Shown here one piece after another: positions 1 through 58,950 of a DNA stretch of 58,950 bases. A program made the translations under genes and the position numbers. The stretch lies in NCBI RefSeq assembly GCF_003859795.1, contig NZ_RQYI01000012.1, positions 1 to 58,950 of the forward strand. Direction: 5' to 3'. The DNA is from Alloprevotella sp. OH1205_COT-284. GTDB lineage: Bacteria; Bacteroidota; Bacteroidia; Bacteroidales; Bacteroidaceae. Positions within the stretch are counted from its first letter, which is position 1. Each line of letters opens with the position of its first letter. The notes under the pieces are model-generated. The model saw nothing but the letters and a program-made list of their open reading frames with translations, ran no database searches and was not told the origin of the DNA.

Positions 1-88
1 AAAATCACGGGATTTTCCAAACAAAATTGTCCAATCCGAGAAAAAGAACGGATTGGACAATTTTATAAGAGGATTTTGCAGAGGTCTC
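1..88 (+). repeat. Left copy of window-end inverted repeat with 16-bp hairpin
   Basis: Positions 1-88 are the reverse complement of 58842-58929, with two differences (near positions 70 and 76). Inside is a perfect 16-bp stem (23-38 with 49-64) around a purine-rich 10-nt loop, flanked by T/A runs so that it looks like a bidirectional terminator. The repeat is cut by the window edge, so its true length is unknown. No ORF or transposase is associated with it. Confidence 0.85.
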
Positions 89-344
89 AAATCTTAATCT
101 TTGGCATGTTTTTTTGATAAACCCTTCGTTTTTCATGACAGAAAACAAATCTCTCCCGAAGTCACCCTGTTTCAAACTACGATTTCCCCACTTTCCGGTC
201 GTTGAAAACGGCCGGCGGCCGTCGATCGCCATTGCAAAGTTTGACGAATACAACATGGAGCTAAAAAAAACTGCCTCGCAGGTAGGAATTTCTTCCTCCA
301 ATGCCGTGACGTCCGCCTCTCTGCCAAAACGAAAATCGACCTTC
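89..344. other. Non-coding gap with short shared modules
   Basis: No credible gene is seen. The segment holds GAGCTAAAAAAAA near 249 and CTCCAATGCCGTGACG near 296, both also found in the gap at 16.8 kb (reverse sense for the first) and, in part, at 32.68 kb. These mark it as part of the patchwork of intergenic repeats rather than unique sequence. Open frames here overlap one another and lack protein-like composition. Confidence 0.5.
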
Positions 345-767
345 TGCCCTCACGCGCGCGCGTGCGCATTCCCTTTATTGAAGTTTTTAGTTTCACTGCC
401 TTCGCAAAACCTCATAACCGGCTGACTTCATGATGTTTATCTGTGAAGGCAAGTGAAGGCAAAACAAAAACGGAGTTTGCAATCCGCTGGAAAACAACGC
501 ATTGCGTCGATTTTTTGCCTTCACCACCCCCGAAAAGTGCATTTCTCGCAGGGAAGAGGCGGAAGGAGGTGAAGGCAAACCCCTTGTTTTGCCTTCACCG
601 TAGTAATGATGATTTTCAGATAGTTGCATTTCCTGAAAAATGTTTGCCTCCGCTTTGCCTTCGCAAACAAGTCGCTGCTATTCAAGACGTTGACTCATTT
701 TGCGGAGGCAAAAACGCAAAAACAACATTTTCGGGGTATATGATGCACAAAAACGGCGGTTTCATCG
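345..767 (+). repeat. Dispersed GTGAAGGCA element, copy A
   Basis: This is one of four related non-coding elements. It starts with an alternating CACGCGCGCG...CAT tract (351-369). It continues with a GCCTTCGC box (398), two GTGAAGGC boxes 10 nt apart (443 and 453), GCCTTCAC (517), GTGAAGGC (569), GCCTTCAC (591), GCCTTCGC (657) and GCGGAGGC (703). It ends with the CGGTTTCATCGA module (755-767) shared with copies B and C. Facing boxes form stem-loops. A block around TTGCGTCGATTTTTTGCCTT (503-522) matches copy D closely. It lies upstream of the rimP promoter. No frame is conserved between copies, so it is not coding. Confidence 0.8.
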
Positions 768-886
768 ACACGTGCCTTTTCCCGACGGAGACGGCACGCA
801 TTCGTTCGATGAAAGCGGCCAGTTTTTGCTGTCGAGGGTTCTTTTTCGACCGAAAACAAGTTTTTTCAACATTTCTTTGCGAAAAA

Positions 887-918
887 TTTGGTCGTACCGT
901 TGATAATGAGTAAATTTG
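887..918 (+). promoter_or_regulatory. Promoter of rimP-nusA-infB
   Basis: TTTG at 887-890 and TAAATTTG at 911-918 are separated by 20 nt, an exact match to the Bacteroidota -33/-7 consensus. The predicted start near 925 gives a leader of about 115 nt before rimP. The leader contains a short AGACGC/GCGTCT stem around 968-994. Confidence 0.75.
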
Positions 919-1039
919 CAGCGATATGAGTGAGGGGCTTGCAACAGGCTTCTCACTTCGTTTTTAAGACGCCGGGCAAAGACTTGCGTCTGACAACCAC
1001 ACTCGCAAACCCAAAATACAACAAAAAACGACACGCTGA

Positions 1040-1507
1040 ATGATCAGTAAAGAAGTGGTTCAACAACTTGTCGACCGTTGGCTCGAAGGCAAAGACTATT
1101 TTCTGGCCGACCTTGCCATCAGTGCCGACGACCGCATCCTCGTGGAAATCGACCATGAAGAAGGCGTATGGATCGAAGACTGCGTTGCGCTCTCGCGCTT
1201 TATCGAAGACGGTCTTGATCGTGATGCCGCCGACTTTGAACTTGAAGTAGGCTCGGCCGGCATCGGACAACCTTTCAAAGTGCTCCGACAATACGAAATC
1301 CACATCGGCGACGATGTCGAAGTGCTCATCGCCGACGGACGAAAACTCATCGGACGTCTTGACAGTGCCGACGCCGACACCATCGCCGTCGTTACTCTCG
1401 AAAAAGTGAAAGCTCCCGGCGAAAAACGACCGCACATCCAAGAAGTGCGCACGGAAATCCCGATGAGCCAAGTGAAGTGGACGAAGCTCCACATCGACTT
1501 CAAATAA
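1040..1507 (+). CDS. rimP: Ribosome maturation factor RimP
   Basis: 155 aa cytoplasmic protein predicted to help assemble the 30S ribosomal subunit. Length and order (rimP-nusA-infB) are those of the family. Visible features are an N-terminal alpha/beta domain with the ILVEID strand and the ELEVGSAG segment (about 67-74), which corresponds to the conserved EVSSPG-type motif, followed by an SH3-like C-terminal domain with GRLDSADADTIAV. The ATG at 1040 follows a good promoter at 887-918. It is the first gene of a three-gene operon; nusA starts 122 nt downstream. Identification rests on both sequence and neighbours. Confidence 0.93.
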   Translation: MISKEVVQQLVDRWLEGKDYFLADLAISADDRILVEIDHEEGVWIEDCVALSRFIEDGLDRDAADFELEVGSAGIGQPFKVLRQYEIHIGDDVEVLIADGRKLIGRLDSADADTIAVVTLEKVKAPGEKRPHIQEVRTEIPMSQVKWTKLHIDFK

Positions 1508-1629
1508 AAAAGAAACGCCACACACCTGTCGCATCCGTCCGACAAACAAGACGGAACACCTTGCGATCGGTCGGTGTACGCATCGGCGTGGCGGCCCCCG
1601 CATCGAAAAATAAAGAATACAACCTCATA

Positions 1630-2898
1630 ATGGCCAAAAAGCAAACCGAAACCATTAGTCTCATTGACACCTTCTCGGAGTTCAATGACACAAAAAAAAT
1701 CGACAACACGACCCTTCTCGGAGTCCTCGAAGAGAGCTTTCGCAGTGTCATCGCCAAAATCTTCGGCTCCGACGAAAACTTCACCGTCGTAGTCAATCCC
1801 GAAAAAGGCGACTTCGAAATCACGCGCAGCCGCGAAATCGTGGCCGACGGCGAAGTGGAAGACGAAAACAAACAAATCGCCCTCTCGGAGGCACAAAAAA
1901 TCGAACCGGACTTCGAGGTGGGCGAAGAAGTGTCCGAACACATCGAATTTGCCAGTTTCGGACGAAGAGCCATTCTCACCCTGCGCCAAACCTTGGCCAG
2001 CAAAATTCTCGAACTCGAACACGACTCCCTCTACAACAAATACAAAGACCGCGAGGGCGAAATCGTTTCGGCCGAAGTCTATCAGACTTGGAAAAACGAA
2101 ACCTTGCTCGTAGACGACGAGAAAAACGACCTGCTGCTGCCCAAATCGCAACAAATTCCGCGCGATTTCTATCACAAGGGCGAACATGTGCGCGCCGTCA
2201 TCGACCGCGTAGACAACGCCAACGGAAACCCCAAAATCTATCTGTCGCGCACCAGCCCCATGTTCCTGCGCCGTTTGCTTGAACAGGAAATCCCCGAAAT
2301 CGCCGACGGAGTCATTATCCTCCGCGGAGTGGCTCGCATTCCCGGCGAGAGAGCCAAAATTTCGGTCGAAAGCTACGACTCCAATATCGACCCCGTCGGT
2401 GCATGCGTGGGCGTGAAAGGAACGCGCATCCACAGCATCGTGCGCGAACTGAAAAACGAAAACATCGACGTCGTACAATACTCCTCAAACGCCATGCTCT
2501 ACATCCAGCGCGCACTCAATCCGGCACGCGTGAGCAACATCGTACTCAACGAAGAGGAGAAAAAAGCCGAAGTATTCCTCCAACCCGATCAGGTCAGTTT
2601 GGCCATCGGAAAGGGCGGACAAAACATCAAACTCGCCTCCATGCTCACGGGCTACACCATCGATGTGTTCCGTGAAGTCGAGGGCGAACAAGACGTGGAA
2701 GACATCTATCTCGACGAGTTCTCCGACGAAATCGACCAATGGGTCATCGATGCCGTCAAAGCCATGGGACTCCGCACTGCACGCGAAGTGCTCAATGCAC
2801 CTCGCGACATGATTGTCGAGAAGGCCGATCTCGAAGAAGACACCGTCGACCACATGCTTGGCGTATTGCGCGCCGAGTTTGAGGAGGGCGAGAGCTGA
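1630..2898 (+). CDS. nusA: Transcription termination/antitermination factor NusA
   Basis: 422 aa RNA-polymerase-associated factor acting in pausing, termination and antitermination. Domains in order: N-terminal RNAP-binding domain (1-130), S1 domain (about 137-207), KH1 with the GVKGTRI loop (about 260) and KH2 with IGKGGQN (about 327), then an acidic C-terminal helical part ([10 protein letters not shown]). There are no C-terminal repeats of the enterobacterial type, as expected outside proteobacteria. The frame is open from 1477, inside rimP, but the start at 1630 ([13 protein letters not shown]) is chosen because family similarity begins there and the upstream residues are basic and non-conserved. 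Confidence 0.95.
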
Positions 2899-2987
2899 CA
2901 GCATGTTTTGCCGACGAAAAACATCGTCGGCAAAGCTGCGTTTTAACAAGTTACGCGTTCCACCTCAATTTCACTCACTCCAAGAAC

Positions 2988-5864
2988 ATGAGATTAAGCA
3001 AAGCCATAAAAGAATTCAACGTCAGCCTCCAACGCGTGGTAGACACCCTCAAAGAGCAAGGCCACGAAGTCGAAGCCAACCTCAATTCCAAAATCAACGA
3101 CGAGCAATACGAGTTGCTGAAAAAACTCTTTGCCGCCGACAAGGATCAGCGCACCGAAGCCGAAAAGCTCTTCAACCACCGACGCGAAGAAAAACGTGCG
3201 GAGCGGGAAGAAGAACGTGCCGAACGCGAAGCGGCCAAAGCCGCCGCACAAGAGGAAGACGACCGCCAAAGCGAAACGAAGACCGAGAGCGAGGCGAAAC
3301 CAAAAGTTGCCGACGAACAAATGGAAAAACAAGAGCCGAAGAGCGAAGAAACCATAAAGGCCGAGGTGCCCGAAGAACTCCGCCCGTCGCTCCGCACCGT
3401 CGGACACATCGACCTCGAAGCACAAAAGGCACCCAAGGCCGCATCCAAAACCAAAAACCAAAAACAAGAAACGAAGACCGAAGTGAAAGCCGAAGCACCG
3501 AAAGAGGCGGAAAAGGCGGAAGCGAAGGAGGAAACGGAAACTGTTTCGAACACAAGTGATTCGAGTGCGGAAAAGAACTCGGTGGAAGCACGTGCAGCAG
3601 CCTTGGGAAGCGAAGACGAAGACGGCGTTTACAAACTCAACACCGAACCTCAACTTGCAGGACCCAAAGTGTTGGGAACGATCGATCTCAGTTCGATCAA
3701 CCAAACCACACGCCCAAAAAAGAAAAGCAAAGAAGAACGCAAAAAGGAGCGCGACGAAAAACGTGCCTCCGGCACTGCCGACAAGAAAAAACGCAGTCGC
3801 ATCGGCACGGAACGGGTGGACGTGACGGCCGAAGCCAAGAAAAACAACACTGCCGGCAGCGGAAATGCCAACAAAAACAACAAGGCCAACCGCAACGCCA
3901 ACCAAAACCAAGGCAAAGGCAAAAAAGGCAAACACACACCGCCCGCAGCACCTTCGGACGAAGACGTGGCCAAACAAGTGAAAGAAACCTTGGCGCGCTT
4001 GCAAGCCAAAGGCGTGGGCAAGGGCAAAGGCTCGAAATACCGCAAGGAAAAACGCGATGCCGCACGCGAGCGTCAAGAGGAAGAACTCATGAAGCTCGAC
4101 GCCGAAAGCAGCGTGTTGAAGCTCACAGAATTTGTGACGGCCAACGAGTTGGCCACGATGATGGACGTGCCCGTCAACAAAGTCATCGGAACATGCATGA
4201 GCATCGGCATCATGGTGTCTATCAACCAACGCCTCGATCAAGAAACAATCGAAATGGTGGCTTCGGAATTTGGTTTTTCCACCGAATTTGTTTCGGCCGA
4301 AGTGCAGGAGGCGATCATCGAAGAGGTCGACAACGAAGAAGATCTTCGCGAACGTGCCCCAATCGTGACCGTCATGGGACACGTAGACCATGGTAAGACT
4401 TCTCTTCTCGACCACATCCGCAACGCCAACGTCATTGCCGGAGAGGCCGGAGGTATCACCCAACACATCGGAGCTTACAACGTGCGCTTGAAAAACGGAA
4501 GAGAAATCACGTTCCTCGACACTCCCGGTCACGAAGCCTTTACGGCCATGCGTGCCCGCGGTGCACAAGTCACCGACATTGCCATTATCATCATTGCCGC
4601 CGACGACAACGTGATGCCCCAAACCAAAGAGGCCATCAACCATGCCGTGGCCGCAGGAGTGCCCATCGTTTTCGCCATCAACAAGGTCGACAAACCTGCC
4701 GCCAACCCCGATGCCATCAAAACCACCCTTGCCTCAATGAACTTCCTCGTCGAGGAATGGGGCGGAAAATATCAGTCGCAAGACATTTCGGCCAAGTCGG
4801 GACTCGGCGTCTACGAGTTGCTTGAAAAAGTATTGCTCGAAGCCGACATGCTCGAACTCAAAGCCAACCCCAACCGTCGTGCAGTCGGCACCATCATCGA
4901 GAGTTCGCTCGACAAAGGACGCGGTTATGTTTCAACGGTATTGGTGTCCAACGGAACGCTGCACCAAGGCGACATCCTCGTGGCCGGCACAAACTTCGGC
5001 CGCGTGAAGGCTCTCTTCAACGAACGCGGACAGCGTGTTGAAAAGGTGGCACCCTCGCATGCCGCCACCATTCTCGGTTTCAACGGAGCGCCGCAAGCCG
5101 GCGACCAATTCAATGTGATGGAAACCGAGCAGGAAGCACGCGAAATTGCCAACAAACGCCTGCAACTCCAACGCGAGCAAAACTTGCGAACCTCCAAAAT
5201 GCTCACCCTCGACGAAATCGGACGCCGTCTGCAATTGGGCGACTACCAAGAGCTCAATATCGTTGTCAAGGGCGACGTGGACGGATCCGTACAGGCACTC
5301 AGCGACTCGTTCATCAAACTCTCGACCGAAACGATTGCCATCAATGTCATCCACAAAGGCGTGGGACAAATCTCGGAAAACGACGTCACTCTTGCCGCAG
5401 CATCAAAGGCTGTCATCATCGGTTTCCAAGTCAGACCTTCGGCAGGTGCAAGAAAACTTGCGGAAAAAGAGGGTGTGGACATCCGCCAATACTCCATCAT
5501 CTACGATGCTATCGAAGAAGTCAAGGAGGCCATGGAGGGCATGCTCAAACCGATCGTCAAGGAAGAAATCACGGCCATGGTCGAAGTCCGTCAGGTGTTC
5601 CACATTTCCAAGGTGGGCTACATCGCCGGTGCCTATGTCGTAGACGGAAAAGTGTCGCGCCAAAACAAAGCACGCCTCATCCGCGACGGAGTGGTGGTGT
5701 TCACCGGAGAAATCGCCGCACTCAAACGCTTCAAGGATGATGTGAAAGAAGTGACGACCAACTTCGAATGCGGTATCTCGCTCCAAGGTTGCAACGACAT
5801 CAAGGAGGGCGACGTGATCGAAACTTTCCAAGAAATCGAAGTGAAGCAAAAGCTCAATACTTAA
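2988..5864 (+). CDS. infB: Translation initiation factor IF-2
   Basis: 958 aa GTPase that brings initiator tRNA to the 30S subunit. The first 60 residues form the IF2_N-like helical domain ([20 protein letters not shown]). Residues about 60-370 are a long charged low-complexity linker rich in K, E and A. The G domain begins near 460 with [11 protein letters not shown] (G1), DTPGHEAF (G3), NKVDKP (G4) and SAKSG (G5), followed by the beta-barrel and C-terminal domains. The size is normal for Bacteroidales. It is the last gene of the rimP operon, 89 nt after nusA, and is followed by a terminator hairpin at 5907-5946. Confidence 0.97.
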
Positions 5865-5906
5865 ACTGTGACACGACGAACCTCTCGTTCGTGTATAGTG
5901 CAAAAA

Positions 5907-5946
5907 AACAGCACCCATATCCTTGTGGTATAGGTGCTGTTTTTTA
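5907..5946 (+). terminator. Rho-independent terminator after infB
   Basis: AACAGCACC (5907-5915) pairs with GGTGCTGTT (5933-5941); the stem extends inward past one mismatch through ATA/TAT. It is followed by TTTTTAT. It closes the rimP-nusA-infB operon. Confidence 0.8.
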
Positions 5947-6015
5947 TATCTGTGTGAGGAAATGGGTTTCGAGTTTCATCGCACGGCAAGACACTGTGGC
6001 AGTGTCCGAAAGACG

Positions 6016-6058
6016 GTGCCCGATAAAGTTTTCAGACAACAAAAACTTTATCGGACAC
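6016..6058. other. Imperfect 17-bp inverted repeat between convergent infB and fkp
   Basis: GTGCCCGATAAAGTTTT (6016-6032) pairs with 6042-6058 with a single mismatch. Neither side has a clear T-run, so it may be a weak fkp terminator or another RNA structure. A partial third copy, GTGTCCGAAAG, sits at 6002-6012. Confidence 0.45.
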
Positions 6059-6082
6059 CAATAGTAGAGGCGTTAACCGGCT

Positions 6083-8923
6083 TCAACTGCGACTTACCTG
6101 CAAACCTTTGTGAGAAAGTTTCATCTCGACAAAGCGAGAAGTGGGGGTGAGCGGAGATTCGTTGAGGAGAGTCTTGATACGTGCGGCGGCTTCGGGATCT
6201 TTGGCCACCATGTAGAGGTAGCCGCCCCCGCCCGCACCGGGAAGTTTGTAGCCGATACAGAGGTCGTCGATGCGGCGGCACAATTCGGCAACGGCAGGTG
6301 GCTCGGTGCCGGAATCGAGAGTTTTGTTTTGCTGCCAAGTTTTTCTGACAAGACGGCCGTACATGTCGAGGTCGCCGCGCTGCAAAGCGTCAAACATGTT
6401 GAGGGCGTGTTGCTTCATCTCGTCGAGCAGTTCCAGGTGCGTGGTGTTGTTGAGGAACATGCCACGCACGATTTCCGCCAAAATATGTTTCGCCGTTCGG
6501 GTGATGCCGGTGTAGTAGAGCAGATGACATGGGCGATATTCGGGGGAGGTAAAGAGGGTGTCTGGCAACCAGCGCGCCACGGGGCTTTGGTCGAAGCCGG
6601 AGGAGGTTTGAAGGAGTTTCACGCCGTGGAGCACGCCGCCGAACTGATCTTGCCAACCGCCGCCCGTGGTGAGCAGTTGTTCGAGAATGAGCGTTCTATT
6701 GCCTATCGTGGTCTTGTCCCAACCCAATCCGCAGAAATCGGAGAGTGCTCCCAACACGGTGGCGGCAAGGATGCTGCTTGTGCCCAGTCCCGAACCGGCG
6801 GGTATGGCGGCGAGCAGGGTGATTTCGATGCCACTGCCGAAAGCGGCGAGGCAATCGCGCAGAGTGGGGTGGGACTCCGTGGAAAACTGCGGTAGGAAGC
6901 CGCAAAGGGCGAGGGCGGCTTTGGGAATGGAGAAAGGAGAACCTACTTTGTTGAATTGCTGCAATTCCTCGAAGGTTTCGATCACTTCCAACGCACCGAG
7001 GTCGATGCTGCGACAGGTGATGTTGAGCATTTTCGAGGGTTTGACGTAGACTTGAAGCGGTTGCTGCCCGTTGAGCTCGATGGCGAGGTTCACCACATTC
7101 CCGCCGGCGTTGAGGCAATAGGGGGGCGTGTCTGTCCAACCTCCGGCCACGTCGATGCGAACGGCCGAACGTCCCCAAACGATTTGATCCTGACAGATGT
7201 CGAGATGCGGGGTTTGAAGGCTGTGGTGTGCGGAGGCGGTCAAACCGGTTTGCAGGAGTGAAAAAGCCCGTTGTTCCTCGGCTGTGCCGTCTTCTCCCCG
7301 AAGCACCTGCATGCGGGAGCGAAACATGGCGTCGCGTATTTGGTGGAGGAGCGCGACGTCTTCGCCCACGGGAGGCGGGAGTTCGATGTTGTTTTCAACA
7401 AATTTTTGAGCTGTGTCGTTGAGGTTGATCTGATAGAATACGCTCTTGCAATGATTTGTTGAAATCTGTATGAGGTTTTGTTTGCGGTAGGCGCGGCGTT
7501 GCTCTTCCTGTCGCAACAGGTTGGCTTCGGCGGCAATGCCGTCGGCACTGAGGCGTTTTTTGCTGCGCCACAGACCGGAGAGGTCTTCGAGAGGGCGGTC
7601 GGCCAGCATCCATGTCAGAAGTCGGTGCAGCTCGTCGGTGTCTTCGCATACGGGAAACAGAAGCGCGCTTTGAAGGTCGTCCGTGACGACTAAGTCCGAG
7701 GACGAAACGCCATGGGCTTCCAACCATTCGGGCATCGGGTGTCCGAGAAAATGAGTGGAGGGAGAAGTGACATCTCCTCTGAAAGCATCTTTGAAACCAT
7801 AAGGGCGCAATACGTATTGGTGGGTGCCGTAGGGCAGAATGTCCACGCATTGCCCGGCTTTCAGGGTGAGCTTCCAGTTGTTTTCGGGCACGCCTGTTAT
7901 GGCGTGACAGTTGGCAATCTTCCAGCCGGAAGAGATGTGGGAGTTTTCTATCCAGAGATGATTGTTGTCGGCCGTGAGGGAGATGTCTATCTTGGCGTTT
8001 TGGGTGAACATCGCGGGATGTTTCTTCACGTCTTTTTGAATGATGAGCCGCTGATCTTTCACCACGTTTTGAAGCGAGGCCGTGGAAGAGATGATTTCGG
8101 GAGTGGTGCCGAAGTGGTAGAACTCTCCGCCCGGCAGCGGCAGAATGGCCACCGAGAGGGTAGCGGTTTCGGCGTCGTGCCGTGTGGGGTGGGTGCCGAG
8201 AGAACAGCCGAATTCGGAATAGAGATCGTAGGGCGTGCGCCGGCCTTGCGGGTCGAGAGAGTGGCGACGGAGAATATCGACGGCTCTGTCGCTGAGTAAC
8301 CAAATACCGATGTCCATCAGCGAGAGGTGAGTGGCGGTGAGTTCGGCAAGTTGCTCTATGCTCGGTTTTTGGAGCATGAAGGCCAAGCGTTCCGGACTGT
8401 TTCTATTCATCAGAAACACACCGTGGTTTTTGGCCAAAGACGGCTCTGCCCACAGCCCATAGCACACAACATCGGCTTGGGGAATGGCTTGTAGCGGCTC
8501 GGTCGAACGGATATAAACATCGCCGCTCGCGATGAGGGTGTGCAGCGAGTCGGGAGCTTGGTTCATGATCTTTTCATAAAGCGGCAATTGAAGATCAAGC
8601 AGGGTCTGATCGAGTTTCTGTCCTCTTGCCCAACGAAAAACGGGGATGGGCAACAAAACTTTTCCGCAAGAGGCATAGGCCGGCAGTCGGCGACTTTGTC
8701 CGCCGGCGTGTAAGAGTATCCTCTTCTCGCGGCCGAGCCATTGGAAGAAATCTTTTTCTTCGTCGGCTTTGAAGGCTTCGTCGAGCAACCATGTCGTGCC
8801 GCCGCCGCTTCCCAGCTTTTGGCCGACGGGGTCAGAAGTGCAGAAAAACTCATCGCGCGACAGACCGCTGATGTCGTGAAAATAATCGACAACGTTTGGA
8901 GGGAGAGATAGCAATTTTTGCAT
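6083..8923 (-). CDS. fkp: Bifunctional fucokinase/L-fucose-1-phosphate guanylyltransferase
   Basis: 946 aa cytoplasmic enzyme that phosphorylates salvaged L-fucose and joins it to GTP, making GDP-fucose for surface glycans. The N-terminal nucleotidyltransferase half shows HAGGQSRRLPAYASCGK (72-88). The C-terminal GHMP-kinase half (about 585-946) shows RIDVAGGWTDTPPYC (sugar site), IPAGSGLGTSS (ATP loop, about 707) and TTGGGWQDQFGG. The frame is open to 8983, but a perfect minus-strand promoter lies at 8953-8984, so the start at 8923 (MQKLLSLPPN) is chosen; this also matches the start I recall for Bacteroides Fkp. Monocistronic. Fucosylation of capsule and glycoproteins is the known role in Bacteroides; that is inference here. 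Confidence 0.94.
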   Translation of the reverse strand: MQKLLSLPPNVVDYFHDISGLSRDEFFCTSDPVGQKLGSGGGTTWLLDEAFKADEEKDFFQWLGREKRILLHAGGQSRRLPAYASCGKVLLPIPVFRWARGQKLDQTLLDLQLPLYEKIMNQAPDSLHTLIASGDVYIRSTEPLQAIPQADVVCYGLWAEPSLAKNHGVFLMNRNSPERLAFMLQKPSIEQLAELTATHLSLMDIGIWLLSDRAVDILRRHSLDPQGRRTPYDLYSEFGCSLGTHPTRHDAETATLSVAILPLPGGEFYHFGTTPEIISSTASLQNVVKDQRLIIQKDVKKHPAMFTQNAKIDISLTADNNHLWIENSHISSGWKIANCHAITGVPENNWKLTLKAGQCVDILPYGTHQYVLRPYGFKDAFRGDVTSPSTHFLGHPMPEWLEAHGVSSSDLVVTDDLQSALLFPVCEDTDELHRLLTWMLADRPLEDLSGLWRSKKRLSADGIAAEANLLRQEEQRRAYRKQNLIQISTNHCKSVFYQINLNDTAQKFVENNIELPPPVGEDVALLHQIRDAMFRSRMQVLRGEDGTAEEQRAFSLLQTGLTASAHHSLQTPHLDICQDQIVWGRSAVRIDVAGGWTDTPPYCLNAGGNVVNLAIELNGQQPLQVYVKPSKMLNITCRSIDLGALEVIETFEELQQFNKVGSPFSIPKAALALCGFLPQFSTESHPTLRDCLAAFGSGIEITLLAAIPAGSGLGTSSILAATVLGALSDFCGLGWDKTTIGNRTLILEQLLTTGGGWQDQFGGVLHGVKLLQTSSGFDQSPVARWLPDTLFTSPEYRPCHLLYYTGITRTAKHILAEIVRGMFLNNTTHLELLDEMKQHALNMFDALQRGDLDMYGRLVRKTWQQNKTLDSGTEPPAVAELCRRIDDLCIGYKLPGAGGGGYLYMVAKDPEAAARIKTLLNESPLTPTSRFVEMKLSHKGLQVSRS

Positions 8924-8952
8924 CATAGAGTCGTCTTTTTTGAATATGGCTA

Positions 8953-8984
8953 CAAATTTATGTCTTTTTTGTAAAAGAGGCAAA
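8953..8984 (-). promoter_or_regulatory. Promoter of fkp
   Basis: On the minus strand TTTG (8984-8981) and TAAATTTG (8960-8953) are 20 nt apart, an exact Bacteroidota promoter. The predicted start near 8946 leaves a leader of about 23 nt and rules out the upstream ATG at 8983. Confidence 0.8.
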
Positions 8985-9065
8985 TTGTAGAGTTCTTATG
9001 AGAAGGGTGCATGTATTTTCATGGAGAAACGGGAAACGGAAAACGGTGCGTTTTTGGGAAAATCG

Positions 9066-9113
9066 AATATAAAAACGGTTGGGCAATCTGTTTTTTCACA
9101 GACTGCCCAACCG
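9066..9113 (-). terminator. Terminator after the 9.1-10.4 kb lipoprotein gene
   Basis: CGGTTGGGCAATCTGT (9076-9091) pairs with 9098-9113 with one mismatch. Read on the minus strand the stem is followed by TTTTTAT. It lies just beyond the stop codon at 9131. Confidence 0.8.
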
Positions 9114-9130
9114 AGCCTATGAAAATAGGC

Positions 9131-10435
9131 TTAGAACTCTTTTACCAATTTGGGATCATAGTGAAATTCCACGAAATAGTGTGCCACTTCGGTGTCATCT
9201 TTCTGCAAGCTGATTTTCACCTTGTAGACATCGGCCGTGTTCACCTTTTCGTCCGAAATTAAATAGTGTACGGACAAGAATTGAGGGAAAGAAAGATTGT
9301 CGCCGATAGTGAAATCTTTGGTGGTTTGGGAGAAATCTTCGGAGGGGGAGCACAATCCTTCCGCGCATACTTCGGAAATGCCGCATTGCGCATCGTCGAG
9401 GTGGTCGAGCTTGGTGATGACGAGGCGGTAGCGTCCGTTTCCATGCACCTTGCCCGGATGCGGCACAAGTGCCGGCGTTTCTACCTGAGTTTGACCGAAA
9501 CGTATCGCTTTTTCCGTCACTAAGGTTTCGCCATTGTAAAGCGATTGCGGATTTTCGCCCGTCGTCGAAAACCAAATGTTGTCATCTTTTTCCACTTCGG
9601 GTTTTACGGGAGGCTCCGGCGTTTCGGGAGTGTCTTCCAATATGCCTTTCCCAAGCGGACAAATGGCGGCTTCGAGCACTTCGCCCGAAACGCGATCGAC
9701 CACAAAAGCCACGACCTTGGCATTGGCGGCCGCTGCCACGTTTGAAGGTATCGCCACACGGTGTTGCAGCGTCAAAGACTTTTCCGAGGAGGGAGTGAGC
9801 ATCTCTCCCGACAGCCCGTTGAGCGCATCTCTGAACACGTTGTGATGAAAATAGTCTTGTCGCACTCCGCCGAGCGTGTATTGTGAGGCTCGTATGTCTT
9901 CCACCACCCAAAGCTGTAACGCTGCCGAATGCCATTTCGAACTGCGTCGCTGAATTTCGGTACGGATCTCAATCTGACCGTTTTTTATTTCTGCTTTCAG
10001 GTCGATGCGATAGTTTGCAGGAGTATGTACGGCGTGTAGAAGCGCACTTTCCCAAGCGGCTCGTTGCGTGAGATAGCGTTTTTCGCCATCAATCTTCTTG
10101 CGATTAAACGAAACGTGCGGAGCACTTTGGGGAATTTGAAGAGCCTTGGCGTAGTGGTCGGCATTCTTCGTTGCCAGCGCAGGGAGCGTTTGTCCCGACC
10201 GGGGGGCGTGCATACTGACGATGATGGCGTGTGGAGAGAGATTTTTGGCAATGCGTTGCAGTTCGGCAGCGGCTTCGGGGCAGTTGATGCAACGTTGCCC
10301 CGTAAACTCTTCCACCAAAATATGCGTGCGATCGGCCGAAGGAAGTTCCGTAAACGGTTCTTCCTCCCAACCTCCCGAAGTGTTGCAGGCAGCAAAGAGC
10401 AAAAGGGCTGAAAAGAAAAGGTTGAAAATTTTCAT
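9131..10435 (-). CDS. Omp28-related lipoprotein with CxxC thiol motif
   Basis: 434 aa. A lipoprotein signal ends at Cys17 (LLLFAAC). After it comes EEFTGQRCINCPEAAAELQ, a thioredoxin-like segment with a CINC motif as in the Omp28 family of Bacteroidota outer-membrane lipoproteins. The second half (about 280-434) is beta-rich and has no motif I recognise. A second, shorter Omp28-like gene lies upstream at 12.7-13.6 kb, with a TlpA-like thioredoxin and a barrel protein between them. The gap to the upstream gene is 127 nt, so it may have its own promoter; none is clear. Its role as thiol oxidoreductase or adhesin is undecided: known Omp28 members have been described as adhesins. Confidence 0.8.
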   Translation of the reverse strand: MKIFNLFFSALLLFAACNTSGGWEEEPFTELPSADRTHILVEEFTGQRCINCPEAAAELQRIAKNLSPHAIIVSMHAPRSGQTLPALATKNADHYAKALQIPQSAPHVSFNRKKIDGEKRYLTQRAAWESALLHAVHTPANYRIDLKAEIKNGQIEIRTEIQRRSSKWHSAALQLWVVEDIRASQYTLGGVRQDYFHHNVFRDALNGLSGEMLTPSSEKSLTLQHRVAIPSNVAAAANAKVVAFVVDRVSGEVLEAAICPLGKGILEDTPETPEPPVKPEVEKDDNIWFSTTGENPQSLYNGETLVTEKAIRFGQTQVETPALVPHPGKVHGNGRYRLVITKLDHLDDAQCGISEVCAEGLCSPSEDFSQTTKDFTIGDNLSFPQFLSVHYLISDEKVNTADVYKVKISLQKDDTEVAHYFVEFHYDPKLVKEF

Positions 10436-10562
10436 ATGTGAGAGATCAAAGTTGAGTCTGACAAGATTTCATCTGTTTTTTTGAAAACAATAATCTTCCC
10501 GTCGGAAATTTAATGTAATCATTTTCAGAAGTATATTTGTCAGAGGTGATAATATCTCAATG

Positions 10563-12209
10563 TCAGAAATTTAGTGTGTAAGAAAGGTAAGCCCCTTCGG
10601 TGGCGGGCATGAGACGACATACTCCGCCGGAGCAATTGATGCCCTCGCGTGTTTTGCCTACTCCCAATTGCAGGCGGTGGGCTTTGTAAGTGCCTGCCAC
10701 GGACAGCATGGGGTAGTGGCGGTTGCTCCGGCTGCTGTTCCATTGATCGGACACGGAAAACACCAAATAGGGTGCCACGGACAATTCCGCCATGCCATAC
10801 AGCCAGTTGCCGTCTGCTTGTTTCGAGTGGAGATATTGGAGTTCGGTGCGCAGCGTGATTTTCTTGTTCAAGCGATGTTTGCCGTCATACACGAAAATAT
10901 GGCTCTTCACGTGGTTTCCGTTGTCGGCATGCCCTTCAATGGCGCGCTGGTTGTAGTCCTGATGAGAATAGAGCGCGGTGAAAGAATAGGAGGCTGAAAT
11001 CTTTTTGCTCACTTCAAACGTGAAGTCGTGAAACAGTTTTTCGCCGTGTCCGAAGTACGACGGTCTTCTGCCGTGGGTGTAAGCCTCTTGGCTTGTCGTT
11101 GCACGGTCGAGTGCATTTACGTAGGCCGCCGAGACTTTGAGCCGTGCACCATATCGACCGCCGAGAGCAGTCCCTCTTTTGAGTAAATATCGTCCTTCGG
11201 CCTGCCAAGCCCATTCGCTTTGCGGTTGTGTGGCATAGGGGTGCAAGGCAGCCAATGTGTATGATTGTTCCGGAGCAAAAGGAGGGAGGTGGTTGATGCG
11301 CTGGTCATTGCCCGTTTCCGTACGCAGGGAGTGGTTGTCGAAGTTGTCGGATCGTCTTGCACCCAGCATCACTCCCCAACCTCTGTCTGCATACGAAAAG
11401 GTCAGCATTTGCACCTGTCCGCTGCGCAGCGTGTAGAAATTTGCGGCGTTGGGATTTGCGGTTTTTGTGGCATGCTCGAAATAAACATCCGCTTTTCCGC
11501 CCGTGTATCCCAATCGTGCTGCCCATATTCCATGATTTTCCGGTTGCCGGAAGCGTTTTAACACACCGTTTTCAAATCGTTTAATCGGGGTTTGCTCCTC
11601 GTGCCAACCCACCATTGTCGCGCCCAAACTGAATTGTTGTCCGGACATTTCAAAACGATATTCGGCATCGGTCGCTCCGACGTATCCGCGTTGCGATTGA
11701 AAGATTTTTCCGTTGCGGTCGAAGTGCAAACGCTGTTGTCCGGCTAAACCTTTGAGTGTCAACCCTCGAAAGGGCATAATCACGATGCGACCGCCTCTCA
11801 CGGCATTGTCGATGCCGAGCGCGCGGTCTTCGTAGGCTCTGAAAGCTATGCCGCTTCCCAATTGCTCATAGAAATCTCCTAAGGTAATTTCTCCCCAACC
11901 GCTGCGCCTCACTTTTGCATAGAGATGTGCCAACCCGTGCCCGCGTTCGGCTTCGTGTCCGGGTAGGGGTTGTGTGAGGTGTTCGTAGCGACCGCCGATT
12001 TCCACATATTTGTTTTGCACCGTTCCCACAACATAAGTATTGGCCGTGTTGCGCAGGGCATCTTTGCGTGTCGAGTGGTGCGCTTCGGCTTGTAGGCTTA
12101 TGGCTGCATCCCATTTTGTCCACTCTCCACCTTTACGGTGTGTGGTGTCGGTTTGTGCAAACGCCGTTGTACCTAACACGAGTGCGAGAAAAAAAAAGCT
12201 ATTCTTCAT
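10563..12209 (-). CDS. Predicted outer-membrane beta-barrel protein, DUF6029-like
   Basis: 548 aa. A signal peptide ends at TTAFAQ (about 19). The rest is made of alternating short strands rich in Tyr, Gly and charged residues and ends in LSYTLNF with terminal Phe, typical of an outer-membrane barrel. I read it as the DUF6029 family seen next to Omp28 and TlpA genes in Bacteroidales, from memory of that neighbourhood. Its ATG overlaps the stop of the upstream thioredoxin gene by 4 nt (12206-12209), so the two are translationally coupled. Substrate unknown. Confidence 0.72.
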   Translation of the reverse strand: MKNSFFFLALVLGTTAFAQTDTTHRKGGEWTKWDAAISLQAEAHHSTRKDALRNTANTYVVGTVQNKYVEIGGRYEHLTQPLPGHEAERGHGLAHLYAKVRRSGWGEITLGDFYEQLGSGIAFRAYEDRALGIDNAVRGGRIVIMPFRGLTLKGLAGQQRLHFDRNGKIFQSQRGYVGATDAEYRFEMSGQQFSLGATMVGWHEEQTPIKRFENGVLKRFRQPENHGIWAARLGYTGGKADVYFEHATKTANPNAANFYTLRSGQVQMLTFSYADRGWGVMLGARRSDNFDNHSLRTETGNDQRINHLPPFAPEQSYTLAALHPYATQPQSEWAWQAEGRYLLKRGTALGGRYGARLKVSAAYVNALDRATTSQEAYTHGRRPSYFGHGEKLFHDFTFEVSKKISASYSFTALYSHQDYNQRAIEGHADNGNHVKSHIFVYDGKHRLNKKITLRTELQYLHSKQADGNWLYGMAELSVAPYLVFSVSDQWNSSRSNRHYPMLSVAGTYKAHRLQLGVGKTREGINCSGGVCRLMPATEGAYLSYTLNF

Positions 12210-12691
12210 CGTTTCAGCGTTTTGCGAACTTGTGCAATGATTTCCTCTTCCGATCCTTCCGAATATCCGGAGTGGCGATAGACAATGTGTCCCTTTCCGT
12301 CGACTACGATCACTGTCGGAACCAACTGCACCTGCAATGCGCGTTTGAGATCGCTGTTGGGATCAAGTAAAACTTCATACTGCCAATCGAGCGATTGCGC
12401 CAAGGGTTTAACTTTCAGACTGGTTGCTCCCTCGTCGATCGAGACAGCTACCAATTTTACACCGGTTTCGGCTTGCCAATCTTCATACACCTCGTGAATG
12501 GCTGAAAGTTCGCGCAGGCAAGGTTTGCACCATGTCGCAAAGAAACTGATGATCACGGGACGTCCTTCTGTTGTGAGTTGCGATACATTCACTTCTTTTC
12601 CGCCGATGTTTTTGAGTGTGATTTGCGGAAGTTGTGCCCGTCCGGAGAGGGTGAAGAGCAAGAGAAGAAATAGAAACAAAGTTTTTTTCAT
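12206..12691 (-). CDS. TlpA-like periplasmic thioredoxin
   Basis: 161 aa thiol-disulfide oxidoreductase. An N-terminal signal (MKKTLFLFLLLLFTLSGRAQ) is followed by a thioredoxin fold with FFATWCKPCLREL (active-site WCKPC, about 52-56) and the cis-Pro segment QLVPTVIVVDGKG. It has the size of a minimal TlpA/ResA domain with no lipobox. It starts 9 nt after the upstream Omp28-like gene and overlaps the next gene by 4 nt. It probably keeps the CxxC motifs of the two flanking Omp28-like proteins reduced, which is inference from gene order. Confidence 0.88.
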   Translation of the reverse strand: MKKTLFLFLLLLFTLSGRAQLPQITLKNIGGKEVNVSQLTTEGRPVIISFFATWCKPCLRELSAIHEVYEDWQAETGVKLVAVSIDEGATSLKVKPLAQSLDWQYEVLLDPNSDLKRALQVQLVPTVIVVDGKGHIVYRHSGYSEGSEEEIIAQVRKTLKR

Positions 12692-12700
12692 GACGAACGA

Positions 12701-13591
12701 TTATTTTCTAATGCGACGGATGCCGGTGGGAATAGAGGGAACATCGTGCGAACTCACACTCAACACTTTTTTGCTTTCAGCATCGAGCAGAATACCCAAA
12801 ATCATGCAGTTCTCGAGGTTGATGGCTCTCCAACTATTCCCATTGTTGGTAGGATCTACTCTGAGATTTTTTTCGAACGTTTTGCCGAGTTGGTAGTGTT
12901 CTCCTTTATATCCATTCAGAGTGGCTCTGAACACGTTATGATGGGTGTAATTTGAGATGTAATTAAAACCATCTTTTTGTGATCCTATCAATTCTTTCTC
13001 GATCAACCAAAACATCACTCTCGTCTCAGGAGCAATTTCAGCACCTTCGAGACTTTTGCCTTTGAAAGTGGCTTTGACGGAGTTTTTGTCCAGACGTTCG
13101 AGTACAAAGCCTGAAATCACTTGCGGACGTTGGTTCAAAAGCATGTTAAAATCAGGGAAATGACCGATTTTTTGGTAATTGGTTACGACGTTGGGAAGTC
13201 CCCTGATTTTAAAAAAACCGGCATATTGTTCAGCATCGTAAGAATAAAAACTTGGAGAAAATTTGTAGAAGGGATGCATACTGACCAAAAAGATATTTTC
13301 ATGCCCTTCTGCTGTTTCGCTTATTCTTTTTTGTAGTCCTTTCATAATAGGAGGACAATAAGGACAGTATTGCCCGGTGAAGTCTAATACCAAAATTTTA
13401 CTTTTCCCATTGTTTTCCGATAGTTCGATGTCGCTTTGAGGAGTTACGGTGATGTCCGCATTTGCTTGTCTATTTTTTCGGATAGCAACTTCGTCGGTCA
13501 TCTCTTTTTCACAAGCTGAAAATAAGCAGGTTGAGAGACCTCCGATAACGAAAAGAAAAAGGAAACGAGGATTGAGTGGTAAGTGTTTCAT
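12701..13591 (-). CDS. Omp28-related lipoprotein with CPYC motif
   Basis: 296 aa from the ATG at 13591 (MKHLPLN); the frame is open to 13654 and a start at 13597 is also possible. A lipoprotein signal ends at Cys27 (STCLFSAC). DFTGQYCPYCPPIMKGLQ is the thioredoxin-like Omp28 motif with CPYC. The family is the same as the 9.1-10.4 kb gene but the protein lacks its long C-terminal extension. It is the first gene of a minus-strand operon with tlpA-like and barrel genes. A weak promoter (TTG-N19-TACTTTCG) lies at 13632-13661. Confidence 0.82.
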   Translation of the reverse strand: MKHLPLNPRFLFLFVIGGLSTCLFSACEKEMTDEVAIRKNRQANADITVTPQSDIELSENNGKSKILVLDFTGQYCPYCPPIMKGLQKRISETAEGHENIFLVSMHPFYKFSPSFYSYDAEQYAGFFKIRGLPNVVTNYQKIGHFPDFNMLLNQRPQVISGFVLERLDKNSVKATFKGKSLEGAEIAPETRVMFWLIEKELIGSQKDGFNYISNYTHHNVFRATLNGYKGEHYQLGKTFEKNLRVDPTNNGNSWRAINLENCMILGILLDAESKKVLSVSSHDVPSIPTGIRRIRK

Positions 13592-13631
13592 TGTCATAAA
13601 TGGAAAAATGTATGCAGATGATTTTGGGGGG

Positions 13632-13661
13632 CGAAAGTAGTGTTTTCGTATCATCTTGCAA
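13632..13661 (-). promoter_or_regulatory. Probable promoter of the Omp28/TlpA operon
   Basis: Minus-strand TTG (13661-13659), 19 nt, TACTTTCG (13639-13632). The -7 box has one departure from TAnnTTTG. The position 40 nt upstream of the chosen ATG is plausible. Confidence 0.45.
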
Positions 13662-14007
13662 TTTGAACTTAATGGTTGAAATAATAGAATGTTTTTTGTC
13701 TAAAAAGTGGCAGGAAAGACCACTTTCTTTCCTTTGATACGTAAAAAACAAACGCAAAAGTAGAACAATTTGCAAGATGGAGCAAGCTTCCTTCCGTTAA
13801 AAGGTGTTTTCCTTTAAGGCTTCTAAATGTTTGAAGCTCATGTTTTTTTGATTCTTTATTCGGAACGAAAATTATGTGTCGGGATTTTTTGTTGAGAATT
13901 GTTTTTGTATAATTATTGATACAAAAAACTATACATTACTTATTTTTCAAGGAAATAGCGATAAAGATAAAAAATGTCGCATAATTCCTGTTTTTTCTGC
14001 AAATAAA
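13662..14007. other. AT-rich gap between divergent operons
   Basis: About 350 bp with no gene. It is strongly AT-rich compared with flanking coding DNA and has only a small GGAAAG/CTTTCC hairpin near 13710-13733. No shared repeat module was seen. Confidence 0.5.
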
Positions 14008-14039
14008 TTTGGCTGAATCGATGAAAGAGTCTATATTTG
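14008..14039 (+). promoter_or_regulatory. Promoter of the DUF4923 lipoprotein gene
   Basis: TTTG (14008-14011), 20 nt, TATATTTG (14032-14039): an exact consensus match. The predicted start lies only about 10 nt before the ATG at 14057. Confidence 0.8.
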
Positions 14040-14056
14040 CGGTATAAAATAAAAGA

Positions 14057-14731
14057 ATGACAACCAAAAAACTCTTCTCTATACTGCTGCTCGGCAGCGT
14101 GCTTCTATCTTCGTGCAGCACACCGAGCAACGCTCTTACAGGTTCTATGTTTCAAAACACTGTGAGATCCGATTCCAAAGTGCAAAATACAGCAAAAACA
14201 GGCACAGGTATTTTGGAGAATGTCTTCTCTTCTTTACAAAGTGGTGTCGCGGTGACGGAGCAAGAACTTCTCGGCACATGGCATTACAATGGGGTTGATG
14301 CTGTGTTTGACAGCCAAAATCTGCTTGCGCAGGCAGGAGGAATGGTGATGGCGGCAAAACTCGAGAATCAGATTGACGAAAAGATGGAGGCTTTCGGTAT
14401 TCGAAAGGGTACTACCACTTTCACTTTTAAAGCCGACAAAACTTTCACTGCCATTATGAACGGAAAAACATTCAGTGGCACCTATCAGTTGAACAAATCT
14501 GACAAAGTGTTGATTCTCTCCGCCATGGGAGGCTTCTTCATCTTTCGACCTCATATAGTGCGTACTTCCCGGGGGATCAGTCTCCTTTTCAAAGCCGACA
14601 AGCTGCTCGCTTTGCTCAATGCAACCTCCGGCCTGCTTGAACAGAGCGGTACGATCGCTTCCATGGGCGGTTTTACCTCTATGCTAAATAATTATACCGG
14701 TTTGCGATTAGGCTTGCAGCTCAAAAAGTAA
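14057..14731 (+). CDS. DUF4923-family lipoprotein
   Basis: 224 aa. A lipoprotein signal ends at Cys20 (GSVLLSSC). The mature part carries ELLGTWHYNGVDAVFDSQNLL, then a lipocalin-like pattern of strands (TTTFTFKADKTFTAIMNGK, FSGTYQL, KVLILSAMGG) ending in amphipathic helices. This fits the DUF4923 family of Bacteroidales lipoproteins, whose function is unknown. It has its own promoter with a very short leader, and a terminator follows at 14822-14866, so it is monocistronic. Confidence 0.8.
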   Translation: MTTKKLFSILLLGSVLLSSCSTPSNALTGSMFQNTVRSDSKVQNTAKTGTGILENVFSSLQSGVAVTEQELLGTWHYNGVDAVFDSQNLLAQAGGMVMAAKLENQIDEKMEAFGIRKGTTTFTFKADKTFTAIMNGKTFSGTYQLNKSDKVLILSAMGGFFIFRPHIVRTSRGISLLFKADKLLALLNATSGLLEQSGTIASMGGFTSMLNNYTGLRLGLQLKK

Positions 14732-14821
14732 AATCCTCCCCCCTCTTCAACATCGTCGACCCTCTTTTCACGAGGCGGCGTAATTTTTCTCAGAAAGCAT
14801 TTCTCGTATTTATAGTTTCTT

Positions 14822-14866
14822 GAACGGACTCGTGTACAGTGGTACATCAGTTCCGTTCTTTTTTTT
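14822..14866 (+). terminator. Terminator after the DUF4923 gene
   Basis: GAACGGA (14822) pairs with TCCGTTC (14852-14858), with an imperfect inner stem (GTGTAC/GTACAT), followed by a run of eight T. Confidence 0.65.
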
Positions 14867-14899
14867 GAGAGAAAAAAGCGGTTTCTCGATTTTAACACG

Positions 14900-14907
14900 T
14901 ACCTTTG
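14900..14907 (+). promoter_or_regulatory. -7 box of kbl promoter
   Basis: TACCTTTG matches TAnnTTTG 30 nt upstream of the kbl ATG. No convincing -33 box is present at the usual spacing. Confidence 0.5.
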
Positions 14908-14936
14908 CTTCGCAAAATTCAAAGAACCACAACATT

Positions 14937-16124
14937 ATGTACGGTAAATTTCAGCAACATCTCCAAACCGAACTGTCCGCCATTCGCGAGGCCGGCCTTT
15001 ACAAAACCGAGCGACTCATCGAAAGCCCCCAACAAGCCGAAATCAAAGTTGGTGGCAAGTCCGTGCTCAACTTCTGTGCCAACAACTATCTTGGCCTGTC
15101 CAATCATCCGCGCCTCATTCAAGCCGCCAAAGATGCCATGGACGCCCGCGGCTACGGCATGTCGTCCGTGCGCTTCATCTGCGGCACGCAAGATCTCCAC
15201 AAGCAGCTCGAAGCCTCCATTAGCCGCTATTTCCGCACCGAAGACACCATTCTCTATGCCGCTTGTTTCGATGCCAACGGTGGTGTGTTCGAACCTCTCC
15301 TCACGGCCGAAGACGCCATTATCAGCGACGCCCTCAACCACGCCTCCATCATCGACGGCGTGCGCTTGTGCAAAGCCCAACGCTATCGCTATGCCAATGC
15401 CGACATGGCCGATCTCGAACGCCAACTCCAAGCCGCGCAGGCACAGCGTTTCCGCATCATCGTCACCGACGGAGTCTTCTCCATGGACGGCAATGTCGCT
15501 CCGATAGACAAGATTTGCGACTTGGCCGAAAAATACGACGCCCTCGTCATGGTCGATGAGAGCCACTCGGCCGGCGTAGTGGGTAAAACCGGTCGCGGCG
15601 TTTCGGAGTTTTTCAACACCTACGACCGCGTTGATATTTACACCGGCACCCTCGGCAAAGCCTTTGGCGGAGCCGTCGGTGGATTTACCACCGGCAAAAA
15701 AGAAATCATTGACATGTTGCGTCAGCGCAGCCGTCCCTATCTTTTCTCCAATTCCATTCCCCCTTCGGTCGTCGGTGCGGCCATCGAAACTTTCAAAATT
15801 CTCGACGAGAGCAATGAAATTCACGACCGTCTGGTCGAAAACGTCGATTATTTCCGCACGCGTATGCAGGCCGCCGGTTTCGACATCAAACCCACCCAAA
15901 GCGCCATTTGCGCCGTGATGCTCTACGACGCCAAACTCTCGCAGGTTTACGCCGCCAAGTTGCAGGAAGAGGGCATCTACGTCACCGGATTTTACTACCC
16001 CGTCGTGCCCAAAGACCAAGCCCGCATCCGCGTTCAGATCTCAGCCGGCCACACTCGTCCGCAGCTCGATCGCTGCATTGAGGCTTTCATCAAAGTCGGC
16101 AAGGAGTTGGGCGTATTGTCCTAA
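14937..16124 (+). CDS. kbl: Glycine C-acetyltransferase (2-amino-3-ketobutyrate CoA ligase)
   Basis: 395 aa PLP enzyme of threonine breakdown, splitting 2-amino-3-ketobutyrate with CoA to glycine and acetyl-CoA. It belongs to the alpha-oxoamine synthase family: [46 protein letters not shown], and [15 protein letters not shown] with the PLP lysine (about 243). Length matches the family. The frame opens at 14820 but the start at 14937 ([13 protein letters not shown]) fits family N-termini and follows the -7 box at 14900. No threonine dehydrogenase gene is adjacent. Related enzymes such as serine palmitoyltransferase are possible but the N-terminus favours Kbl. Confidence 0.88.
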
Positions 16125-16200
16125 TGTATTCTTCGGCATCAATGCCAATCTTCTCCGCATTGTTGTCCGTTCGGTGTTTATCTTTGCAAACACCCCTCAC

Positions 16201-16248
16201 ATTTTCGCGCGGCAAATCCCATGTGGGATTTGCCGCGCGAAAATCTTT
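16201..16248 (+). terminator. Perfect 20-bp hairpin after kbl
   Basis: Positions 16201-16220 pair without mismatch with 16225-16244 around a 4-nt ATGT loop, followed by CTTTTGG. The stem is very GC-rich (CGCGCGGC). It probably terminates kbl transcripts; the T-run is short. Confidence 0.65.
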
Positions 16249-16316
16249 TGGCCGTCCATCCGCTGCTTCCGCCCTTTCCTTTTGCCGAACCTGTTTCCGC
16301 TCTTGCTCACTCGCTC

Positions 16317-16790
16317 TTTCCGATGAAACCGCGCTTTTCGGGCGTTTTCCCACCCTGTTTTTTGTTTTTTGCCGTTTTGCCTTCGCAAAAACGCCTTTCT
16401 CTTTGACTGTCAACGTGTTCCTTGCGAAGGCAAGTGAAGGCAAACTTTTTTCGTGTATCGTAAGCTGCTGAAAAAGATGCTCTTACGGTGAAGGCAAAAC
16501 TCTCTTTTGCTTTCACCTCCTTTCACCTGTTCCGCGAGAAAACCGCCCTTTTCGAGGATGGTGAAGGCAAAAAATCGACGCAACGGGGTGACTTTCAGAT
16601 GATTGCAAAATAAAATTTCGTTTTGCCTTCACTTACCTTCGCACGAAAGTGTCAGAAAAACAGATAATTATCTCATTTTGCGAAGGCAGTGAAGGCAAAA
16701 TTAAAACACAAGAAACGCGCGCGTGCGCGCGAGGGAGGAGTTTTCGCACGTTTGCCGACGAGGCAAAATTGTCTACCTCAAAGATAGAAA
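16317..16790 (-). repeat. Dispersed GTGAAGGCA element, copy B (inverted)
   Basis: On the minus strand this copy aligns closely with copy D over about 300 nt (roughly 16486-16790 against 58354-58653). Shared blocks include GTAGACAATTTTG, the alternating GC tract (16715-16731), the paired TGCCTTCAC and TGCCTTCGC boxes, TTGCGTCGATTTTTTGCCTT, and CTCGCGGAACAGGTGAAAGG. The distal end carries the CGGTTTCATCGG module (about 16319-16330). It sits between the convergent genes kbl and comM. No consistent reading frame is shared between copies. Confidence 0.85.
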
Positions 16791-16987
16791 CGCTTACCTC
16801 AGAGCCCGTTTTTTTTAGCTCCAATGCCGTGACGCTTTCTTCCCATTATGTTTTTGGGGTGGCTGCTTATGGTTTGCTTTTGCACTGTCTGCTCCCTGCC
16901 GCCGTCGGCGTGAACGCGTTGCGGAAACATCGGGGAAACGCTTCGGGAAGAGGCGCGTTGTTCACACGGAAGTTGCTGCCGGTGCGG
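16791..16987. other. Shared module flanking copy B
   Basis: Contains TTTAGCTCCAATGCCGTGACG-type sequence near 16815-16834, found also near 296 and 32680. The remainder to the comM stop codon at 16988 shows nothing recognisable. Confidence 0.45.
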
Positions 16988-18550
16988 CTATTCGCCCCAG
17001 TTGCCGCGATCGAGATTGCGGTAGCCGATGGCCTCGGCGATGTGCGACGGTTTGATGATGTCCGTCCCTTCCAAATCTGCGATGGTGAGTGCCACTTTGA
17101 GAATGCGCTCGTGCGCTCGTGCCGAGAGAGAAAGGCGTTGCATGGCGATGTCGAGGGAACGCCGGGCATGGTTGTCCAAGTGCACGAAAGTCTTGATGTG
17201 GCGTGCGCTCATCTGAGCGTTGCAGTGTACGCCGTCGATGTCGGCAAATCGTTTTGTCTGCCGTTCGCGTGCCGCCACCACCCGTTGGCGTATGGCGGCC
17301 GAAGGTTCGCCGTCGGGAGCGGTGGACAGTTCGCTGACCGAAACGGGCACCACTTCCACTTGCAGGTCGATGCGGTCGAGCAGGGGGCCGCTGATGCGGC
17401 TCATGTAGCGTTGCACCTGACCGGGGCGGCAGGTGCAACGGTGCGAAGGGTCGTTGTAGTAGCCGCAGGGACAAGGGTTCATGGCGGCAACGAGCATGAC
17501 GGAACAGGGCAGGGTCACGTTGTAGCGTGCGCGGGAAATGGTGAGCTGTCGGTCTTCGAGGGGTTGCCGAAGGGTTTCGAGCGCATTCTTGCCATATTCG
17601 GGAAATTCGTCTAAAAAGAGCACGCCGTTGTGGGCAAGGCTCACTTCGCCGGGCTGCATGGTGGAGCCTCCGCCGATGAGTGCAACGTCGGAAATGGTGT
17701 GGTGAGGGGCGCGAAAGGGGCGTGTGGCGATGAGCGTGTCGCCTCGTTGAAGTTTTCCGGCCACGGAGTGTATTTGTGTCGTTTCGAGGCTTTCTGCCGG
17801 TGATAGCGGCGGCAGTATGGAAGGCAGGCGTTTGGCCATCATGCTCTTGCCGCATCCGGGACTGCCGACGAGAAGAATGTTGTGGCCGCCGGCTGCTGCC
17901 ACTTCAAAAGCCCGTTTGGCGGCCGGTTGGCCTTTGACTTCGCTGAAATCGTGGGGAAAGTCGGTTTGTGCGGCGTAAAACTCGGCGCGGGTGTCTACCA
18001 CTGTGGGGCGAATGAGGGTTGTGCCTTCCAAGTGTTGGACGACCTCGGAGAGATTGCGCACGCCGAACACTTGCAAGCGATCGACAACGGCGGCTTCACG
18101 CACGTTTTCTTCGGGTACGAAAAGGGCTTCGTAGCCCATGCGGCGTGCCAATATGGCCGTGGGCAACACACCTCGAACGGCGCGGAGCGTGCCGTCCAAA
18201 CCCAATTCGCCGACAAACATGAACCGCTTCATTTGATCCGGCTCGCAGTGGAGAAGACCGTGTGACAAGAGGATGCCGATGGCCAGAGGGAGATCGTAGC
18301 CGCTGCCTTCTTTTCTGATGTCGGCCGGTGCGAAATTGACGGCCACATCGGCCGCTCCGCGAATGGAATAGCCGCTGTTTTCCATGGCCGAACGCACGCG
18401 GGTGCGACTTTCGCGGACGGCATTGTCGGGAAGGCCGACCATGAGGAAAAGCGGATCGCGAACGCCTTCGGTTTTTGTGACATTGACTTCGATCAACACG
18501 CGCGAAGCGTCAAGACCGTTGATGGAAACGGTGTGGATGGTGGAGAGCAT
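16988..18550 (-). CDS. YifB/ComM-family Mg-chelatase-like AAA+ ATPase
   Basis: 520 aa. The N-terminal Lon-protease-like fold (ChlI domain, 1-170) starts with the typical TVSINGLDA and includes LPLAIGIL. The AAA+ core has Walker A GSPGCGKSMMAKRL (about 229-242), Walker B VLFLDEFPEY and the FRAPHHTIS motif. The C-terminal Mg_chelatase_C domain contains CPCGYYND with paired Cys. In naturally competent proteobacteria ComM drives branch migration during DNA integration; the role in Bacteroidota is not established. It lies 70 nt downstream of the AI-2E permease gene and probably shares its transcript. Confidence 0.9.
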   Translation of the reverse strand: MLSTIHTVSINGLDASRVLIEVNVTKTEGVRDPLFLMVGLPDNAVRESRTRVRSAMENSGYSIRGAADVAVNFAPADIRKEGSGYDLPLAIGILLSHGLLHCEPDQMKRFMFVGELGLDGTLRAVRGVLPTAILARRMGYEALFVPEENVREAAVVDRLQVFGVRNLSEVVQHLEGTTLIRPTVVDTRAEFYAAQTDFPHDFSEVKGQPAAKRAFEVAAAGGHNILLVGSPGCGKSMMAKRLPSILPPLSPAESLETTQIHSVAGKLQRGDTLIATRPFRAPHHTISDVALIGGGSTMQPGEVSLAHNGVLFLDEFPEYGKNALETLRQPLEDRQLTISRARYNVTLPCSVMLVAAMNPCPCGYYNDPSHRCTCRPGQVQRYMSRISGPLLDRIDLQVEVVPVSVSELSTAPDGEPSAAIRQRVVAARERQTKRFADIDGVHCNAQMSARHIKTFVHLDNHARRSLDIAMQRLSLSARAHERILKVALTIADLEGTDIIKPSHIAEAIGYRNLDRGNWGE

Positions 18551-18620
18551 GAGCAGAAAGAGGAGTGGGTACGAATAGGAGAAGCGAAGAAAGAGACGCC
18601 GGCAAAAATGCCGATGGGAG

Positions 18621-19724
18621 CTAATCGAAGAGGGGGGAAGAGGGGGGAGATTCCCGCAAAACGTATTGTTTGTAGTAGGCCACGAGAATGGTGGTGGTCG
18701 GCAGGGCGATGATCAAGCCGACAATGCCCAGCAGAAAGCCCCAGACGGAGAGAGAAAGAAGAATGACAGCGGGAGATAATCCCATGATCTTACCCATGAT
18801 TTTGGGAGTGACAAACACGTCTTGAATGACTTGAACAACGACGTAGACGAGAAGCACCAACAGCATGATCAACCAAAAGGAACGTCCCGTTTCGGCCATT
18901 TGGAGCAAGGCCAAAAGAGCTGCCGGCAAAAAGCCGAGCACTTGAACGTAGGGAATGAAACTGATCAATCCCACAAAGCAACCCATGCCGATGGGCATCG
19001 GCAGGTCAATGAGCCAAAAACCAATGGAAAACATCACGCAGTTGGACAAGGCGATGAGTGCCTGTCCGCGAAAATAACCGCGCATGCCCGAAGCAACGTC
19101 GGAGGCCAAACGCGACAAGAAAGGCCGGTGGGCAACCGGAACGAAGTCGATCCAACCCGTGGAGGTGCGCTCATAGTCGATGAGGAGGAAGATGAGATAG
19201 AGCACGGCAATGGTGGAGGCGACGAAGCTGAGCAGAATGTTGGCCGTGGAGAGCACCATGTCCCACATTTGGGGAAGGGAATTGCGCACCACGTTGAAAA
19301 GGTTGTTTTCACGCAACACCTCCTCTACTTTGAGGGCGGAAAGGAGTTCGGCCACGTAGTGATCCATCCAGTCGGGAAGGTGCAGGGCATGGCTGCCGCT
19401 TTGAAGATAGAGCAAGGTGGCATCTTTGATGTGGGTGATGCTGTCGATCATCATCGGGACGAAAAAGCGAAGCACGCCCAACGTGGCCGCCGTCACGAGA
19501 ATGAGAGTGACGACCACCGACAGCGCACGAGAACGAAGACGACACCGAAACTGGAAGAAACGCACGACGGGAATGAGTATCCAAGCACCGACCCACGCCA
19601 CCAAAAAGGGAATGAGCACCGGACTCAGGTAGCGGAGAGTGTACAGAATGATGCCCGCGACGGATAAATACAAAATGCCACGCACGAAACGATCGAAGGT
19701 GATTTCCTGACGTAAAAACTGCAT
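18621..19724 (-). CDS. AI-2E-family transporter (permease)
   Basis: 367 aa inner-membrane protein with about seven to eight hydrophobic segments (GILYLSVAGIILYTL, LVAWVGAWILIPVV, ALSVVVTLILVTAATLGVL, and a C-terminal ILLSLSVWGFLLGIVGLII). The pattern is that of the AI-2E/PerM family; members export varied solutes or act as Na+/H+ antiporters, so the autoinducer name should not be taken literally. The frame opens at 19805, but a -7 box at 19750-19757 lies inside that region, fixing the start at 19724 (MQFLRQEITFD). Confidence 0.85.
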   Translation of the reverse strand: MQFLRQEITFDRFVRGILYLSVAGIILYTLRYLSPVLIPFLVAWVGAWILIPVVRFFQFRCRLRSRALSVVVTLILVTAATLGVLRFFVPMMIDSITHIKDATLLYLQSGSHALHLPDWMDHYVAELLSALKVEEVLRENNLFNVVRNSLPQMWDMVLSTANILLSFVASTIAVLYLIFLLIDYERTSTGWIDFVPVAHRPFLSRLASDVASGMRGYFRGQALIALSNCVMFSIGFWLIDLPMPIGMGCFVGLISFIPYVQVLGFLPAALLALLQMAETGRSFWLIMLLVLLVYVVVQVIQDVFVTPKIMGKIMGLSPAVILLSLSVWGFLLGIVGLIIALPTTTILVAYYKQYVLRESPPSSPLFD

Positions 19725-19749
19725 AACAGACAAGGGATTGTAACTCCTG

Positions 19750-19780
19750 CAAAGATAGCGTTTTTGAAAGCTCCGATGAA
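19750..19780 (-). promoter_or_regulatory. Promoter of AI-2E permease/comM
   Basis: Minus-strand TATCTTTG (19757-19750) is a perfect -7 box; a TTC at 19780-19778 stands in for TTG at 20-nt spacing. Predicted start near 19743. It is back to back with the rsmI promoter at 19796. Confidence 0.65.
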
Positions 19781-19795
19781 GTTTCACCCGAAATA

Positions 19796-19828
19796 TTTGC
19801 ATCAAACGGAAGAATCAATTATTTTTGC
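19796..19828 (+). promoter_or_regulatory. Promoter of rsmI
   Basis: TTTG (19796-19799), 21 nt, TATTTTTG (19821-19828). Predicted start near 19835, leader about 60 nt. Only some 15 nt separate it from the divergent promoter. Confidence 0.7.
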
Positions 19829-19896
19829 ACACATGAAAAAGCGTGAAAGGCCATTAGGAAAAGGGCTTTTTGGCGCGCCAAACATCGAAGAAAATC

Positions 19897-20733
19897 ATGT
19901 TATATCTCGTTCCGACCCCGGTGGGAAATCTGGAAGACATCACCCTTCGCGCAATGCGCATTCTCAAAGAGGTCGATCTCATTTTGGCCGAAGACACACG
20001 CACGAGCGGTGTGCTCCTCAAACACTATGACATCAGCACCCGGACGGCGAGCCATCATAAATTTAATGAACACCAAACGGCCGAGGCTTTGGCCGAACGT
20101 ATGGCTGCGGGAGAGAACATGGCACTGATCAGCGACGCCGGAACTCCGGGCATTTCCGACCCCGGTTTTATGTTGGTCAGAGCGGCTATTGCCAAAGGGG
20201 TCGAGGTGCAGTGCCTGCCCGGAGCCACGGCCTTTGTGCCGGCATTGGTGGCGAGCGGACTGCCCTGCGAGCGATTTTGTTTTGAGGGCTTTTTGCCCCA
20301 AAAGAAAGGTCGCCGAACGAAACTCGAAGCCTTGCGGCAAGAGGAACGGACGATGATTTTCTACGAAAGCCCCTATCGGGTGGTGAAAACGCTCGAACTC
20401 ATGGCCGAGGTTTTCGGCAAGGACAGGCGGTGCTCGGTGTGTCGCGAAATATCGAAACTCCACGAAGAAAGCGTGCGCGGAACGCTCGACCAACTCTCGG
20501 AACACTTCCGAGAACACGAACCGCGAGGAGAGTTTGTCATCGTCGTGGGAGGTTGTGCCTGCGTCGGAGAAAAGGAGGAAACGAACCCCGATAACCCCGA
20601 TGCGCAACGAACGCGAAGAAAAGCGGTCAAGACAGACCCCGTCACCGGACAGCCGATCGACACGAAAAGCGAAACGATCGACAAAGCGGCTCTGAGAAAA
20701 AGCAAACGTCATCGGGAAAATGCGGAAGGATAG
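19897..20733 (+). CDS. rsmI: 16S rRNA (cytidine(1402)-2'-O)-methyltransferase
   Basis: 278 aa SAM-dependent enzyme predicted to 2'-O-methylate C1402 of 16S rRNA in the decoding centre. It shows the tetrapyrrole-methylase fold: LYLVPTPVGNLEDITLRA, EDTRTSGVLL, ISDAGTPGISDPG and LPGATAFVPAL. The start at 19897 places the first strand at the N-terminus; the frame is open from 19870. The last 50 residues (from about 228) are a charged, low-complexity tail (KEETNPDNPD, RTRRKAVK) unlike the folded core. The next gene, a lipoprotein, starts 90 nt downstream without an obvious promoter. Confidence 0.93.
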   Translation: MLYLVPTPVGNLEDITLRAMRILKEVDLILAEDTRTSGVLLKHYDISTRTASHHKFNEHQTAEALAERMAAGENMALISDAGTPGISDPGFMLVRAAIAKGVEVQCLPGATAFVPALVASGLPCERFCFEGFLPQKKGRRTKLEALRQEERTMIFYESPYRVVKTLELMAEVFGKDRRCSVCREISKLHEESVRGTLDQLSEHFREHEPRGEFVIVVGGCACVGEKEETNPDNPDAQRTRRKAVKTDPVTGQPIDTKSETIDKAALRKSKRHRENAEG

Positions 20734-20823
20734 TCCGAAAGAATGTTTTCGGCCGACACCCTGCAAAAACCTCGGAGAAATAACCAAATACGAACAAAAC
20801 TGCCACTTCAAAATAAAAATACC

Positions 20824-21696
20824 ATGAAGAAAATTGTTTTTATCCTCCTTGCCGCCATTGGCATGGGACTTGTTTCAGCTTGTGAAACCAAAAAAGAACA
20901 GCAAAATGCCACCGCCCTGACGGCGGAAGACTCGTTGCAGCAAATTCTGGCGCAGAAAGAAAGCGAACTCAATGATATGGTGTCTACACTCAACGAAATT
21001 CAAGATGGATTTCGACAAATCAATGAGGCGCAGGGACGTATCAGTATCGAACGACAAAAAGGCGAACAAAATCAACGTGCTGCCATTATCGAGGACATGA
21101 AACTCATTCAGCATACCATTCGTCTGAACAACGATCTGATCGACAACCTCCGCCAGCAGGTGAAAGAGGCCAAGAGCAACGGATCGCGTCTGAAACAAAC
21201 GTTGGAAGCCACTATCGCATCGCTCACGGCACAACTCGAAGACCTTACCAAACAAGCCGAAGACCTGCGGGCGCAATTGGCTCAAAAAGACATCAAAATT
21301 GCCGAACAGGGAGAGGAAATCACCAATTTGAAAGGAAATGTGAGCGAACTGTCGGTACAAAACGAAACCAAGGCTCGCACCGTGGCTACGCAAGACAAAG
21401 AACTCAATACGGCTTATTATGTGTTTGGCACGAAACGTGAACTGAAAGAACAAAACATTCTTAAAAACGGAGAAGTGTTGCGCACGGGAGATTTCAACAA
21501 AGACTACTTCACGCGCATAGACATTCGGGTCGATAAAATCATCAAACTCTATTCCAAGAGTGCACGCCTCATGACGACGCACCCCGAAGGCAGCTATTCG
21601 CTTGACAAAGATGCGAAAGGACAATATACGCTTCGCATCACCGATCCCACTCGTTTTTGGAGTGTGAGCAAATATTTGGTCATCACGGTGAAGTGA
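20824..21696 (+). CDS. Coiled-coil lipoprotein of unknown function
   Basis: 290 aa. A lipoprotein signal ends at Cys20 (GMGLVSAC). Residues about 35-190 are heptad-rich (LQQILAQKESELNDMVSTL, LTAQLEDLTKQAEDLRAQL) and predict a long coiled coil. A compact C-terminal domain follows (TAYYVFGTKRELKEQNIL ... SVSKYLVITVK). This arrangement is common in Bacteroidales envelope lipoproteins, but I recognise no function. The start at 20824 puts the signal peptide at the N-terminus. It is followed by a strong terminator. Confidence 0.78.
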   Translation: MKKIVFILLAAIGMGLVSACETKKEQQNATALTAEDSLQQILAQKESELNDMVSTLNEIQDGFRQINEAQGRISIERQKGEQNQRAAIIEDMKLIQHTIRLNNDLIDNLRQQVKEAKSNGSRLKQTLEATIASLTAQLEDLTKQAEDLRAQLAQKDIKIAEQGEEITNLKGNVSELSVQNETKARTVATQDKELNTAYYVFGTKRELKEQNILKNGEVLRTGDFNKDYFTRIDIRVDKIIKLYSKSARLMTTHPEGSYSLDKDAKGQYTLRITDPTRFWSVSKYLVITVK

Positions 21697-21710
21697 TGCA
21701 AACGCCTCTC

Positions 21711-21750
21711 GTCCCCTCGTTCTTTCGGCAACGAGGGGACTTTTTGTTTT
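21711..21750 (+). terminator. Terminator after rsmI-lipoprotein operon
   Basis: GTCCCCTCGTT (21711-21721) pairs perfectly with AACGAGGGGAC (21730-21740) across an 8-nt CTTTCGGC loop, followed by TTTTTGTTTT. Confidence 0.92.
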
Positions 21751-21929
21751 TATTGCTGTCCGATAAATTCCGCACTGCATAGTCCTATTTCTTACGAAAC
21801 GTTAATCTCGCGAGCGTCGAACGAAGAGGGGAAAAGGAAGGAGCGAAGAAAAGTTTTCATTGTTTTTTGTGCTTGGAGTTTGCATAAAAGTATGTGTTGT
21901 CGTTTTATATCCAAATAATGAGAACGATG
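21751..21929. other. Gap without recognisable gene
   Basis: About 180 bp, AT-rich towards the metalloprotease promoter. No motif shared with the other gaps was seen. Confidence 0.4.
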
Positions 21930-21961
21930 TTTGGAGAGCTGTCTTGAAAATTTTATATTTG
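21930..21961 (+). promoter_or_regulatory. Promoter of the metalloprotease/susCD locus
   Basis: TTTG (21930-21933), 20 nt, TATATTTG (21954-21961): an exact consensus match. Predicted start near 21968, leader about 67 nt. Confidence 0.8.
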
Positions 21962-22034
21962 TAGAATTGTGATGATTTTCAGGACGACTGCCATGGTCGT
22001 CGTTTAACTTTCTATCAAAATAAAACCGATATAG

Positions 22035-24665
22035 ATGATACGTACTTCTATTTTTACTCGCATATTTTTTGTTCTTGCCGTATCTTTTGCCATTCAGCCG
22101 CTGACGGCCGCCCCTCTGTCTTTCGCAGCCGATCCGGATGGATTTTTGTTTTGGAGACGTAATAAGAAGAAAGTGGAGGAAAAGAAAGAGTCCGACTATC
22201 ATCGTCTGACCGGGCGTGACTCCGTGGAGATGAAAGGAGTGGTCAATGTCATTTCCAAAAACGACGATATTTATTTTGAATTTCCTGCACGTTTGTTGGG
22301 ACGGGAATTTTTGGTGGTCAATCGCCTGCAACAAGTGCCCAAGGAACTCAATGAGTCGGGGGTGAACAAGGGGGTCAACTACGAAACGCAAACCATACGT
22401 TTTGAATGGGACAAACCGCGTAAAAGACTACTCATTCGCCAACAAAGGCTCACACCCGAAGTGAACAAAGAGGCCGCCATGGCGCGTTCGGTGGCGGACA
22501 ATTATCTCGATCCCGTTCTTGCGGCTTTGAAGATCGAAGCCCTCGCGCCAGACTCGTCTGCTTTCATCGTGAAGGTGAATGAACTGTTTGACGGTCGCAA
22601 AAACTGCCTCAACGATGTGTTCAACAACATCAACCTCGGCACGTCCGTCAATACGGATTTGTCGCGAATTATCGAAATCAAAGCCTTTGAGAAAAACATT
22701 ACCGCCACTTCCGAACTGACCACTATCGTTCACGAAGGCAAGAGCAAGGTGAATGTCACGGTCGGGGTGAGTTGCACTTTGGCCTTGCTGCCCGAAGTGC
22801 CCATGTCGGGCAGAGAGGAAAATCAACGCGTGGGATACTTCACCACGCCACAGCTCAAATATGACGATTTCCAACAGAGCGTGGAAAAGAAAAACTATAT
22901 CACGCGTTGGCGTCTCGAACCCCAAGACACCGCAGCCTACCTGCGTGGCGAACTCGTGGAGCCGGTAAAGCCGATAGTGTTTTATCTCGACCGCGAGGTG
23001 CCCGATTGGCTCAAACCCTATATGCGGAAGGGCATCTTGGACTGGAACGCTGCTTTTGAAAAAGCCGGTTTCCGAAATGCCGTCCGTGTGGAGGAATACA
23101 CCGATAGCCTTGCTAAAATCGGCGATGATCTGGGCTACTCGGTGCTGACGTATGCCGCCTCGATGAAAGCCAATGCCATGGGACCTTCGGTGATCGACCC
23201 TCGTTCGGGGGAAATCATCGAAGCCGACATTATATGGTGGCACAACGTGCAGTCGCTCATCCGGGAGTGGATCATGGTGCAGACCGGAGCGGCCAATCCC
23301 GAGGCACGGTCGCTGACTTTGCCTCGTGAGTTGATCGGTGATGCCGTGCGTTTTGTGGCTTGCCACGAAGTGGGACACTCGCTCGGGTTGCGCCACAACA
23401 TGATAGCCTCCAATGCTTATCCTACCGACTCCCTGCGCTCCGAGGCGTTCACCACACGCATGGGAGGCACGTCGGCTTCGATCATGGACTATGCACGTTT
23501 CAACTACATCGCACAATCGGGCGACGGCGTAAAGGTCGTTTCTCCCAACATCGGGGCTTACGACCTGATGGCGATCGAGTGGGGGTATCGTTGGTATCCC
23601 GAAGGGGCGGACGAAAAAGCGGAGTTGAATGCTTTTCTCGCCCGACACACCGGCAAAGAATACAGATATAGCGAGGCACAGCAGCAACGCAGTGCCATAG
23701 ATCCGCGTGCGTTGAGCGAAGACTTGGGCGATGATGCCGTGAAATCGGCACGATTGGGCATTGCCAACTTGAAGCGTATCGTGCCCGAAATCGTGGAATG
23801 GACACGCACGGGCGAACCGGGACAAACCTATGATGAGGCCTCTAAACTTTATTCGGCCGTGATGTTTCAATGGAGCTTGTTTCACTATCATGTCATGGCC
23901 AATATCGGGGGCATGTATTTGGATCACGCCACCCTCGACACGAAACATCCGGCATTCTCTTTCGTGGAGAAAAATAAGCAACAGGAGGCCGTTCGCTTTT
24001 TGTTGGAAGAAGTGCTCACCTATCCCCAATGGCTGTTTGCCGCCCCACTTACACGTTACACCTATTTCCACCGCAACACTCCCCTCGGCACGGAAGAGCA
24101 ACACCCTCATCTGGTGTTGAGAAATCAGCAAAACTATGTGTTGTGGGATTTATTGGACAATGGCCGGTTGATGCGCATGTTTGAAAACGAAATGCAGCAG
24201 GGAAAGCAGGCTTTCACGGCGGTTGAAATGATGGACATGCTGCACAAACATATTTTTGCAAAGACCATTGCGGGAGCAACGCCGAATGTTATGGAACGCA
24301 GCTTGCAGAAAAGTTTTGTAGACGCCCTCATCACGGCGGCCGCCGAGAGCGAAGGGGTTAAGATCAACAAACGATTGTATGACGATGCCGCTTTCTCGGA
24401 CGCCCAATTCTATCGTTTGCCATGTCGCGAAACGGTGTGCGGCTGCGATGCACACGGTCGCACCTTGTCTTCCGCACCGCGGCGCATCGAAATGAGCAGT
24501 ACGCAGGTGGGACGCAACAGCGATGCGATCAGCGTGAAGCGTGGCGAATTGATACGAGTGATGGCGTTGCTTAAAAAGCGGCTTTCCGGAAGCGAAACTG
24601 CCGCACGTCTGCACTACGAAGACGTCATTTTGCGCATTCAAACGGCATTGGGAATTAACAAATAA
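22035..24665 (+). CDS. Secreted zinc-dependent metalloprotease (DUF5117-type)
   Basis: 876 aa. A signal peptide ends near AAPLSFAA (about 32). The catalytic motif is HEVGHSLGLRH (443-453), an HExxHxxGxxH zinc site; the later SIMDYARFNY is a plausible Met-turn, together giving a metzincin-like active site. The N-terminal region (Asp-rich, GRDSVEMKGVVNVISKND) and length fit the large Bacteroidota family with DUF5117 and DUF4953 domains. It likely acts in the periplasm or at the surface on proteins. SusC and SusD genes follow at 103 and 22 nt spacing with no terminator between, suggesting one operon for protein or peptide use. Confidence 0.88.
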   Translation: MIRTSIFTRIFFVLAVSFAIQPLTAAPLSFAADPDGFLFWRRNKKKVEEKKESDYHRLTGRDSVEMKGVVNVISKNDDIYFEFPARLLGREFLVVNRLQQVPKELNESGVNKGVNYETQTIRFEWDKPRKRLLIRQQRLTPEVNKEAAMARSVADNYLDPVLAALKIEALAPDSSAFIVKVNELFDGRKNCLNDVFNNINLGTSVNTDLSRIIEIKAFEKNITATSELTTIVHEGKSKVNVTVGVSCTLALLPEVPMSGREENQRVGYFTTPQLKYDDFQQSVEKKNYITRWRLEPQDTAAYLRGELVEPVKPIVFYLDREVPDWLKPYMRKGILDWNAAFEKAGFRNAVRVEEYTDSLAKIGDDLGYSVLTYAASMKANAMGPSVIDPRSGEIIEADIIWWHNVQSLIREWIMVQTGAANPEARSLTLPRELIGDAVRFVACHEVGHSLGLRHNMIASNAYPTDSLRSEAFTTRMGGTSASIMDYARFNYIAQSGDGVKVVSPNIGAYDLMAIEWGYRWYPEGADEKAELNAFLARHTGKEYRYSEAQQQRSAIDPRALSEDLGDDAVKSARLGIANLKRIVPEIVEWTRTGEPGQTYDEASKLYSAVMFQWSLFHYHVMANIGGMYLDHATLDTKHPAFSFVEKNKQQEAVRFLLEEVLTYPQWLFAAPLTRYTYFHRNTPLGTEEQHPHLVLRNQQNYVLWDLLDNGRLMRMFENEMQQGKQAFTAVEMMDMLHKHIFAKTIAGATPNVMERSLQKSFVDALITAAAESEGVKINKRLYDDAAFSDAQFYRLPCRETVCGCDAHGRTLSSAPRRIEMSSTQVGRNSDAISVKRGELIRVMALLKKRLSGSETAARLHYEDVILRIQTALGINK

Positions 24666-24767
24666 TCTTCATATTGAACGACAGTTTCATCGTTTCGGCG
24701 TAGTTACACGCTTCCCATGATGCGTCGTGTCAAAATCTCCACATCATAACAACGAACACAAACATCT

Positions 24768-27700
24768 ATGAAAAGAATAGCATTCATCTTTTGCGGTCTG
24801 CTCCTCATTCTGCCCCTTTTGGCGCAGGAGCGAACGGTGAGCGGTGTGGTCTACGACGGCGAGACGGAAAAAGAACCGCTGATCGGTGCCACCGTTTCCA
24901 CTGTCGGCGGAAAGGGAATAAAAGGCATGCAGACGGACGAAAACGGACGCTTTCGCCTTTCCGTTTCGTCCGAAGTCAAAAGTTTGTTGGTGAGATATTT
25001 GGGATACCTTCCTACCACCGTCAAACTGCAACCCGGTGTGCAGAATTATGAAATCAAGCTCATGCCCAATAATGAGGTTTTCGGAGAAGTCGTGGTCACG
25101 GGCTATCAGAAGATCGATCGCCGCAAACTCACGGCCTCTGTTGCGTCGCTTCAAGTGTCGGACGAAGTGGTGGGCGCGGTGAAAAGCGTCGATCAAGCTC
25201 TTGTCGGACAGATTGCGGGATTGAGCACCGTGTCGGCCAACGGCGCACCGGGCGCACCGGTCAAAATCCGCATTCGCGGAACGGCCTCCATAAGCGGCAC
25301 GCAAGAACCGCTTTGGGTGCTCGACGGCATGCCCCTCGAAGGCACCGACATTCCTTCCATGGAAGACCTGAAAGACATCGACAATATCTATCAGACCTCC
25401 ATTGCCGGAATTAATCCCTCCGACATTGAAAACATCACCGTCCTCAAAGACGCTGCTGCTACCGCCATCTATGGAGCGAGAGCGGCCAACGGAGTGATTG
25501 TCATCACCACAAAGAAAGGAAAGGAAGGACGGCCGATAGTGAATTTTTCGAGCAAGATCACCCTCACGCCGACTACCGACATCAAGCGGCTCAACCTGCT
25601 CAACGCCAACGAAAAAGTGGATCTCGAACTGGCGTTGCTGTCTTCCGACTATAAGTATCGCGCCAACAAAGGAGCGGTGGCTCGGATCTTGGCGGAAAGC
25701 GGTGAAACTGCCACATACGCCACCGGCGGTTGGACGGCCTTGTCGTCGGCGACACAAGCGCGCATCGACGCGTTGCGCGGCATCAATACCGATTGGAACG
25801 ATGTGTTGTTTCGCAGTGTGATCAATCAGGAATACAACGTGAGCCTCTCGGGTGGTTCGGAGCGTGCGAGCTACTATTCCTCCGTCGGCTATCACAATCA
25901 GTCGGGCACGGTGAAAGGAGTGGAAAACAACCGTTTCAACCTCACGCTCAAAGGCACTTACAGTTTGAACAAAATCCTCAAAGTCGGTGCGTCGGTCTTT
26001 GCCAATCAACGCGAGCAGGAAAGTTTTCTTGCCGACATGAACGGGTTTACCAATCCCGTTTACTATTCTCGATTGGCCAATCCTTATTTCCAACTGCTCA
26101 ATGGCAACGCTTACAACTATGACACCAATGTGCAGGGCAAAGAAGACTCTTCGCTCGATTTCAATATCTTGGAGGAGCGCAACAATACCTCCAACCGCCG
26201 CACCGACCGCGCATTGATGTCTATCTTCGATGCAGAGCTGAAATTGAACGATTTCTTGAAACTCACCACTCAAATGGGCGTTCAGTACGATCAATATACG
26301 CTCAAAAAATATGCCGGTCATGACAGCTACGCCATGCGCAAAGAGAAGTTGTTTGCCACTTTCTCTTTCCCCGACGGGAAGCGCAGCATCCTCCCCGATG
26401 GCGGTATGCACAAAGTGACCGAATACCACAACAAGCAATGGACGTGGAAAGCGATGCTCGAATTTGCCCGCCGCTTCAATCAAATTCACGATTTGGAATT
26501 GATGGGCGGAACGGAAGTGCGTCGTTCCGAAACCGAAGCGATCTTCTCGGCCGCTTACGGCTACGACAATCGCACGCTCACCACTCAACCCGTGCTTTTC
26601 CCCTCGGAAAACATAGCCGAACTCTATCCGCTTTATAAAGAAACGCATCAGGAAAACGCTTTTGTTTCGTGGTTTGCCACTGGTTCCTATACGCTCTCTT
26701 ACCGCTACACGCTCGGCGGAAGCATACGTTTCGACGGCTCCGATGTGTTTGGTGTGGCCAAGAAATATCGCTATCTGCCGCTCTATTCGGTGAGTGCCTT
26801 GTGGCGTGCGGCGCAAGAGCTGTTTGTCAAACGCTTGAAGTGGATCAACGATCTTAGTTTTAGAGCCTCTTACGGTTTGCAGGGCAATATCGACAAAAAC
26901 ACGTCACCCTATCTGATCGGAACTTTCGATCGCGTCACGATCCTCCCCGGAACACCTGAAAAAGTCATTGAAGCCGAAAATGCCCCCAATCCCGATTTGC
27001 GTTGGGAAAAGACCAAAAACATCAACCTCGGGCTCAACCTTTCCGTGCTTGACAATGCCATAACCTTCACATTGGATCACTACTATCGTCGCAGCACCGA
27101 TTTGATCGGCATGCGCATGCTTCCGCTCGAAACCGGCTTCTCCATGACCACCATTAACTGGGCAAGCATGGAAAATCGCGGTTGGGAAATCGCCATTGCC
27201 ACTCGAAACGTCAAAACGAAGCATTTTAAGTGGACGACACAACTCAATCTTGGTTTCAATACCAATAAAGTATTGAAGGAAACCGTGGCCGAAAATTCCA
27301 CTTATCCCGGCCGTGAGGGCTACCCCATCGGAGCCGTCTTTGCCTATAAAACCGCCGGCCTCGACGCCCAAGGCTATCCTCTCTTTGTGAATGCCGAAGG
27401 AAATGCCATGACCGCCACCGAGTTTTTCAAACTCAACCGCCACGGCGCAAGCACGCTGACGGCCGAACAGCAAAGAGCTCTTTACTCCTACGTCGGAACG
27501 ACCGATCCCAAATGTTCGGGTGGCTTCAACAACAGTTTTGAATATAAAAACTGGCAGCTGCATGTCAATTTTATGTTCAACCTCGGTATGAAAGTGCGCG
27601 TTGTTCCGTCTTATTCGCCCACCAACTACGATAGAGGGCTCAACACCAACCGCGACATTCTCAACCGCCGAACTCCCGCCAACCCTGCCGGCCTTTTCCC

Positions 27701-28013
27701 TTCGTTGATGGTGAGCACGGATCGTCCGGCCGAATACATTCGCTATTCGGAATACAATCTTTACAGCATGCTCGACACATGGGTGCGCGACAACAACTAT
27801 CTCCGCCTCCAAAGTCTTCGTCTGGCTTACAAGTTCGAGCCGTCTTTGCTTTCCAAGTGGGGCATCAGCGGTCTTTCCGTTTCTTTGGAGGGGCGCAACC
27901 TTTGGGTGACCGGCAGCGACTATCACAATTATCTCGATCCCGAGACAATGGGCAACCCCTTTGCACAACCCATACCCAAAAGTGTGATCTTCGGGCTCAA
28001 TATGAATTTCTAA
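24768..28013 (+). CDS. SusC/RagA-family TonB-linked outer-membrane transporter
   Basis: 1081 aa. Signal peptide (to LLAQ, about 19). Carboxypeptidase-D regulatory-like domain (about 22-100; VSGVVYDGETEKEPLIGATV). TonB-dependent plug (about 105-240) with the SusC signature SIAGINPSDIENITVLKDAAATA and YGARAANGVIVITTKKGK, then a 22-strand-type barrel ending in FGLNMNF with terminal Phe. It forms the channel under a SusD lid. Neighbouring protease and T9SS-tailed protein suggest the cargo is oligopeptides, as for RagA of Porphyromonas gingivalis, rather than glycans; no glycoside hydrolase is in the locus. That assignment is inference. Confidence 0.95.
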   Translation: MKRIAFIFCGLLLILPLLAQERTVSGVVYDGETEKEPLIGATVSTVGGKGIKGMQTDENGRFRLSVSSEVKSLLVRYLGYLPTTVKLQPGVQNYEIKLMPNNEVFGEVVVTGYQKIDRRKLTASVASLQVSDEVVGAVKSVDQALVGQIAGLSTVSANGAPGAPVKIRIRGTASISGTQEPLWVLDGMPLEGTDIPSMEDLKDIDNIYQTSIAGINPSDIENITVLKDAAATAIYGARAANGVIVITTKKGKEGRPIVNFSSKITLTPTTDIKRLNLLNANEKVDLELALLSSDYKYRANKGAVARILAESGETATYATGGWTALSSATQARIDALRGINTDWNDVLFRSVINQEYNVSLSGGSERASYYSSVGYHNQSGTVKGVENNRFNLTLKGTYSLNKILKVGASVFANQREQESFLADMNGFTNPVYYSRLANPYFQLLNGNAYNYDTNVQGKEDSSLDFNILEERNNTSNRRTDRALMSIFDAELKLNDFLKLTTQMGVQYDQYTLKKYAGHDSYAMRKEKLFATFSFPDGKRSILPDGGMHKVTEYHNKQWTWKAMLEFARRFNQIHDLELMGGTEVRRSETEAIFSAAYGYDNRTLTTQPVLFPSENIAELYPLYKETHQENAFVSWFATGSYTLSYRYTLGGSIRFDGSDVFGVAKKYRYLPLYSVSALWRAAQELFVKRLKWINDLSFRASYGLQGNIDKNTSPYLIGTFDRVTILPGTPEKVIEAENAPNPDLRWEKTKNINLGLNLSVLDNAITFTLDHYYRRSTDLIGMRMLPLETGFSMTTINWASMENRGWEIAIATRNVKTKHFKWTTQLNLGFNTNKVLKETVAENSTYPGREGYPIGAVFAYKTAGLDAQGYPLFVNAEGNAMTATEFFKLNRHGASTLTAEQQRALYSYVGTTDPKCSGGFNNSFEYKNWQLHVNFMFNLGMKVRVVPSYSPTNYDRGLNTNRDILNRRTPANPAGLFPSLMVSTDRPAEYIRYSEYNLYSMLDTWVRDNNYLRLQSLRLAYKFEPSLLSKWGISGLSVSLEGRNLWVTGSDYHNYLDPETMGNPFAQPIPKSVIFGLNMNF

Positions 28014-28034
28014 TCCTCAAAACCTTTCAAAACG

Positions 28035-29387
28035 ATGAATACAAAATATATCATGATCGTGGCCATACTCGTGATCGGGTTGCTGAGCGGATGCGACGAT
28101 TTTCTCGACATCACGCCGACGGGAAAGGTGATTGCCAAAACGGGCGAAGAATACAGGGCTTTGCTCACTTATGAATATAAAAACTTTCCCGAAGACCGGG
28201 GGCTTGCCACCCTGCGATCCGACGAAATGACGCTCGACAAGGCTTCGACCAATGCCGAAGACTACGATTCTTTCTTTGACATTTGGTCGTGGAACGATGA
28301 CGCCCCCTCTGCCACAACGGTGTCTTTCGGATGGCGACGTTATTATCACGTAATCTATATTGCCAACTACATCATCACCCACCAAGCCGACATCACCCAA
28401 GCCACGGCCGCGGAAATATCGCAATTGGTCGGCGAAGCCCACATGATGCGCGCCTATGTCCATTTCTTACTGGTCAATCTGTATGCCACTCCCTATACCC
28501 ACTGCGACCCCGGCACGACACGCGGCATTCCCGTTCAGTTGAAAGCAGACATCAATCAGCTCCCTCGCAGCAGCAGTGTCGAAAAAGTGTATGAACAGGT
28601 GTTGGCCGACATCGAAACGGCGCGTGCTCATCTCAACGTAAAGCTCTGGCCGAAAGGTTATAACTATCGCTTTTCAACCGTTGCGGCCGATGCGTTGCTT
28701 GCCCGGGTGCTCTTGCACATGGGACGTTGGGATGCCGCACAAGCCGCCGCCGAGGCCGTTTTGAAAGAGCGTTCCACTCTCGAAAATATGAATCTCGGCA
28801 ACTCCGTGTTGCCCTGCCATTATACGTCGGTGGAAAGCATCGTCGCTTTGGAACAAGTCATGACGCATGTCTACAAAAACATCGGGATACCCTCCAAGGA
28901 AATTCTCTCCTTATACCGTTCTGGCGACATGCGCAAAAATAAGTATTATCGCCAAGTGACATCGAGCCGAAGCGAATTGCGCAAGGGCGGAAGCAATGAA
29001 TATTCTTGTTCATTCCGCACGGCGGAATTCTATTTGACCGCCGCCGAAGCCGCTGCACGTCTCGGACGTTTTGAGGCGGCATTCAATCACTTGTTTCCCC
29101 TCATCGATCATCGTTACAACACCACCGCGGCCGCTCAGTATAAGACCGAACTGCGCGGCATGAACCAAGAACAACTCTTGGTTGAAATCCTTGCGGAGCG
29201 TGCGCGCGAATTGGCGTTCGAGGGGTTCCGCTGGTTTGACCTTCGCCGTACGTCACAACCTTCTCTCCGAAAGACTTATGGAGAAAACACCTATCAGCTC
29301 TCGCCGGCCGATGCCCGCTACACACTGCGCTTCCCCAGCGAAGCCGTCGAGGCCAATCCCGGTTTGGAACTGTGGCCTCTGAAATAA
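28035..29387 (+). CDS. SusD/RagB-family substrate-binding lipoprotein
   Basis: 450 aa. A lipoprotein signal ends at Cys20 (LLSGC), followed by DDFLDITPTGKV, typical of SusD. TPR-like helices include EISQLVGEAHMMRAYVHFLLVNLYATPY; the C-terminal RagB domain shows LVEILAERARELAFEGFRWFDLRR. It is 22 nt downstream of susC and forms the surface lid of the transporter. It is somewhat short for a glycan-type SusD. Binding residues for the cargo cannot be read. Confidence 0.95.
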   Translation: MNTKYIMIVAILVIGLLSGCDDFLDITPTGKVIAKTGEEYRALLTYEYKNFPEDRGLATLRSDEMTLDKASTNAEDYDSFFDIWSWNDDAPSATTVSFGWRRYYHVIYIANYIITHQADITQATAAEISQLVGEAHMMRAYVHFLLVNLYATPYTHCDPGTTRGIPVQLKADINQLPRSSSVEKVYEQVLADIETARAHLNVKLWPKGYNYRFSTVAADALLARVLLHMGRWDAAQAAAEAVLKERSTLENMNLGNSVLPCHYTSVESIVALEQVMTHVYKNIGIPSKEILSLYRSGDMRKNKYYRQVTSSRSELRKGGSNEYSCSFRTAEFYLTAAEAAARLGRFEAAFNHLFPLIDHRYNTTAAAQYKTELRGMNQEQLLVEILAERARELAFEGFRWFDLRRTSQPSLRKTYGENTYQLSPADARYTLRFPSEAVEANPGLELWPLK

Positions 29388-29431
29388 GAAAAAACAACTT
29401 TTAATTTATCCATCTCATCATTCAAAAGCTT

Positions 29432-31024
29432 ATGAAAAAGTTTTTACTTTCAGCTTGCACGCTTTTTGTCGTGACGGCTTCCGTAGCCCAACTGCCCGGC
29501 ACACAAACTTGGCAGCAAAAACTCACGCCTGCCACCGAAGCCAAAGCCATTTATCGTTTTGCTCCCGTGGCTGTCGGAACCGACGGCAGCGTGATCTCCA
29601 CCGGCACGTTCGATCAGCCCATCACCATTGGTGCCACTCAACTTGAAAACGTCGCCACAAGTGCCTATTTGGCCAAATTCAATCCTGCCGGACAGGCCGT
29701 TTGGGCGGTGGCTTTGGCCGGAGCGGCCACCATCACTTCCGTAGACGTGGATACCGAAGGCAATGTCTTTGCGGCCGGAACTTTTGCCGAAAGCGTTGTT
29801 GTGGGTTCTGTCGACGGCAAAACACAAAACATCACCGGCATGCCCGACGTGACGACGGAGGTTGCGGCCTTTATGGTCAAATATGATGCCGCCGGCAATT
29901 TGAAGGCTGTGCGCACCTTTGTGCCCAAAGCCAAAACGGATATAGAAGGATATTTCTACGAAGCAGGCGGTGTATTTTTCCGCCCCGGCAAAATTCAAGC
30001 CGCCAATGGTCGGGTTTATCTTTCGGCCTACTTCACCGGCGACACGAAGATCGACAACGTGAACTGGACGGGACACTACAACGGCATTCCCGGTGTTTAT
30101 TATGTGGAAATGTCTTCTGCCGGCATTTTGTCGTTCAATGCCGCCGATCTCACCGACGGCAAAGAGGTGGCTTTGTTGCAGAGCAAGGAGATGCTGGAAG
30201 AAAACGGCATTCCCGTAGAAGATGTGAATTTTGCGGTAGACGGCGAAACCGTGTACGCTTCTTTTGTGAGTAGCGGCCTGCAAATGCTGACCACTCCCTC
30301 TTCCGTCACCGAGCTGCCTTTGACCGATAAAGACGGAAAGAAAGAACATCCTTTCATTTTGGCAGCCATCAATGCCGACACGAAAGTAAAGGTGTTTACG
30401 ACCGAAGCCCACGACAAACTCTTCACGGCCGATCGTGTGAAAAACATGTCTGTCATTGGCGATAAACTCTACTTGGCCGGAACTTTCTATAACAAACTCG
30501 GTTTCAATACCGAAATTGTTTCCCAAGGCGGTTCCGACATCTTCGTGGCTTGTCTTTCCAAAGGAGATTTCTCTGTGAACTGGGCGAAAGCGAGTGGCGA
30601 AAACGAAGGCGACATGAACAAGAAGCAAGAAGTCATGACCGGCATGCTGGTTCAAAAAGACAAGGTTTTCGTGACCGGTTATGTTGAAGACAAAGGCAAT
30701 CGCAACATCGACGCCAACCTCTCTTTCAACTTCTCGGCCGACGGAGTAGCGGCGGCCGGCGACAATGGTTTTGTGGCCTCTTCCGACGCCAACAGCGCCG
30801 TCTATGCCGTCATGTCGATCAACGATAAGGAAACGACACTTTCCGCTTATAAATTAGAAAACGAAACCTCCGTTGCCTCCATCAATGCACTTTCCGATGA
30901 AAACGGAACGATTTACGGCCTCGACGGAAAAATCGTTGCCACCGACGGCAACATCTCCGCTTTGCCCAAGGGAGTCTACATCGTGAAAACTTCAAGCACT
31001 GCACGCAAGTTCATTGTTCGCTAA
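29432..31024 (+). CDS. Secreted propeller-like protein with T9SS sorting tail
   Basis: 530 aa. A signal peptide ends near ASVAQ (about 19). The body contains irregular repeats of the form GxVxxxGTF (GSVISTGTFDQPITIG, GNVFAAGTFAES, DKLYLAGTFYNK, DKVFVTGYVED), reminiscent of SBBP-type beta-propeller blades. The last residues (IYGLDGKIVATDGNISALPKG then VYIVKTS and a basic FIVR end) resemble a T9SS type A sorting domain, so the protein is probably exported and attached at the surface. It lies 44 nt after susD, likely the last gene of the operon; a terminator follows at 31093. Function within the locus unknown. Confidence 0.75.
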   Translation: MKKFLLSACTLFVVTASVAQLPGTQTWQQKLTPATEAKAIYRFAPVAVGTDGSVISTGTFDQPITIGATQLENVATSAYLAKFNPAGQAVWAVALAGAATITSVDVDTEGNVFAAGTFAESVVVGSVDGKTQNITGMPDVTTEVAAFMVKYDAAGNLKAVRTFVPKAKTDIEGYFYEAGGVFFRPGKIQAANGRVYLSAYFTGDTKIDNVNWTGHYNGIPGVYYVEMSSAGILSFNAADLTDGKEVALLQSKEMLEENGIPVEDVNFAVDGETVYASFVSSGLQMLTTPSSVTELPLTDKDGKKEHPFILAAINADTKVKVFTTEAHDKLFTADRVKNMSVIGDKLYLAGTFYNKLGFNTEIVSQGGSDIFVACLSKGDFSVNWAKASGENEGDMNKKQEVMTGMLVQKDKVFVTGYVEDKGNRNIDANLSFNFSADGVAAAGDNGFVASSDANSAVYAVMSINDKETTLSAYKLENETSVASINALSDENGTIYGLDGKIVATDGNISALPKGVYIVKTSSTARKFIVR

Positions 31025-31092
31025 GTGACTGGTTTTTGAGAAAGGCGGCTCTTGCCGGGCATCATCTCGCAAGTGTTCAGACTTTCCTGTTG

Positions 31093-31135
31093 AAAGCCTG
31101 CGTCGAAATCCCGATGATCTCGACGCAGGCTTTTT
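31093..31135 (+). terminator. Terminator of the protease/susCD operon
   Basis: AAAGCCTGCGTCGA (31093-31106) pairs perfectly with TCGACGCAGGCTTT (31120-31133), followed by further T residues. Confidence 0.92.
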
Positions 31136-31219
31136 GGTGTCGAAATCATCGTAAAAAAACGAGAAAACACCGGAAATCCGCTTTTTTTGAACGAAAGCAA
31201 GAAAAAATAAGATAAAGAA

Positions 31220-31251
31220 TTGGTACATCTTTACCTTATGATGTAATTTTG
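31220..31251 (+). promoter_or_regulatory. Promoter of asnA
   Basis: TTG (31220-31222), 21 nt, TAATTTTG (31244-31251). Predicted start near 31258, leader about 80 nt. Confidence 0.65.
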
Positions 31252-31336
31252 CATCCAAAATAAGGCAAATCGAAAGAAAACCAACTTCAAATTGGTCGAT
31301 TCGTCAAATCACCCCAATCCCAATCTTTCTCCACCC

Positions 31337-32374
31337 ATGAGTTATCTCATCAAGCCTGAGGGCTACACACCTTTGCTCAATCTTGCCGAAACGGAACAAG
31401 GCATCAAAGTCATCAAAGAGTTTTTCTCCGACAATCTCTCGACCGGTCTTCGTTTGCGCCGTGTCACGGCTCCTTTGTTTGTGCTTCGCGGTTTGGGCAT
31501 CAACGACGATCTCAGCGGAACGGAGCGCGCCGTCAATTTTCCGATCAAAGATCTGAAAGACGCTCGCGCCGAGGTTGTCCACTCCTTGGCCAAATGGAAA
31601 CGCCTCACACTGGCCGAATACGACATTCCCGAAGGCTATGGCATCTACACCGACATGAACGCCATACGTGCCGATGAGGAGTTGGGCAACATCCACTCCC
31701 TCTATGTGGATCAATGGGATTGGGAGCGCGTCATTGCCCCCGAACATCGCAATGTCGAGTTTTTGAAGCAGGTGGTCGAATGTATTTATGCCGCCATGCA
31801 GCGCACGGAATATCTCGTTTGTGAGCGTTTCCCGCAACTGCGTCCCCAGCTCCCCGAACACATCACCTTTATTCATGCCGAAGAGCTTCGTCGTCGTTAC
31901 CCCCAACTCTCGTCCAAGGAGCGGGAAGACGCCATTTCTCGCGAATGGGGAGCGGTCTTTGTCATCGGCATCGGTTGTCCGCTCGACGATGGAGAACCCC
32001 ACGACTTGCGTGCGCCCGACTACGATGATTACTCCACGCCCTCTTCTCTCGGATTTCCCGGTCTGAACGGTGATCTCCTCGTGTGGAATGAACTGTTGGG
32101 ACGCAGTTTTGAACTCTCCTCCATGGGTATCAGAGTTGACAAAGAGGCTTTGATACGGCAGCTTCGCGAAAGCGGAAAGGAAGATCGTGCCCAACTCTAT
32201 TTTCATCGCCGTTTGCTCGACGAAACACTTCCTCTCAGCGTCGGCGGAGGCATCGGGCAAAGCCGCTTGTGTATGTATTATCTCCAAAAGGCACACATCG
32301 GCGAAATTCAAGCCTCGATCTGGCCGGAAGACATGCGCCGCGAATGTAAGGCCGCCGGCATTCCCCTCATCTGA
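31337..32374 (+). CDS. asnA: Aspartate--ammonia ligase (asparagine synthetase A)
   Basis: 345 aa enzyme making asparagine from aspartate, ammonia and ATP. It has a class II aminoacyl-tRNA-synthetase-like fold: GLRLRRVTAPLFV, YVDQWDWERVI, and the C-terminal GGGIGQSRLCMYYLQKAHIGE motif. Length equals the family norm. The frame opens at 31292, but the ATG at 31337 (MSYLIKPEGYTPL) matches the family start. Own promoter and a strong terminator make it monocistronic. Confidence 0.95.
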   Translation: MSYLIKPEGYTPLLNLAETEQGIKVIKEFFSDNLSTGLRLRRVTAPLFVLRGLGINDDLSGTERAVNFPIKDLKDARAEVVHSLAKWKRLTLAEYDIPEGYGIYTDMNAIRADEELGNIHSLYVDQWDWERVIAPEHRNVEFLKQVVECIYAAMQRTEYLVCERFPQLRPQLPEHITFIHAEELRRRYPQLSSKEREDAISREWGAVFVIGIGCPLDDGEPHDLRAPDYDDYSTPSSLGFPGLNGDLLVWNELLGRSFELSSMGIRVDKEALIRQLRESGKEDRAQLYFHRRLLDETLPLSVGGGIGQSRLCMYYLQKAHIGEIQASIWPEDMRRECKAAGIPLI

Positions 32375-32441
32375 TGCAAAAAGCCTGTCGCCGGTCAGAC
32401 GACGAATGAGCATATACCCATAGGCTTTTTCTCGCAAATCG

Positions 32442-32493
32442 AAACACAACGTAGCCCACACCGAAAATAAATGGTGTGGGCTACGTTGTGTTT
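32442..32493. terminator. Terminator between asnA and mtgA
   Basis: A perfect 21-bp stem (32442-32462 with 32473-32493) around a GAAAATAAAT loop, with A and T at its two ends. It can serve asnA and, on the other strand, mtgA. Confidence 0.85.
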
Positions 32494-32620
32494 AAGCGTT
32501 TGGCGTCAATTCCCCGAATGCGTTTGCCGATCCGTTTTTGGGGAGAACGAGAAGAAACGATGTCGGCCGGCGCGCAAGCGGTCGAGATTGTGAAAACGGA
32601 AGGCCGGGTAGGAAAGTCGG

Positions 32621-32662
32621 CATAACGAGTAGAATTTTCTGCATAACGAGTAGAAAATTCTG
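32621..32662. repeat. Two tandem 21-bp units with TAACGAGTAGAA
   Basis: Units 32621-32641 and 32642-32662 both begin CATAACGAGTAGA and end TTCTG, differing only in the central A/T run. The same TAACGAGTAGAA core appears twice in the gap at 48.2 kb. After the units come TTTAGCTCCAATGCCG (about 32680) and CTGCGAGCCGTGT, modules also seen in other gaps. The rest of the gap 32494-32747 shows no gene. Confidence 0.7.
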
Positions 32663-32747
32663 CGAGCCATATAGGAAATTTTAGCTCCAATGCCGTTTTT
32701 TCTGCGAGCCGTGTAATTTCAACCGCAACCCTTCGGTTTTTTCCCGA

Positions 32748-33452
32748 TCAGGGTCGCCCCTTGCTTTTGTCCGATCGGGGACGCAGCAGCGGCACGTGGC
32801 GCATCTGTCGTTGAATCCATTTTTGCCGCCTTCTCATATAAGGCGTGGGGCGTGCACTGTCGTATTTTCGCGGATTGGGCAGCGTCGCCGCAATCAAGGC
32901 ACATTCGGCGCGTGTCAGTTGTGACGCGCTGCAAGCAAAGTTTCTTTGTGCCACGGCTTCCGCACCATAGAGCCCGTCGCCCATTTCTATGCTGTTGAGA
33001 TACACCTCCATGATGCGCTCCTTTGACCAAAACGTTTCGATCAGAAACGTGAAATAGACCTCAAAACCTTTTCTTGTCCATGAGGAAGCCGGCCAAAGAA
33101 AAACGTTTTTGGCCGTTTGTTGCGAAATCGTGCTGCCTCCGCGTTGGCGTTTTCCCGTTTGCCGTTCCTGCAATGCCTGCCCTATGGCTTCTGTGTCGAA
33201 ACCGTTGTGGTACATAAATTTCTGGTCTTCCGAAGCGATCACCGCCACGGGGAGATATTTCGACATCTCTTCCAGCTTCACCCAGCGGTGTCGCAGTCGT
33301 GGTGCTTCGCCCGAAGCGATTTGCTCTATGCAGCGGATGCCCATCAGCGGAGTGAACGAAACGGGATACCACTTGTAGTACAATGTTGCCCCCACGGTGG
33401 ATACAAAAAACAGCAAAACAATCCAACGCAGGAAACGATATATCTTTTTCAT
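32748..33452 (-). CDS. mtgA: Monofunctional peptidoglycan glycosyltransferase
   Basis: 234 aa GT51 enzyme polymerising glycan strands from lipid II at the inner membrane. One N-terminal membrane anchor (FLRWIVLLFFVSTVGATLYY) is followed by the GT51 motifs VAVIASEDQKFMYHNGFD (catalytic Glu), RGGSTISQQTAKNVFL and ERIMEVYLNSIEMG. No transpeptidase domain follows; the C-terminus is short and basic. Length fits MtgA. No clear promoter was found upstream. Confidence 0.95.
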   Translation of the reverse strand: MKKIYRFLRWIVLLFFVSTVGATLYYKWYPVSFTPLMGIRCIEQIASGEAPRLRHRWVKLEEMSKYLPVAVIASEDQKFMYHNGFDTEAIGQALQERQTGKRQRGGSTISQQTAKNVFLWPASSWTRKGFEVYFTFLIETFWSKERIMEVYLNSIEMGDGLYGAEAVAQRNFACSASQLTRAECALIAATLPNPRKYDSARPTPYMRRRQKWIQRQMRHVPLLRPRSDKSKGRP

Positions 33453-33548
33453 GCTTCAATCAAAAACATTCCGCCGCTTCGAGGGCGGATTTCGTCGCGT
33501 CGCGAAAAGACGGAAAAACTTCCTCTCCGCATGCTCGCATTTTTCGGA

Positions 33549-33597
33549 TGCAAATCAAAAAGCGGCATCGTTCCCCGAAGAGTTGCGATGCCGCTTT
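33549..33597 (-). terminator. Terminator after the DUF3127 gene
   Basis: AAAGCGGCATCG (33559-33570) pairs with CGATGCCGCTTT (33586-33597). On the minus strand it is followed by TTTTGATTTG. Confidence 0.8.
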
Positions 33598-33631
33598 CCG
33601 TGTGTGTAGGCACAGACGATGCGCGCTTTTG

Positions 33632-34024
33632 TCAGAAGGGCAGATCGTCGGCTCCGCCTTCTTCGGGTGCCGGTGCCGGAGCGGTGGGATAGGTCGGTGT
33701 GCCGGCAACGGGAGCCGGTGCGACAGGAGCACCATAAGCCGATGCACCGGCAGGAGTGCGTTCCACTTTCCAAGCACGAACAGAGTTGAACCAGCGTCCG
33801 TTGTATTCGCGAGCGTCAATGTCGAAGCTCACGGTCATCTCCTCGCCCACCTGAATATTGAATTCGCGCAAACGATCTTCGCCAAACACATCAAACACAC
33901 AGCGACGGGGATATTGTTCGTGAGTTTCAATAACAAACGATTGAGATTTCCATTCGTTGCCGGTGCGGGTGGATGTGCCGCTGCGGAGTTCGAGAGCATG
34001 CGTGATTTTTCCTGTAATTTCCAT
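33632..34024 (-). CDS. DUF3127 OB-fold-like protein with SSB-type C-terminal tip
   Basis: 130 aa. The N-terminal 90 residues (MEITGKITHALELRSGTSTR ... EYNGRWFNSVRAWKVER) form a compact beta-rich domain of the DUF3127 family, plausibly an OB fold. The tail is rich in Ala, Pro and Gly and ends in GGADDLPF, resembling the acidic tip by which SSB recruits partners. The frame runs back to 34138, but the -7 box at 34050-34057 lies within that region, so the start at 34024 is chosen. It may bind single-stranded nucleic acid; unproven. Monocistronic. Confidence 0.8.
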   Translation of the reverse strand: MEITGKITHALELRSGTSTRTGNEWKSQSFVIETHEQYPRRCVFDVFGEDRLREFNIQVGEEMTVSFDIDAREYNGRWFNSVRAWKVERTPAGASAYGAPVAPAPVAGTPTYPTAPAPAPEEGGADDLPF

Positions 34025-34049
34025 TTGATAGTCAATTTGAGTTTGAGAG

Positions 34050-34083
34050 CAAAAGTACGCCTTTTTTTTCAAAATCGGGCAAA
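34050..34083 (-). promoter_or_regulatory. Promoter of the DUF3127 gene
   Basis: Minus-strand TACTTTTG (34057-34050) is a perfect -7 box; TTTG at 34083-34080 is 22 nt away, slightly longer than usual. Confidence 0.6.
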
Positions 34084-34111
34084 AGGTTTCGCAAAATTCG
34101 ATTTCGGAAAC

Positions 34112-34147
34112 GAAAAACCCCACCTTTGGGCATGACACAAGGTGAGG
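34112..34147 (-). terminator. Terminator of the VTC/DUF4956 operon
   Basis: CCCCACCTT pairs with AAGGTGAGG (one mismatch). Read on the minus strand the stem is followed by TTTTTCG. It is just beyond the stop at 34183. Confidence 0.75.
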
Positions 34148-34182
34148 ATTTCCTTAAAAAAGAGGTTCTTGGGCAAACCGCG

Positions 34183-35445
34183 TCATCCAGCTTCGACGTT
34201 TCCGGTGATCGTACCCGATTTATACTTGTATGTGCCGCCGACCCTGATGTCTTTGGATTTTTTGCCCGATGAGGTGACTTTTACCGTTCCGCCGTCGAGC
34301 GTGAAGTCGTGGTCGGCTTTGATGCCGCGTGTTTTGGATTCGTCGATCTCTCCGGGGTGAAACACATCGCCTTTGGCCGAAACGGTCACCATGGTGGGCG
34401 TCGGCGTTTTTTGACTGATAAGCAGATTGCCGTCGCAGCTGATGCCTTTCACACCCAGTCCGCTGACATCGATCGTGATGTTGCCTGCGGCAATGGTGGC
34501 GTGGCTTTTGGTTTTGATGCCTTTCACGTCGTCGGCATTGATGCGGATGTTGAGGGTTCCGCCGTTCATCAGCAACTCGCCGTTGTTTTTGTCGATCATA
34601 TTGACGGTGCCGTCGTTGTTGAGTGTTTTGCTGATGTCGATGCCATCGCCGCCCACGCCCGAAACATTGATCGTGCCGCCATCCATTTGCAAGTATTGGT
34701 CGATGTTCAAGGCATCGGCCACGGCGGCGGTGACGTTGATCGTACCAAATCCGGTGCGAATCCACGTATATTCGTTTGATGAATAGGCGTGTCGGGCGTT
34801 GCCGACAATGTTGAGCGTTCCGCCACCCTTAAACTCGGTGTGTCCTTTCACGAAAAGCGCGCTTTTGCGCTTGTTGGTTTTTGCGTCGGCAATGTGGCTC
34901 ACGGTGCCGACGGGCACGACGATGTCAATGCGTTTTCCGTTGTTGATGTGGAGTGCGGGAATGGTGTCTGTCCCCGTGAGGTGGAGGTTGTTGAGTTCGA
35001 CGACACATTTGTAGCTGCCGTTAAGCACGACGTTGCCCTTGGCTTTTCCCGTCAGTCGATAGGTCACTTCCGAGTTCAGAGTCGGAGCAGCTGTGATTTC
35101 CACCGATGTCGGTGTGCAGCGAATGGTCAGATGAGGGGCGAGCGCGCCGTCGGCGACAATGGCCGTTTCGCCCGATGCGAGGGCGGCTACGTCGATCTGC
35201 ACGACGCCCGGTTGGTAGGCACTCTTGTCGATGACCACTTCTTGAATGTCGGCCGTGTTAAACGTGGTTTGGCCTATGGTCATCGTAGTTGAGGTTGCCG
35301 TCGAGGCGAAATCAAGGGGCATTTCCAAGAGGTCGGTCGCGGCATATTTCCAAAGGGTTTGCTTCTGTTTCACGCCGAGGCTTTGAGCCGAGGCCATGGC
35401 AAAGATGCCCGTAAAGAGCAGGAGAGTATGGAGTCGGCGTATCAT
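34183..35445 (-). CDS. Cthe_2159-like carbohydrate-binding beta-helix protein (DUF4353)
   Basis: 420 aa. A signal peptide ends near AMASAQ (about 21). The C-terminal two thirds (about 130-415) are short repeating strands with Asn, Gly and Asp at turns (GGTLNIVGNARHAYSS, DGGTINVSGVGGDGIDIS, GGTLNIRINADDVKGIKTKS, AAGNITIDVSGLGVKGISC), the signature of the DUF4353 right-handed beta-helix family that includes clostridial Cthe_2159, reported to bind acidic polysaccharide. It is the last gene of the operon; its ATG overlaps the previous stop (35442-35445). Members of this family are often near VTC and DUF4956 genes, as here. Confidence 0.8.
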   Translation of the reverse strand: MIRRLHTLLLFTGIFAMASAQSLGVKQKQTLWKYAATDLLEMPLDFASTATSTTMTIGQTTFNTADIQEVVIDKSAYQPGVVQIDVAALASGETAIVADGALAPHLTIRCTPTSVEITAAPTLNSEVTYRLTGKAKGNVVLNGSYKCVVELNNLHLTGTDTIPALHINNGKRIDIVVPVGTVSHIADAKTNKRKSALFVKGHTEFKGGGTLNIVGNARHAYSSNEYTWIRTGFGTINVTAAVADALNIDQYLQMDGGTINVSGVGGDGIDISKTLNNDGTVNMIDKNNGELLMNGGTLNIRINADDVKGIKTKSHATIAAGNITIDVSGLGVKGISCDGNLLISQKTPTPTMVTVSAKGDVFHPGEIDESKTRGIKADHDFTLDGGTVKVTSSGKKSKDIRVGGTYKYKSGTITGNVEAG

Positions 35446-35855
35446 GGAGCGATGATCTTTTTTATGGTTTTGTCCGAACTTTTGAAAATATAAATTCCTT
35501 CGGGGAGTTGCGGCTCGTTGCCTTTGCTTTGTGTGAAGGTGGCGGCGAGTCGTCCGTCGAGGGTGTAGACGCTGACAAGGCTTCCTTCGGCGAAGCCATC
35601 GTTTGAGCGAATGTCATTGATGACGGTGGGCGTGGCCGAGAGCCACATACGGCTCATTTCTGTCAGCGGCCTTACGAAAGTCTTGCTGCCGGCAACGACT
35701 TTGATTTGTCCGTTGTCGAAAGTGATGCGAATCCCCTCCGACAAGGAAAGGCTGCTCTCTGTTCCGTCGGTGGTGCGGAGGGTGAGGTAGTCTGCCTTTT
35801 GTGCGGCAACGGAGAGGGAGAGCAAGGTTGCGGCAATGAGGAGGTAGCGTTTCAT
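35442..35855 (-). CDS. Small secreted protein with T9SS-type tail
   Basis: 137 aa. A signal peptide ends near LSVAAQ (about 19). The mature part begins KADYLTLRTTDGTESSLSL. The C-terminus (SVYTLDGRLAAT, then LPEGIYIFKSSDK, then a basic end) matches the pattern of short T9SS type A sorting domains. Its stop overlaps the next gene by 4 nt and it lies 12 nt downstream of the DUF2490 gene. Possibly a surface or chaperone partner of the beta-helix protein; this is a guess from coupling. Confidence 0.7.
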   Translation of the reverse strand: MKRYLLIAATLLSLSVAAQKADYLTLRTTDGTESSLSLSEGIRITFDNGQIKVVAGSKTFVRPLTEMSRMWLSATPTVINDIRSNDGFAEGSLVSVYTLDGRLAATFTQSKGNEPQLPEGIYIFKSSDKTIKKIIAP

Positions 35856-35867
35856 GCGGGAGAAAGT

Positions 35868-36695
35868 TTAGAATTTGAATTTGTAGCCGATGTCGAGCAC
35901 ATGGAGGTGTCCCTTGACGCCTTTGTCGATCGTGCCGGTTTGGTAGAGGTAGCCCATGGAGAGCACGTGTTTCTTGGTGATTTTCCAATCGGTTCCGAGG
36001 GTGAAGCGGTGGCGGACGACAGACAGCTTTTCGGTCAGATTGTTGGTCATTTCATAGGTGAAATAGGGGTCGAGCGGCAGTCCCTTGATGTCATATTCCA
36101 CGCCGATGCGCGAACGGAGGTAGTGGCGGTTGCGCGAGCGTTTGTTTTCCACCTCTTCGGTGCGTTTGGTGAAGTCCGTGCCGTTGTAGGTATATACGGC
36201 TCCCGTATGCCCGGGGTTGTTGGCAAGAGGTGAGCGATATTTGCTTTCTACGGCCGTCGTGGAGAGGTTGTGTGTGTATTGATAGCGTTCGCGCAGCGAA
36301 ATGCTCCAACGTTTTGAAAATTTGTGTTTGAGTGTGGCGTCGAAATAGCTGCGCAGTTTGTTGCGCCAGAAGGGTGCGTCTACGTTGTAGCCGTTGATCT
36401 GTCCGGCGTTGTTGTATTTCGGGGTGGCTTCTTCGGCGTTGTAGTCGCGAATGAAGATTTGTCCGCCACTGAGTTTGAGCCACGGTGTGGCCTTGTAGCT
36501 CAGTCCGATCGAGGCGTCCCAGCGCGAGGGTTGCGAGAAGTTGTCTTCGAGGCGGTGTCCGAGTGCTCCCTCCACGCTGAAACGGGCGGAGAGATTTTTT
36601 TCTGCCGCGGCTTCAAACCATGCTCCGCCTTCGTGGTGGGCGGCAATGGGGAGTGTGGCGGCGGCAAAGAGGAGAGATAAGAGCGGTCGTTTCAT
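35868..36695 (-). CDS. DUF2490-family predicted outer-membrane protein
   Basis: 275 aa. A signal peptide (about 19 residues, ending PIAAH) is followed by alternating beta-strands rich in aromatic and charged residues (GGAWFEAAAEKNLSARFSVE, RWDASIGLSYKATPWLKLSG, RWSISLRERYQYTH), ending DIGYKFKF with terminal Phe. This fits DUF2490, small outer-membrane barrels of unknown function. It lies 13 nt after the DUF4956 gene in the VTC operon. Confidence 0.78.
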   Translation of the reverse strand: MKRPLLSLLFAAATLPIAAHHEGGAWFEAAAEKNLSARFSVEGALGHRLEDNFSQPSRWDASIGLSYKATPWLKLSGGQIFIRDYNAEEATPKYNNAGQINGYNVDAPFWRNKLRSYFDATLKHKFSKRWSISLRERYQYTHNLSTTAVESKYRSPLANNPGHTGAVYTYNGTDFTKRTEEVENKRSRNRHYLRSRIGVEYDIKGLPLDPYFTYEMTNNLTEKLSVVRHRFTLGTDWKITKKHVLSMGYLYQTGTIDKGVKGHLHVLDIGYKFKF

Positions 36696-36708
36696 GAAAT
36701 GGTTGCAA

Positions 36709-37362
36709 TTAGGGTTGAGGTATTTTGAATTCGCGATCGACGGATTTGATGTGTCCGTTGCTGTCGTTGTAGAATACTTTGAGCATCGTCACGTCTTGCA
36801 GGAAATCGACGGCACCGACTTCGACGTCGCTGATTTCGATGCCGAGGCGTTGGGTGAGGTCGGCGATGAGATCTTCTTTGCGATCGGGGCGAATGAGTTC
36901 GATGTTGTCGTAGCGCACGTATTTGCAGCCCTGCGTCGAGGGCAACATTTTCTCGCTGATGGCGATGCTGAGCAGGAATACGCCGTTCACGGTCAGCACC
37001 GTGCTCCATGCTTCGAGTGCCGGAGCCGACGAGGTGAGTGCACTCTCCCCGAGTTTTCCGTTGAGCACGCTGAGGGCAACGAGCAGAAACAGATAGGTCA
37101 TTTCGCGAATGGGCACACTTTCCGTGCGATAGCGAATGATGCCGAAGATGGCAAACAGACCGAGTGCCGCTCCCATGCCGATGTCGGCCGAGACGTTGCC
37201 CAGCAGCAAATAGATGAGCATGAAGATGCTCACGCTCAGGAGGAGATATGTGAAGTAGTAGTCGCGACGACGACTCTTGGGGTAGTAAAAGAAATGAACG
37301 ATGCACCAAACCACGGTGGTGTTGAGAAAGAGGGAAAGGAGTAGGTTTAAGGTGGGTGACAT
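36709..37362 (-). CDS. DUF4956 inner-membrane protein
   Basis: 217 aa. Four predicted membrane segments in the first 120 residues (LLLSLFLNTTVVWCIVHFFY, YFTYLLLSVSIFMLIYLLL, GMGAALGLFAIFGIIRYR, YLFLLVALSVLNG), with the family hallmark IIRYRTESVPIREMTYLF between them, and a cytoplasmic alpha/beta tail. DUF4956 proteins are typically encoded next to VTC-domain polymerases; here the VTC gene is 37 nt upstream. It may form the membrane part of a polyphosphate-making or exporting complex; inference. Confidence 0.88.
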   Translation of the reverse strand: MSPTLNLLLSLFLNTTVVWCIVHFFYYPKSRRRDYYFTYLLLSVSIFMLIYLLLGNVSADIGMGAALGLFAIFGIIRYRTESVPIREMTYLFLLVALSVLNGKLGESALTSSAPALEAWSTVLTVNGVFLLSIAISEKMLPSTQGCKYVRYDNIELIRPDRKEDLIADLTQRLGIEISDVEVGAVDFLQDVTMLKVFYNDSNGHIKSVDREFKIPQP

Positions 37363-37399
37363 ACCGATAAAAGTCTTTTTTAAGGTGTTGAATGTGAGA

Positions 37400-38173
37400 T
37401 TATTGTCCTTGTTGTATGCGTTTGTGTATGCGTTGCAGGTTTTTCTTGTAGCGATTGACGCGCAGCCCCGAACCGGTCATGACCGTCCCGACGCAATATT
37501 TTGAAAACCCTCCGGGGTGGATGCGCAGTTTTCTGAGCAGCGGCAGAATGGGCGATGCCGCTCGTCCGTCGCGTTTGAGTTCGATGACCACGGCGTCGTC
37601 AAAAGAGGTTTCGGCGCCGGTTTGCAGGTCGCGAAAACGTATGTCGAAGTCAATGGTGAGCCGTTCCGTCTTTTCAAAATTGACGAGGGTGATTCTTCTG
37701 AACCGATTGGCCACGGTCGGTTGCAAATCGGCAAAGGTCTTGCCCGTGTTGAGTTGCAAAAAGTCCTCTCCGACGCCGTCGTTGAGCACGTCTTCGAGCG
37801 AGGGCACCTGCATTCTCACCTTGTGGGTCTTATTGCGATTGTCTTTGCGTTTGATTTCCAAAAACGTTTCGCCGTCGTTGGTGTAAGATCGCACACGGAC
37901 TTTCATTCTCGGCCGCGATCCGCATTGATGAATGCGAAACATGAAGCGGTCGCGGCTGTCGAAATAGGTCGTGGCGTATGGACTGAGCATTTCGCCTCTC
38001 ACCTTTTGCACAAAATAATGTCCTTGCGCCATGGCGAGCAGTTCCAGCAGTTTGTTCATGTGGGTCACAAACTTGGTGTCTGTCCGCTTCATCAGGCGTA
38101 TGGACTTCATTTCTTTCAGCGTGATGGTGGGCATTTGCTCTACAAGTTCACGAAGAGAGAGCGATTGTGTCAT
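37400..38173 (-). CDS. VTC-domain polyphosphate polymerase-like protein
   Basis: 257 aa. The triphosphate-tunnel fold is recognisable from paired basic and acidic strand motifs: LMKRTDTKFVTH, TYFDSRDRFMFR, RMKVRVRSYTNDGETFLEIK, LTIDFDIRFRD, VVIELKRDG and FSKYCVG. In yeast Vtc4 this domain makes polyphosphate from ATP; the bacterial homologues lack the SPX domain, as here, and their product is less certain. The frame opens at 38206; the start at 38173 follows the -7 box at 38193-38200. First gene of a five-gene operon. Confidence 0.87.
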   Translation of the reverse strand: MTQSLSLRELVEQMPTITLKEMKSIRLMKRTDTKFVTHMNKLLELLAMAQGHYFVQKVRGEMLSPYATTYFDSRDRFMFRIHQCGSRPRMKVRVRSYTNDGETFLEIKRKDNRNKTHKVRMQVPSLEDVLNDGVGEDFLQLNTGKTFADLQPTVANRFRRITLVNFEKTERLTIDFDIRFRDLQTGAETSFDDAVVIELKRDGRAASPILPLLRKLRIHPGGFSKYCVGTVMTGSGLRVNRYKKNLQRIHKRIQQGQ

Positions 38174-38192
38174 CGTTAGATTGATTTGCCCA

Positions 38193-38200
38193 CAAAAATA
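38193..38200 (-). promoter_or_regulatory. -7 box of the VTC operon promoter
   Basis: Minus-strand TATTTTTG, a perfect TAnnTTTG match, 20 nt upstream of the VTC ATG. A TTC at 20-nt spacing (38223-38221) may stand in for the -33 TTG. Confidence 0.55.
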
Positions 38201-38223
38201 ACACATTATTCTTGTTCACGGAA

Positions 38224-38420
38224 ATTTAATCGTAACTTATTGTCGAAACCTCCCACTGCTTGCTCATACACATTGATTGCCGACTGAAAAAGGCATAGAC
38301 GAACTCCACGGAGGCTTGTTGGAACGGTGGCCGAAAGTGTTTCTTTTTCGTTGGAGTGCGGCAAGGGTGTCGCCCTTTCGTCGCGCCGTTCTTCCGCCTT
38401 CGCTGTTGCCGCCGTTCCGT
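38224..38420. other. Gap sequence upstream of copy C
   Basis: No gene is supported. It includes GGCAAGGGTGTCGCCCTTTC (about 38362-38381), a small GGGTGTCGCCC hairpin that recurs near 39046 as GAGGGTGTCGCCCTC on the far side of copy C. Confidence 0.4.
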
Positions 38421-38946
38421 TTTCGATGAAACCGCCCTTTTTCGACGTTTTCTTACCTTATTTTTTATTTTTTGCCGTTTTGCCTTCACCGAAACGTTCA
38501 ACATCCTGAAATACAGCGAAATGTGTGCGAAGGCAAGTGAAGGCAAGACTTCTGAGAGGATTTGTAAGCGATTGAAAAACAGGGATGATACGGTGAAGGC
38601 AAAACCTTCTTTTGCTTTCACCTCCTTTCACTGCTTGCGGAGCAAAAACGCACATTTTCGAGATTTGCGGAAGAAGAAAATACAATGAAATAATTGATTT
38701 TCAGCAAACTGCAATCCGTCTTTGCATTTTGCCTTCGCTTTTTCCGTGCTTTGCCTTCACTTGCCTTCGCACACATTTCGCTGTTTTTCAGCTTGTTGCT
38801 TGTTTTTGCGGAGGCAGTGAAAGCAAAATTAAAACAAGTGACGCGCGCGTGCGCGAGAATGAGGAGGCGAAACGGATCACCGGCGGCCGAAGCTACATCG
38901 CCTCCCATGCGGAAACGACCGGCTCTGAGGTAAAGATTTTTATCTC
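38421..38946 (-). repeat. Dispersed GTGAAGGCA element, copy C (inverted)
   Basis: Read on the minus strand it has the same order of parts as copies B and D: CTGAGGTAA near 38935, alternating GC tract (38841-38855), paired TGCCTTCAC/TGCCTTCGC-type boxes, GTGAAAGGAGGTGAAAGC, TTTTGCCTTCACCG, a second double box, and a CGGTTTCATCGA end near 38421. It is more diverged than B from D and has an extra GCGAAGGC near 38731-38738. It lies between the divergent VTC and porX promoters. Confidence 0.8.
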
Positions 38947-39166
38947 CAATGTAGAATGTTCGGCACGGCCGTTCCGCAAAAAAAATATCGGCAAATCTTG
39001 CGAGAAGTGAGGAATGGGAAAAGGCCGGTCTTCTTCCGGTTTTGAGGGTGTCGCCCTCACGGCCGGAGGCTGCGTCGGGTGGAAAACGGGAACCGCGATT
39101 GGGAGCACGCCGCTCTTGAATTGCCGACGGCGGATTGCAACGAGGTGCTAAAATATATTTTCCGCT
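38947..39166. other. Gap between copy C and the porX promoter
   Basis: About 220 bp with no gene; contains the GAGGGTGTCGCCCTC hairpin (about 39045-39060). Nothing else recognisable. Confidence 0.4.
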
Positions 39167-39197
39167 TTTGTGCTTCGCGAAAAAAACGCTACCTTTG
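39167..39197 (+). promoter_or_regulatory. Promoter of porX
   Basis: TTTG (39167-39170), 19 nt, TACCTTTG (39190-39197). Predicted start near 39204, giving a leader of about 98 nt that holds a small ORF. Confidence 0.75.
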
Positions 39198-39228
39198 TCC
39201 ATCTTTCCAATGACGAAAACCGCTGCCG

Positions 39229-39330
39229 ATGAAAAAACTTCTCATGTTCTTGTCGAGAGGATTTTGCGGCGTTTTTGTGTCTATCTTCAAAATCATGCTT
39301 TATGAGCGCAAGACTCCTTTGGGTCGATGA
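39229..39330 (+). CDS. Possible 33-aa leader peptide overlapping the porX start
   Basis: An ATG at 39229, 25 nt after the predicted transcript start, opens a 33-codon frame beginning MKKLLMFLSRGFCGVF and ending at a TGA (39328-39330) 29 nt inside porX, in another frame. It is hydrophobic and basic, like a short membrane peptide. It could be a regulatory leader or chance; no conservation test was possible. Confidence 0.3.
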   Translation: MKKLLMFLSRGFCGVFVSIFKIMLYERKTPLGR

Positions 39331-40864
39331 CGAAATCGACCTCCTCAAACCCCATTGCATCTTTCTCGAAAAGCGAGGCTATCATGTCACCACCGTTTCC
39401 AACGGCCGCGATGCGATAGACCTCTGTCGGACGGCGGTGTTCGATCTGATGCTGCTCGACGAGAACATGCCCGGTCTGTCGGGGCTCGAAACGCTCAATG
39501 CCATTAAAGAAATACAGCCGACGCTGCCGGTGGTGATGGTGACGAAAAACGAGGCGGAAGACCTGATGGATCAAGCCATCGGCGCAAAAATTGCCGACTA
39601 TTTGCTCAAACCCGTCAATCCGATGCAAATTCTTCTCACCTTGAAGAAGAACATCCATTCGCGCATCATCGTGCAGGAACAAACCGAAACGAACTACCGG
39701 CAGGAGTTTGCGCAGCTCTCCCGACAAATCGACGAGGCAAAAGATGCCGCGGCGTGGAAAGAGCTCTACAAGCGGTTGGTGCGCTGGGAGTTGCAGCTCG
39801 AAGAGAGTGCCGACGCCCCGATGAACGACATGCTTCGCCTTCAAAAAGAGGAGGCCGATGCGGCTTTTGCCAAATGGGTGAAGCGCGACTATGAGAGCTG
39901 GCTGCATGCGCCGGAAGATCCGGAGTGTCCCTTGCTTTCGCCCGATGTGATGAGGCGCGTGGTGTTTCCGCGATTGGGAAAGGGGCGGCGCGTGGTGTTT
40001 CTCGTGCTCGACAATTTTCGCTATGACCAATGGCGCGTGCTTTCGCAGGAGCTGGCCGAGGAGTTCGACATCGAGGAGGATCTGTATTATGCCATTTTGC
40101 CCACTTCCACGCAATATGCCCGAAATGCCATTTTTTCGGGATTGATGCCGCTGCAAATCAAAGAGCAATATCCCGATCTGTGGGTGGAAGAAGATGAAGA
40201 CGAGGGGAAAAACCTCAACGAAGAAGCCCTCATTGCCAAACAAATGCAGCGACATCGGCGAAAAGAAACGGTGTCGTATCACAAACTCAACGATTCGGCC
40301 GCGGTCGAAAAGCTGTTGAACAATTTTTCGGCCTTGAAGCATCATGACTTGAACGTCTTGGTCATCAACTTCATCGACATCCTTTCGCACGCACGCACCG
40401 AAAGCAAAATGGTGCGCGAATTGGCTTCCAACGAGGCGGCCTATCGTGCCATAACGCTGTCGTGGTTTCGCAACACGGCCATGAGGGAGCTGTTTCGGAA
40501 ATTGGCCGAAGACGACGCCCAAATCATCATGACCACCGACCACGGATCCATACGCGTCGATACCCCTTGCAAGGTGGTGGGCGATCGAAATGTCAATACC
40601 AATTTGCGCTACAAACTGGGCAAAAACCTGAGCTATCCCCCGAAAGAGGTTTTCGAGGTGAAAACGCCCAAACGCTTCTTGCTGCCGGCACCCAACCTCT
40701 CGACGACCTATATCTTTGCCACCGGGGCACGCTTTTTTGCCTATCCCAACAACTATAACTACTACGTACAATATTATCGCGACACGTTTCAGCACGGCGG
40801 CATATCGATGGAGGAAATGATCGTCCCCATCGTGTGTCTGCGTTCCAAACAAAATCTCGACTGA
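39302..40864 (+). CDS. porX: PorX-type response regulator with PglZ domain
   Basis: 520 aa cytoplasmic regulator of type IX secretion. The receiver domain (1-120) has the acidic pair in LLWVDDE (9-10), the phosphorylation site Asp53 in LMLLDENMPGLSG, and the conserved Lys in LLKPVNP. A helical linker leads to a PglZ alkaline-phosphatase-like domain (about 215-515) with VVFLVLDNFRYDQW, QYARNAIFSGLMP, LVINFIDILSHARTE and IIMTTDHGS, the metal-binding residues of this superfamily. Size matches P. gingivalis PorX (518 aa as I recall). No sensor kinase gene (porY) is adjacent. The start at 39302 (MSARLLWVDDE) fits the family. Confidence 0.93.
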   Translation: MSARLLWVDDEIDLLKPHCIFLEKRGYHVTTVSNGRDAIDLCRTAVFDLMLLDENMPGLSGLETLNAIKEIQPTLPVVMVTKNEAEDLMDQAIGAKIADYLLKPVNPMQILLTLKKNIHSRIIVQEQTETNYRQEFAQLSRQIDEAKDAAAWKELYKRLVRWELQLEESADAPMNDMLRLQKEEADAAFAKWVKRDYESWLHAPEDPECPLLSPDVMRRVVFPRLGKGRRVVFLVLDNFRYDQWRVLSQELAEEFDIEEDLYYAILPTSTQYARNAIFSGLMPLQIKEQYPDLWVEEDEDEGKNLNEEALIAKQMQRHRRKETVSYHKLNDSAAVEKLLNNFSALKHHDLNVLVINFIDILSHARTESKMVRELASNEAAYRAITLSWFRNTAMRELFRKLAEDDAQIIMTTDHGSIRVDTPCKVVGDRNVNTNLRYKLGKNLSYPPKEVFEVKTPKRFLLPAPNLSTTYIFATGARFFAYPNNYNYYVQYYRDTFQHGGISMEEMIVPIVCLRSKQNLD

Positions 40865-40939
40865 GGGCGAATGCAGAGAAAGAATAGCCCTATCGACACA
40901 GCGAGAGCAAACTTGTCGTTTGACACAAAACGCTCTATC

Positions 40940-41632
40940 ATGAAAAAAATCGTCATCGCCATCGACGGCCACAGTTCCTGCGGCAAAAGCACGATGGCCA
41001 AACAGCTCGCTCGCGAGGTGGGCTATATCTATGTGGACAGCGGTGCCATGTATCGCGCAGTCACCCTCTTTGCACTGCGTGCCGGTTTGTTTGAACCCGA
41101 CGGCACAATTCGGCACGCCGAACTGCGGGCACGCATGCCGGAAGTGAAAGTGTCTTTTCGACTTGACGAGGCGAGCGGACTTCCTCGCACGATGCTCAAC
41201 GGAGAAGACGTGGAAGAGGCCATTCGCACGATCGAAGTGAGCAACTGCGTCAGTCCCATAGCCACCCTCGACTTTGTTCGCGAGGCCATGACTTCGCTGC
41301 AACAAGAGATGGGCAAGAGCAAAGGTATCGTGATGGACGGTCGCGACATCGGAACGGCCGTTTTCCCCAATGCCGAACTGAAAATTTTTGTCACCGCTTC
41401 GGCCGAAGTGAGAGCGCGTCGTCGTTACGATGAACTGCAAGCCAAAGGAATGCCGGCTACTTTTGAGGAAATCTTGCACAATGTGCAAGAAAGGGATTAT
41501 ATCGACTCGCATCGCGAAATCAATCCGCTGCGACAAGCTCCCGACGCCCTCGTGCTCGACAATTCTACACTCACAATCGAAGAACAAAATGAGTGGTTGC
41601 ACTACCAATTCAAACAAGCCGTGGGCGAATAG
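40940..41632 (+). CDS. cmk: Cytidylate kinase
   Basis: 230 aa enzyme phosphorylating CMP and dCMP. P-loop [18 protein letters not shown] (6-23), [14 protein letters not shown] (CMP-binding), [13 protein letters not shown], and the lid [13 protein letters not shown]. Length fits. The frame opens at 40871; the start at 40940 ([13 protein letters not shown]) matches the family. It lies 75 nt after porX with no visible promoter, so it is probably cotranscribed. Confidence 0.95.
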
Positions 41633-41671
41633 AAACGGCGCAAGTTTCTACGCCTCGGCATTTTAACGTGT

Positions 41672-43972
41672 ATGAAATTATCTGAACTACGCAATCAAGA
41701 AACGGGCTTTGTCGTCACGCTCGACGGAAGCCCGTCTTTTCGACTTCGCCTTGAAGAACTCGGTTTTGTGCCCGGACAAGAGGTGAAGCGGCTTTATGCC
41801 TCTCCTGTCGGTTCGCCGATCGTTTTTGCCATGTTGGGACAGCGGGTGGCGTTGAGGCGCATTGAGGCGGAATTGATAGGCATTACCACCGAGCGACCCG
41901 ACGAAAACTATGCCGATGAGCAACGAGTGGCCAAAAACGCTGCTACGGCAACCCTGCGTCGCGACCGAAAGGCCGCGCCCTTCAATATCGGCCACCGCCA
42001 CGCGCCCGGAGAACCCACGCATCCCGACGATTTCCACGCCATGAGTTGCTCGCCGGCATCGTGTGCCGGATGTGCCGGATGTGCACCGCGAAAAAAACTT
42101 GCACCCAAACAGGAGGGCACGATCACCATTGCCCTCGTGGGCAATCCGAACTGTGGAAAGACCACCGTGTTCAATGCGGCTTCGGGAGGACATGAGCGAA
42201 CGGGAAACTATGCCGGAGTGACGGTGTCGAGCGTGGTGGGCGAAACCTGTTTTGAGGGACGCACAATCCGCTTTGTCGATTTGCCCGGCACGTACAGCCT
42301 GCGGGCATATTCGCCGGAAGAGGCCTATGTGATGAACGAATTGCAAAAGGGAGAAATTGATGTCGTGCTCAATGTGCTCGATGTCAATAACCTCGAACGC
42401 AATCTGTTGCTCACCCTCCAACTTCGAGAACTGGGCATTCCGATGGTGGGAGTGCTCAATATGTATGATGAGTTTGAAGAAAGCGGTTCGAGCCTTGATC
42501 TCGAACGTCTGGAAACGCATGTCGGCATGCCTTTTGTGCCGTGTGTGGCGAGTCGCCGCCGTGGCATTGATGATGCTATCCGATCGGCGTTGAAATTGGT
42601 CGATGCCCGGGAGGAGGCGTTGCGATCGGGAGAGAGCGATCCCCTCTCTTCCTCGCTTCGTGACGATCCCCATAGCCATGCCGATCCGCACGCCCTCGTG
42701 CACCACTATCTTTCTGACATCTACCGATTGCGGGAAGGCCGCGCCGTTCGTCTGTCGGAAATGCTCGACAAGTGGCTGGCCAAGAGTGGTTTGGCCTACT
42801 TGGCATTTTTCGTCGTGATGTTTCTTGTGTTTCATGCCACTTTCACGCTCGGAGCCTATCCCATGGACTGGATGGAACTCGGCATCGGAAAGCTGGGAGA
42901 GGTGATCGGTTCGGTATTGCCGGACTCTTGGGCGACAGATCTTTTGGTCGACGGCATCATCGGCGGTGTGGGAGCCGTCATTGTCTTTCTCCCCAACATC
43001 TTGATTTTGTACTTCTTCATCTCGATACTCGAAGATTCGGGCTATTTGGCACGTGCGGCATTGCTGTTTGATCCGCTTCTGCGCCGGGTAGGCTTGCACG
43101 GCAAATCGTTCTTCCCGATGCTTACAGGTTTCGGGTGCAACGTGCCGGCGGTTATGGCCACCCGAACCATAGAAAGTCGCAAGAGCCGGCTGATTACGAT
43201 GGTCACACTGCCCTTCATGTCGTGTTCCGCCCGTCTGCCGGTTTACGTCGTGTTTACCGCAGCTTTCTTTCCCGATTCGGCCACTTATGTGATGTTCGGC
43301 CTTTATGTGGGCGGTATATTGGTGGCGTTTGCTTCGGCATGGATGCTCAATTTTGTCATTCGCCGTCGTGAAGAAAGCCATTTCGTAATGGAAATTCCCC
43401 CTTATCGTCGCCCCGTTCCGACGAGTGTGTTGCACCACACTTGGGAGAAAGGTCGTCAGTATCTTCGCAAAATGGGAGGCCTCATTCTTGTGGCTTCGGT
43501 GGTGGTTTGGCTGTTGGGCTATTTCCCGCGTGCCGAGGGGGATGTCACGCCTGCTCAACAACAAGAACAATCGTATCTCGGACGTGCCGGACATCTTTTG
43601 CGCCCCATCATCGAACCGCTCGGCTTCGATTGGCGCATGGGAGTGGGCATCTTGGCCGGTGCCGGAGCAAAAGAGCTGATGGTGTCCACGCTTGGCGTGT
43701 TGTATCAGCTCGACGAAGAGAGTGCGGCGGCCGTGGGAAGCGGTGACGACGAAGAGGCCGACGGAAAACTGGTGGAGGCCATTCGTGCCACGACACCGCC
43801 TGCTGCCGGATTGAGCTATGTGGTGTTTGCTTTGCTCTACTTCCCCTGCTTGGCGACTATTGCGGCGATTCGGGGCGAGAGCGGCCGTTGGCGATACGCT
43901 CTTTTCTCTGCCTTTTATTCCACCTCTTTGGCTTATGTGGCGGCATGGCTGGCTTTTCGCCTCGCTTCGTAA
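41672..43972 (+). CDS. feoB: FeoA-FeoB fusion ferrous iron transporter
   Basis: 766 aa. Residues 1-73 are an SH3-like FeoA domain (LRLEELGFVPGQEVKRLY). A linker holds a Cys cluster C126-x4-C131-x2-C134-x2-C137. The FeoB G domain follows with GNPNCGKTTVF (G1), DLPGTYSL (G3) and LNMYDE at the G4 position. The membrane part has the Gate motifs (LTGFGCNVPAVMATRT, LPFMSCSARLPVYV) and about ten segments, ending in LFSAFYSTSLAYVAAWLA. It imports Fe2+ across the inner membrane; FeoA-FeoB fusion is known in Porphyromonas and Bacteroides. It starts 39 nt after cmk. No Fur-like box was recognised. Confidence 0.95.
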   Translation: MKLSELRNQETGFVVTLDGSPSFRLRLEELGFVPGQEVKRLYASPVGSPIVFAMLGQRVALRRIEAELIGITTERPDENYADEQRVAKNAATATLRRDRKAAPFNIGHRHAPGEPTHPDDFHAMSCSPASCAGCAGCAPRKKLAPKQEGTITIALVGNPNCGKTTVFNAASGGHERTGNYAGVTVSSVVGETCFEGRTIRFVDLPGTYSLRAYSPEEAYVMNELQKGEIDVVLNVLDVNNLERNLLLTLQLRELGIPMVGVLNMYDEFEESGSSLDLERLETHVGMPFVPCVASRRRGIDDAIRSALKLVDAREEALRSGESDPLSSSLRDDPHSHADPHALVHHYLSDIYRLREGRAVRLSEMLDKWLAKSGLAYLAFFVVMFLVFHATFTLGAYPMDWMELGIGKLGEVIGSVLPDSWATDLLVDGIIGGVGAVIVFLPNILILYFFISILEDSGYLARAALLFDPLLRRVGLHGKSFFPMLTGFGCNVPAVMATRTIESRKSRLITMVTLPFMSCSARLPVYVVFTAAFFPDSATYVMFGLYVGGILVAFASAWMLNFVIRRREESHFVMEIPPYRRPVPTSVLHHTWEKGRQYLRKMGGLILVASVVVWLLGYFPRAEGDVTPAQQQEQSYLGRAGHLLRPIIEPLGFDWRMGVGILAGAGAKELMVSTLGVLYQLDEESAAAVGSGDDEEADGKLVEAIRATTPPAAGLSYVVFALLYFPCLATIAAIRGESGRWRYALFSAFYSTSLAYVAAWLAFRLAS

Positions 43973-44077
43973 GTCTGTCCGTTTTCGTAGAGTCGGCCTC
44001 GCACTTCTTGCCAATGATCGCGTCTTTCCCGTTTCGGCATGTCGAGGTATGGACGACGAACATGTCGAGCACATGAA

Positions 44078-44118
44078 AATTGCGCCGATCGTTTCCGAGA
44101 AGGAGGCGATCGGCGCAA
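44078..44118. terminator. Hairpin between convergent feoB and GH20 genes
   Basis: TTGCGCCGATCG (44080-44091) pairs perfectly with CGATCGGCGCAA (44107-44118) around a 15-nt loop. T-rich sequence follows on both strands (ATTGTTTGT, and TTTTCAT on minus), so it may terminate both genes. Confidence 0.65.
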
Positions 44119-44185
44119 ATTGTTTGTCGTCACAAAGCAATCGTTTGTCGTTACAAAGAAGTGCGGACGAATGGTGAGAAGAGGG

Positions 44186-47100
44186 CTATTTCAACAGCAC
44201 TTTCTTTCCGTTCACAATATAGAGACCGGTGTGAGAGGGGGCAACCCGACGTCCCGAAAGGTCGTGGATGGTTTGGTGGGAAGGTTGCCCGACAAGCGGG
44301 GAGGATATGGCATTGGGAGCGGAATAAAGACAACGCACGGTGGTATGCTTCGATACGCTCTTCAAATCGTCGGCGTTCTCAATGGAGCGCAATTCCTTGC
44401 CGGCGATGAGCGGAGCGACGAAGGTAAAGGAGTGGCCGGCCGGAACGAGGTGGAATTTCTGATCGAGGGTGCTGTTGTCATCGCCGGAAACGGCCAAGAG
44501 GGTGACGCCGAAATAAGGGGCTGCGAAATAGCGATGTAGGCGATAGGGGTGACCATAGGTGTGCCAACCCGTCATACTGTTCTCCGCACCATCCCAGTAG
44601 AGTCCGTTGCTGCCTTGCACCTTCCACGTTTCTTTGTCGGCATTGAGGGTGAATTGAAACGAACCGGGAGTTTTCGAAACGATGATGCTGCCCGATCTTT
44701 TCATTTCGGGAATGTATTTATTGACCACTTCGTTTTTGATTTTCCATTTGGCACCGCTCTTTTCAAACACCCATGTGAAATAGGGGTCGGCCTCCCCAAA
44801 GGTGAGGTTTCCGCGCATGATTTGCAGGGTGGAGGGATTGAGGTTGCGGTAGCCGGCGCGTTCGGGGTTGTTGCTCGAAGTGTCGTAGATGACGAGGCCG
44901 ATGCCGTCTTCCAAACGGCTCACGGGTTCGGCCAAAGCCTTGACACCCGAATAGGCTTCGGTGGAATAGACGATGACGATGTGTGTGTCGGCCTTTGGCG
45001 TTTGGGTGAGTGCTTCGGTCGGCACGTCTACGGCCGTGTAGTAGGGGATTTCGGGCACTTTGATGTCGGCGGTAGTTCCAATGGGCACATGGATTGTGTC
45101 GCGACGCAGGAGAGCACCGTGCTTGTCTTCGCAGGAGAGATAGACGAGGTTTGACACACGCTCGTAACTGAGATTGAAAGTGGCGTCCTCGGTGGGCGAT
45201 ACGTTGTCGGGGAGTTGAGTTTTGAGTTTGTATCCGGCGAATGAAGGCGGGGTGAGCGTGATGTCGCCTTGTGCGATAATCTCTTTAACTTTACCCAACT
45301 CTTTGTTTTCCGTGTCGGTGCAAACGTAGGTGATCGTTCTTGCCGGTATCAGTTGCCAAGCCGCACCCTGAGGGCGCACGGCATTGCCGAGACCTTCCTT
45401 GTTGCCCGCGCTGACGATGCCGGGAAGAGCCGGGGATTGATGAGGCACGGGGAAGAGGTTTTTGTTGGAAACGGAAATGGTGAAATCCTTGTGGGCAGGG
45501 TTGTAGGAGAGGGTGAGCGGAGTTGCATTGCCCATGGAAAGAGGAAAGCCCAATGTGCCTTGGAGGTTGGAGGCGGCATTGCCGATGCTGCGGCCGGTGG
45601 TGACGTTTTTCAGACGGAGTTTGAGCTGGCGCGTGGCAGGATCGTAGGGGGTGACTTCGGTGGCCATCCAACCGATGTTGGCACGAGAGTCTGTGGTGTG
45701 CATCGGGTGTTGCGATTTGCCGTTGTCGGAAATGGCCGTTCCCTTGAAACGATCGATGGCGCAGCGCACGATGTAGGTTTTTCCGTTTTCGGGAATGACG
45801 GCCGGCGGTGTGTCGTCAATGGGAGGAATGGGCGAGGGATTGGTGTTGAGGAAGTGGCGGCCGTATTGATAATTGTTGTAGTTGAGCATGACGGTGTCGG
45901 CCCTCATGCGCTCCGCGAAGTTGTTGAAGTTGCGCAGCGATTGCGGCGTCCAGCCGGCTTCGGCCACGGCAATGAGCCGGGGGAAGGTGAGGTATTCGAG
46001 AAGGTCGTCGTTGCCCACGTGTTCTGTCCAGAAGGTCGCTTGTACGCCTCGTGTGTAAGCATTTGAAACGGGAGCATGGTTGTAAACGGCTTTCAGGTGG
46101 TCGCTTCCGTCGCCGGGGAGCGAAATCTCCCACGGTTCGTTGCCGGCTTGTCGGTTGATGTAGTAAGGTCTTTGAGGCGTGTAGATGTGTGGCAGTTTGA
46201 GCTGAGCGGCTTTTTTGGCGGCTTCTGCGGCTCCGATCCAGCAATAGACGGTGGCACCGGTGGCTTTCATAATGTCGAGATCGGTGCCGTTTGCGGTAAT
46301 GGCCTCGTTCCAAACGGCCAGTTTACGACCGCGTGCTTTGACGTGTTCGTTCATCTCTTTGATGAAGTGGCTTTGCAGCTGACGATAGGATTTGAGGCCG
46401 AGTTTGTTGTAGAGCGCTTTGCAGAGGGCGTTGTTTTCCCAAGCGGACGTGGGGCATTCGTCGCCGCCGATGTGGATCGTCTTCGAGGGGAAAATGTCCA
46501 TCAGCTCGGTGAGGATGTTTTTGGCAAATTGCACCGAACGGGGATTGGCCACGTTGAGGATATGGGTGGAGATCCCTCCGTGTGTCCATACCGTGGGCGG
46601 ATTGTCGGGATTGCACGAAAATTCCGGATAGGAAGCCATGGCGGCAACGAAATGGCCGGGCATGTCGATTTCGGGGATGATCTCAATGTGGCGTTCGGCG
46701 GCATAGGCCACGATGTCGCGAAGTTCCTCTTGTGTGTAGAAGTAGGGGCCGTATTGCTCGTTTGTCCAATAGGCTCCGTGATACATGGCGGTCAGATAGG
46801 TGTTTGCCGCCACCGAACCGATGCGCGTGAGGTTGGGATATTGTTTCACCTCCCAACGCCAACCTTGGTCGTCGGTCAGGTGAAAGTGGAAAGCATTCAT
46901 CTTGTAGGCTGCCATGACGTCGATGATGCGTTTGATTTGTTTGGCCGAGAAAAAGTGACGGCTCACGTCGAGCATGAAACCTCTATATTTGTAGCGAGGA
47001 GCATCGGTGATGGACACATAGGGCAGGGTGTAGGTCGTGACTTTGCTGTCTTTCACTCCGGCCATGATGCAGGCCGGAAGCATCTTTTTCAGACTCACGA

Positions 47101-47491
47101 AACCATAATAAAAACCTTTTTGCGTTCCGCTCTCAATCGTCACGCCTTTTCTGCTGACGGTGAGTTTGTAGCCTTCTTCTCCCAAAGAGGTGCGCAGTTT
47201 TTGATTGAGAAGGAGCTGAATGGCCGCATCGGCGGCATTTTCGGTTGCAACGGCTTGCACGCCGCTTGCCGCCCGATTGAAATCGGCCGCGAATTTGGCA
47301 ATTTCGAGCGTAATGCTGTCGCCGAGTGCTTCTCCACCCACCGTGAGGCGTTCGGGCAGGGTGTAGGTGCCTTGTTGTTGCGACATCCACTTGGGACGGG
47401 GGGTGAGATTGACGAAATCGGCCGCTTTTCCGAAAATCGGGAAGAAAAACAGTATGAGCAGAAATAGGGGCGTGTAAATGCTTTTTCGCAT
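44186..47491 (-). CDS. Secreted GH20 beta-N-acetylhexosaminidase with T9SS-type tail
   Basis: 1101 aa. Signal peptide (LFLLILFFFPIFGKAA, about 23). GH20b-like N-terminal domain, then a (beta/alpha)8 catalytic domain starting near YKYRGFMLDVSRHFF, with the Asp-Glu pair in IHIGGDECPTSAW (about 340-345) that acts with the substrate acetamido group. About 550 further residues contain beta-rich modules, probably carbohydrate-binding. The last residues (IHDLSGRRVAPS, TGLYIVNGKKVLLK) resemble a T9SS sorting tail. It releases GlcNAc or GalNAc from host glycans or chitin-like chains. The start at 47491 follows a -7 box at 47536. Confidence 0.92.
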   Translation of the reverse strand: MRKSIYTPLFLLILFFFPIFGKAADFVNLTPRPKWMSQQQGTYTLPERLTVGGEALGDSITLEIAKFAADFNRAASGVQAVATENAADAAIQLLLNQKLRTSLGEEGYKLTVSRKGVTIESGTQKGFYYGFVSLKKMLPACIMAGVKDSKVTTYTLPYVSITDAPRYKYRGFMLDVSRHFFSAKQIKRIIDVMAAYKMNAFHFHLTDDQGWRWEVKQYPNLTRIGSVAANTYLTAMYHGAYWTNEQYGPYFYTQEELRDIVAYAAERHIEIIPEIDMPGHFVAAMASYPEFSCNPDNPPTVWTHGGISTHILNVANPRSVQFAKNILTELMDIFPSKTIHIGGDECPTSAWENNALCKALYNKLGLKSYRQLQSHFIKEMNEHVKARGRKLAVWNEAITANGTDLDIMKATGATVYCWIGAAEAAKKAAQLKLPHIYTPQRPYYINRQAGNEPWEISLPGDGSDHLKAVYNHAPVSNAYTRGVQATFWTEHVGNDDLLEYLTFPRLIAVAEAGWTPQSLRNFNNFAERMRADTVMLNYNNYQYGRHFLNTNPSPIPPIDDTPPAVIPENGKTYIVRCAIDRFKGTAISDNGKSQHPMHTTDSRANIGWMATEVTPYDPATRQLKLRLKNVTTGRSIGNAASNLQGTLGFPLSMGNATPLTLSYNPAHKDFTISVSNKNLFPVPHQSPALPGIVSAGNKEGLGNAVRPQGAAWQLIPARTITYVCTDTENKELGKVKEIIAQGDITLTPPSFAGYKLKTQLPDNVSPTEDATFNLSYERVSNLVYLSCEDKHGALLRRDTIHVPIGTTADIKVPEIPYYTAVDVPTEALTQTPKADTHIVIVYSTEAYSGVKALAEPVSRLEDGIGLVIYDTSSNNPERAGYRNLNPSTLQIMRGNLTFGEADPYFTWVFEKSGAKWKIKNEVVNKYIPEMKRSGSIIVSKTPGSFQFTLNADKETWKVQGSNGLYWDGAENSMTGWHTYGHPYRLHRYFAAPYFGVTLLAVSGDDNSTLDQKFHLVPAGHSFTFVAPLIAGKELRSIENADDLKSVSKHTTVRCLYSAPNAISSPLVGQPSHQTIHDLSGRRVAPSHTGLYIVNGKKVLLK

Positions 47492-47535
47492 GTGAAAAGG
47501 AATTAAGGATAGATGTTGATGCTGATTTACGAGCA

Positions 47536-47543
47536 CAAAGATA
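47536..47543 (-). promoter_or_regulatory. -7 box of the GH20 promoter
   Basis: Minus-strand TATCTTTG, perfect match, about 45 nt upstream of the ATG at 47491. No -33 TTG at the right spacing. Confidence 0.5.
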
Positions 47544-48545
47544 AGTTTTTTTCTTGAAATGAGCGCATTCTGTCAAGAAGATAAGGTGCTGATGCAAAAC
47601 AACGCTTTCTCCGACGAAGCCTCTGCAAACCGCCCTTGTTTTTTCGTGGTGTGGCCGAACGCACCTTTGAATGTAGGTCAAACGTGTTTTTAGGAGGGGG
47701 ATGGTTCATCGTGTGGGATTCCTTCATGATCATTTCGTAAAAACGTCGAAAAACCTACACTTTTTGTTTTATGTTGTTGGATATCAGTGGAGTGTGAGTG
47801 TAGACAGTCGGTTTGCTTATATACACTGAAAGAAGTTAAGTTCATGATGCACAGATAGAAAGGAATGTAGACAATTTTTCTCAAAACCTACTCATCCTAC
47901 ATCCTGCCTTTTATGCTGCACGATTGCGATTTCGAGCTTCTGCATGCCCCCCCCGCTCCGATGTGTAGGTTGTTGCAACGAATGTAGTTGATTTTCTGCG
48001 TTGTCTACATTCGCAACGGTTTATATATCTGTGACTTAAAAAGGATAGTGTAGACAATGTAGATAAAAAGAATAAAAAATCCCGGTAGGGGTGGAAAAAG
48101 TCGCTTTTTTACGAAAAATGGCTTCACCTCCTCTTCGGCTTGTCCGGATATGTTTTCAAGGCGTCGGAGCGTATCCTACCCAAGGAGTAGAATGAAGGGA
48201 GTAACGAGTAGAAAAATCTGCTCGTTACTTAAATTTTTCTGCATAACGAGTAGAAAACACGATCACTGACCTGCGTTCCGCAAGTTCCTGCCTTGTGTCG
48301 AGAGTTTTTTGGAGCGTATGCGGAGATAGAGAAATGTCGCTCTGTGCCCATCAAGCGAGAAAAATGTATTTTCCGTGTATCGAGTGAATATTTCGGCGAC
48401 AAACAAAAAATATTGCCCGAAACGCTTGAACAATCCAAAGAAAAGCGTATTTTTGCGCTCAAAAATAAGTTATTATCCTATTTCCACCTTCGAAATGATG
48501 AGATTTTCAGGCCATTTGCGGAGGTCGCTAAAACTTTTGTAAATT
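47544..48545. other. 1-kb gap with repeated TGTAGACAA motifs and hairpins
   Basis: No credible gene. TGTAGACAA occurs at 47866 and 48049, its reverse complement at 48001, and a near copy (TGTAGACAG) at 47799; the 47866 copy extends to GTAGACAATTTT as in repeat copies B and D. A run of eight C is at 47947-47954. GAATGTAG (47980) and CTACATTC (48005) form a hairpin with flanking GTTG/CAAC. Confidence 0.55.
48201..48257. repeat. TAACGAGTAGAA repeats with 8-bp hairpin
   Basis: GTAACGAG (48201-48208) pairs with CTCGTTAC (48221-48228). CATAACGAGTAGAAAA at 48242-48257 repeats the unit seen in tandem at 32621-32662. Located about 300 bp upstream of the DUF2795 gene. Confidence 0.6.
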
Positions 48546-48767
48546 ATGTATTGGACACTCGAATTGGCTTCAAAGCTCGAAGATGCCCCTTGGCCAGCAA
48601 CAAAGGAAGAACTGATCGATTATGCCATGCGTTCCGGCTCACCAATGGAAGTAGTTGAAAATTTGCAAGAATTGGAAGACGAAGGAGAAATCTATGAAAC
48701 CATCGAAGATGTATGGCCGGATTATCCGACGAAAGAAGACTTCCTTTTCAACGAAGACGAGTATTAG
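48546..48767 (+). CDS. DUF2795 small acidic protein
   Basis: 73 aa, beginning MYWTLELASKLEDAPWPATK and containing ELIDYAMRSGSPMEVVENLQ; the C-terminus is rich in Asp and Glu (DVWPDYPTKEDFLFNEDEY). It matches DUF2795, a helical domain of unknown function conserved as a stand-alone protein in Bacteroidales. An AACTTTTG box ending 6 nt before the ATG is one base off the -7 consensus, so the message could be almost leaderless. A bidirectional terminator follows. Confidence 0.82.
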   Translation: MYWTLELASKLEDAPWPATKEELIDYAMRSGSPMEVVENLQELEDEGEIYETIEDVWPDYPTKEDFLFNEDEY

Positions 48768-48858
48768 AGAAACGATGTCGGCAATCCCTTTGCGCATCCG
48801 TGCATGATGAAACCGCATGATGAATGAGCGGTTTGTCGGCTCGACTGTAAAAATACAA

Positions 48859-48890
48859 AAATAGGCTGTCCTTATGAGGATAGCCTATTT
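48859..48890. terminator. Bidirectional terminator between DUF2795 gene and dgt
   Basis: 14-bp stem (48859-48872 with 48877-48890, one G-T pair) around TATG, with A-rich left and T-rich right flanks. Confidence 0.88.
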
Positions 48891-48919
48891 CGTTTGTTTA
48901 TTATTGCGGTCTTTGTCCG

Positions 48920-50251
48920 TCAGATCATCGGCAGTTGCTGTCCGTTGATTTTTCGATAGAGGTCGAGCGCATAAATGTCGGTCATTCCCGAAAGATAGTC
49001 GGCCACGGCCATGATGCGCGTGGAGAGGTCGGGAGCCGATAGCTCGTAGCGCGATGACACTTGCTTCATGAGCAATTCGGAATACTTCTTTTCGGGAAAC
49101 TCGACGGCCTCGGTCATGAGGTCGAGCAGGGTGTGGATGATGTGGTAGCCCGACAGTTCGATGTCGGTCACTTCTTTTGAGGAATAGATCTTTCTTTTTG
49201 CCACCTCCGAACAGCGGCGATAAGCCTCGGCCAAGCGTGAAGGCAGGCGACGGATGAGCGTGCCTTCGAACGTGCCGGAGAGAATGGCCTCCTCGTTGTC
49301 TGCGAACACGCGGACGCAGGCACGCTCCAAAGCGTTGATCACACACGAACGGAAGTAGACGATGCGGTCGCCCACGTCGGTGTTTTCGGGGTAAGCCGAA
49401 CGGATTTCCGCACATTCGTCGTCGTCGAAAAAGCCGAGGTACAGACTGATGGTTTCTTCGGCCGAGAGCAGCCGCAGTTTGTGGGCGTCTTCGATGTCCA
49501 TGATTTGGTAGCAGATGTCGTCGGCAGCTTCCACAAGATACACCAGCGGGTGGCGGGCATAGCGCAAGGGGGCTCCGTCGGCCGACAAGCGTTTTACGCC
49601 GAGTGTGTCGAAGATGCGTTGAATGGTTTCGCGTTCGCTGTCGAAAAAACCGAATTTCGGTTTCCCACCGGCCAAGGTCGAGGCGAAAGGATATTTGACG
49701 ACCGAAGCCAAAGTGGTGTAGGTCATGACGAATCCTCCTTTTCGGCGTCCGTTGAACTGATGAGTGAGCAGGCGGAAGGTGTTGGCGTTGCCGTCGAAGT
49801 GGGTGATGTCTTCCCAAACGACGGAGGGGAGCCGATCGTGAAATCTTTGTCCGCGGCCTTCTTTGAAAAACGAACGAATGGCGGCTTCTCCGGAGTGGCC
49901 GAAAGGAGGGTTGCCCATGTCGTGAGCCAAACAAGCCGCACTCACGATAGAGCTGATGCTGTCGATGAGCGAAGGGTCGAGGTGGGCGTGTTTGGCGAGA
50001 AGTTCGCGAGCAACGTCGGCTCCGAGCGATCGCCCGACGCTTGACACTTCGAGAGAGTGGGTGAGGCGGTTGTGTACGAAAATGCTGCCCGGAAGCGGAA
50101 ACACCTGCGTCTTGTTTTGCATACGTCGAAACGGCGCCGAAAAGATGAGGCGATCGTAATCGCGTTGAAATTCGGTGCGCTGTTCGGTGGGAGCTTTCAA
50201 GCTGTCTTCTTTGCCCAAACGGCGGGAAGAGATGAGATCTTGCCAATTCAT
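48920..50251 (-). CDS. dgt: dGTP triphosphohydrolase-like HD-domain protein
   Basis: 443 aa enzyme splitting dGTP (or other dNTPs) to nucleoside and triphosphate. HD-domain metal ligands are visible in NRLTHSLEVSSVGRSLG and LAHDMGNPPFGHSGE, with EAADDICYQIMDIEDAH downstream. Start MNWQDLISSRRLG fits the family; the frame runs back to 50555 in another reading. A -7 box (TATTTTTG, minus) lies at 50256-50263, only 4 nt before the ATG, implying a leaderless or very short leader message. Divergent from dut, pairing two dNTP-pool enzymes. Confidence 0.92.
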   Translation of the reverse strand: MNWQDLISSRRLGKEDSLKAPTEQRTEFQRDYDRLIFSAPFRRMQNKTQVFPLPGSIFVHNRLTHSLEVSSVGRSLGADVARELLAKHAHLDPSLIDSISSIVSAACLAHDMGNPPFGHSGEAAIRSFFKEGRGQRFHDRLPSVVWEDITHFDGNANTFRLLTHQFNGRRKGGFVMTYTTLASVVKYPFASTLAGGKPKFGFFDSERETIQRIFDTLGVKRLSADGAPLRYARHPLVYLVEAADDICYQIMDIEDAHKLRLLSAEETISLYLGFFDDDECAEIRSAYPENTDVGDRIVYFRSCVINALERACVRVFADNEEAILSGTFEGTLIRRLPSRLAEAYRRCSEVAKRKIYSSKEVTDIELSGYHIIHTLLDLMTEAVEFPEKKYSELLMKQVSSRYELSAPDLSTRIMAVADYLSGMTDIYALDLYRKINGQQLPMI

Positions 50252-50255
50252 GCTG

Positions 50256-50263
50256 CAAAAATA
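50256..50263 (-). promoter_or_regulatory. -7 box of dgt
   Basis: Minus-strand TATTTTTG. Candidate TTTG (50290-50287) is 23 nt away, wider than usual. The box nearly abuts the dgt ATG. Confidence 0.45.
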
Positions 50264-50316
50264 GTGTTTTTAAGGAAAAACAAGCGCAAAGTAGCTCGTA
50301 ATCTGCACATTTTTTG

Positions 50317-50324
50317 TACTTTTG
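50317..50324 (+). promoter_or_regulatory. -7 box of the dut operon
   Basis: TACTTTTG, perfect match, 21 nt before the dut ATG at 50346. No -33 TTG at the expected spacing. Confidence 0.5.
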
Positions 50325-50345
50325 CTTATCAATCTCGTGATTTCT

Positions 50346-50780
50346 ATGAACGTATCCATCGTCAATCATTCTTCGCATCCGCTTCCTGCCTATGCCACTT
50401 TGCTGAGTGCCGGAATGGATTTGCGTGCAAATCTCCCGTCTCCGATTGTGTTGCAACCCGGCGAGCGAACCATCGTCCCGACCGGACTGTTCATTGCGCT
50501 GCCGCCGGGCTTCGAGGCGCAGGTGCGCCCCCGGTCGGGACTGGCGGCCAAACACGGCATCACCGTGCTCAACGCTCCCGGCACCGTCGATGCCGATTAT
50601 CGGGGAGAGATCGGAGTGATTTTAATCAATCTCGGTCAAGAGCCTTTTGTGGTGGAAAACGGCGAACGCATCGCGCAACTGGTCGTGGCACGTCACGAAA
50701 CGGTGGAATGGACGCTTGTCGATTCTCTCGAAACGACCGACCGCGGAAATGGTGGATTTGGACATTCCGGCACACGATGA
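50346..50780 (+). CDS. dut: Deoxyuridine 5'-triphosphate nucleotidohydrolase
   Basis: 144 aa trimeric dUTPase converting dUTP to dUMP. All five motifs are present: AGMDLRA (1), [11 protein letters not shown] (2), [15 protein letters not shown] (3), GERIAQLV (4) and [10 protein letters not shown] (5). The start at 50346 follows the -7 box. Its stop codon overlaps the ATG of the TPR gene (50777-50780), so translation is coupled. Confidence 0.96.
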
Positions 50781-52663
50781 AGCAGCAGTTTTCCCCCTTC
50801 TTCGCAAACGCACGACGTTTTCGCGGTTTTTCCGTCTGCTCCCATCGGTCTGCTCATCTTTTCCGCAGAATAGCAAGCGGTGCTGTGCTGTTGGGGATGT
50901 TGATGATCGTGTCGATGTCTTGTGCCGACTATGCCCGCCAATATCATGCACCGCTGGCCGCCGGCACTTTTCGTTCGAGAGCATTGCTCAGTGTAGAGCA
51001 ACGCCGCGCTTTCACCACGTTCTTTTTGGACGCTTTGTGCGAAAAACACAAAGGCAATGCCGAAAGGGCGTGTAGCTTGCTCGATAGTGCTCTGGTCATC
51101 AATCCCAACGCTTCGGAAGCTCTCTACGAACAGGCGCAAATCTTGCTCGAAATCATGCAGACGGCCGACAGTCTGCTCATCAAAAAAGGAGAAGAACAGC
51201 TCCTCAAAGCGCATCAGCTCGAACCGGCGAACCCCTTCTTTCGCAAAAAACTCGCAGATCGGTTTGTGGAAACGGGGAAATATGCCCGCGCCGCACGGTT
51301 GTACGAAATCATCACCGCCGAACAGCCCAAAAGCGAAGATCTCGCTTTGCTCATGCGGCTTCACGAACTTTCTCGCAATTACACCGCCGCTCTCGCCGCT
51401 CTCGACCGCCTCGAAACCATCGAAGGGCGCAACGAAGCCACGGCTTTGCAGCGATTTTCTATTTTGAGAGATATGGGCAACAAGTCGCGGGCGTTCGATT
51501 CGATGCGCCTCTTTTGCGAATCTCACCCCGACGATTTGCGACTGCGTGTACTTTTGGGAGATCTCTATTTGCAAGATGATTATCGCGGTTTGGCTTTGGC
51601 CATTTATGACGATGTCACCGAAACCAGCCCCGACAACCCTTACGTGCCGCTTTCGATGTTGCAATACTATCGGATGACCGACAGCACCGCCCTGTTTCAC
51701 CGACAGCTGTCGCAGGTCTTGTCGCATCCGAAGATAACTGCCGATCAGAAGTTTAAGGTCATGCAGCGTTTCGTAGCAGAGGCTTTGCAGGGAGAACTCG
51801 ACAAACTTGCCGTTTACGAACATTTCAGAGAAGCACTCTCGCAACCGCAAACCAACCCCTACTTGGGAGAATTGGCCGCATTCTATGTCGATGCCGCCAA
51901 ACTTCCGAAAGACTCCCTCGAAATGCCGGCACGTGCCATTTTGAGAGATAATCCCGACAACGTGCAGGCACGATTGATCGTGTTGCGCTACGAGTTGGAG
52001 CGTCGCCGCTACGGCGCGTTGGCCGAGTTGTGTCGGGAGGGACGGCGATTGCACCCCGAACAGCAGGTGTTCGGCTACTATGAAGGGGTGGCTCTGTACA
52101 ACAGCGAAGAACCCCAAGCGGCGATCGACGTGTTGCAAGAAACCGCAAAAAGCATCACCGAAGAGAGCGATAGGGAGTTGGCCTCGGAACTGTATGGCCT
52201 GTTGGGCGACGTCTGTCATGAAAACAAACGGGAAGAAGAGGCCTTCGCCGCCTATGAGCAAGCGTTGAAATACAATCCCGACAATGTCGGGTGTCTCAAT
52301 AACTATGCTTATTTCTTGTCGCTGAAACAACGGCAACTGCAAAAGGCCTTGAAGATGAGCGAGCGAGTCGTGAAACTCGAACCTCAAAACCCGATCTATC
52401 TCGACACCCACGCTTGGGTGCTTTTTCAGTTGAAGAGATACCGACAGGCGCAAATCTACATCGAGCAAACGATCAAGTATTTGGAAGCCAAAGGCGAACT
52501 GTCTTCTTCTGATGCGGGAATGTTTCACCACGCCGGCGATATTCATTTCAAAAACGGACAACACCAAGTTGCCGTTGAGTTTTGGAGAAAAGCTCTCCGA
52601 CTGACCGAAGATCCGAAACAAAAAACGATCATCAAACGAAAAATTCGGAACAAGAAACTTTAA
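50777..52663 (+). CDS. TPR-repeat lipoprotein
   Basis: 628 aa. A long basic N-region leads to a hydrophobic stretch and lipobox ending at Cys49 ([10 protein letters not shown]). Tetratricopeptide repeats cover most of the rest ([77 protein letters not shown]). The open frame runs back through dut to 50057, but dut is the true gene there and the ATGA overlap sets this start. Next to DUF4292 and EnvC-like genes, it probably works in envelope assembly; partners unknown. Confidence 0.85.
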
Positions 52664-52700
52664 TCGTGCCGTCTTGACTTAATGCTGACAGATCATGCCC

Positions 52701-53363
52701 ATGAAAAAACTCATATTGTGTCTTATCGCGTTGCTCACACTGACCGGTTGCGCTTTGTTTCGCACGGCGGGCGACGCCTATCGCCCCGACCGGCCATTGA
52801 GCCTCACTGCCAAAATATCGACCACGTTCACCGCCGGAACCGATGCTAAAAACTTCGGGGGAATGCTTCGTATGCGGCGCGACAGCATGATTGTGCTCTC
52901 GGTCGCAAAATACGGCATAGAGGGAGCAAGAGTTTTCTTTTCGCCCGATAGCATATTGATACTCGAACGCTTGAACAAGCATTATATCCTCCTCGATTAC
53001 GCCGATTTCAACCGCTTGTTTTTCTTAGAAAAAGAAGTGACTTTCGCCAAAATACAATCTTTCTTTTGGAACGGAGAGAATAACTCTTCCGAAACTTCGA
53101 GAGGATATTGGGGAATGATCTTCCCATTCGAAGTACAGGTTCGGCGTGCGGACTTTGAGCGTATCCGAAACTACAATATCCCGAAACACACGCAATTCCG
53201 CCTCAAATGTTTTGAGGCTGATCTGCGACTTGACGTGAAGCTCACGAAAGTTAAAATCAACTACGACTGGTCGGCTTCGTTCTCCATTCCCAAAGGGTAC
53301 ACCCCGATAGCTACCCGAGAGCTTCAAACCATTATTCCCGAACTCTTCGTCATGCCTCAATGA
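52701..53363 (+). CDS. DUF4292 lipoprotein
   Basis: 220 aa from the ATG at 52701; an in-frame ATG at 52695 is also possible. A lipoprotein signal ends at Cys17 (LLTLTGC). The mature part is beta-rich (LSLTAKISTTFTAG, NFGGMLRMRRDSMIVLSV, GARVFFSPDSILILERLNKH), the DUF4292 pattern, with some resemblance to LolB/LolA-type lipid-binding folds. It lies between the TPR lipoprotein and the EnvC-like protein; its stop overlaps the next ATG (53360-53363). Confidence 0.85.
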   Translation: MKKLILCLIALLTLTGCALFRTAGDAYRPDRPLSLTAKISTTFTAGTDAKNFGGMLRMRRDSMIVLSVAKYGIEGARVFFSPDSILILERLNKHYILLDYADFNRLFFLEKEVTFAKIQSFFWNGENNSSETSRGYWGMIFPFEVQVRRADFERIRNYNIPKHTQFRLKCFEADLRLDVKLTKVKINYDWSASFSIPKGYTPIATRELQTIIPELFVMPQ

Positions 53364-54931
53364 TGCCACTTCGTATTCTTTCCGCCATGCGTTTATTTTT
53401 GCTTTCTTTTTGTTTACTTTTTGCGCTTTCGCTCTCTGCTCAAGAACAGAAAAAGCCTTCTCGTAGTCATCGCACCGCCGTGGGAGCGACCAAAAGGAAC
53501 GCGGCCGCCGCTCCTCAAAAGGAAAAGTCTGCGAAAAAATCCGGAACGAAAGTCGCTACGAAAACTACCACCAAAACTACCACGAAACCCGGCAGAAAAA
53601 CCTCGGGCAGAAATAGAGAAACGGCCTCGAATAAAACCGTCGTGCCCGCCACCGAAGGCATAAAGAAACTGCAAAAAGAGCAAGCCACACTTAAACAGCA
53701 GATTTCCGAATCGCAGACACAATTGGCCACGACCAGAAAGAATGTCAAGTCGCAACTGGCCAATCTGCAAGTGCTCAACGGGCAGATCAACAAACAGCAA
53801 CAGATCATCACCGACATACAGCTGGAAGTAGACACGTTGAACAATCGCATCTGTCGCCACGAGAAAGAGCTGAAACTCCTCGAAGCCGATCTCTCCGAGT
53901 GCAAACGCAAGTATTCGCGCGGAGTGCTCTACATGCACCGCAATCGATTGACGCAGAACAAGCTGACCTTCATCTTTGCCGCCGAGAATTTCCGGCAAAT
54001 GTATCGCCGTTTGCGCTACACGCAGGAGTACACCAAGTATCAGCGTGTGCAAGGCGAAATCATTCGCCACAAAGAAGATGCCGTGCGCGAGAAGAGAGAT
54101 TTGCTGACTTTGGCTCGGACCTCCAAAAACCGTTTGTTGCAAGAAGGAAAAATGCAGCAGACGCAACTCGAAAACCGCAAGCAGCAACAGCAGATCGTGG
54201 TCAATGATTTGAGCAAGAAGCAAAAACAGCTGCAAACCACCATCGCGCAACAGCAACAACGCTACAATGCGCTCAACAACCGCATCGAGCAACTCATTCA
54301 AGCCGAAATCGCCGCCGCCGAGCGTAGAAGAAAAGCCGAAGAAGCACGTCGCCGTGCCGAGGAGGAACGCCACCGAAGGGAAGCCGAGCGTGCCGCTGCC
54401 CGAACCTCGAAAAAACAAGGCAAATCCTCGTCCGCATCTACCGAAAAAGAACGTGCGAAACGAGAGGAGAGAACAAAAGACTTCAAATATCTCGCACCCG
54501 ACGATACCGATCGTCGTCTGTCGAGCAACTTCGCTTCCAATCAAGGCCGGCTTCCCGTGCCCATTACCGGATCATATGTCATTTCAAGCCATTTCGGAAC
54601 CTACAATGTAGACGGGCTTCGCGGTGTCCGATTGGACAATAAGGGCATCAATCTCACCTCTCCCGGCGGAGCACAGGCTCGTTGTGTGTTTGACGGAGAA
54701 GTGACAATGATTTTCACCATGGGCGGTTTCTCCAACATCATCGTGCGTCACGGGGCCTACATTTCCGTCTATTGTAATCTGTCGAATGTTTCTGTCCGCC
54801 AAGGGCAGCGCGTCCGCACCCGCCAGTTGCTGGGAGCTGTCGGTCGTGACGCTTCGGGCAACTGCACCCTTCATTTTCAGCTTCGCCACGAAACGACCAA
54901 GCTCAACCCCGAGCGTTGGATCGGCCGATAA
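53360..54931 (+). CDS. EnvC-like coiled-coil protein with degenerate LytM domain
   Basis: 523 aa; a start at 53387 is an alternative. A signal peptide (LLFALSLSAQ) precedes a Lys/Thr-rich linker (about 30-95), a long coiled coil (about 95-340) and a basic segment. The C-terminal M23/LytM domain (about 395-523) has SHFGTYNVDGLRGVRL and TLHFQLRHE. Where active enzymes have HxGxD and HLHFE, this one has NKGIN and TLHFQ, so most zinc ligands are missing. It is therefore likely an amidase activator, as EnvC is, rather than a hydrolase. Confidence 0.88.
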   Translation: MMPLRILSAMRLFLLSFCLLFALSLSAQEQKKPSRSHRTAVGATKRNAAAAPQKEKSAKKSGTKVATKTTTKTTTKPGRKTSGRNRETASNKTVVPATEGIKKLQKEQATLKQQISESQTQLATTRKNVKSQLANLQVLNGQINKQQQIITDIQLEVDTLNNRICRHEKELKLLEADLSECKRKYSRGVLYMHRNRLTQNKLTFIFAAENFRQMYRRLRYTQEYTKYQRVQGEIIRHKEDAVREKRDLLTLARTSKNRLLQEGKMQQTQLENRKQQQQIVVNDLSKKQKQLQTTIAQQQQRYNALNNRIEQLIQAEIAAAERRRKAEEARRRAEEERHRREAERAAARTSKKQGKSSSASTEKERAKREERTKDFKYLAPDDTDRRLSSNFASNQGRLPVPITGSYVISSHFGTYNVDGLRGVRLDNKGINLTSPGGAQARCVFDGEVTMIFTMGGFSNIIVRHGAYISVYCNLSNVSVRQGQRVRTRQLLGAVGRDASGNCTLHFQLRHETTKLNPERWIGR

Positions 54932-55002
54932 AGCTTCTCACTCATCTCGCATTCGTGTTCGCGACACTGCCTCCCGACCACCTCTGCATCAAAACGACTT
55001 TT

Positions 55003-55680
55003 ATGAAAAAACATTTTTCCCTTTTCTTCGCACTCCTCTTTCTTTTGAGCAGTTGCACCTCTTACGACGCTTGGCATCGTACCACGACGGGCATGTCGCT
55101 CGGTGCCTTGTTCGGTTCTACGGTCGGCGGCATCATCGGCGGTGCCGATGGTGCAGATGCCGGTATGCTGATCGGTGGGGCAATGGGCGGCGCAGTGGGT
55201 GCGGCCAGTGCCAAAGCGGCCGAAGAGCAACGACTGGATCGCTATGAAGATCGGAAAACCGCCGCCTATGGCGATCGTCGTTATTCCAACGGCGATGTCC
55301 GATACGGACGTTACGGCGATGATGACTACGCGCCGTTTTCTTCACTCGAAATCAACCGCCTCGTCTTTGCCGACGCCAACGGCAACCACGTATTGGAACC
55401 CGGAGAACGCGCTTACATTTCTTTTGAAATCCATAATCGCAGCAACCAAATGCTTCGCAATGTCGCCCCCATCGTGATGTGCAACTATAAGCGTGTTCAC
55501 GTTTCGCCGACGGCCATTATCGGCGATCTGTTGCCCGGACAAGGCATGCGCTATCGGGCTGCCGTTGTGGCGCAGACCAATGTGCGCGACCGCAATGTCA
55601 GGTTCGACATCGCTTTTCCCGATGCCGACGAGAATGCCGTTGTTCATAAAACCTTCACCATTCGCACTGTCGGTCGATGA
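55003..55680 (+). CDS. Glycine-zipper lipoprotein
   Basis: 225 aa. A lipoprotein signal ends at Cys18 (LLFLLSSC). A glycine-zipper hairpin (about 33-70: GALFGSTVGGIIGGADGADAG, then GGAMGGAVGAA) suggests membrane insertion. A basic Tyr/Arg/Asp-rich linker leads to a beta-sandwich-like domain (INRLVFADANGNHVLEPGE) of the type found in Bacteroidota surface proteins. The frame opens at 54916 inside the previous gene; 55003 puts the signal at the N-terminus. The stop overlaps the MATE start by 4 nt. Confidence 0.78.
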   Translation: MKKHFSLFFALLFLLSSCTSYDAWHRTTTGMSLGALFGSTVGGIIGGADGADAGMLIGGAMGGAVGAASAKAAEEQRLDRYEDRKTAAYGDRRYSNGDVRYGRYGDDDYAPFSSLEINRLVFADANGNHVLEPGERAYISFEIHNRSNQMLRNVAPIVMCNYKRVHVSPTAIIGDLLPGQGMRYRAAVVAQTNVRDRNVRFDIAFPDADENAVVHKTFTIRTVGR

Positions 55681-56999
55681 GGCATCATCGTGAGATTTTG
55701 AAATTGGGATTACCGATTGCCATAGGGCAGTTGGGCACAATCATACTGACCTTTGCCGACACCATGATGGTGGGGCGTTATGGCACGTCGGAATTGGCCG
55801 CGGCGTCTTTTGTGAACAGCGTTTTCAATCTGCTGACAATGATTCTTCTCGGATACAGCTATGGCATCACCCCTTTGATCGCCATGCACCACGGACGTGG
55901 AGAGCTGTCCGAAGCGGGAGCCGTGTTGCGACGAGGTTTGAAAGTCAATTTGCTTTTCGGCGGAGGGCTGATGACCTGTTTCGCCCTTTTCTATTTCGCC
56001 CTTGACCACGTCGGCCAACCCCTCGAATTACTCCCTTTGATGAAGCCCTACTACCTCACCGTGTGGATGTCCGTGTGGTTTGTCATTGTGTTTGGCGCCA
56101 TTCGTCAGTTTGTCGATGGCACCGCCGCCACGCGTATTCCCATGTGGTTTCTGCTGTCGGGCAATCTTCTCAACATTCTGCTGAATTGGCTCCTCATTTT
56201 CGGCGTCGGCATTTTCCCCGAATGGGGGCTTTTCGGTGCCGGTGTTGCCACGTTGGTCAGTCGTGCCGCCATGGCCGCAGGATTGGCGGCTTTGGTCTTT
56301 TTCGGACGGAAATATGCCCCCTATCGTTCCGCGCCCTCACGCATGGTCTGCACCGGTGTCGAAATTCATCGTCGTTCGTGGCCGGTGGGAGCACAGTTGG
56401 GGTTGGAAACCTTTGCTTTCACCTTTTCGGCCGTCATGGCGGGCTGGTTGGGCAGTGTCGAACTGGCGGCCTATCAAGTGCTGATCACCTTGGGCATGCT
56501 CGGCTTCACGCTCTATTATAGTTTCGGCGCGAGCCTAAACATCCGCATCTCCCATTTTCTCGGTCTTTCCGATCTCTCCCAAGCCGCCTCCGCCTGCCGA
56601 TCGGGTCGAAATGTACTTTTGGGAAATGCCACCTTTTCTTCTTTGTTGTTCTTTCTCGGCGGCGGAACGCTGATCGGATTTTTCACTCCCGACATCGCCG
56701 TGGTTTCCACAGCCGTGGGCATCATTCCCGCCCTCATTCTGTATCAGTATGCCGATGCGATGCAAGTATGCTATGCCAACGCCCTTCGTGCCACCGGCCA
56801 CGTCATGCCCATGACGTGGATCGCCTTTTTCTCTTATCTCGTCGTCGGCATCCCTTCGTCCTATGTACTGGCCTTTTCGTTTGGTTGGGGTTTGTTGGGC
56901 ATTTATCTCTCTTTCACCCTCTGTCTGTTCGTCGCCGCCGTGTCTTTCTTCTTGTTTTATCGTAGAGGCCTGCAACGATATGCCTCCTCTCCGAGGTGA
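55677..56999 (+). CDS. MATE-family efflux transporter
   Basis: 440 aa inner-membrane protein with about twelve hydrophobic segments in two similar halves. N-terminal MATE features include LGLPIAIGQLGTIILTFADTMMVGRYG and AASFVNSVFNLL. It exports cationic drugs or metabolites coupled to Na+ or H+; the substrate cannot be read. The ATG overlaps the stop of the glycine-zipper gene, implying coupled translation. Flippase relatives are a lesser possibility. Confidence 0.9.
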   Translation: MRHHREILKLGLPIAIGQLGTIILTFADTMMVGRYGTSELAAASFVNSVFNLLTMILLGYSYGITPLIAMHHGRGELSEAGAVLRRGLKVNLLFGGGLMTCFALFYFALDHVGQPLELLPLMKPYYLTVWMSVWFVIVFGAIRQFVDGTAATRIPMWFLLSGNLLNILLNWLLIFGVGIFPEWGLFGAGVATLVSRAAMAAGLAALVFFGRKYAPYRSAPSRMVCTGVEIHRRSWPVGAQLGLETFAFTFSAVMAGWLGSVELAAYQVLITLGMLGFTLYYSFGASLNIRISHFLGLSDLSQAASACRSGRNVLLGNATFSSLLFFLGGGTLIGFFTPDIAVVSTAVGIIPALILYQYADAMQVCYANALRATGHVMPMTWIAFFSYLVVGIPSSYVLAFSFGWGLLGIYLSFTLCLFVAAVSFFLFYRRGLQRYASSPR

Positions 57000-57076
57000 A
57001 GTTTCAACTTCGGGGTTGAGGCTTCGATTTTTCAGAGAAAAAGCGCATAAAGTGATCATTCCTCGATAATAATGAG

Positions 57077-57084
57077 TAACTTTG
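57077..57084 (+). promoter_or_regulatory. -7 box of the nucleotidyltransferase gene
   Basis: TAACTTTG, perfect match, about 65 nt before the ATG at 57148. No TTG at the -33 spacing. Confidence 0.5.
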
Positions 57085-57147
57085 CGCCGAAAGACAAGGA
57101 CTTCCTTTTCATTGTCGAAATCCATTCAAACATATCTCTATATCATC

Positions 57148-58059
57148 ATGAAACCCACTCTCTTTCTTCTTGCTGCCGGCATGGGCAGTCGTTATGGCGG
57201 TTTGAAACAGCTCGACACATTGGGGCCTCAGGGGCAAACCATCATGGACTATTCCATTTACGATGCCATCAACGCCGGTTTCGGAAAATTGGTCTTTGTC
57301 ATCCGTAAGGATTTTGAAGAAGATTTCCGAAAGATCGTTCTCTCCAAATACCAAGACAAAATACCTTGCGAACTGGTGTTTCAATCGCTCGACGCCCTTC
57401 CCGAAGGCTTCACCTGTCCCGAAGGACGCGAAAAGCCATGGGGCACAAACCACGCCGTGATGATGGGAGCAGGTGTCATCAAAGAGCCTTTTGCCGTTCT
57501 CAACTGCGACGACTTTTATGACCGCGATGCTTTCATGGTGATGGGCAAATTCCTTTCTTCGCTTCCCGAAGGCAGCACGGGGCGTTATGCCATGGTCGGC
57601 TTTCGCGTAGACAATACGCTTTCCGAAAGCGGAACCGTGAGTCGCGGCATCTGTGCGATGGACGAAAACAAACACCTCACTTCGGTTGTGGAGCGCACCA
57701 AAATCGAACGGCATGACGGCAAGGTCGAATATCTCGACGAAAACGACAACTGGGTAGCCATTCCCGACACCACCCCTGTTTCGATGAACTTCTGGGGCTT
57801 CACACCCGACTACTTCGCTCATTCCGAAAGTTTCTTCAAGCAGTTCCTTTCCGATCCCAAAAACATGGAAAACTTGAAGAGCGAATTTTTCATTCCTCTC
57901 ATGGTCGATCACCTCATCAACAACGGTACGGCCACGTGTGAAGTGCTCGACACCACCTCCAAGTGGTTTGGCGTGACCTATCCCGAAGACCGCCCCGAAG
58001 TGGTTGAGAAATTTGCAAAACTCGGTGCCGAAGGCGTATATCCCGAGAAGATGTTCTGA
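57148..58059 (+). CDS. Sugar-phosphate nucleotidyltransferase family protein
   Basis: 303 aa. The N-terminal Rossmann-like nucleotidyltransferase motif is LAAGMGSRYGGLKQLDTLG (8-26), with GTNHAVMMGAG and NCDDFYDRDAF (metal-binding Asp pair) further on. It resembles enzymes making NDP-sugars; in several bacteria similar proteins activate sugar 1-phosphates for envelope glycans or cell-wall recycling, but the substrate cannot be told. The frame opens at 57082; the start at 57148 (MKPTLFLLAAGMGS) is clear. Monocistronic, with a -7 box and a strong terminator. Confidence 0.85.
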   Translation: MKPTLFLLAAGMGSRYGGLKQLDTLGPQGQTIMDYSIYDAINAGFGKLVFVIRKDFEEDFRKIVLSKYQDKIPCELVFQSLDALPEGFTCPEGREKPWGTNHAVMMGAGVIKEPFAVLNCDDFYDRDAFMVMGKFLSSLPEGSTGRYAMVGFRVDNTLSESGTVSRGICAMDENKHLTSVVERTKIERHDGKVEYLDENDNWVAIPDTTPVSMNFWGFTPDYFAHSESFFKQFLSDPKNMENLKSEFFIPLMVDHLINNGTATCEVLDTTSKWFGVTYPEDRPEVVEKFAKLGAEGVYPEKMF

Positions 58060-58087
58060 TTTTTCTTCTTGGTGTAAAAATCAGCGA

Positions 58088-58129
58088 GCCGTGTCAAAAT
58101 TCCACAGAATTTTGACACGGCCGTTTTTT
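58088..58129 (+). terminator. Terminator after the nucleotidyltransferase gene
   Basis: GCCGTGTCAAAATTC (58088-58102) pairs perfectly with 58107-58121 across a CACA loop, followed by CGTTTTTTG. Confidence 0.93.
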
Positions 58130-58302
58130 GTGGATTTCAGAAAGAACATATCGTCCTCTCCGTTTCCAGCTTACGACATTTGTTTCCCCCATTTGAATAC
58201 GACGCCCCAAAAGGGGTACCCGGCTTTTGCCAAGAGTTGATGACGGGAGGAGAGAGGGGACGGAAAAGAGGAGGGGAAGGGCAGTTGTCGAATTTAGATG
58301 GG
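58130..58302. other. Gap without recognisable gene
   Basis: About 170 bp between the terminator and the tandem repeat. No gene or shared module identified. Confidence 0.4.
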
Positions 58303-58372
58303 AGGTAGAGATTTCTATCTTTGAGGTAGAGATTTCTATCTTTGAGGTAGAGATTTTTATCTTTGAGGTAGA
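58303..58372 (+). repeat. Three tandem 21-bp units, each with TATCTTTG
   Basis: Units at 58303, 58324 and 58345 each begin AGGTAGAGAT and end TATCTTTG, with one base change in the third; a fourth starts at 58366 (AGGTAGA) and runs into copy D. The unit occurs once, diverged, at the same place in copy B (about 16776-16798). TATCTTTG equals the -7 promoter consensus, but no -33 box fits. Confidence 0.85.
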
Positions 58373-58790
58373 CAATTTTGGCTCGCCGGCAAACGTGCGA
58401 AAACGCCTCCCTCACGCGTACGCGCGCGTCCCTTGTGTTTTAATTTTGCCTTCACTGCCTTCGCAAAATGAGATAATCGTCTGTTTTTCTGACACTTTCG
58501 TGCGAAGGCAAGTGAAGGCAAAATGAAATTTGGTTTTACAATCGTCTGAAAGTCATTCCGTTGCGTCGATTTTTTGCCTTCACCACCCTCGAAAGAGGCG
58601 GTTTTCTCGCGGAACAGGTGAAAGGAGGTGAAGGAAACCATGGATTTTGCCTTCACCGGTATGTTTTGATTTTCAGATGTTTATAAATTCGCTTTTCGGT
58701 TTGCCTTCACTTGCCTTCGCACGAAAGTGTCAGGAAATCAGCGATTTGGGTGATTTTGCGAAGGCAAAATGGCAAAAAACAAAATGTAGG
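58345..58790 (+). repeat. Dispersed GTGAAGGCA element, copy D
   Basis: The clearest copy. In order: GTAGACAATTTTG, alternating CACGCGTACGCGCGCGT (58413-58429), GTGTTTTAATTTTGCCTTCA, then TGCCTTCAC and TGCCTTCGC facing TGCGAAGGC and GTGAAGGCA across about 35 nt, giving a long stem. Next come TTGCGTCGATTTTTTGCCTT, a second TGCCTTCACC/GGTGAAGG stem, TTTTGCCTTCACCG, and a third pair ending GCGAAGGCAAAATGGCAAAA. It ends without the CGGTTTCATCGA module of the other copies. No shared frame, so non-coding. Confidence 0.85.
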
Positions 58791-58841
58791 GGTGAAAACG
58801 ACAGTCGGAGGCTTAAAACGGAGAGAGGGGCGGCAAGGTGA

Positions 58842-58929
58842 GAGACCTCTGCAACATCCCCTTATAAAATTGTCCAATCCGTTCTTTTTCTCGGATTGGA
58901 CAATTTTGTTTGGAAAATCCCGTGATTTT
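58842..58929 (-). repeat. Right copy of window-end inverted repeat
   Basis: Reverse complement of positions 1-88 with two differences. The 16-bp hairpin is at 58866-58881 with 58892-58907. It follows copy D by about 50 bp; at the left end the same repeat lies about 255 bp before copy A, so the two element types may belong to one larger composite. Confidence 0.85.
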
Positions 58930-58950
58930 GACGTTTCTACTCCTAAAAGG

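Follow-up and report, generated by a model that had tools for sequence, protein, structure and literature searches.

The dispersed intergenic repeats of Alloprevotella described here may be conserved nucleoprotein sites with a role in organising or marking the chromosome on its origin side, a reading drawn from sequence comparison to which we assign about even probability. The window, the whole stretch of DNA that was analysed, comprises 58,950 nucleotides (positions 1 to 58,950 of contig NZ_RQYI01000012.1) of Alloprevotella sp. OH1205_COT-284, the genome herein referred to as G000; other G numbers denote the relatives compared. By the IF-2 sequence encoded in the window, the nearest cultured records are Alloprevotella sp. 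Lung230 (77%), Prevotellaceae bacterium Marseille-P2826 (76%) and Alloprevotella sp. oral taxon 473 (75%); two MAGs come slightly nearer, S30M_Sa_48 at 78% and UBA1746 at 82% over part of the protein. The copies form a family with a common architecture and fixed internal spacings, they are over-dispersed along the genome, their boxes are conserved at orthologous loci, and the box word differs between species in the manner of a dialect.

Four copies are located in the window, at the places given for them in an earlier note on this DNA; they were re-read there and their cores were measured. The core of copy A (349..736, plus strand) lies upstream of the rimP-nusA-infB operon, and that of copy B (16352..16735, minus strand) between the convergent genes for an aminotransferase and a Mg-chelatase-type AAA protein. 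The core of copy C (38455..38861, minus strand), which was omitted from the alignments A1 and A2, is 407 bp long with an enlarged left part (136 nt, as against 115-118 nt elsewhere). Copy D (58409..58792, plus strand) is the copy named in the original finding. Copies B and D, previously described as near-identical over about 300 nt, share 82% identity across 396 bp. When up to 3 mismatches were allowed, the double box TTTTGCCTTCACTTGCCTTCGCAA gave 7 matches in the window, all inside the four copies, and none in 100 shuffles. Copy C adjoins the gene (39275-40864) for a protein that combines a response-regulator receiver domain with a PglZ domain. The contig starts (1-345) and ends (58793-58950) close to element copies, as do several other contigs of the assembly.

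The expectation that very many copies would exist in the genome was borne out. Using R1, a covariance model built on the leftmost 116 nt of the element, with matches counted at 81 bits or more over the whole model, at least 61 full-length copies were detected in the 2.305 Mb of G000; this number is a lower bound, as scoring covered 150 of the 1686 candidates, and it omits weaker places at C6:28.0 kb and C24:40.1 kb as well as partial matches at contig ends. By DNA search of the same genome (40 of 81 candidates scored), the other copies were full-length and 70-83% identical to copy D, and copies from different contigs were on average 65% identical. Of the 41 copies whose core was measured, 40 fall at 383-388 bp, the exception being copy C. 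The contigs bearing the 61 copies total 1,437,202 bp, and the remaining 868,082 bp of G000 hold none of them.

Each copy is a long dyad built of GTGAAGGCA-type boxes (T1), TGAnnnTCA sites (T2) and an alternating CGCGCGCACGCGCG run. Among the 61 aligned copies, the T1 boxes, CCTTC[AG]C or G[TC]GAAGG, stand mostly as direct pairs 9-10 bp apart and are inverted between the two arms. The four T2 sites have their centres at positions 85, 150, 272 and 337 of the consensus, in exact symmetry about position 211; the outer T1 boxes form three pairs centred on 211 too, the inner boxes do not, and the element matches its own reverse complement at 68% over 311 bp. The T1 words are strongly restricted: GTGAAGG was counted 264 times, GCGAAGG 181, GTGAAAG 118, GCGGAAG 64, GCGGAGG 40 and GCGAAAG 6 times, while GTGGAAG and GTGGAGG, found 12 and 10 times in the rest of the window, occur once each. 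T at position 2 is thus combined with G at position 4 in 2 of 675 boxes. The T2 sites, set within a CAA n5 ... n5 TTG frame, resemble two overlapping inverted sites of the type that we take to be the IHF consensus. An alternating purine/pyrimidine run of at least 13 nt was present at the left edge in 61 of 61 copies, as compared with a run of at least 12 in 0 of 302 control windows of the same cores. Within the 15 columns of this run, departures from the consensus comprised 100 transitions but 3 transversions; the 350 columns of the rest of the element had 2302 transitions and 3075 transversions. This great prevalence of transitions indicates that the alternation rather than the sequence is maintained, as a Z-DNA-prone segment would require. 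Helical phasing of the box-to-box distance was suggestive in G062 and not specific in G033, and is not claimed.

All these parts can be followed along copy D (plus strand), where the T1 and T2 elements were assigned by sequence and consensus position. The CG-rich, Z-DNA-like alternating run at the left edge (58413..58429) is followed by T1 box pair 1 (TTTTGCCTTCAC-TGCCTTCGCAAAA, 58444..58468), T1 box pair 2 (GCGAAGGCA-AGTGAAGGCAAAA, 58502..58523), a T2 site in the form CAA n5 TGAnnnTCA n5 TTG (58539..58563), and the single T1 boxes 3 (TTTTTTGCCTTCACC, 58570..58584), 4 (GGTGAAGG, 58627..58634) and 5 (TTTTGCCTTCACC, 58645..58657). Beyond these are located a further T2 site (TTGATTTTCA, 58666..58675), T1 box pair 6 (TTTGCCTTCACTTGCCTTCGCA, 58700..58721), and T1 box 7 together with the A-rich right edge (58754..58779).

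Arrays of palindromic units with a period of about 21 bp flank many copies, being of the TACCTCnGAGGTA type in the window and of the ACGTGGGAG and GCAGTAGTACTGC types in relatives; in some copies of G033 and G197 they stand inside the arms. Beside copy D, such a tandem array (21-bp period, 3.4 copies) occupies 58302..58372 on the plus strand, and units related to it are found near copies A and B as well. A fifth, diverged element with GTGTAGAC and GTCTACA boxes, absent from the earlier note, lies at about 47750..48090 (strand not assigned), some 9-10 kb from copies C and D, and falls short of the cluster rule used for sampled sequence (at least 3 boxes within 130 bp). Its box word is the word of G081, the other known G000 copies using GTGAAGG; this element may be the relic of another dialect or a member of a second, low-copy family. 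Single clusters of the GTGTAGAC type, outside the main words of the respective genomes, were also noted in G005 (L232:16668), G033 (L241:12274) and G062 (L280:7980).

The earlier note had suggested a profile search of the genome and its relatives; run with R1, it gave, in addition to the 61 copies of G000, diverged relatives in congeners and in two other genera, so that the element is not confined to this assembly. A DNA similarity search, scoring up to 10 candidates per genome, detected nothing in 36 congeners or in 24 further members of the order, and an exact 25-base word of the element had 0 matches in the assembled genome contigs searched. R1 matched 29 of 58 genomes of the genus (G000 included) at E<=0.1, with at least 31-63 matches each in G064, G005, G062 and G033 (64 candidates scored). 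At E<=1e-4 it matched 7 of 161 genomes of the family, G000 and its congeners being among the 161; two of the seven belong to other genera, G197 with the word GTGATAGCAGTGATAGCAAAA and G173 with the word CGGAGGCATCGGAGGCAAAA. Several nearly complete congeners (G004, G061 and G080) gave 0-1 weak R1 matches and 0-1 alternating runs per strand.

The box word differs among these genomes. G064 uses the GTGAAGGCA word in a shorter element, G005 uses GTGGAAG and has many copies with alternating runs at both ends, and G033 and its sister G062 share the word TTGCTTTCACAACCTTCAC and its inverse. The words met among congeners and the two other genera further include GTGTAGAGTGTAGAC, GTGATAGCA and CGGAGGCA beside GTGGAAG. 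Under the cluster rule, GTGAAGG clusters numbered 42 in G000 and 40 in G064 with no GTGGAAG cluster in either, while G005 had 18 GTGGAAG clusters and no GTGAAGG cluster, all in sampled sequence; the elements of G033 and G062, in which the boxes are set wide, mostly escape this rule. The word TTGCTTTCACAACCTTCAC and its inverse gave 84 matches in G033 (78 exact; controls 0 and 0) and 87 in G062 (73 exact; controls 0 and 0), with none in 9 other genomes. For GTGTAGAGTGTAGAC and its variants in G081, the matches were 51/51 against 5/4 for the control. Coordinated change of one word across about 40-60 dispersed sites represents an unusual case of concerted evolution. Coevolution with a putative binder might have rewritten the recognition word across all copies of a genome, an explanation that we propose tentatively and with some doubt.

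Many copies are conserved in position as well as in structure. In G064, 11 of 22 flanking-gene tests, covering 10 elements of G000, placed an element less than 1 kb from the orthologous gene on the matching side and none on the opposite side, although this control is weak, the loci being centred on elements. In G005, sampled in long stretches, the same side was occupied within 1 kb in 9 of 39 tests and the opposite side in 1 of 39, despite the different word. Between the sister genomes, both flanks of 19 of the 44 G062 elements examined fell within 1.2 kb of a single G033 element, and 11 had one flank at such an element, the other flank giving a short match elsewhere in two of these 11. One more joins the flanks of two G033 elements, one corresponds to an empty G033 site, and two map away from elements; the last 10 have no flank in the sampled G033 sequence, a sample that is itself partly centred on elements.

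For 18 orthologous pairs of G033 and G062, identity was 94.8% in the boxes (935 positions), a value inflated to some degree because the pairs were found through their boxes, and 81.8% in the outer arms, 70.2% in the interiors and 68.6% in the flanks; these totals include one pair (C10:44.9 kb) with 63% box identity that is probably misaligned. Three interiors that are 55-59% identical nevertheless keep their length within 1-2 bp. The proportion of exact boxes, 78 of 84 in G033 and 73 of 87 in G062, is far above the 19-40% that a per-site drift of 5-10% would leave exact among matches with up to 2 mismatches. We read this pattern as purifying selection acting on the boxes in place, to which homogenisation between copies could add.

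The copies also keep a minimum distance from one another, an even spacing on which the earlier note did not remark. Among 38 within-contig gaps in G000 the shortest was 9,070 bp, when random placement expects 14.7 gaps below 9 kb (0 of 20000 simulations). The 43 elements of G033 are at least 11.5 kb apart (0 of 20000, uniform placement over 436-2055 kb); this count omits a box with 2 mismatches that lies 1.5 kb from one of them. In G081, where 100 of 102 box matches were listed, 85 matches form 41 paired elements with a minimum spacing of 15.7 kb, and the 28 paired elements of contig C17 have a minimum of 18 kb (0 of 20000); these figures omit 15 matches in 14 unpaired clusters (about 9 chance matches expected), with which gaps go down to 3.6 kb. 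On three contigs of G005, no two of the 21 elements lie closer together than 7.8 kb (0 of 20000), two 2-box clusters without alternating run (C13:68.6 and C24:43.9 kb) being left aside, and over all sampled stretches of this genome 15 of 21 gaps measured 6.5-11.0 kb. For G064 the minimum was 6.4 kb among the matches listed (P=0.001). Across the five genomes the minimum spacing is thus 6.4-15.7 kb, beyond chance.

One scaffolded assembly, G033, allowed the distribution to be set against the replication axis, with the scaffold order as a caveat. In 20-kb samples (n=20), its GC skew was negative over 280-1400 kb and positive over the arc that runs from 1540 kb past the scaffold ends to 140 kb; three samples, at 1680, 2284 and 2400 kb, break this pattern (that at 2400 kb contains 4844 N). 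These signs point to a putative origin at about 1.45-1.5 Mb and a terminus at about 0.2-0.28 Mb. Counted by quarters from origin to terminus, the elements number 23:14:5:1, and for origins assumed anywhere at 1.40-1.55 Mb the counts are 21-24, 13-16, 4-5 and 1-2. Enrichment on the origin side together with depletion at the terminus, as would be expected of nucleoid-occlusion or origin-side sites, was therefore found in this genome. A strict confinement of the G033 copies to 568-2026 kb, as given by the alternating-run pattern, was rejected, since copies also occur at 437, 2055 and 2550 kb. On the 673 kb contig C17 of G062, box matches are found only beyond 556 kb.

Of the three readings that the earlier note had offered, a site for chromosome organisation or a regulatory protein fits these results best, a mobile element of MITE type has some cases in its favour (the empty site and an inversion described below), and a structured RNA is weakly supported. 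The symmetry, the fixed internal spacing, the conservation of the boxes, the hard-core spacing of copies and the origin bias are together consistent with a nucleoprotein site involved in organising or marking the origin-side chromosome, and we infer bound proteins, a Z-DNA transition and an organising function, as well as the coevolution of box and binder. A putative sequence-specific protein would bind the T1 boxes, which stand as direct pairs about one helical turn apart in an inverted set, and a DNA-bending protein of the HU/IHF kind would probably occupy the palindromic T2 sites between them. The CG alternating run would provide a supercoil-sensitive, Z-DNA-prone edge, and the bound parts could fold together into a dyad-symmetric complex. 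Holding a minimum distance of about 6-16 kb, depending on the genome, and crowding near the putative origin where one scaffold allows the test, the copies would most likely act as points of anchoring or occlusion, set at even intervals along the origin-side chromosome. If so, they constitute a directly testable set of anchor points. A vital organiser of this kind would have to be replaced in the near-empty genomes G004, G061 and G080, or be present there in an unrecognised dialect.

A more specific form of this proposal, possible yet in our judgement doubtful, is that of a self-spacing chromosome ruler, in which large palindromic sites with Z-DNA-prone edges would keep a species-typical minimum distance, be graded from origin to terminus and carry a coevolving recognition word. 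Taken whole, and with the same reserve, it might be seen as a bacterial parallel to the fast-evolving motifs of centromeres or recombination hotspots.

The copies could instead be MITE-like non-autonomous transposons with ends in the style of Mu or Tn7, in which the T1 boxes would be transposase sites, the T2 sites would bind a bending protein, the interior would be dispensable, the spacing would be the footprint of target immunity and the box word would track the transposase of each species; we regard this as unlikely. In G033 the conserved inverted boxes enclose a variable interior and stand 114-671 bp apart, which is the form that it predicts, and the hard-core spacing in five genomes is in line with it. 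At one place an element of G062 (C18:24.3) is absent from G033 (L241), although no target-site duplication was readable there, the intergenic flank being too diverged for the ends to be read. Two inverted elements of G033 at 1204.3 and 1215.8 kb (L242), 85% identical, bound a segment of 11.5 kb, and the G062 element that joins the flanks of two G033 elements, together with the right flank of its neighbour, indicates that this segment was inverted between the species with its ends at the copies; the flank at the fourth junction had no match and the position of the crossover could not be placed. Four neighbouring elements of G062 (C14, 76-126 kb) have box-to-box distances of 268-270 bp, and the breakpoints of a second rearrangement, relative to 1680-1696 kb of G033, seem to fall at two of the C14 elements.

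Nearby copies also resemble one another more closely than permuted pairs do. Pairs of G000 copies within 30 kb of each other (42 pairs) had an identity of 0.681 against 0.653 after permutation (0 of 5000 permutations), and 5 of 7 pairs above 80% identity share one contig, 11-53 kb apart, so that copies do spread or convert locally. Spacing, local copying and the empty site would thus also fit transposon derivatives with target immunity. On the other side, box conservation in the orthologous copies, at 95% in the boxes against 70% in the interiors (with the ascertainment noted above), would not be expected of dead non-autonomous derivatives and argues against them, as does the persistence of positions between distant congeners. 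No autonomous element was seen, Y1 transposases being the only ones sought. The Y1 transposase (PF01797) had 0 matches in the element-rich genomes G000, G005, G033 and G062, for which reason a REP/RAYT system was rejected; it was found in 10 of 20 genomes searched, including the element-rich G064 and G081 (weakly) and the element-poor G004 and G080. In viral contigs, two scans with 20- and 21-base words gave nothing and a 15-base word gave 19 single matches, which were read as chance; a blastn search of plasmids and phages with the G197 sequence gave no match. With these few queries no copies appeared in the viral, plasmid and phage collections, which counts against transposons, and an origin from phage, plasmid or virus was likewise rejected. 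A domesticated transposon end serving as a chromosome site would satisfy both readings, and a mobile family would itself have left, across entire genomes, a natural record of how target immunity acts.

An inter-operon element for regulation or transcription ending, bound by a global regulator, is in our estimate improbable. As the earlier note had remarked, the copies sit in every kind of gap: a crude codon-usage script called the genes on both sides of 53 of the 61 G000 copies, and of these gaps 17 were convergent, 11 divergent and 25 tandem. Convergent and divergent gaps together make up 28 of 53 at the elements against 47 of 178 adjacent gene pairs of the same loci, an excess in its favour; however, no gene orientation dominates, the window neighbours are unrelated to one another and mostly housekeeping genes, and neither regular spacing nor an origin bias would be expected of a regulon. 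The copies share no reading frame, as had been claimed: in six-frame translation, any given frame was open for at least 100 codons in at most 6 of the 61 copies. Some frame of this length was open in 17 of 61 copies (28%), compared with 5% in mononucleotide shuffles, and 14 of 61 cores overlap an ORF scored as coding by the crude codon-usage caller.

A structured non-coding RNA gene or leader in many copies is very improbable, for even though the boxes are able to pair as stems of 7-11 bp, the covariation is too weak, the arms of the G033 copies are by eye not complementary outside the boxes, and the element is near-palindromic and found in all gene contexts. The covariation analysis that had been suggested gave, with RNAalifold, -44.6 kcal/mol, of which the covariation term was a small -0.76. 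Changes on both sides affected 5 of 48 pairs; the cells concerned numbered 18, as compared with 9.7 for shuffles, of which 2 of 500 attained that count. This excess is weak, and the paired structure came from the same alignment on which it was tested. No catalogued RNA family was matched, Rfam giving none at gathering score over the whole window; the seven entries matched at E<=1 all fell far short of their gathering scores.

To our knowledge, nucleoid organisation has been little studied in the group to which Alloprevotella belongs. The ends of Mu/Tn7-type transposons carry protein sites, DNA uptake sequences are single short words present in very many copies per genome, and the sites of SlmA and Noc are single short motifs. 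In transposons of the Mu/Tn7 type, insertions are excluded next to an existing copy by target immunity (PMC7350765); unlike at their ends, neither a transposase (among the Y1 type sought), nor cargo, nor a duplicated target was seen here, and the boxes are conserved in place. REP sequences are extragenic palindromic repeats in many copies, with alternating orientation in BIMEs (PMC2817692), whereas the present element is far longer, evenly spaced and written in a word that differs per species. The BrickBuilt MITE of Porphyromonas gingivalis is intergenic and species-restricted, with 19 copies in ATCC 33277, and consists of a short 23-nt tandem array with leader and tail and IS-like TIRs (PMC4596501). 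By that description it differs from the present family in the inverted box core, the 61 copies, the spacing and the dialects; no head-to-tail repeat of 23 nt was found at the copies, the tandem repeats there being those of 21 bp in 3.4 copies at the flank of copy D and a 10-bp box in 2 tandem copies at copy A. The DNA uptake sequence of Neisseriaceae is a word dispersed genome-wide that differs between related species (PMC3630211), but in the present family the word forms part of complex intergenic elements, about 40-60 in number. The extracts of literature compared (including PMC4596501 and PMC4117426) describe no regularly spaced, position-conserved and origin-graded elements with dialects. 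A further likeness is to the SlmA (SBS) and Noc (NBS) sites, dispersed chromosomal sites for a DNA-binding protein, which in the present case is putative; the NBSs are scattered around the chromosome (PMC4331003). In contrast to these, each Alloprevotella copy is a multi-box dyad of 280-390 bp with bending-type sites and a Z-like edge, held at a strict minimum spacing and written in the dialect of its species.
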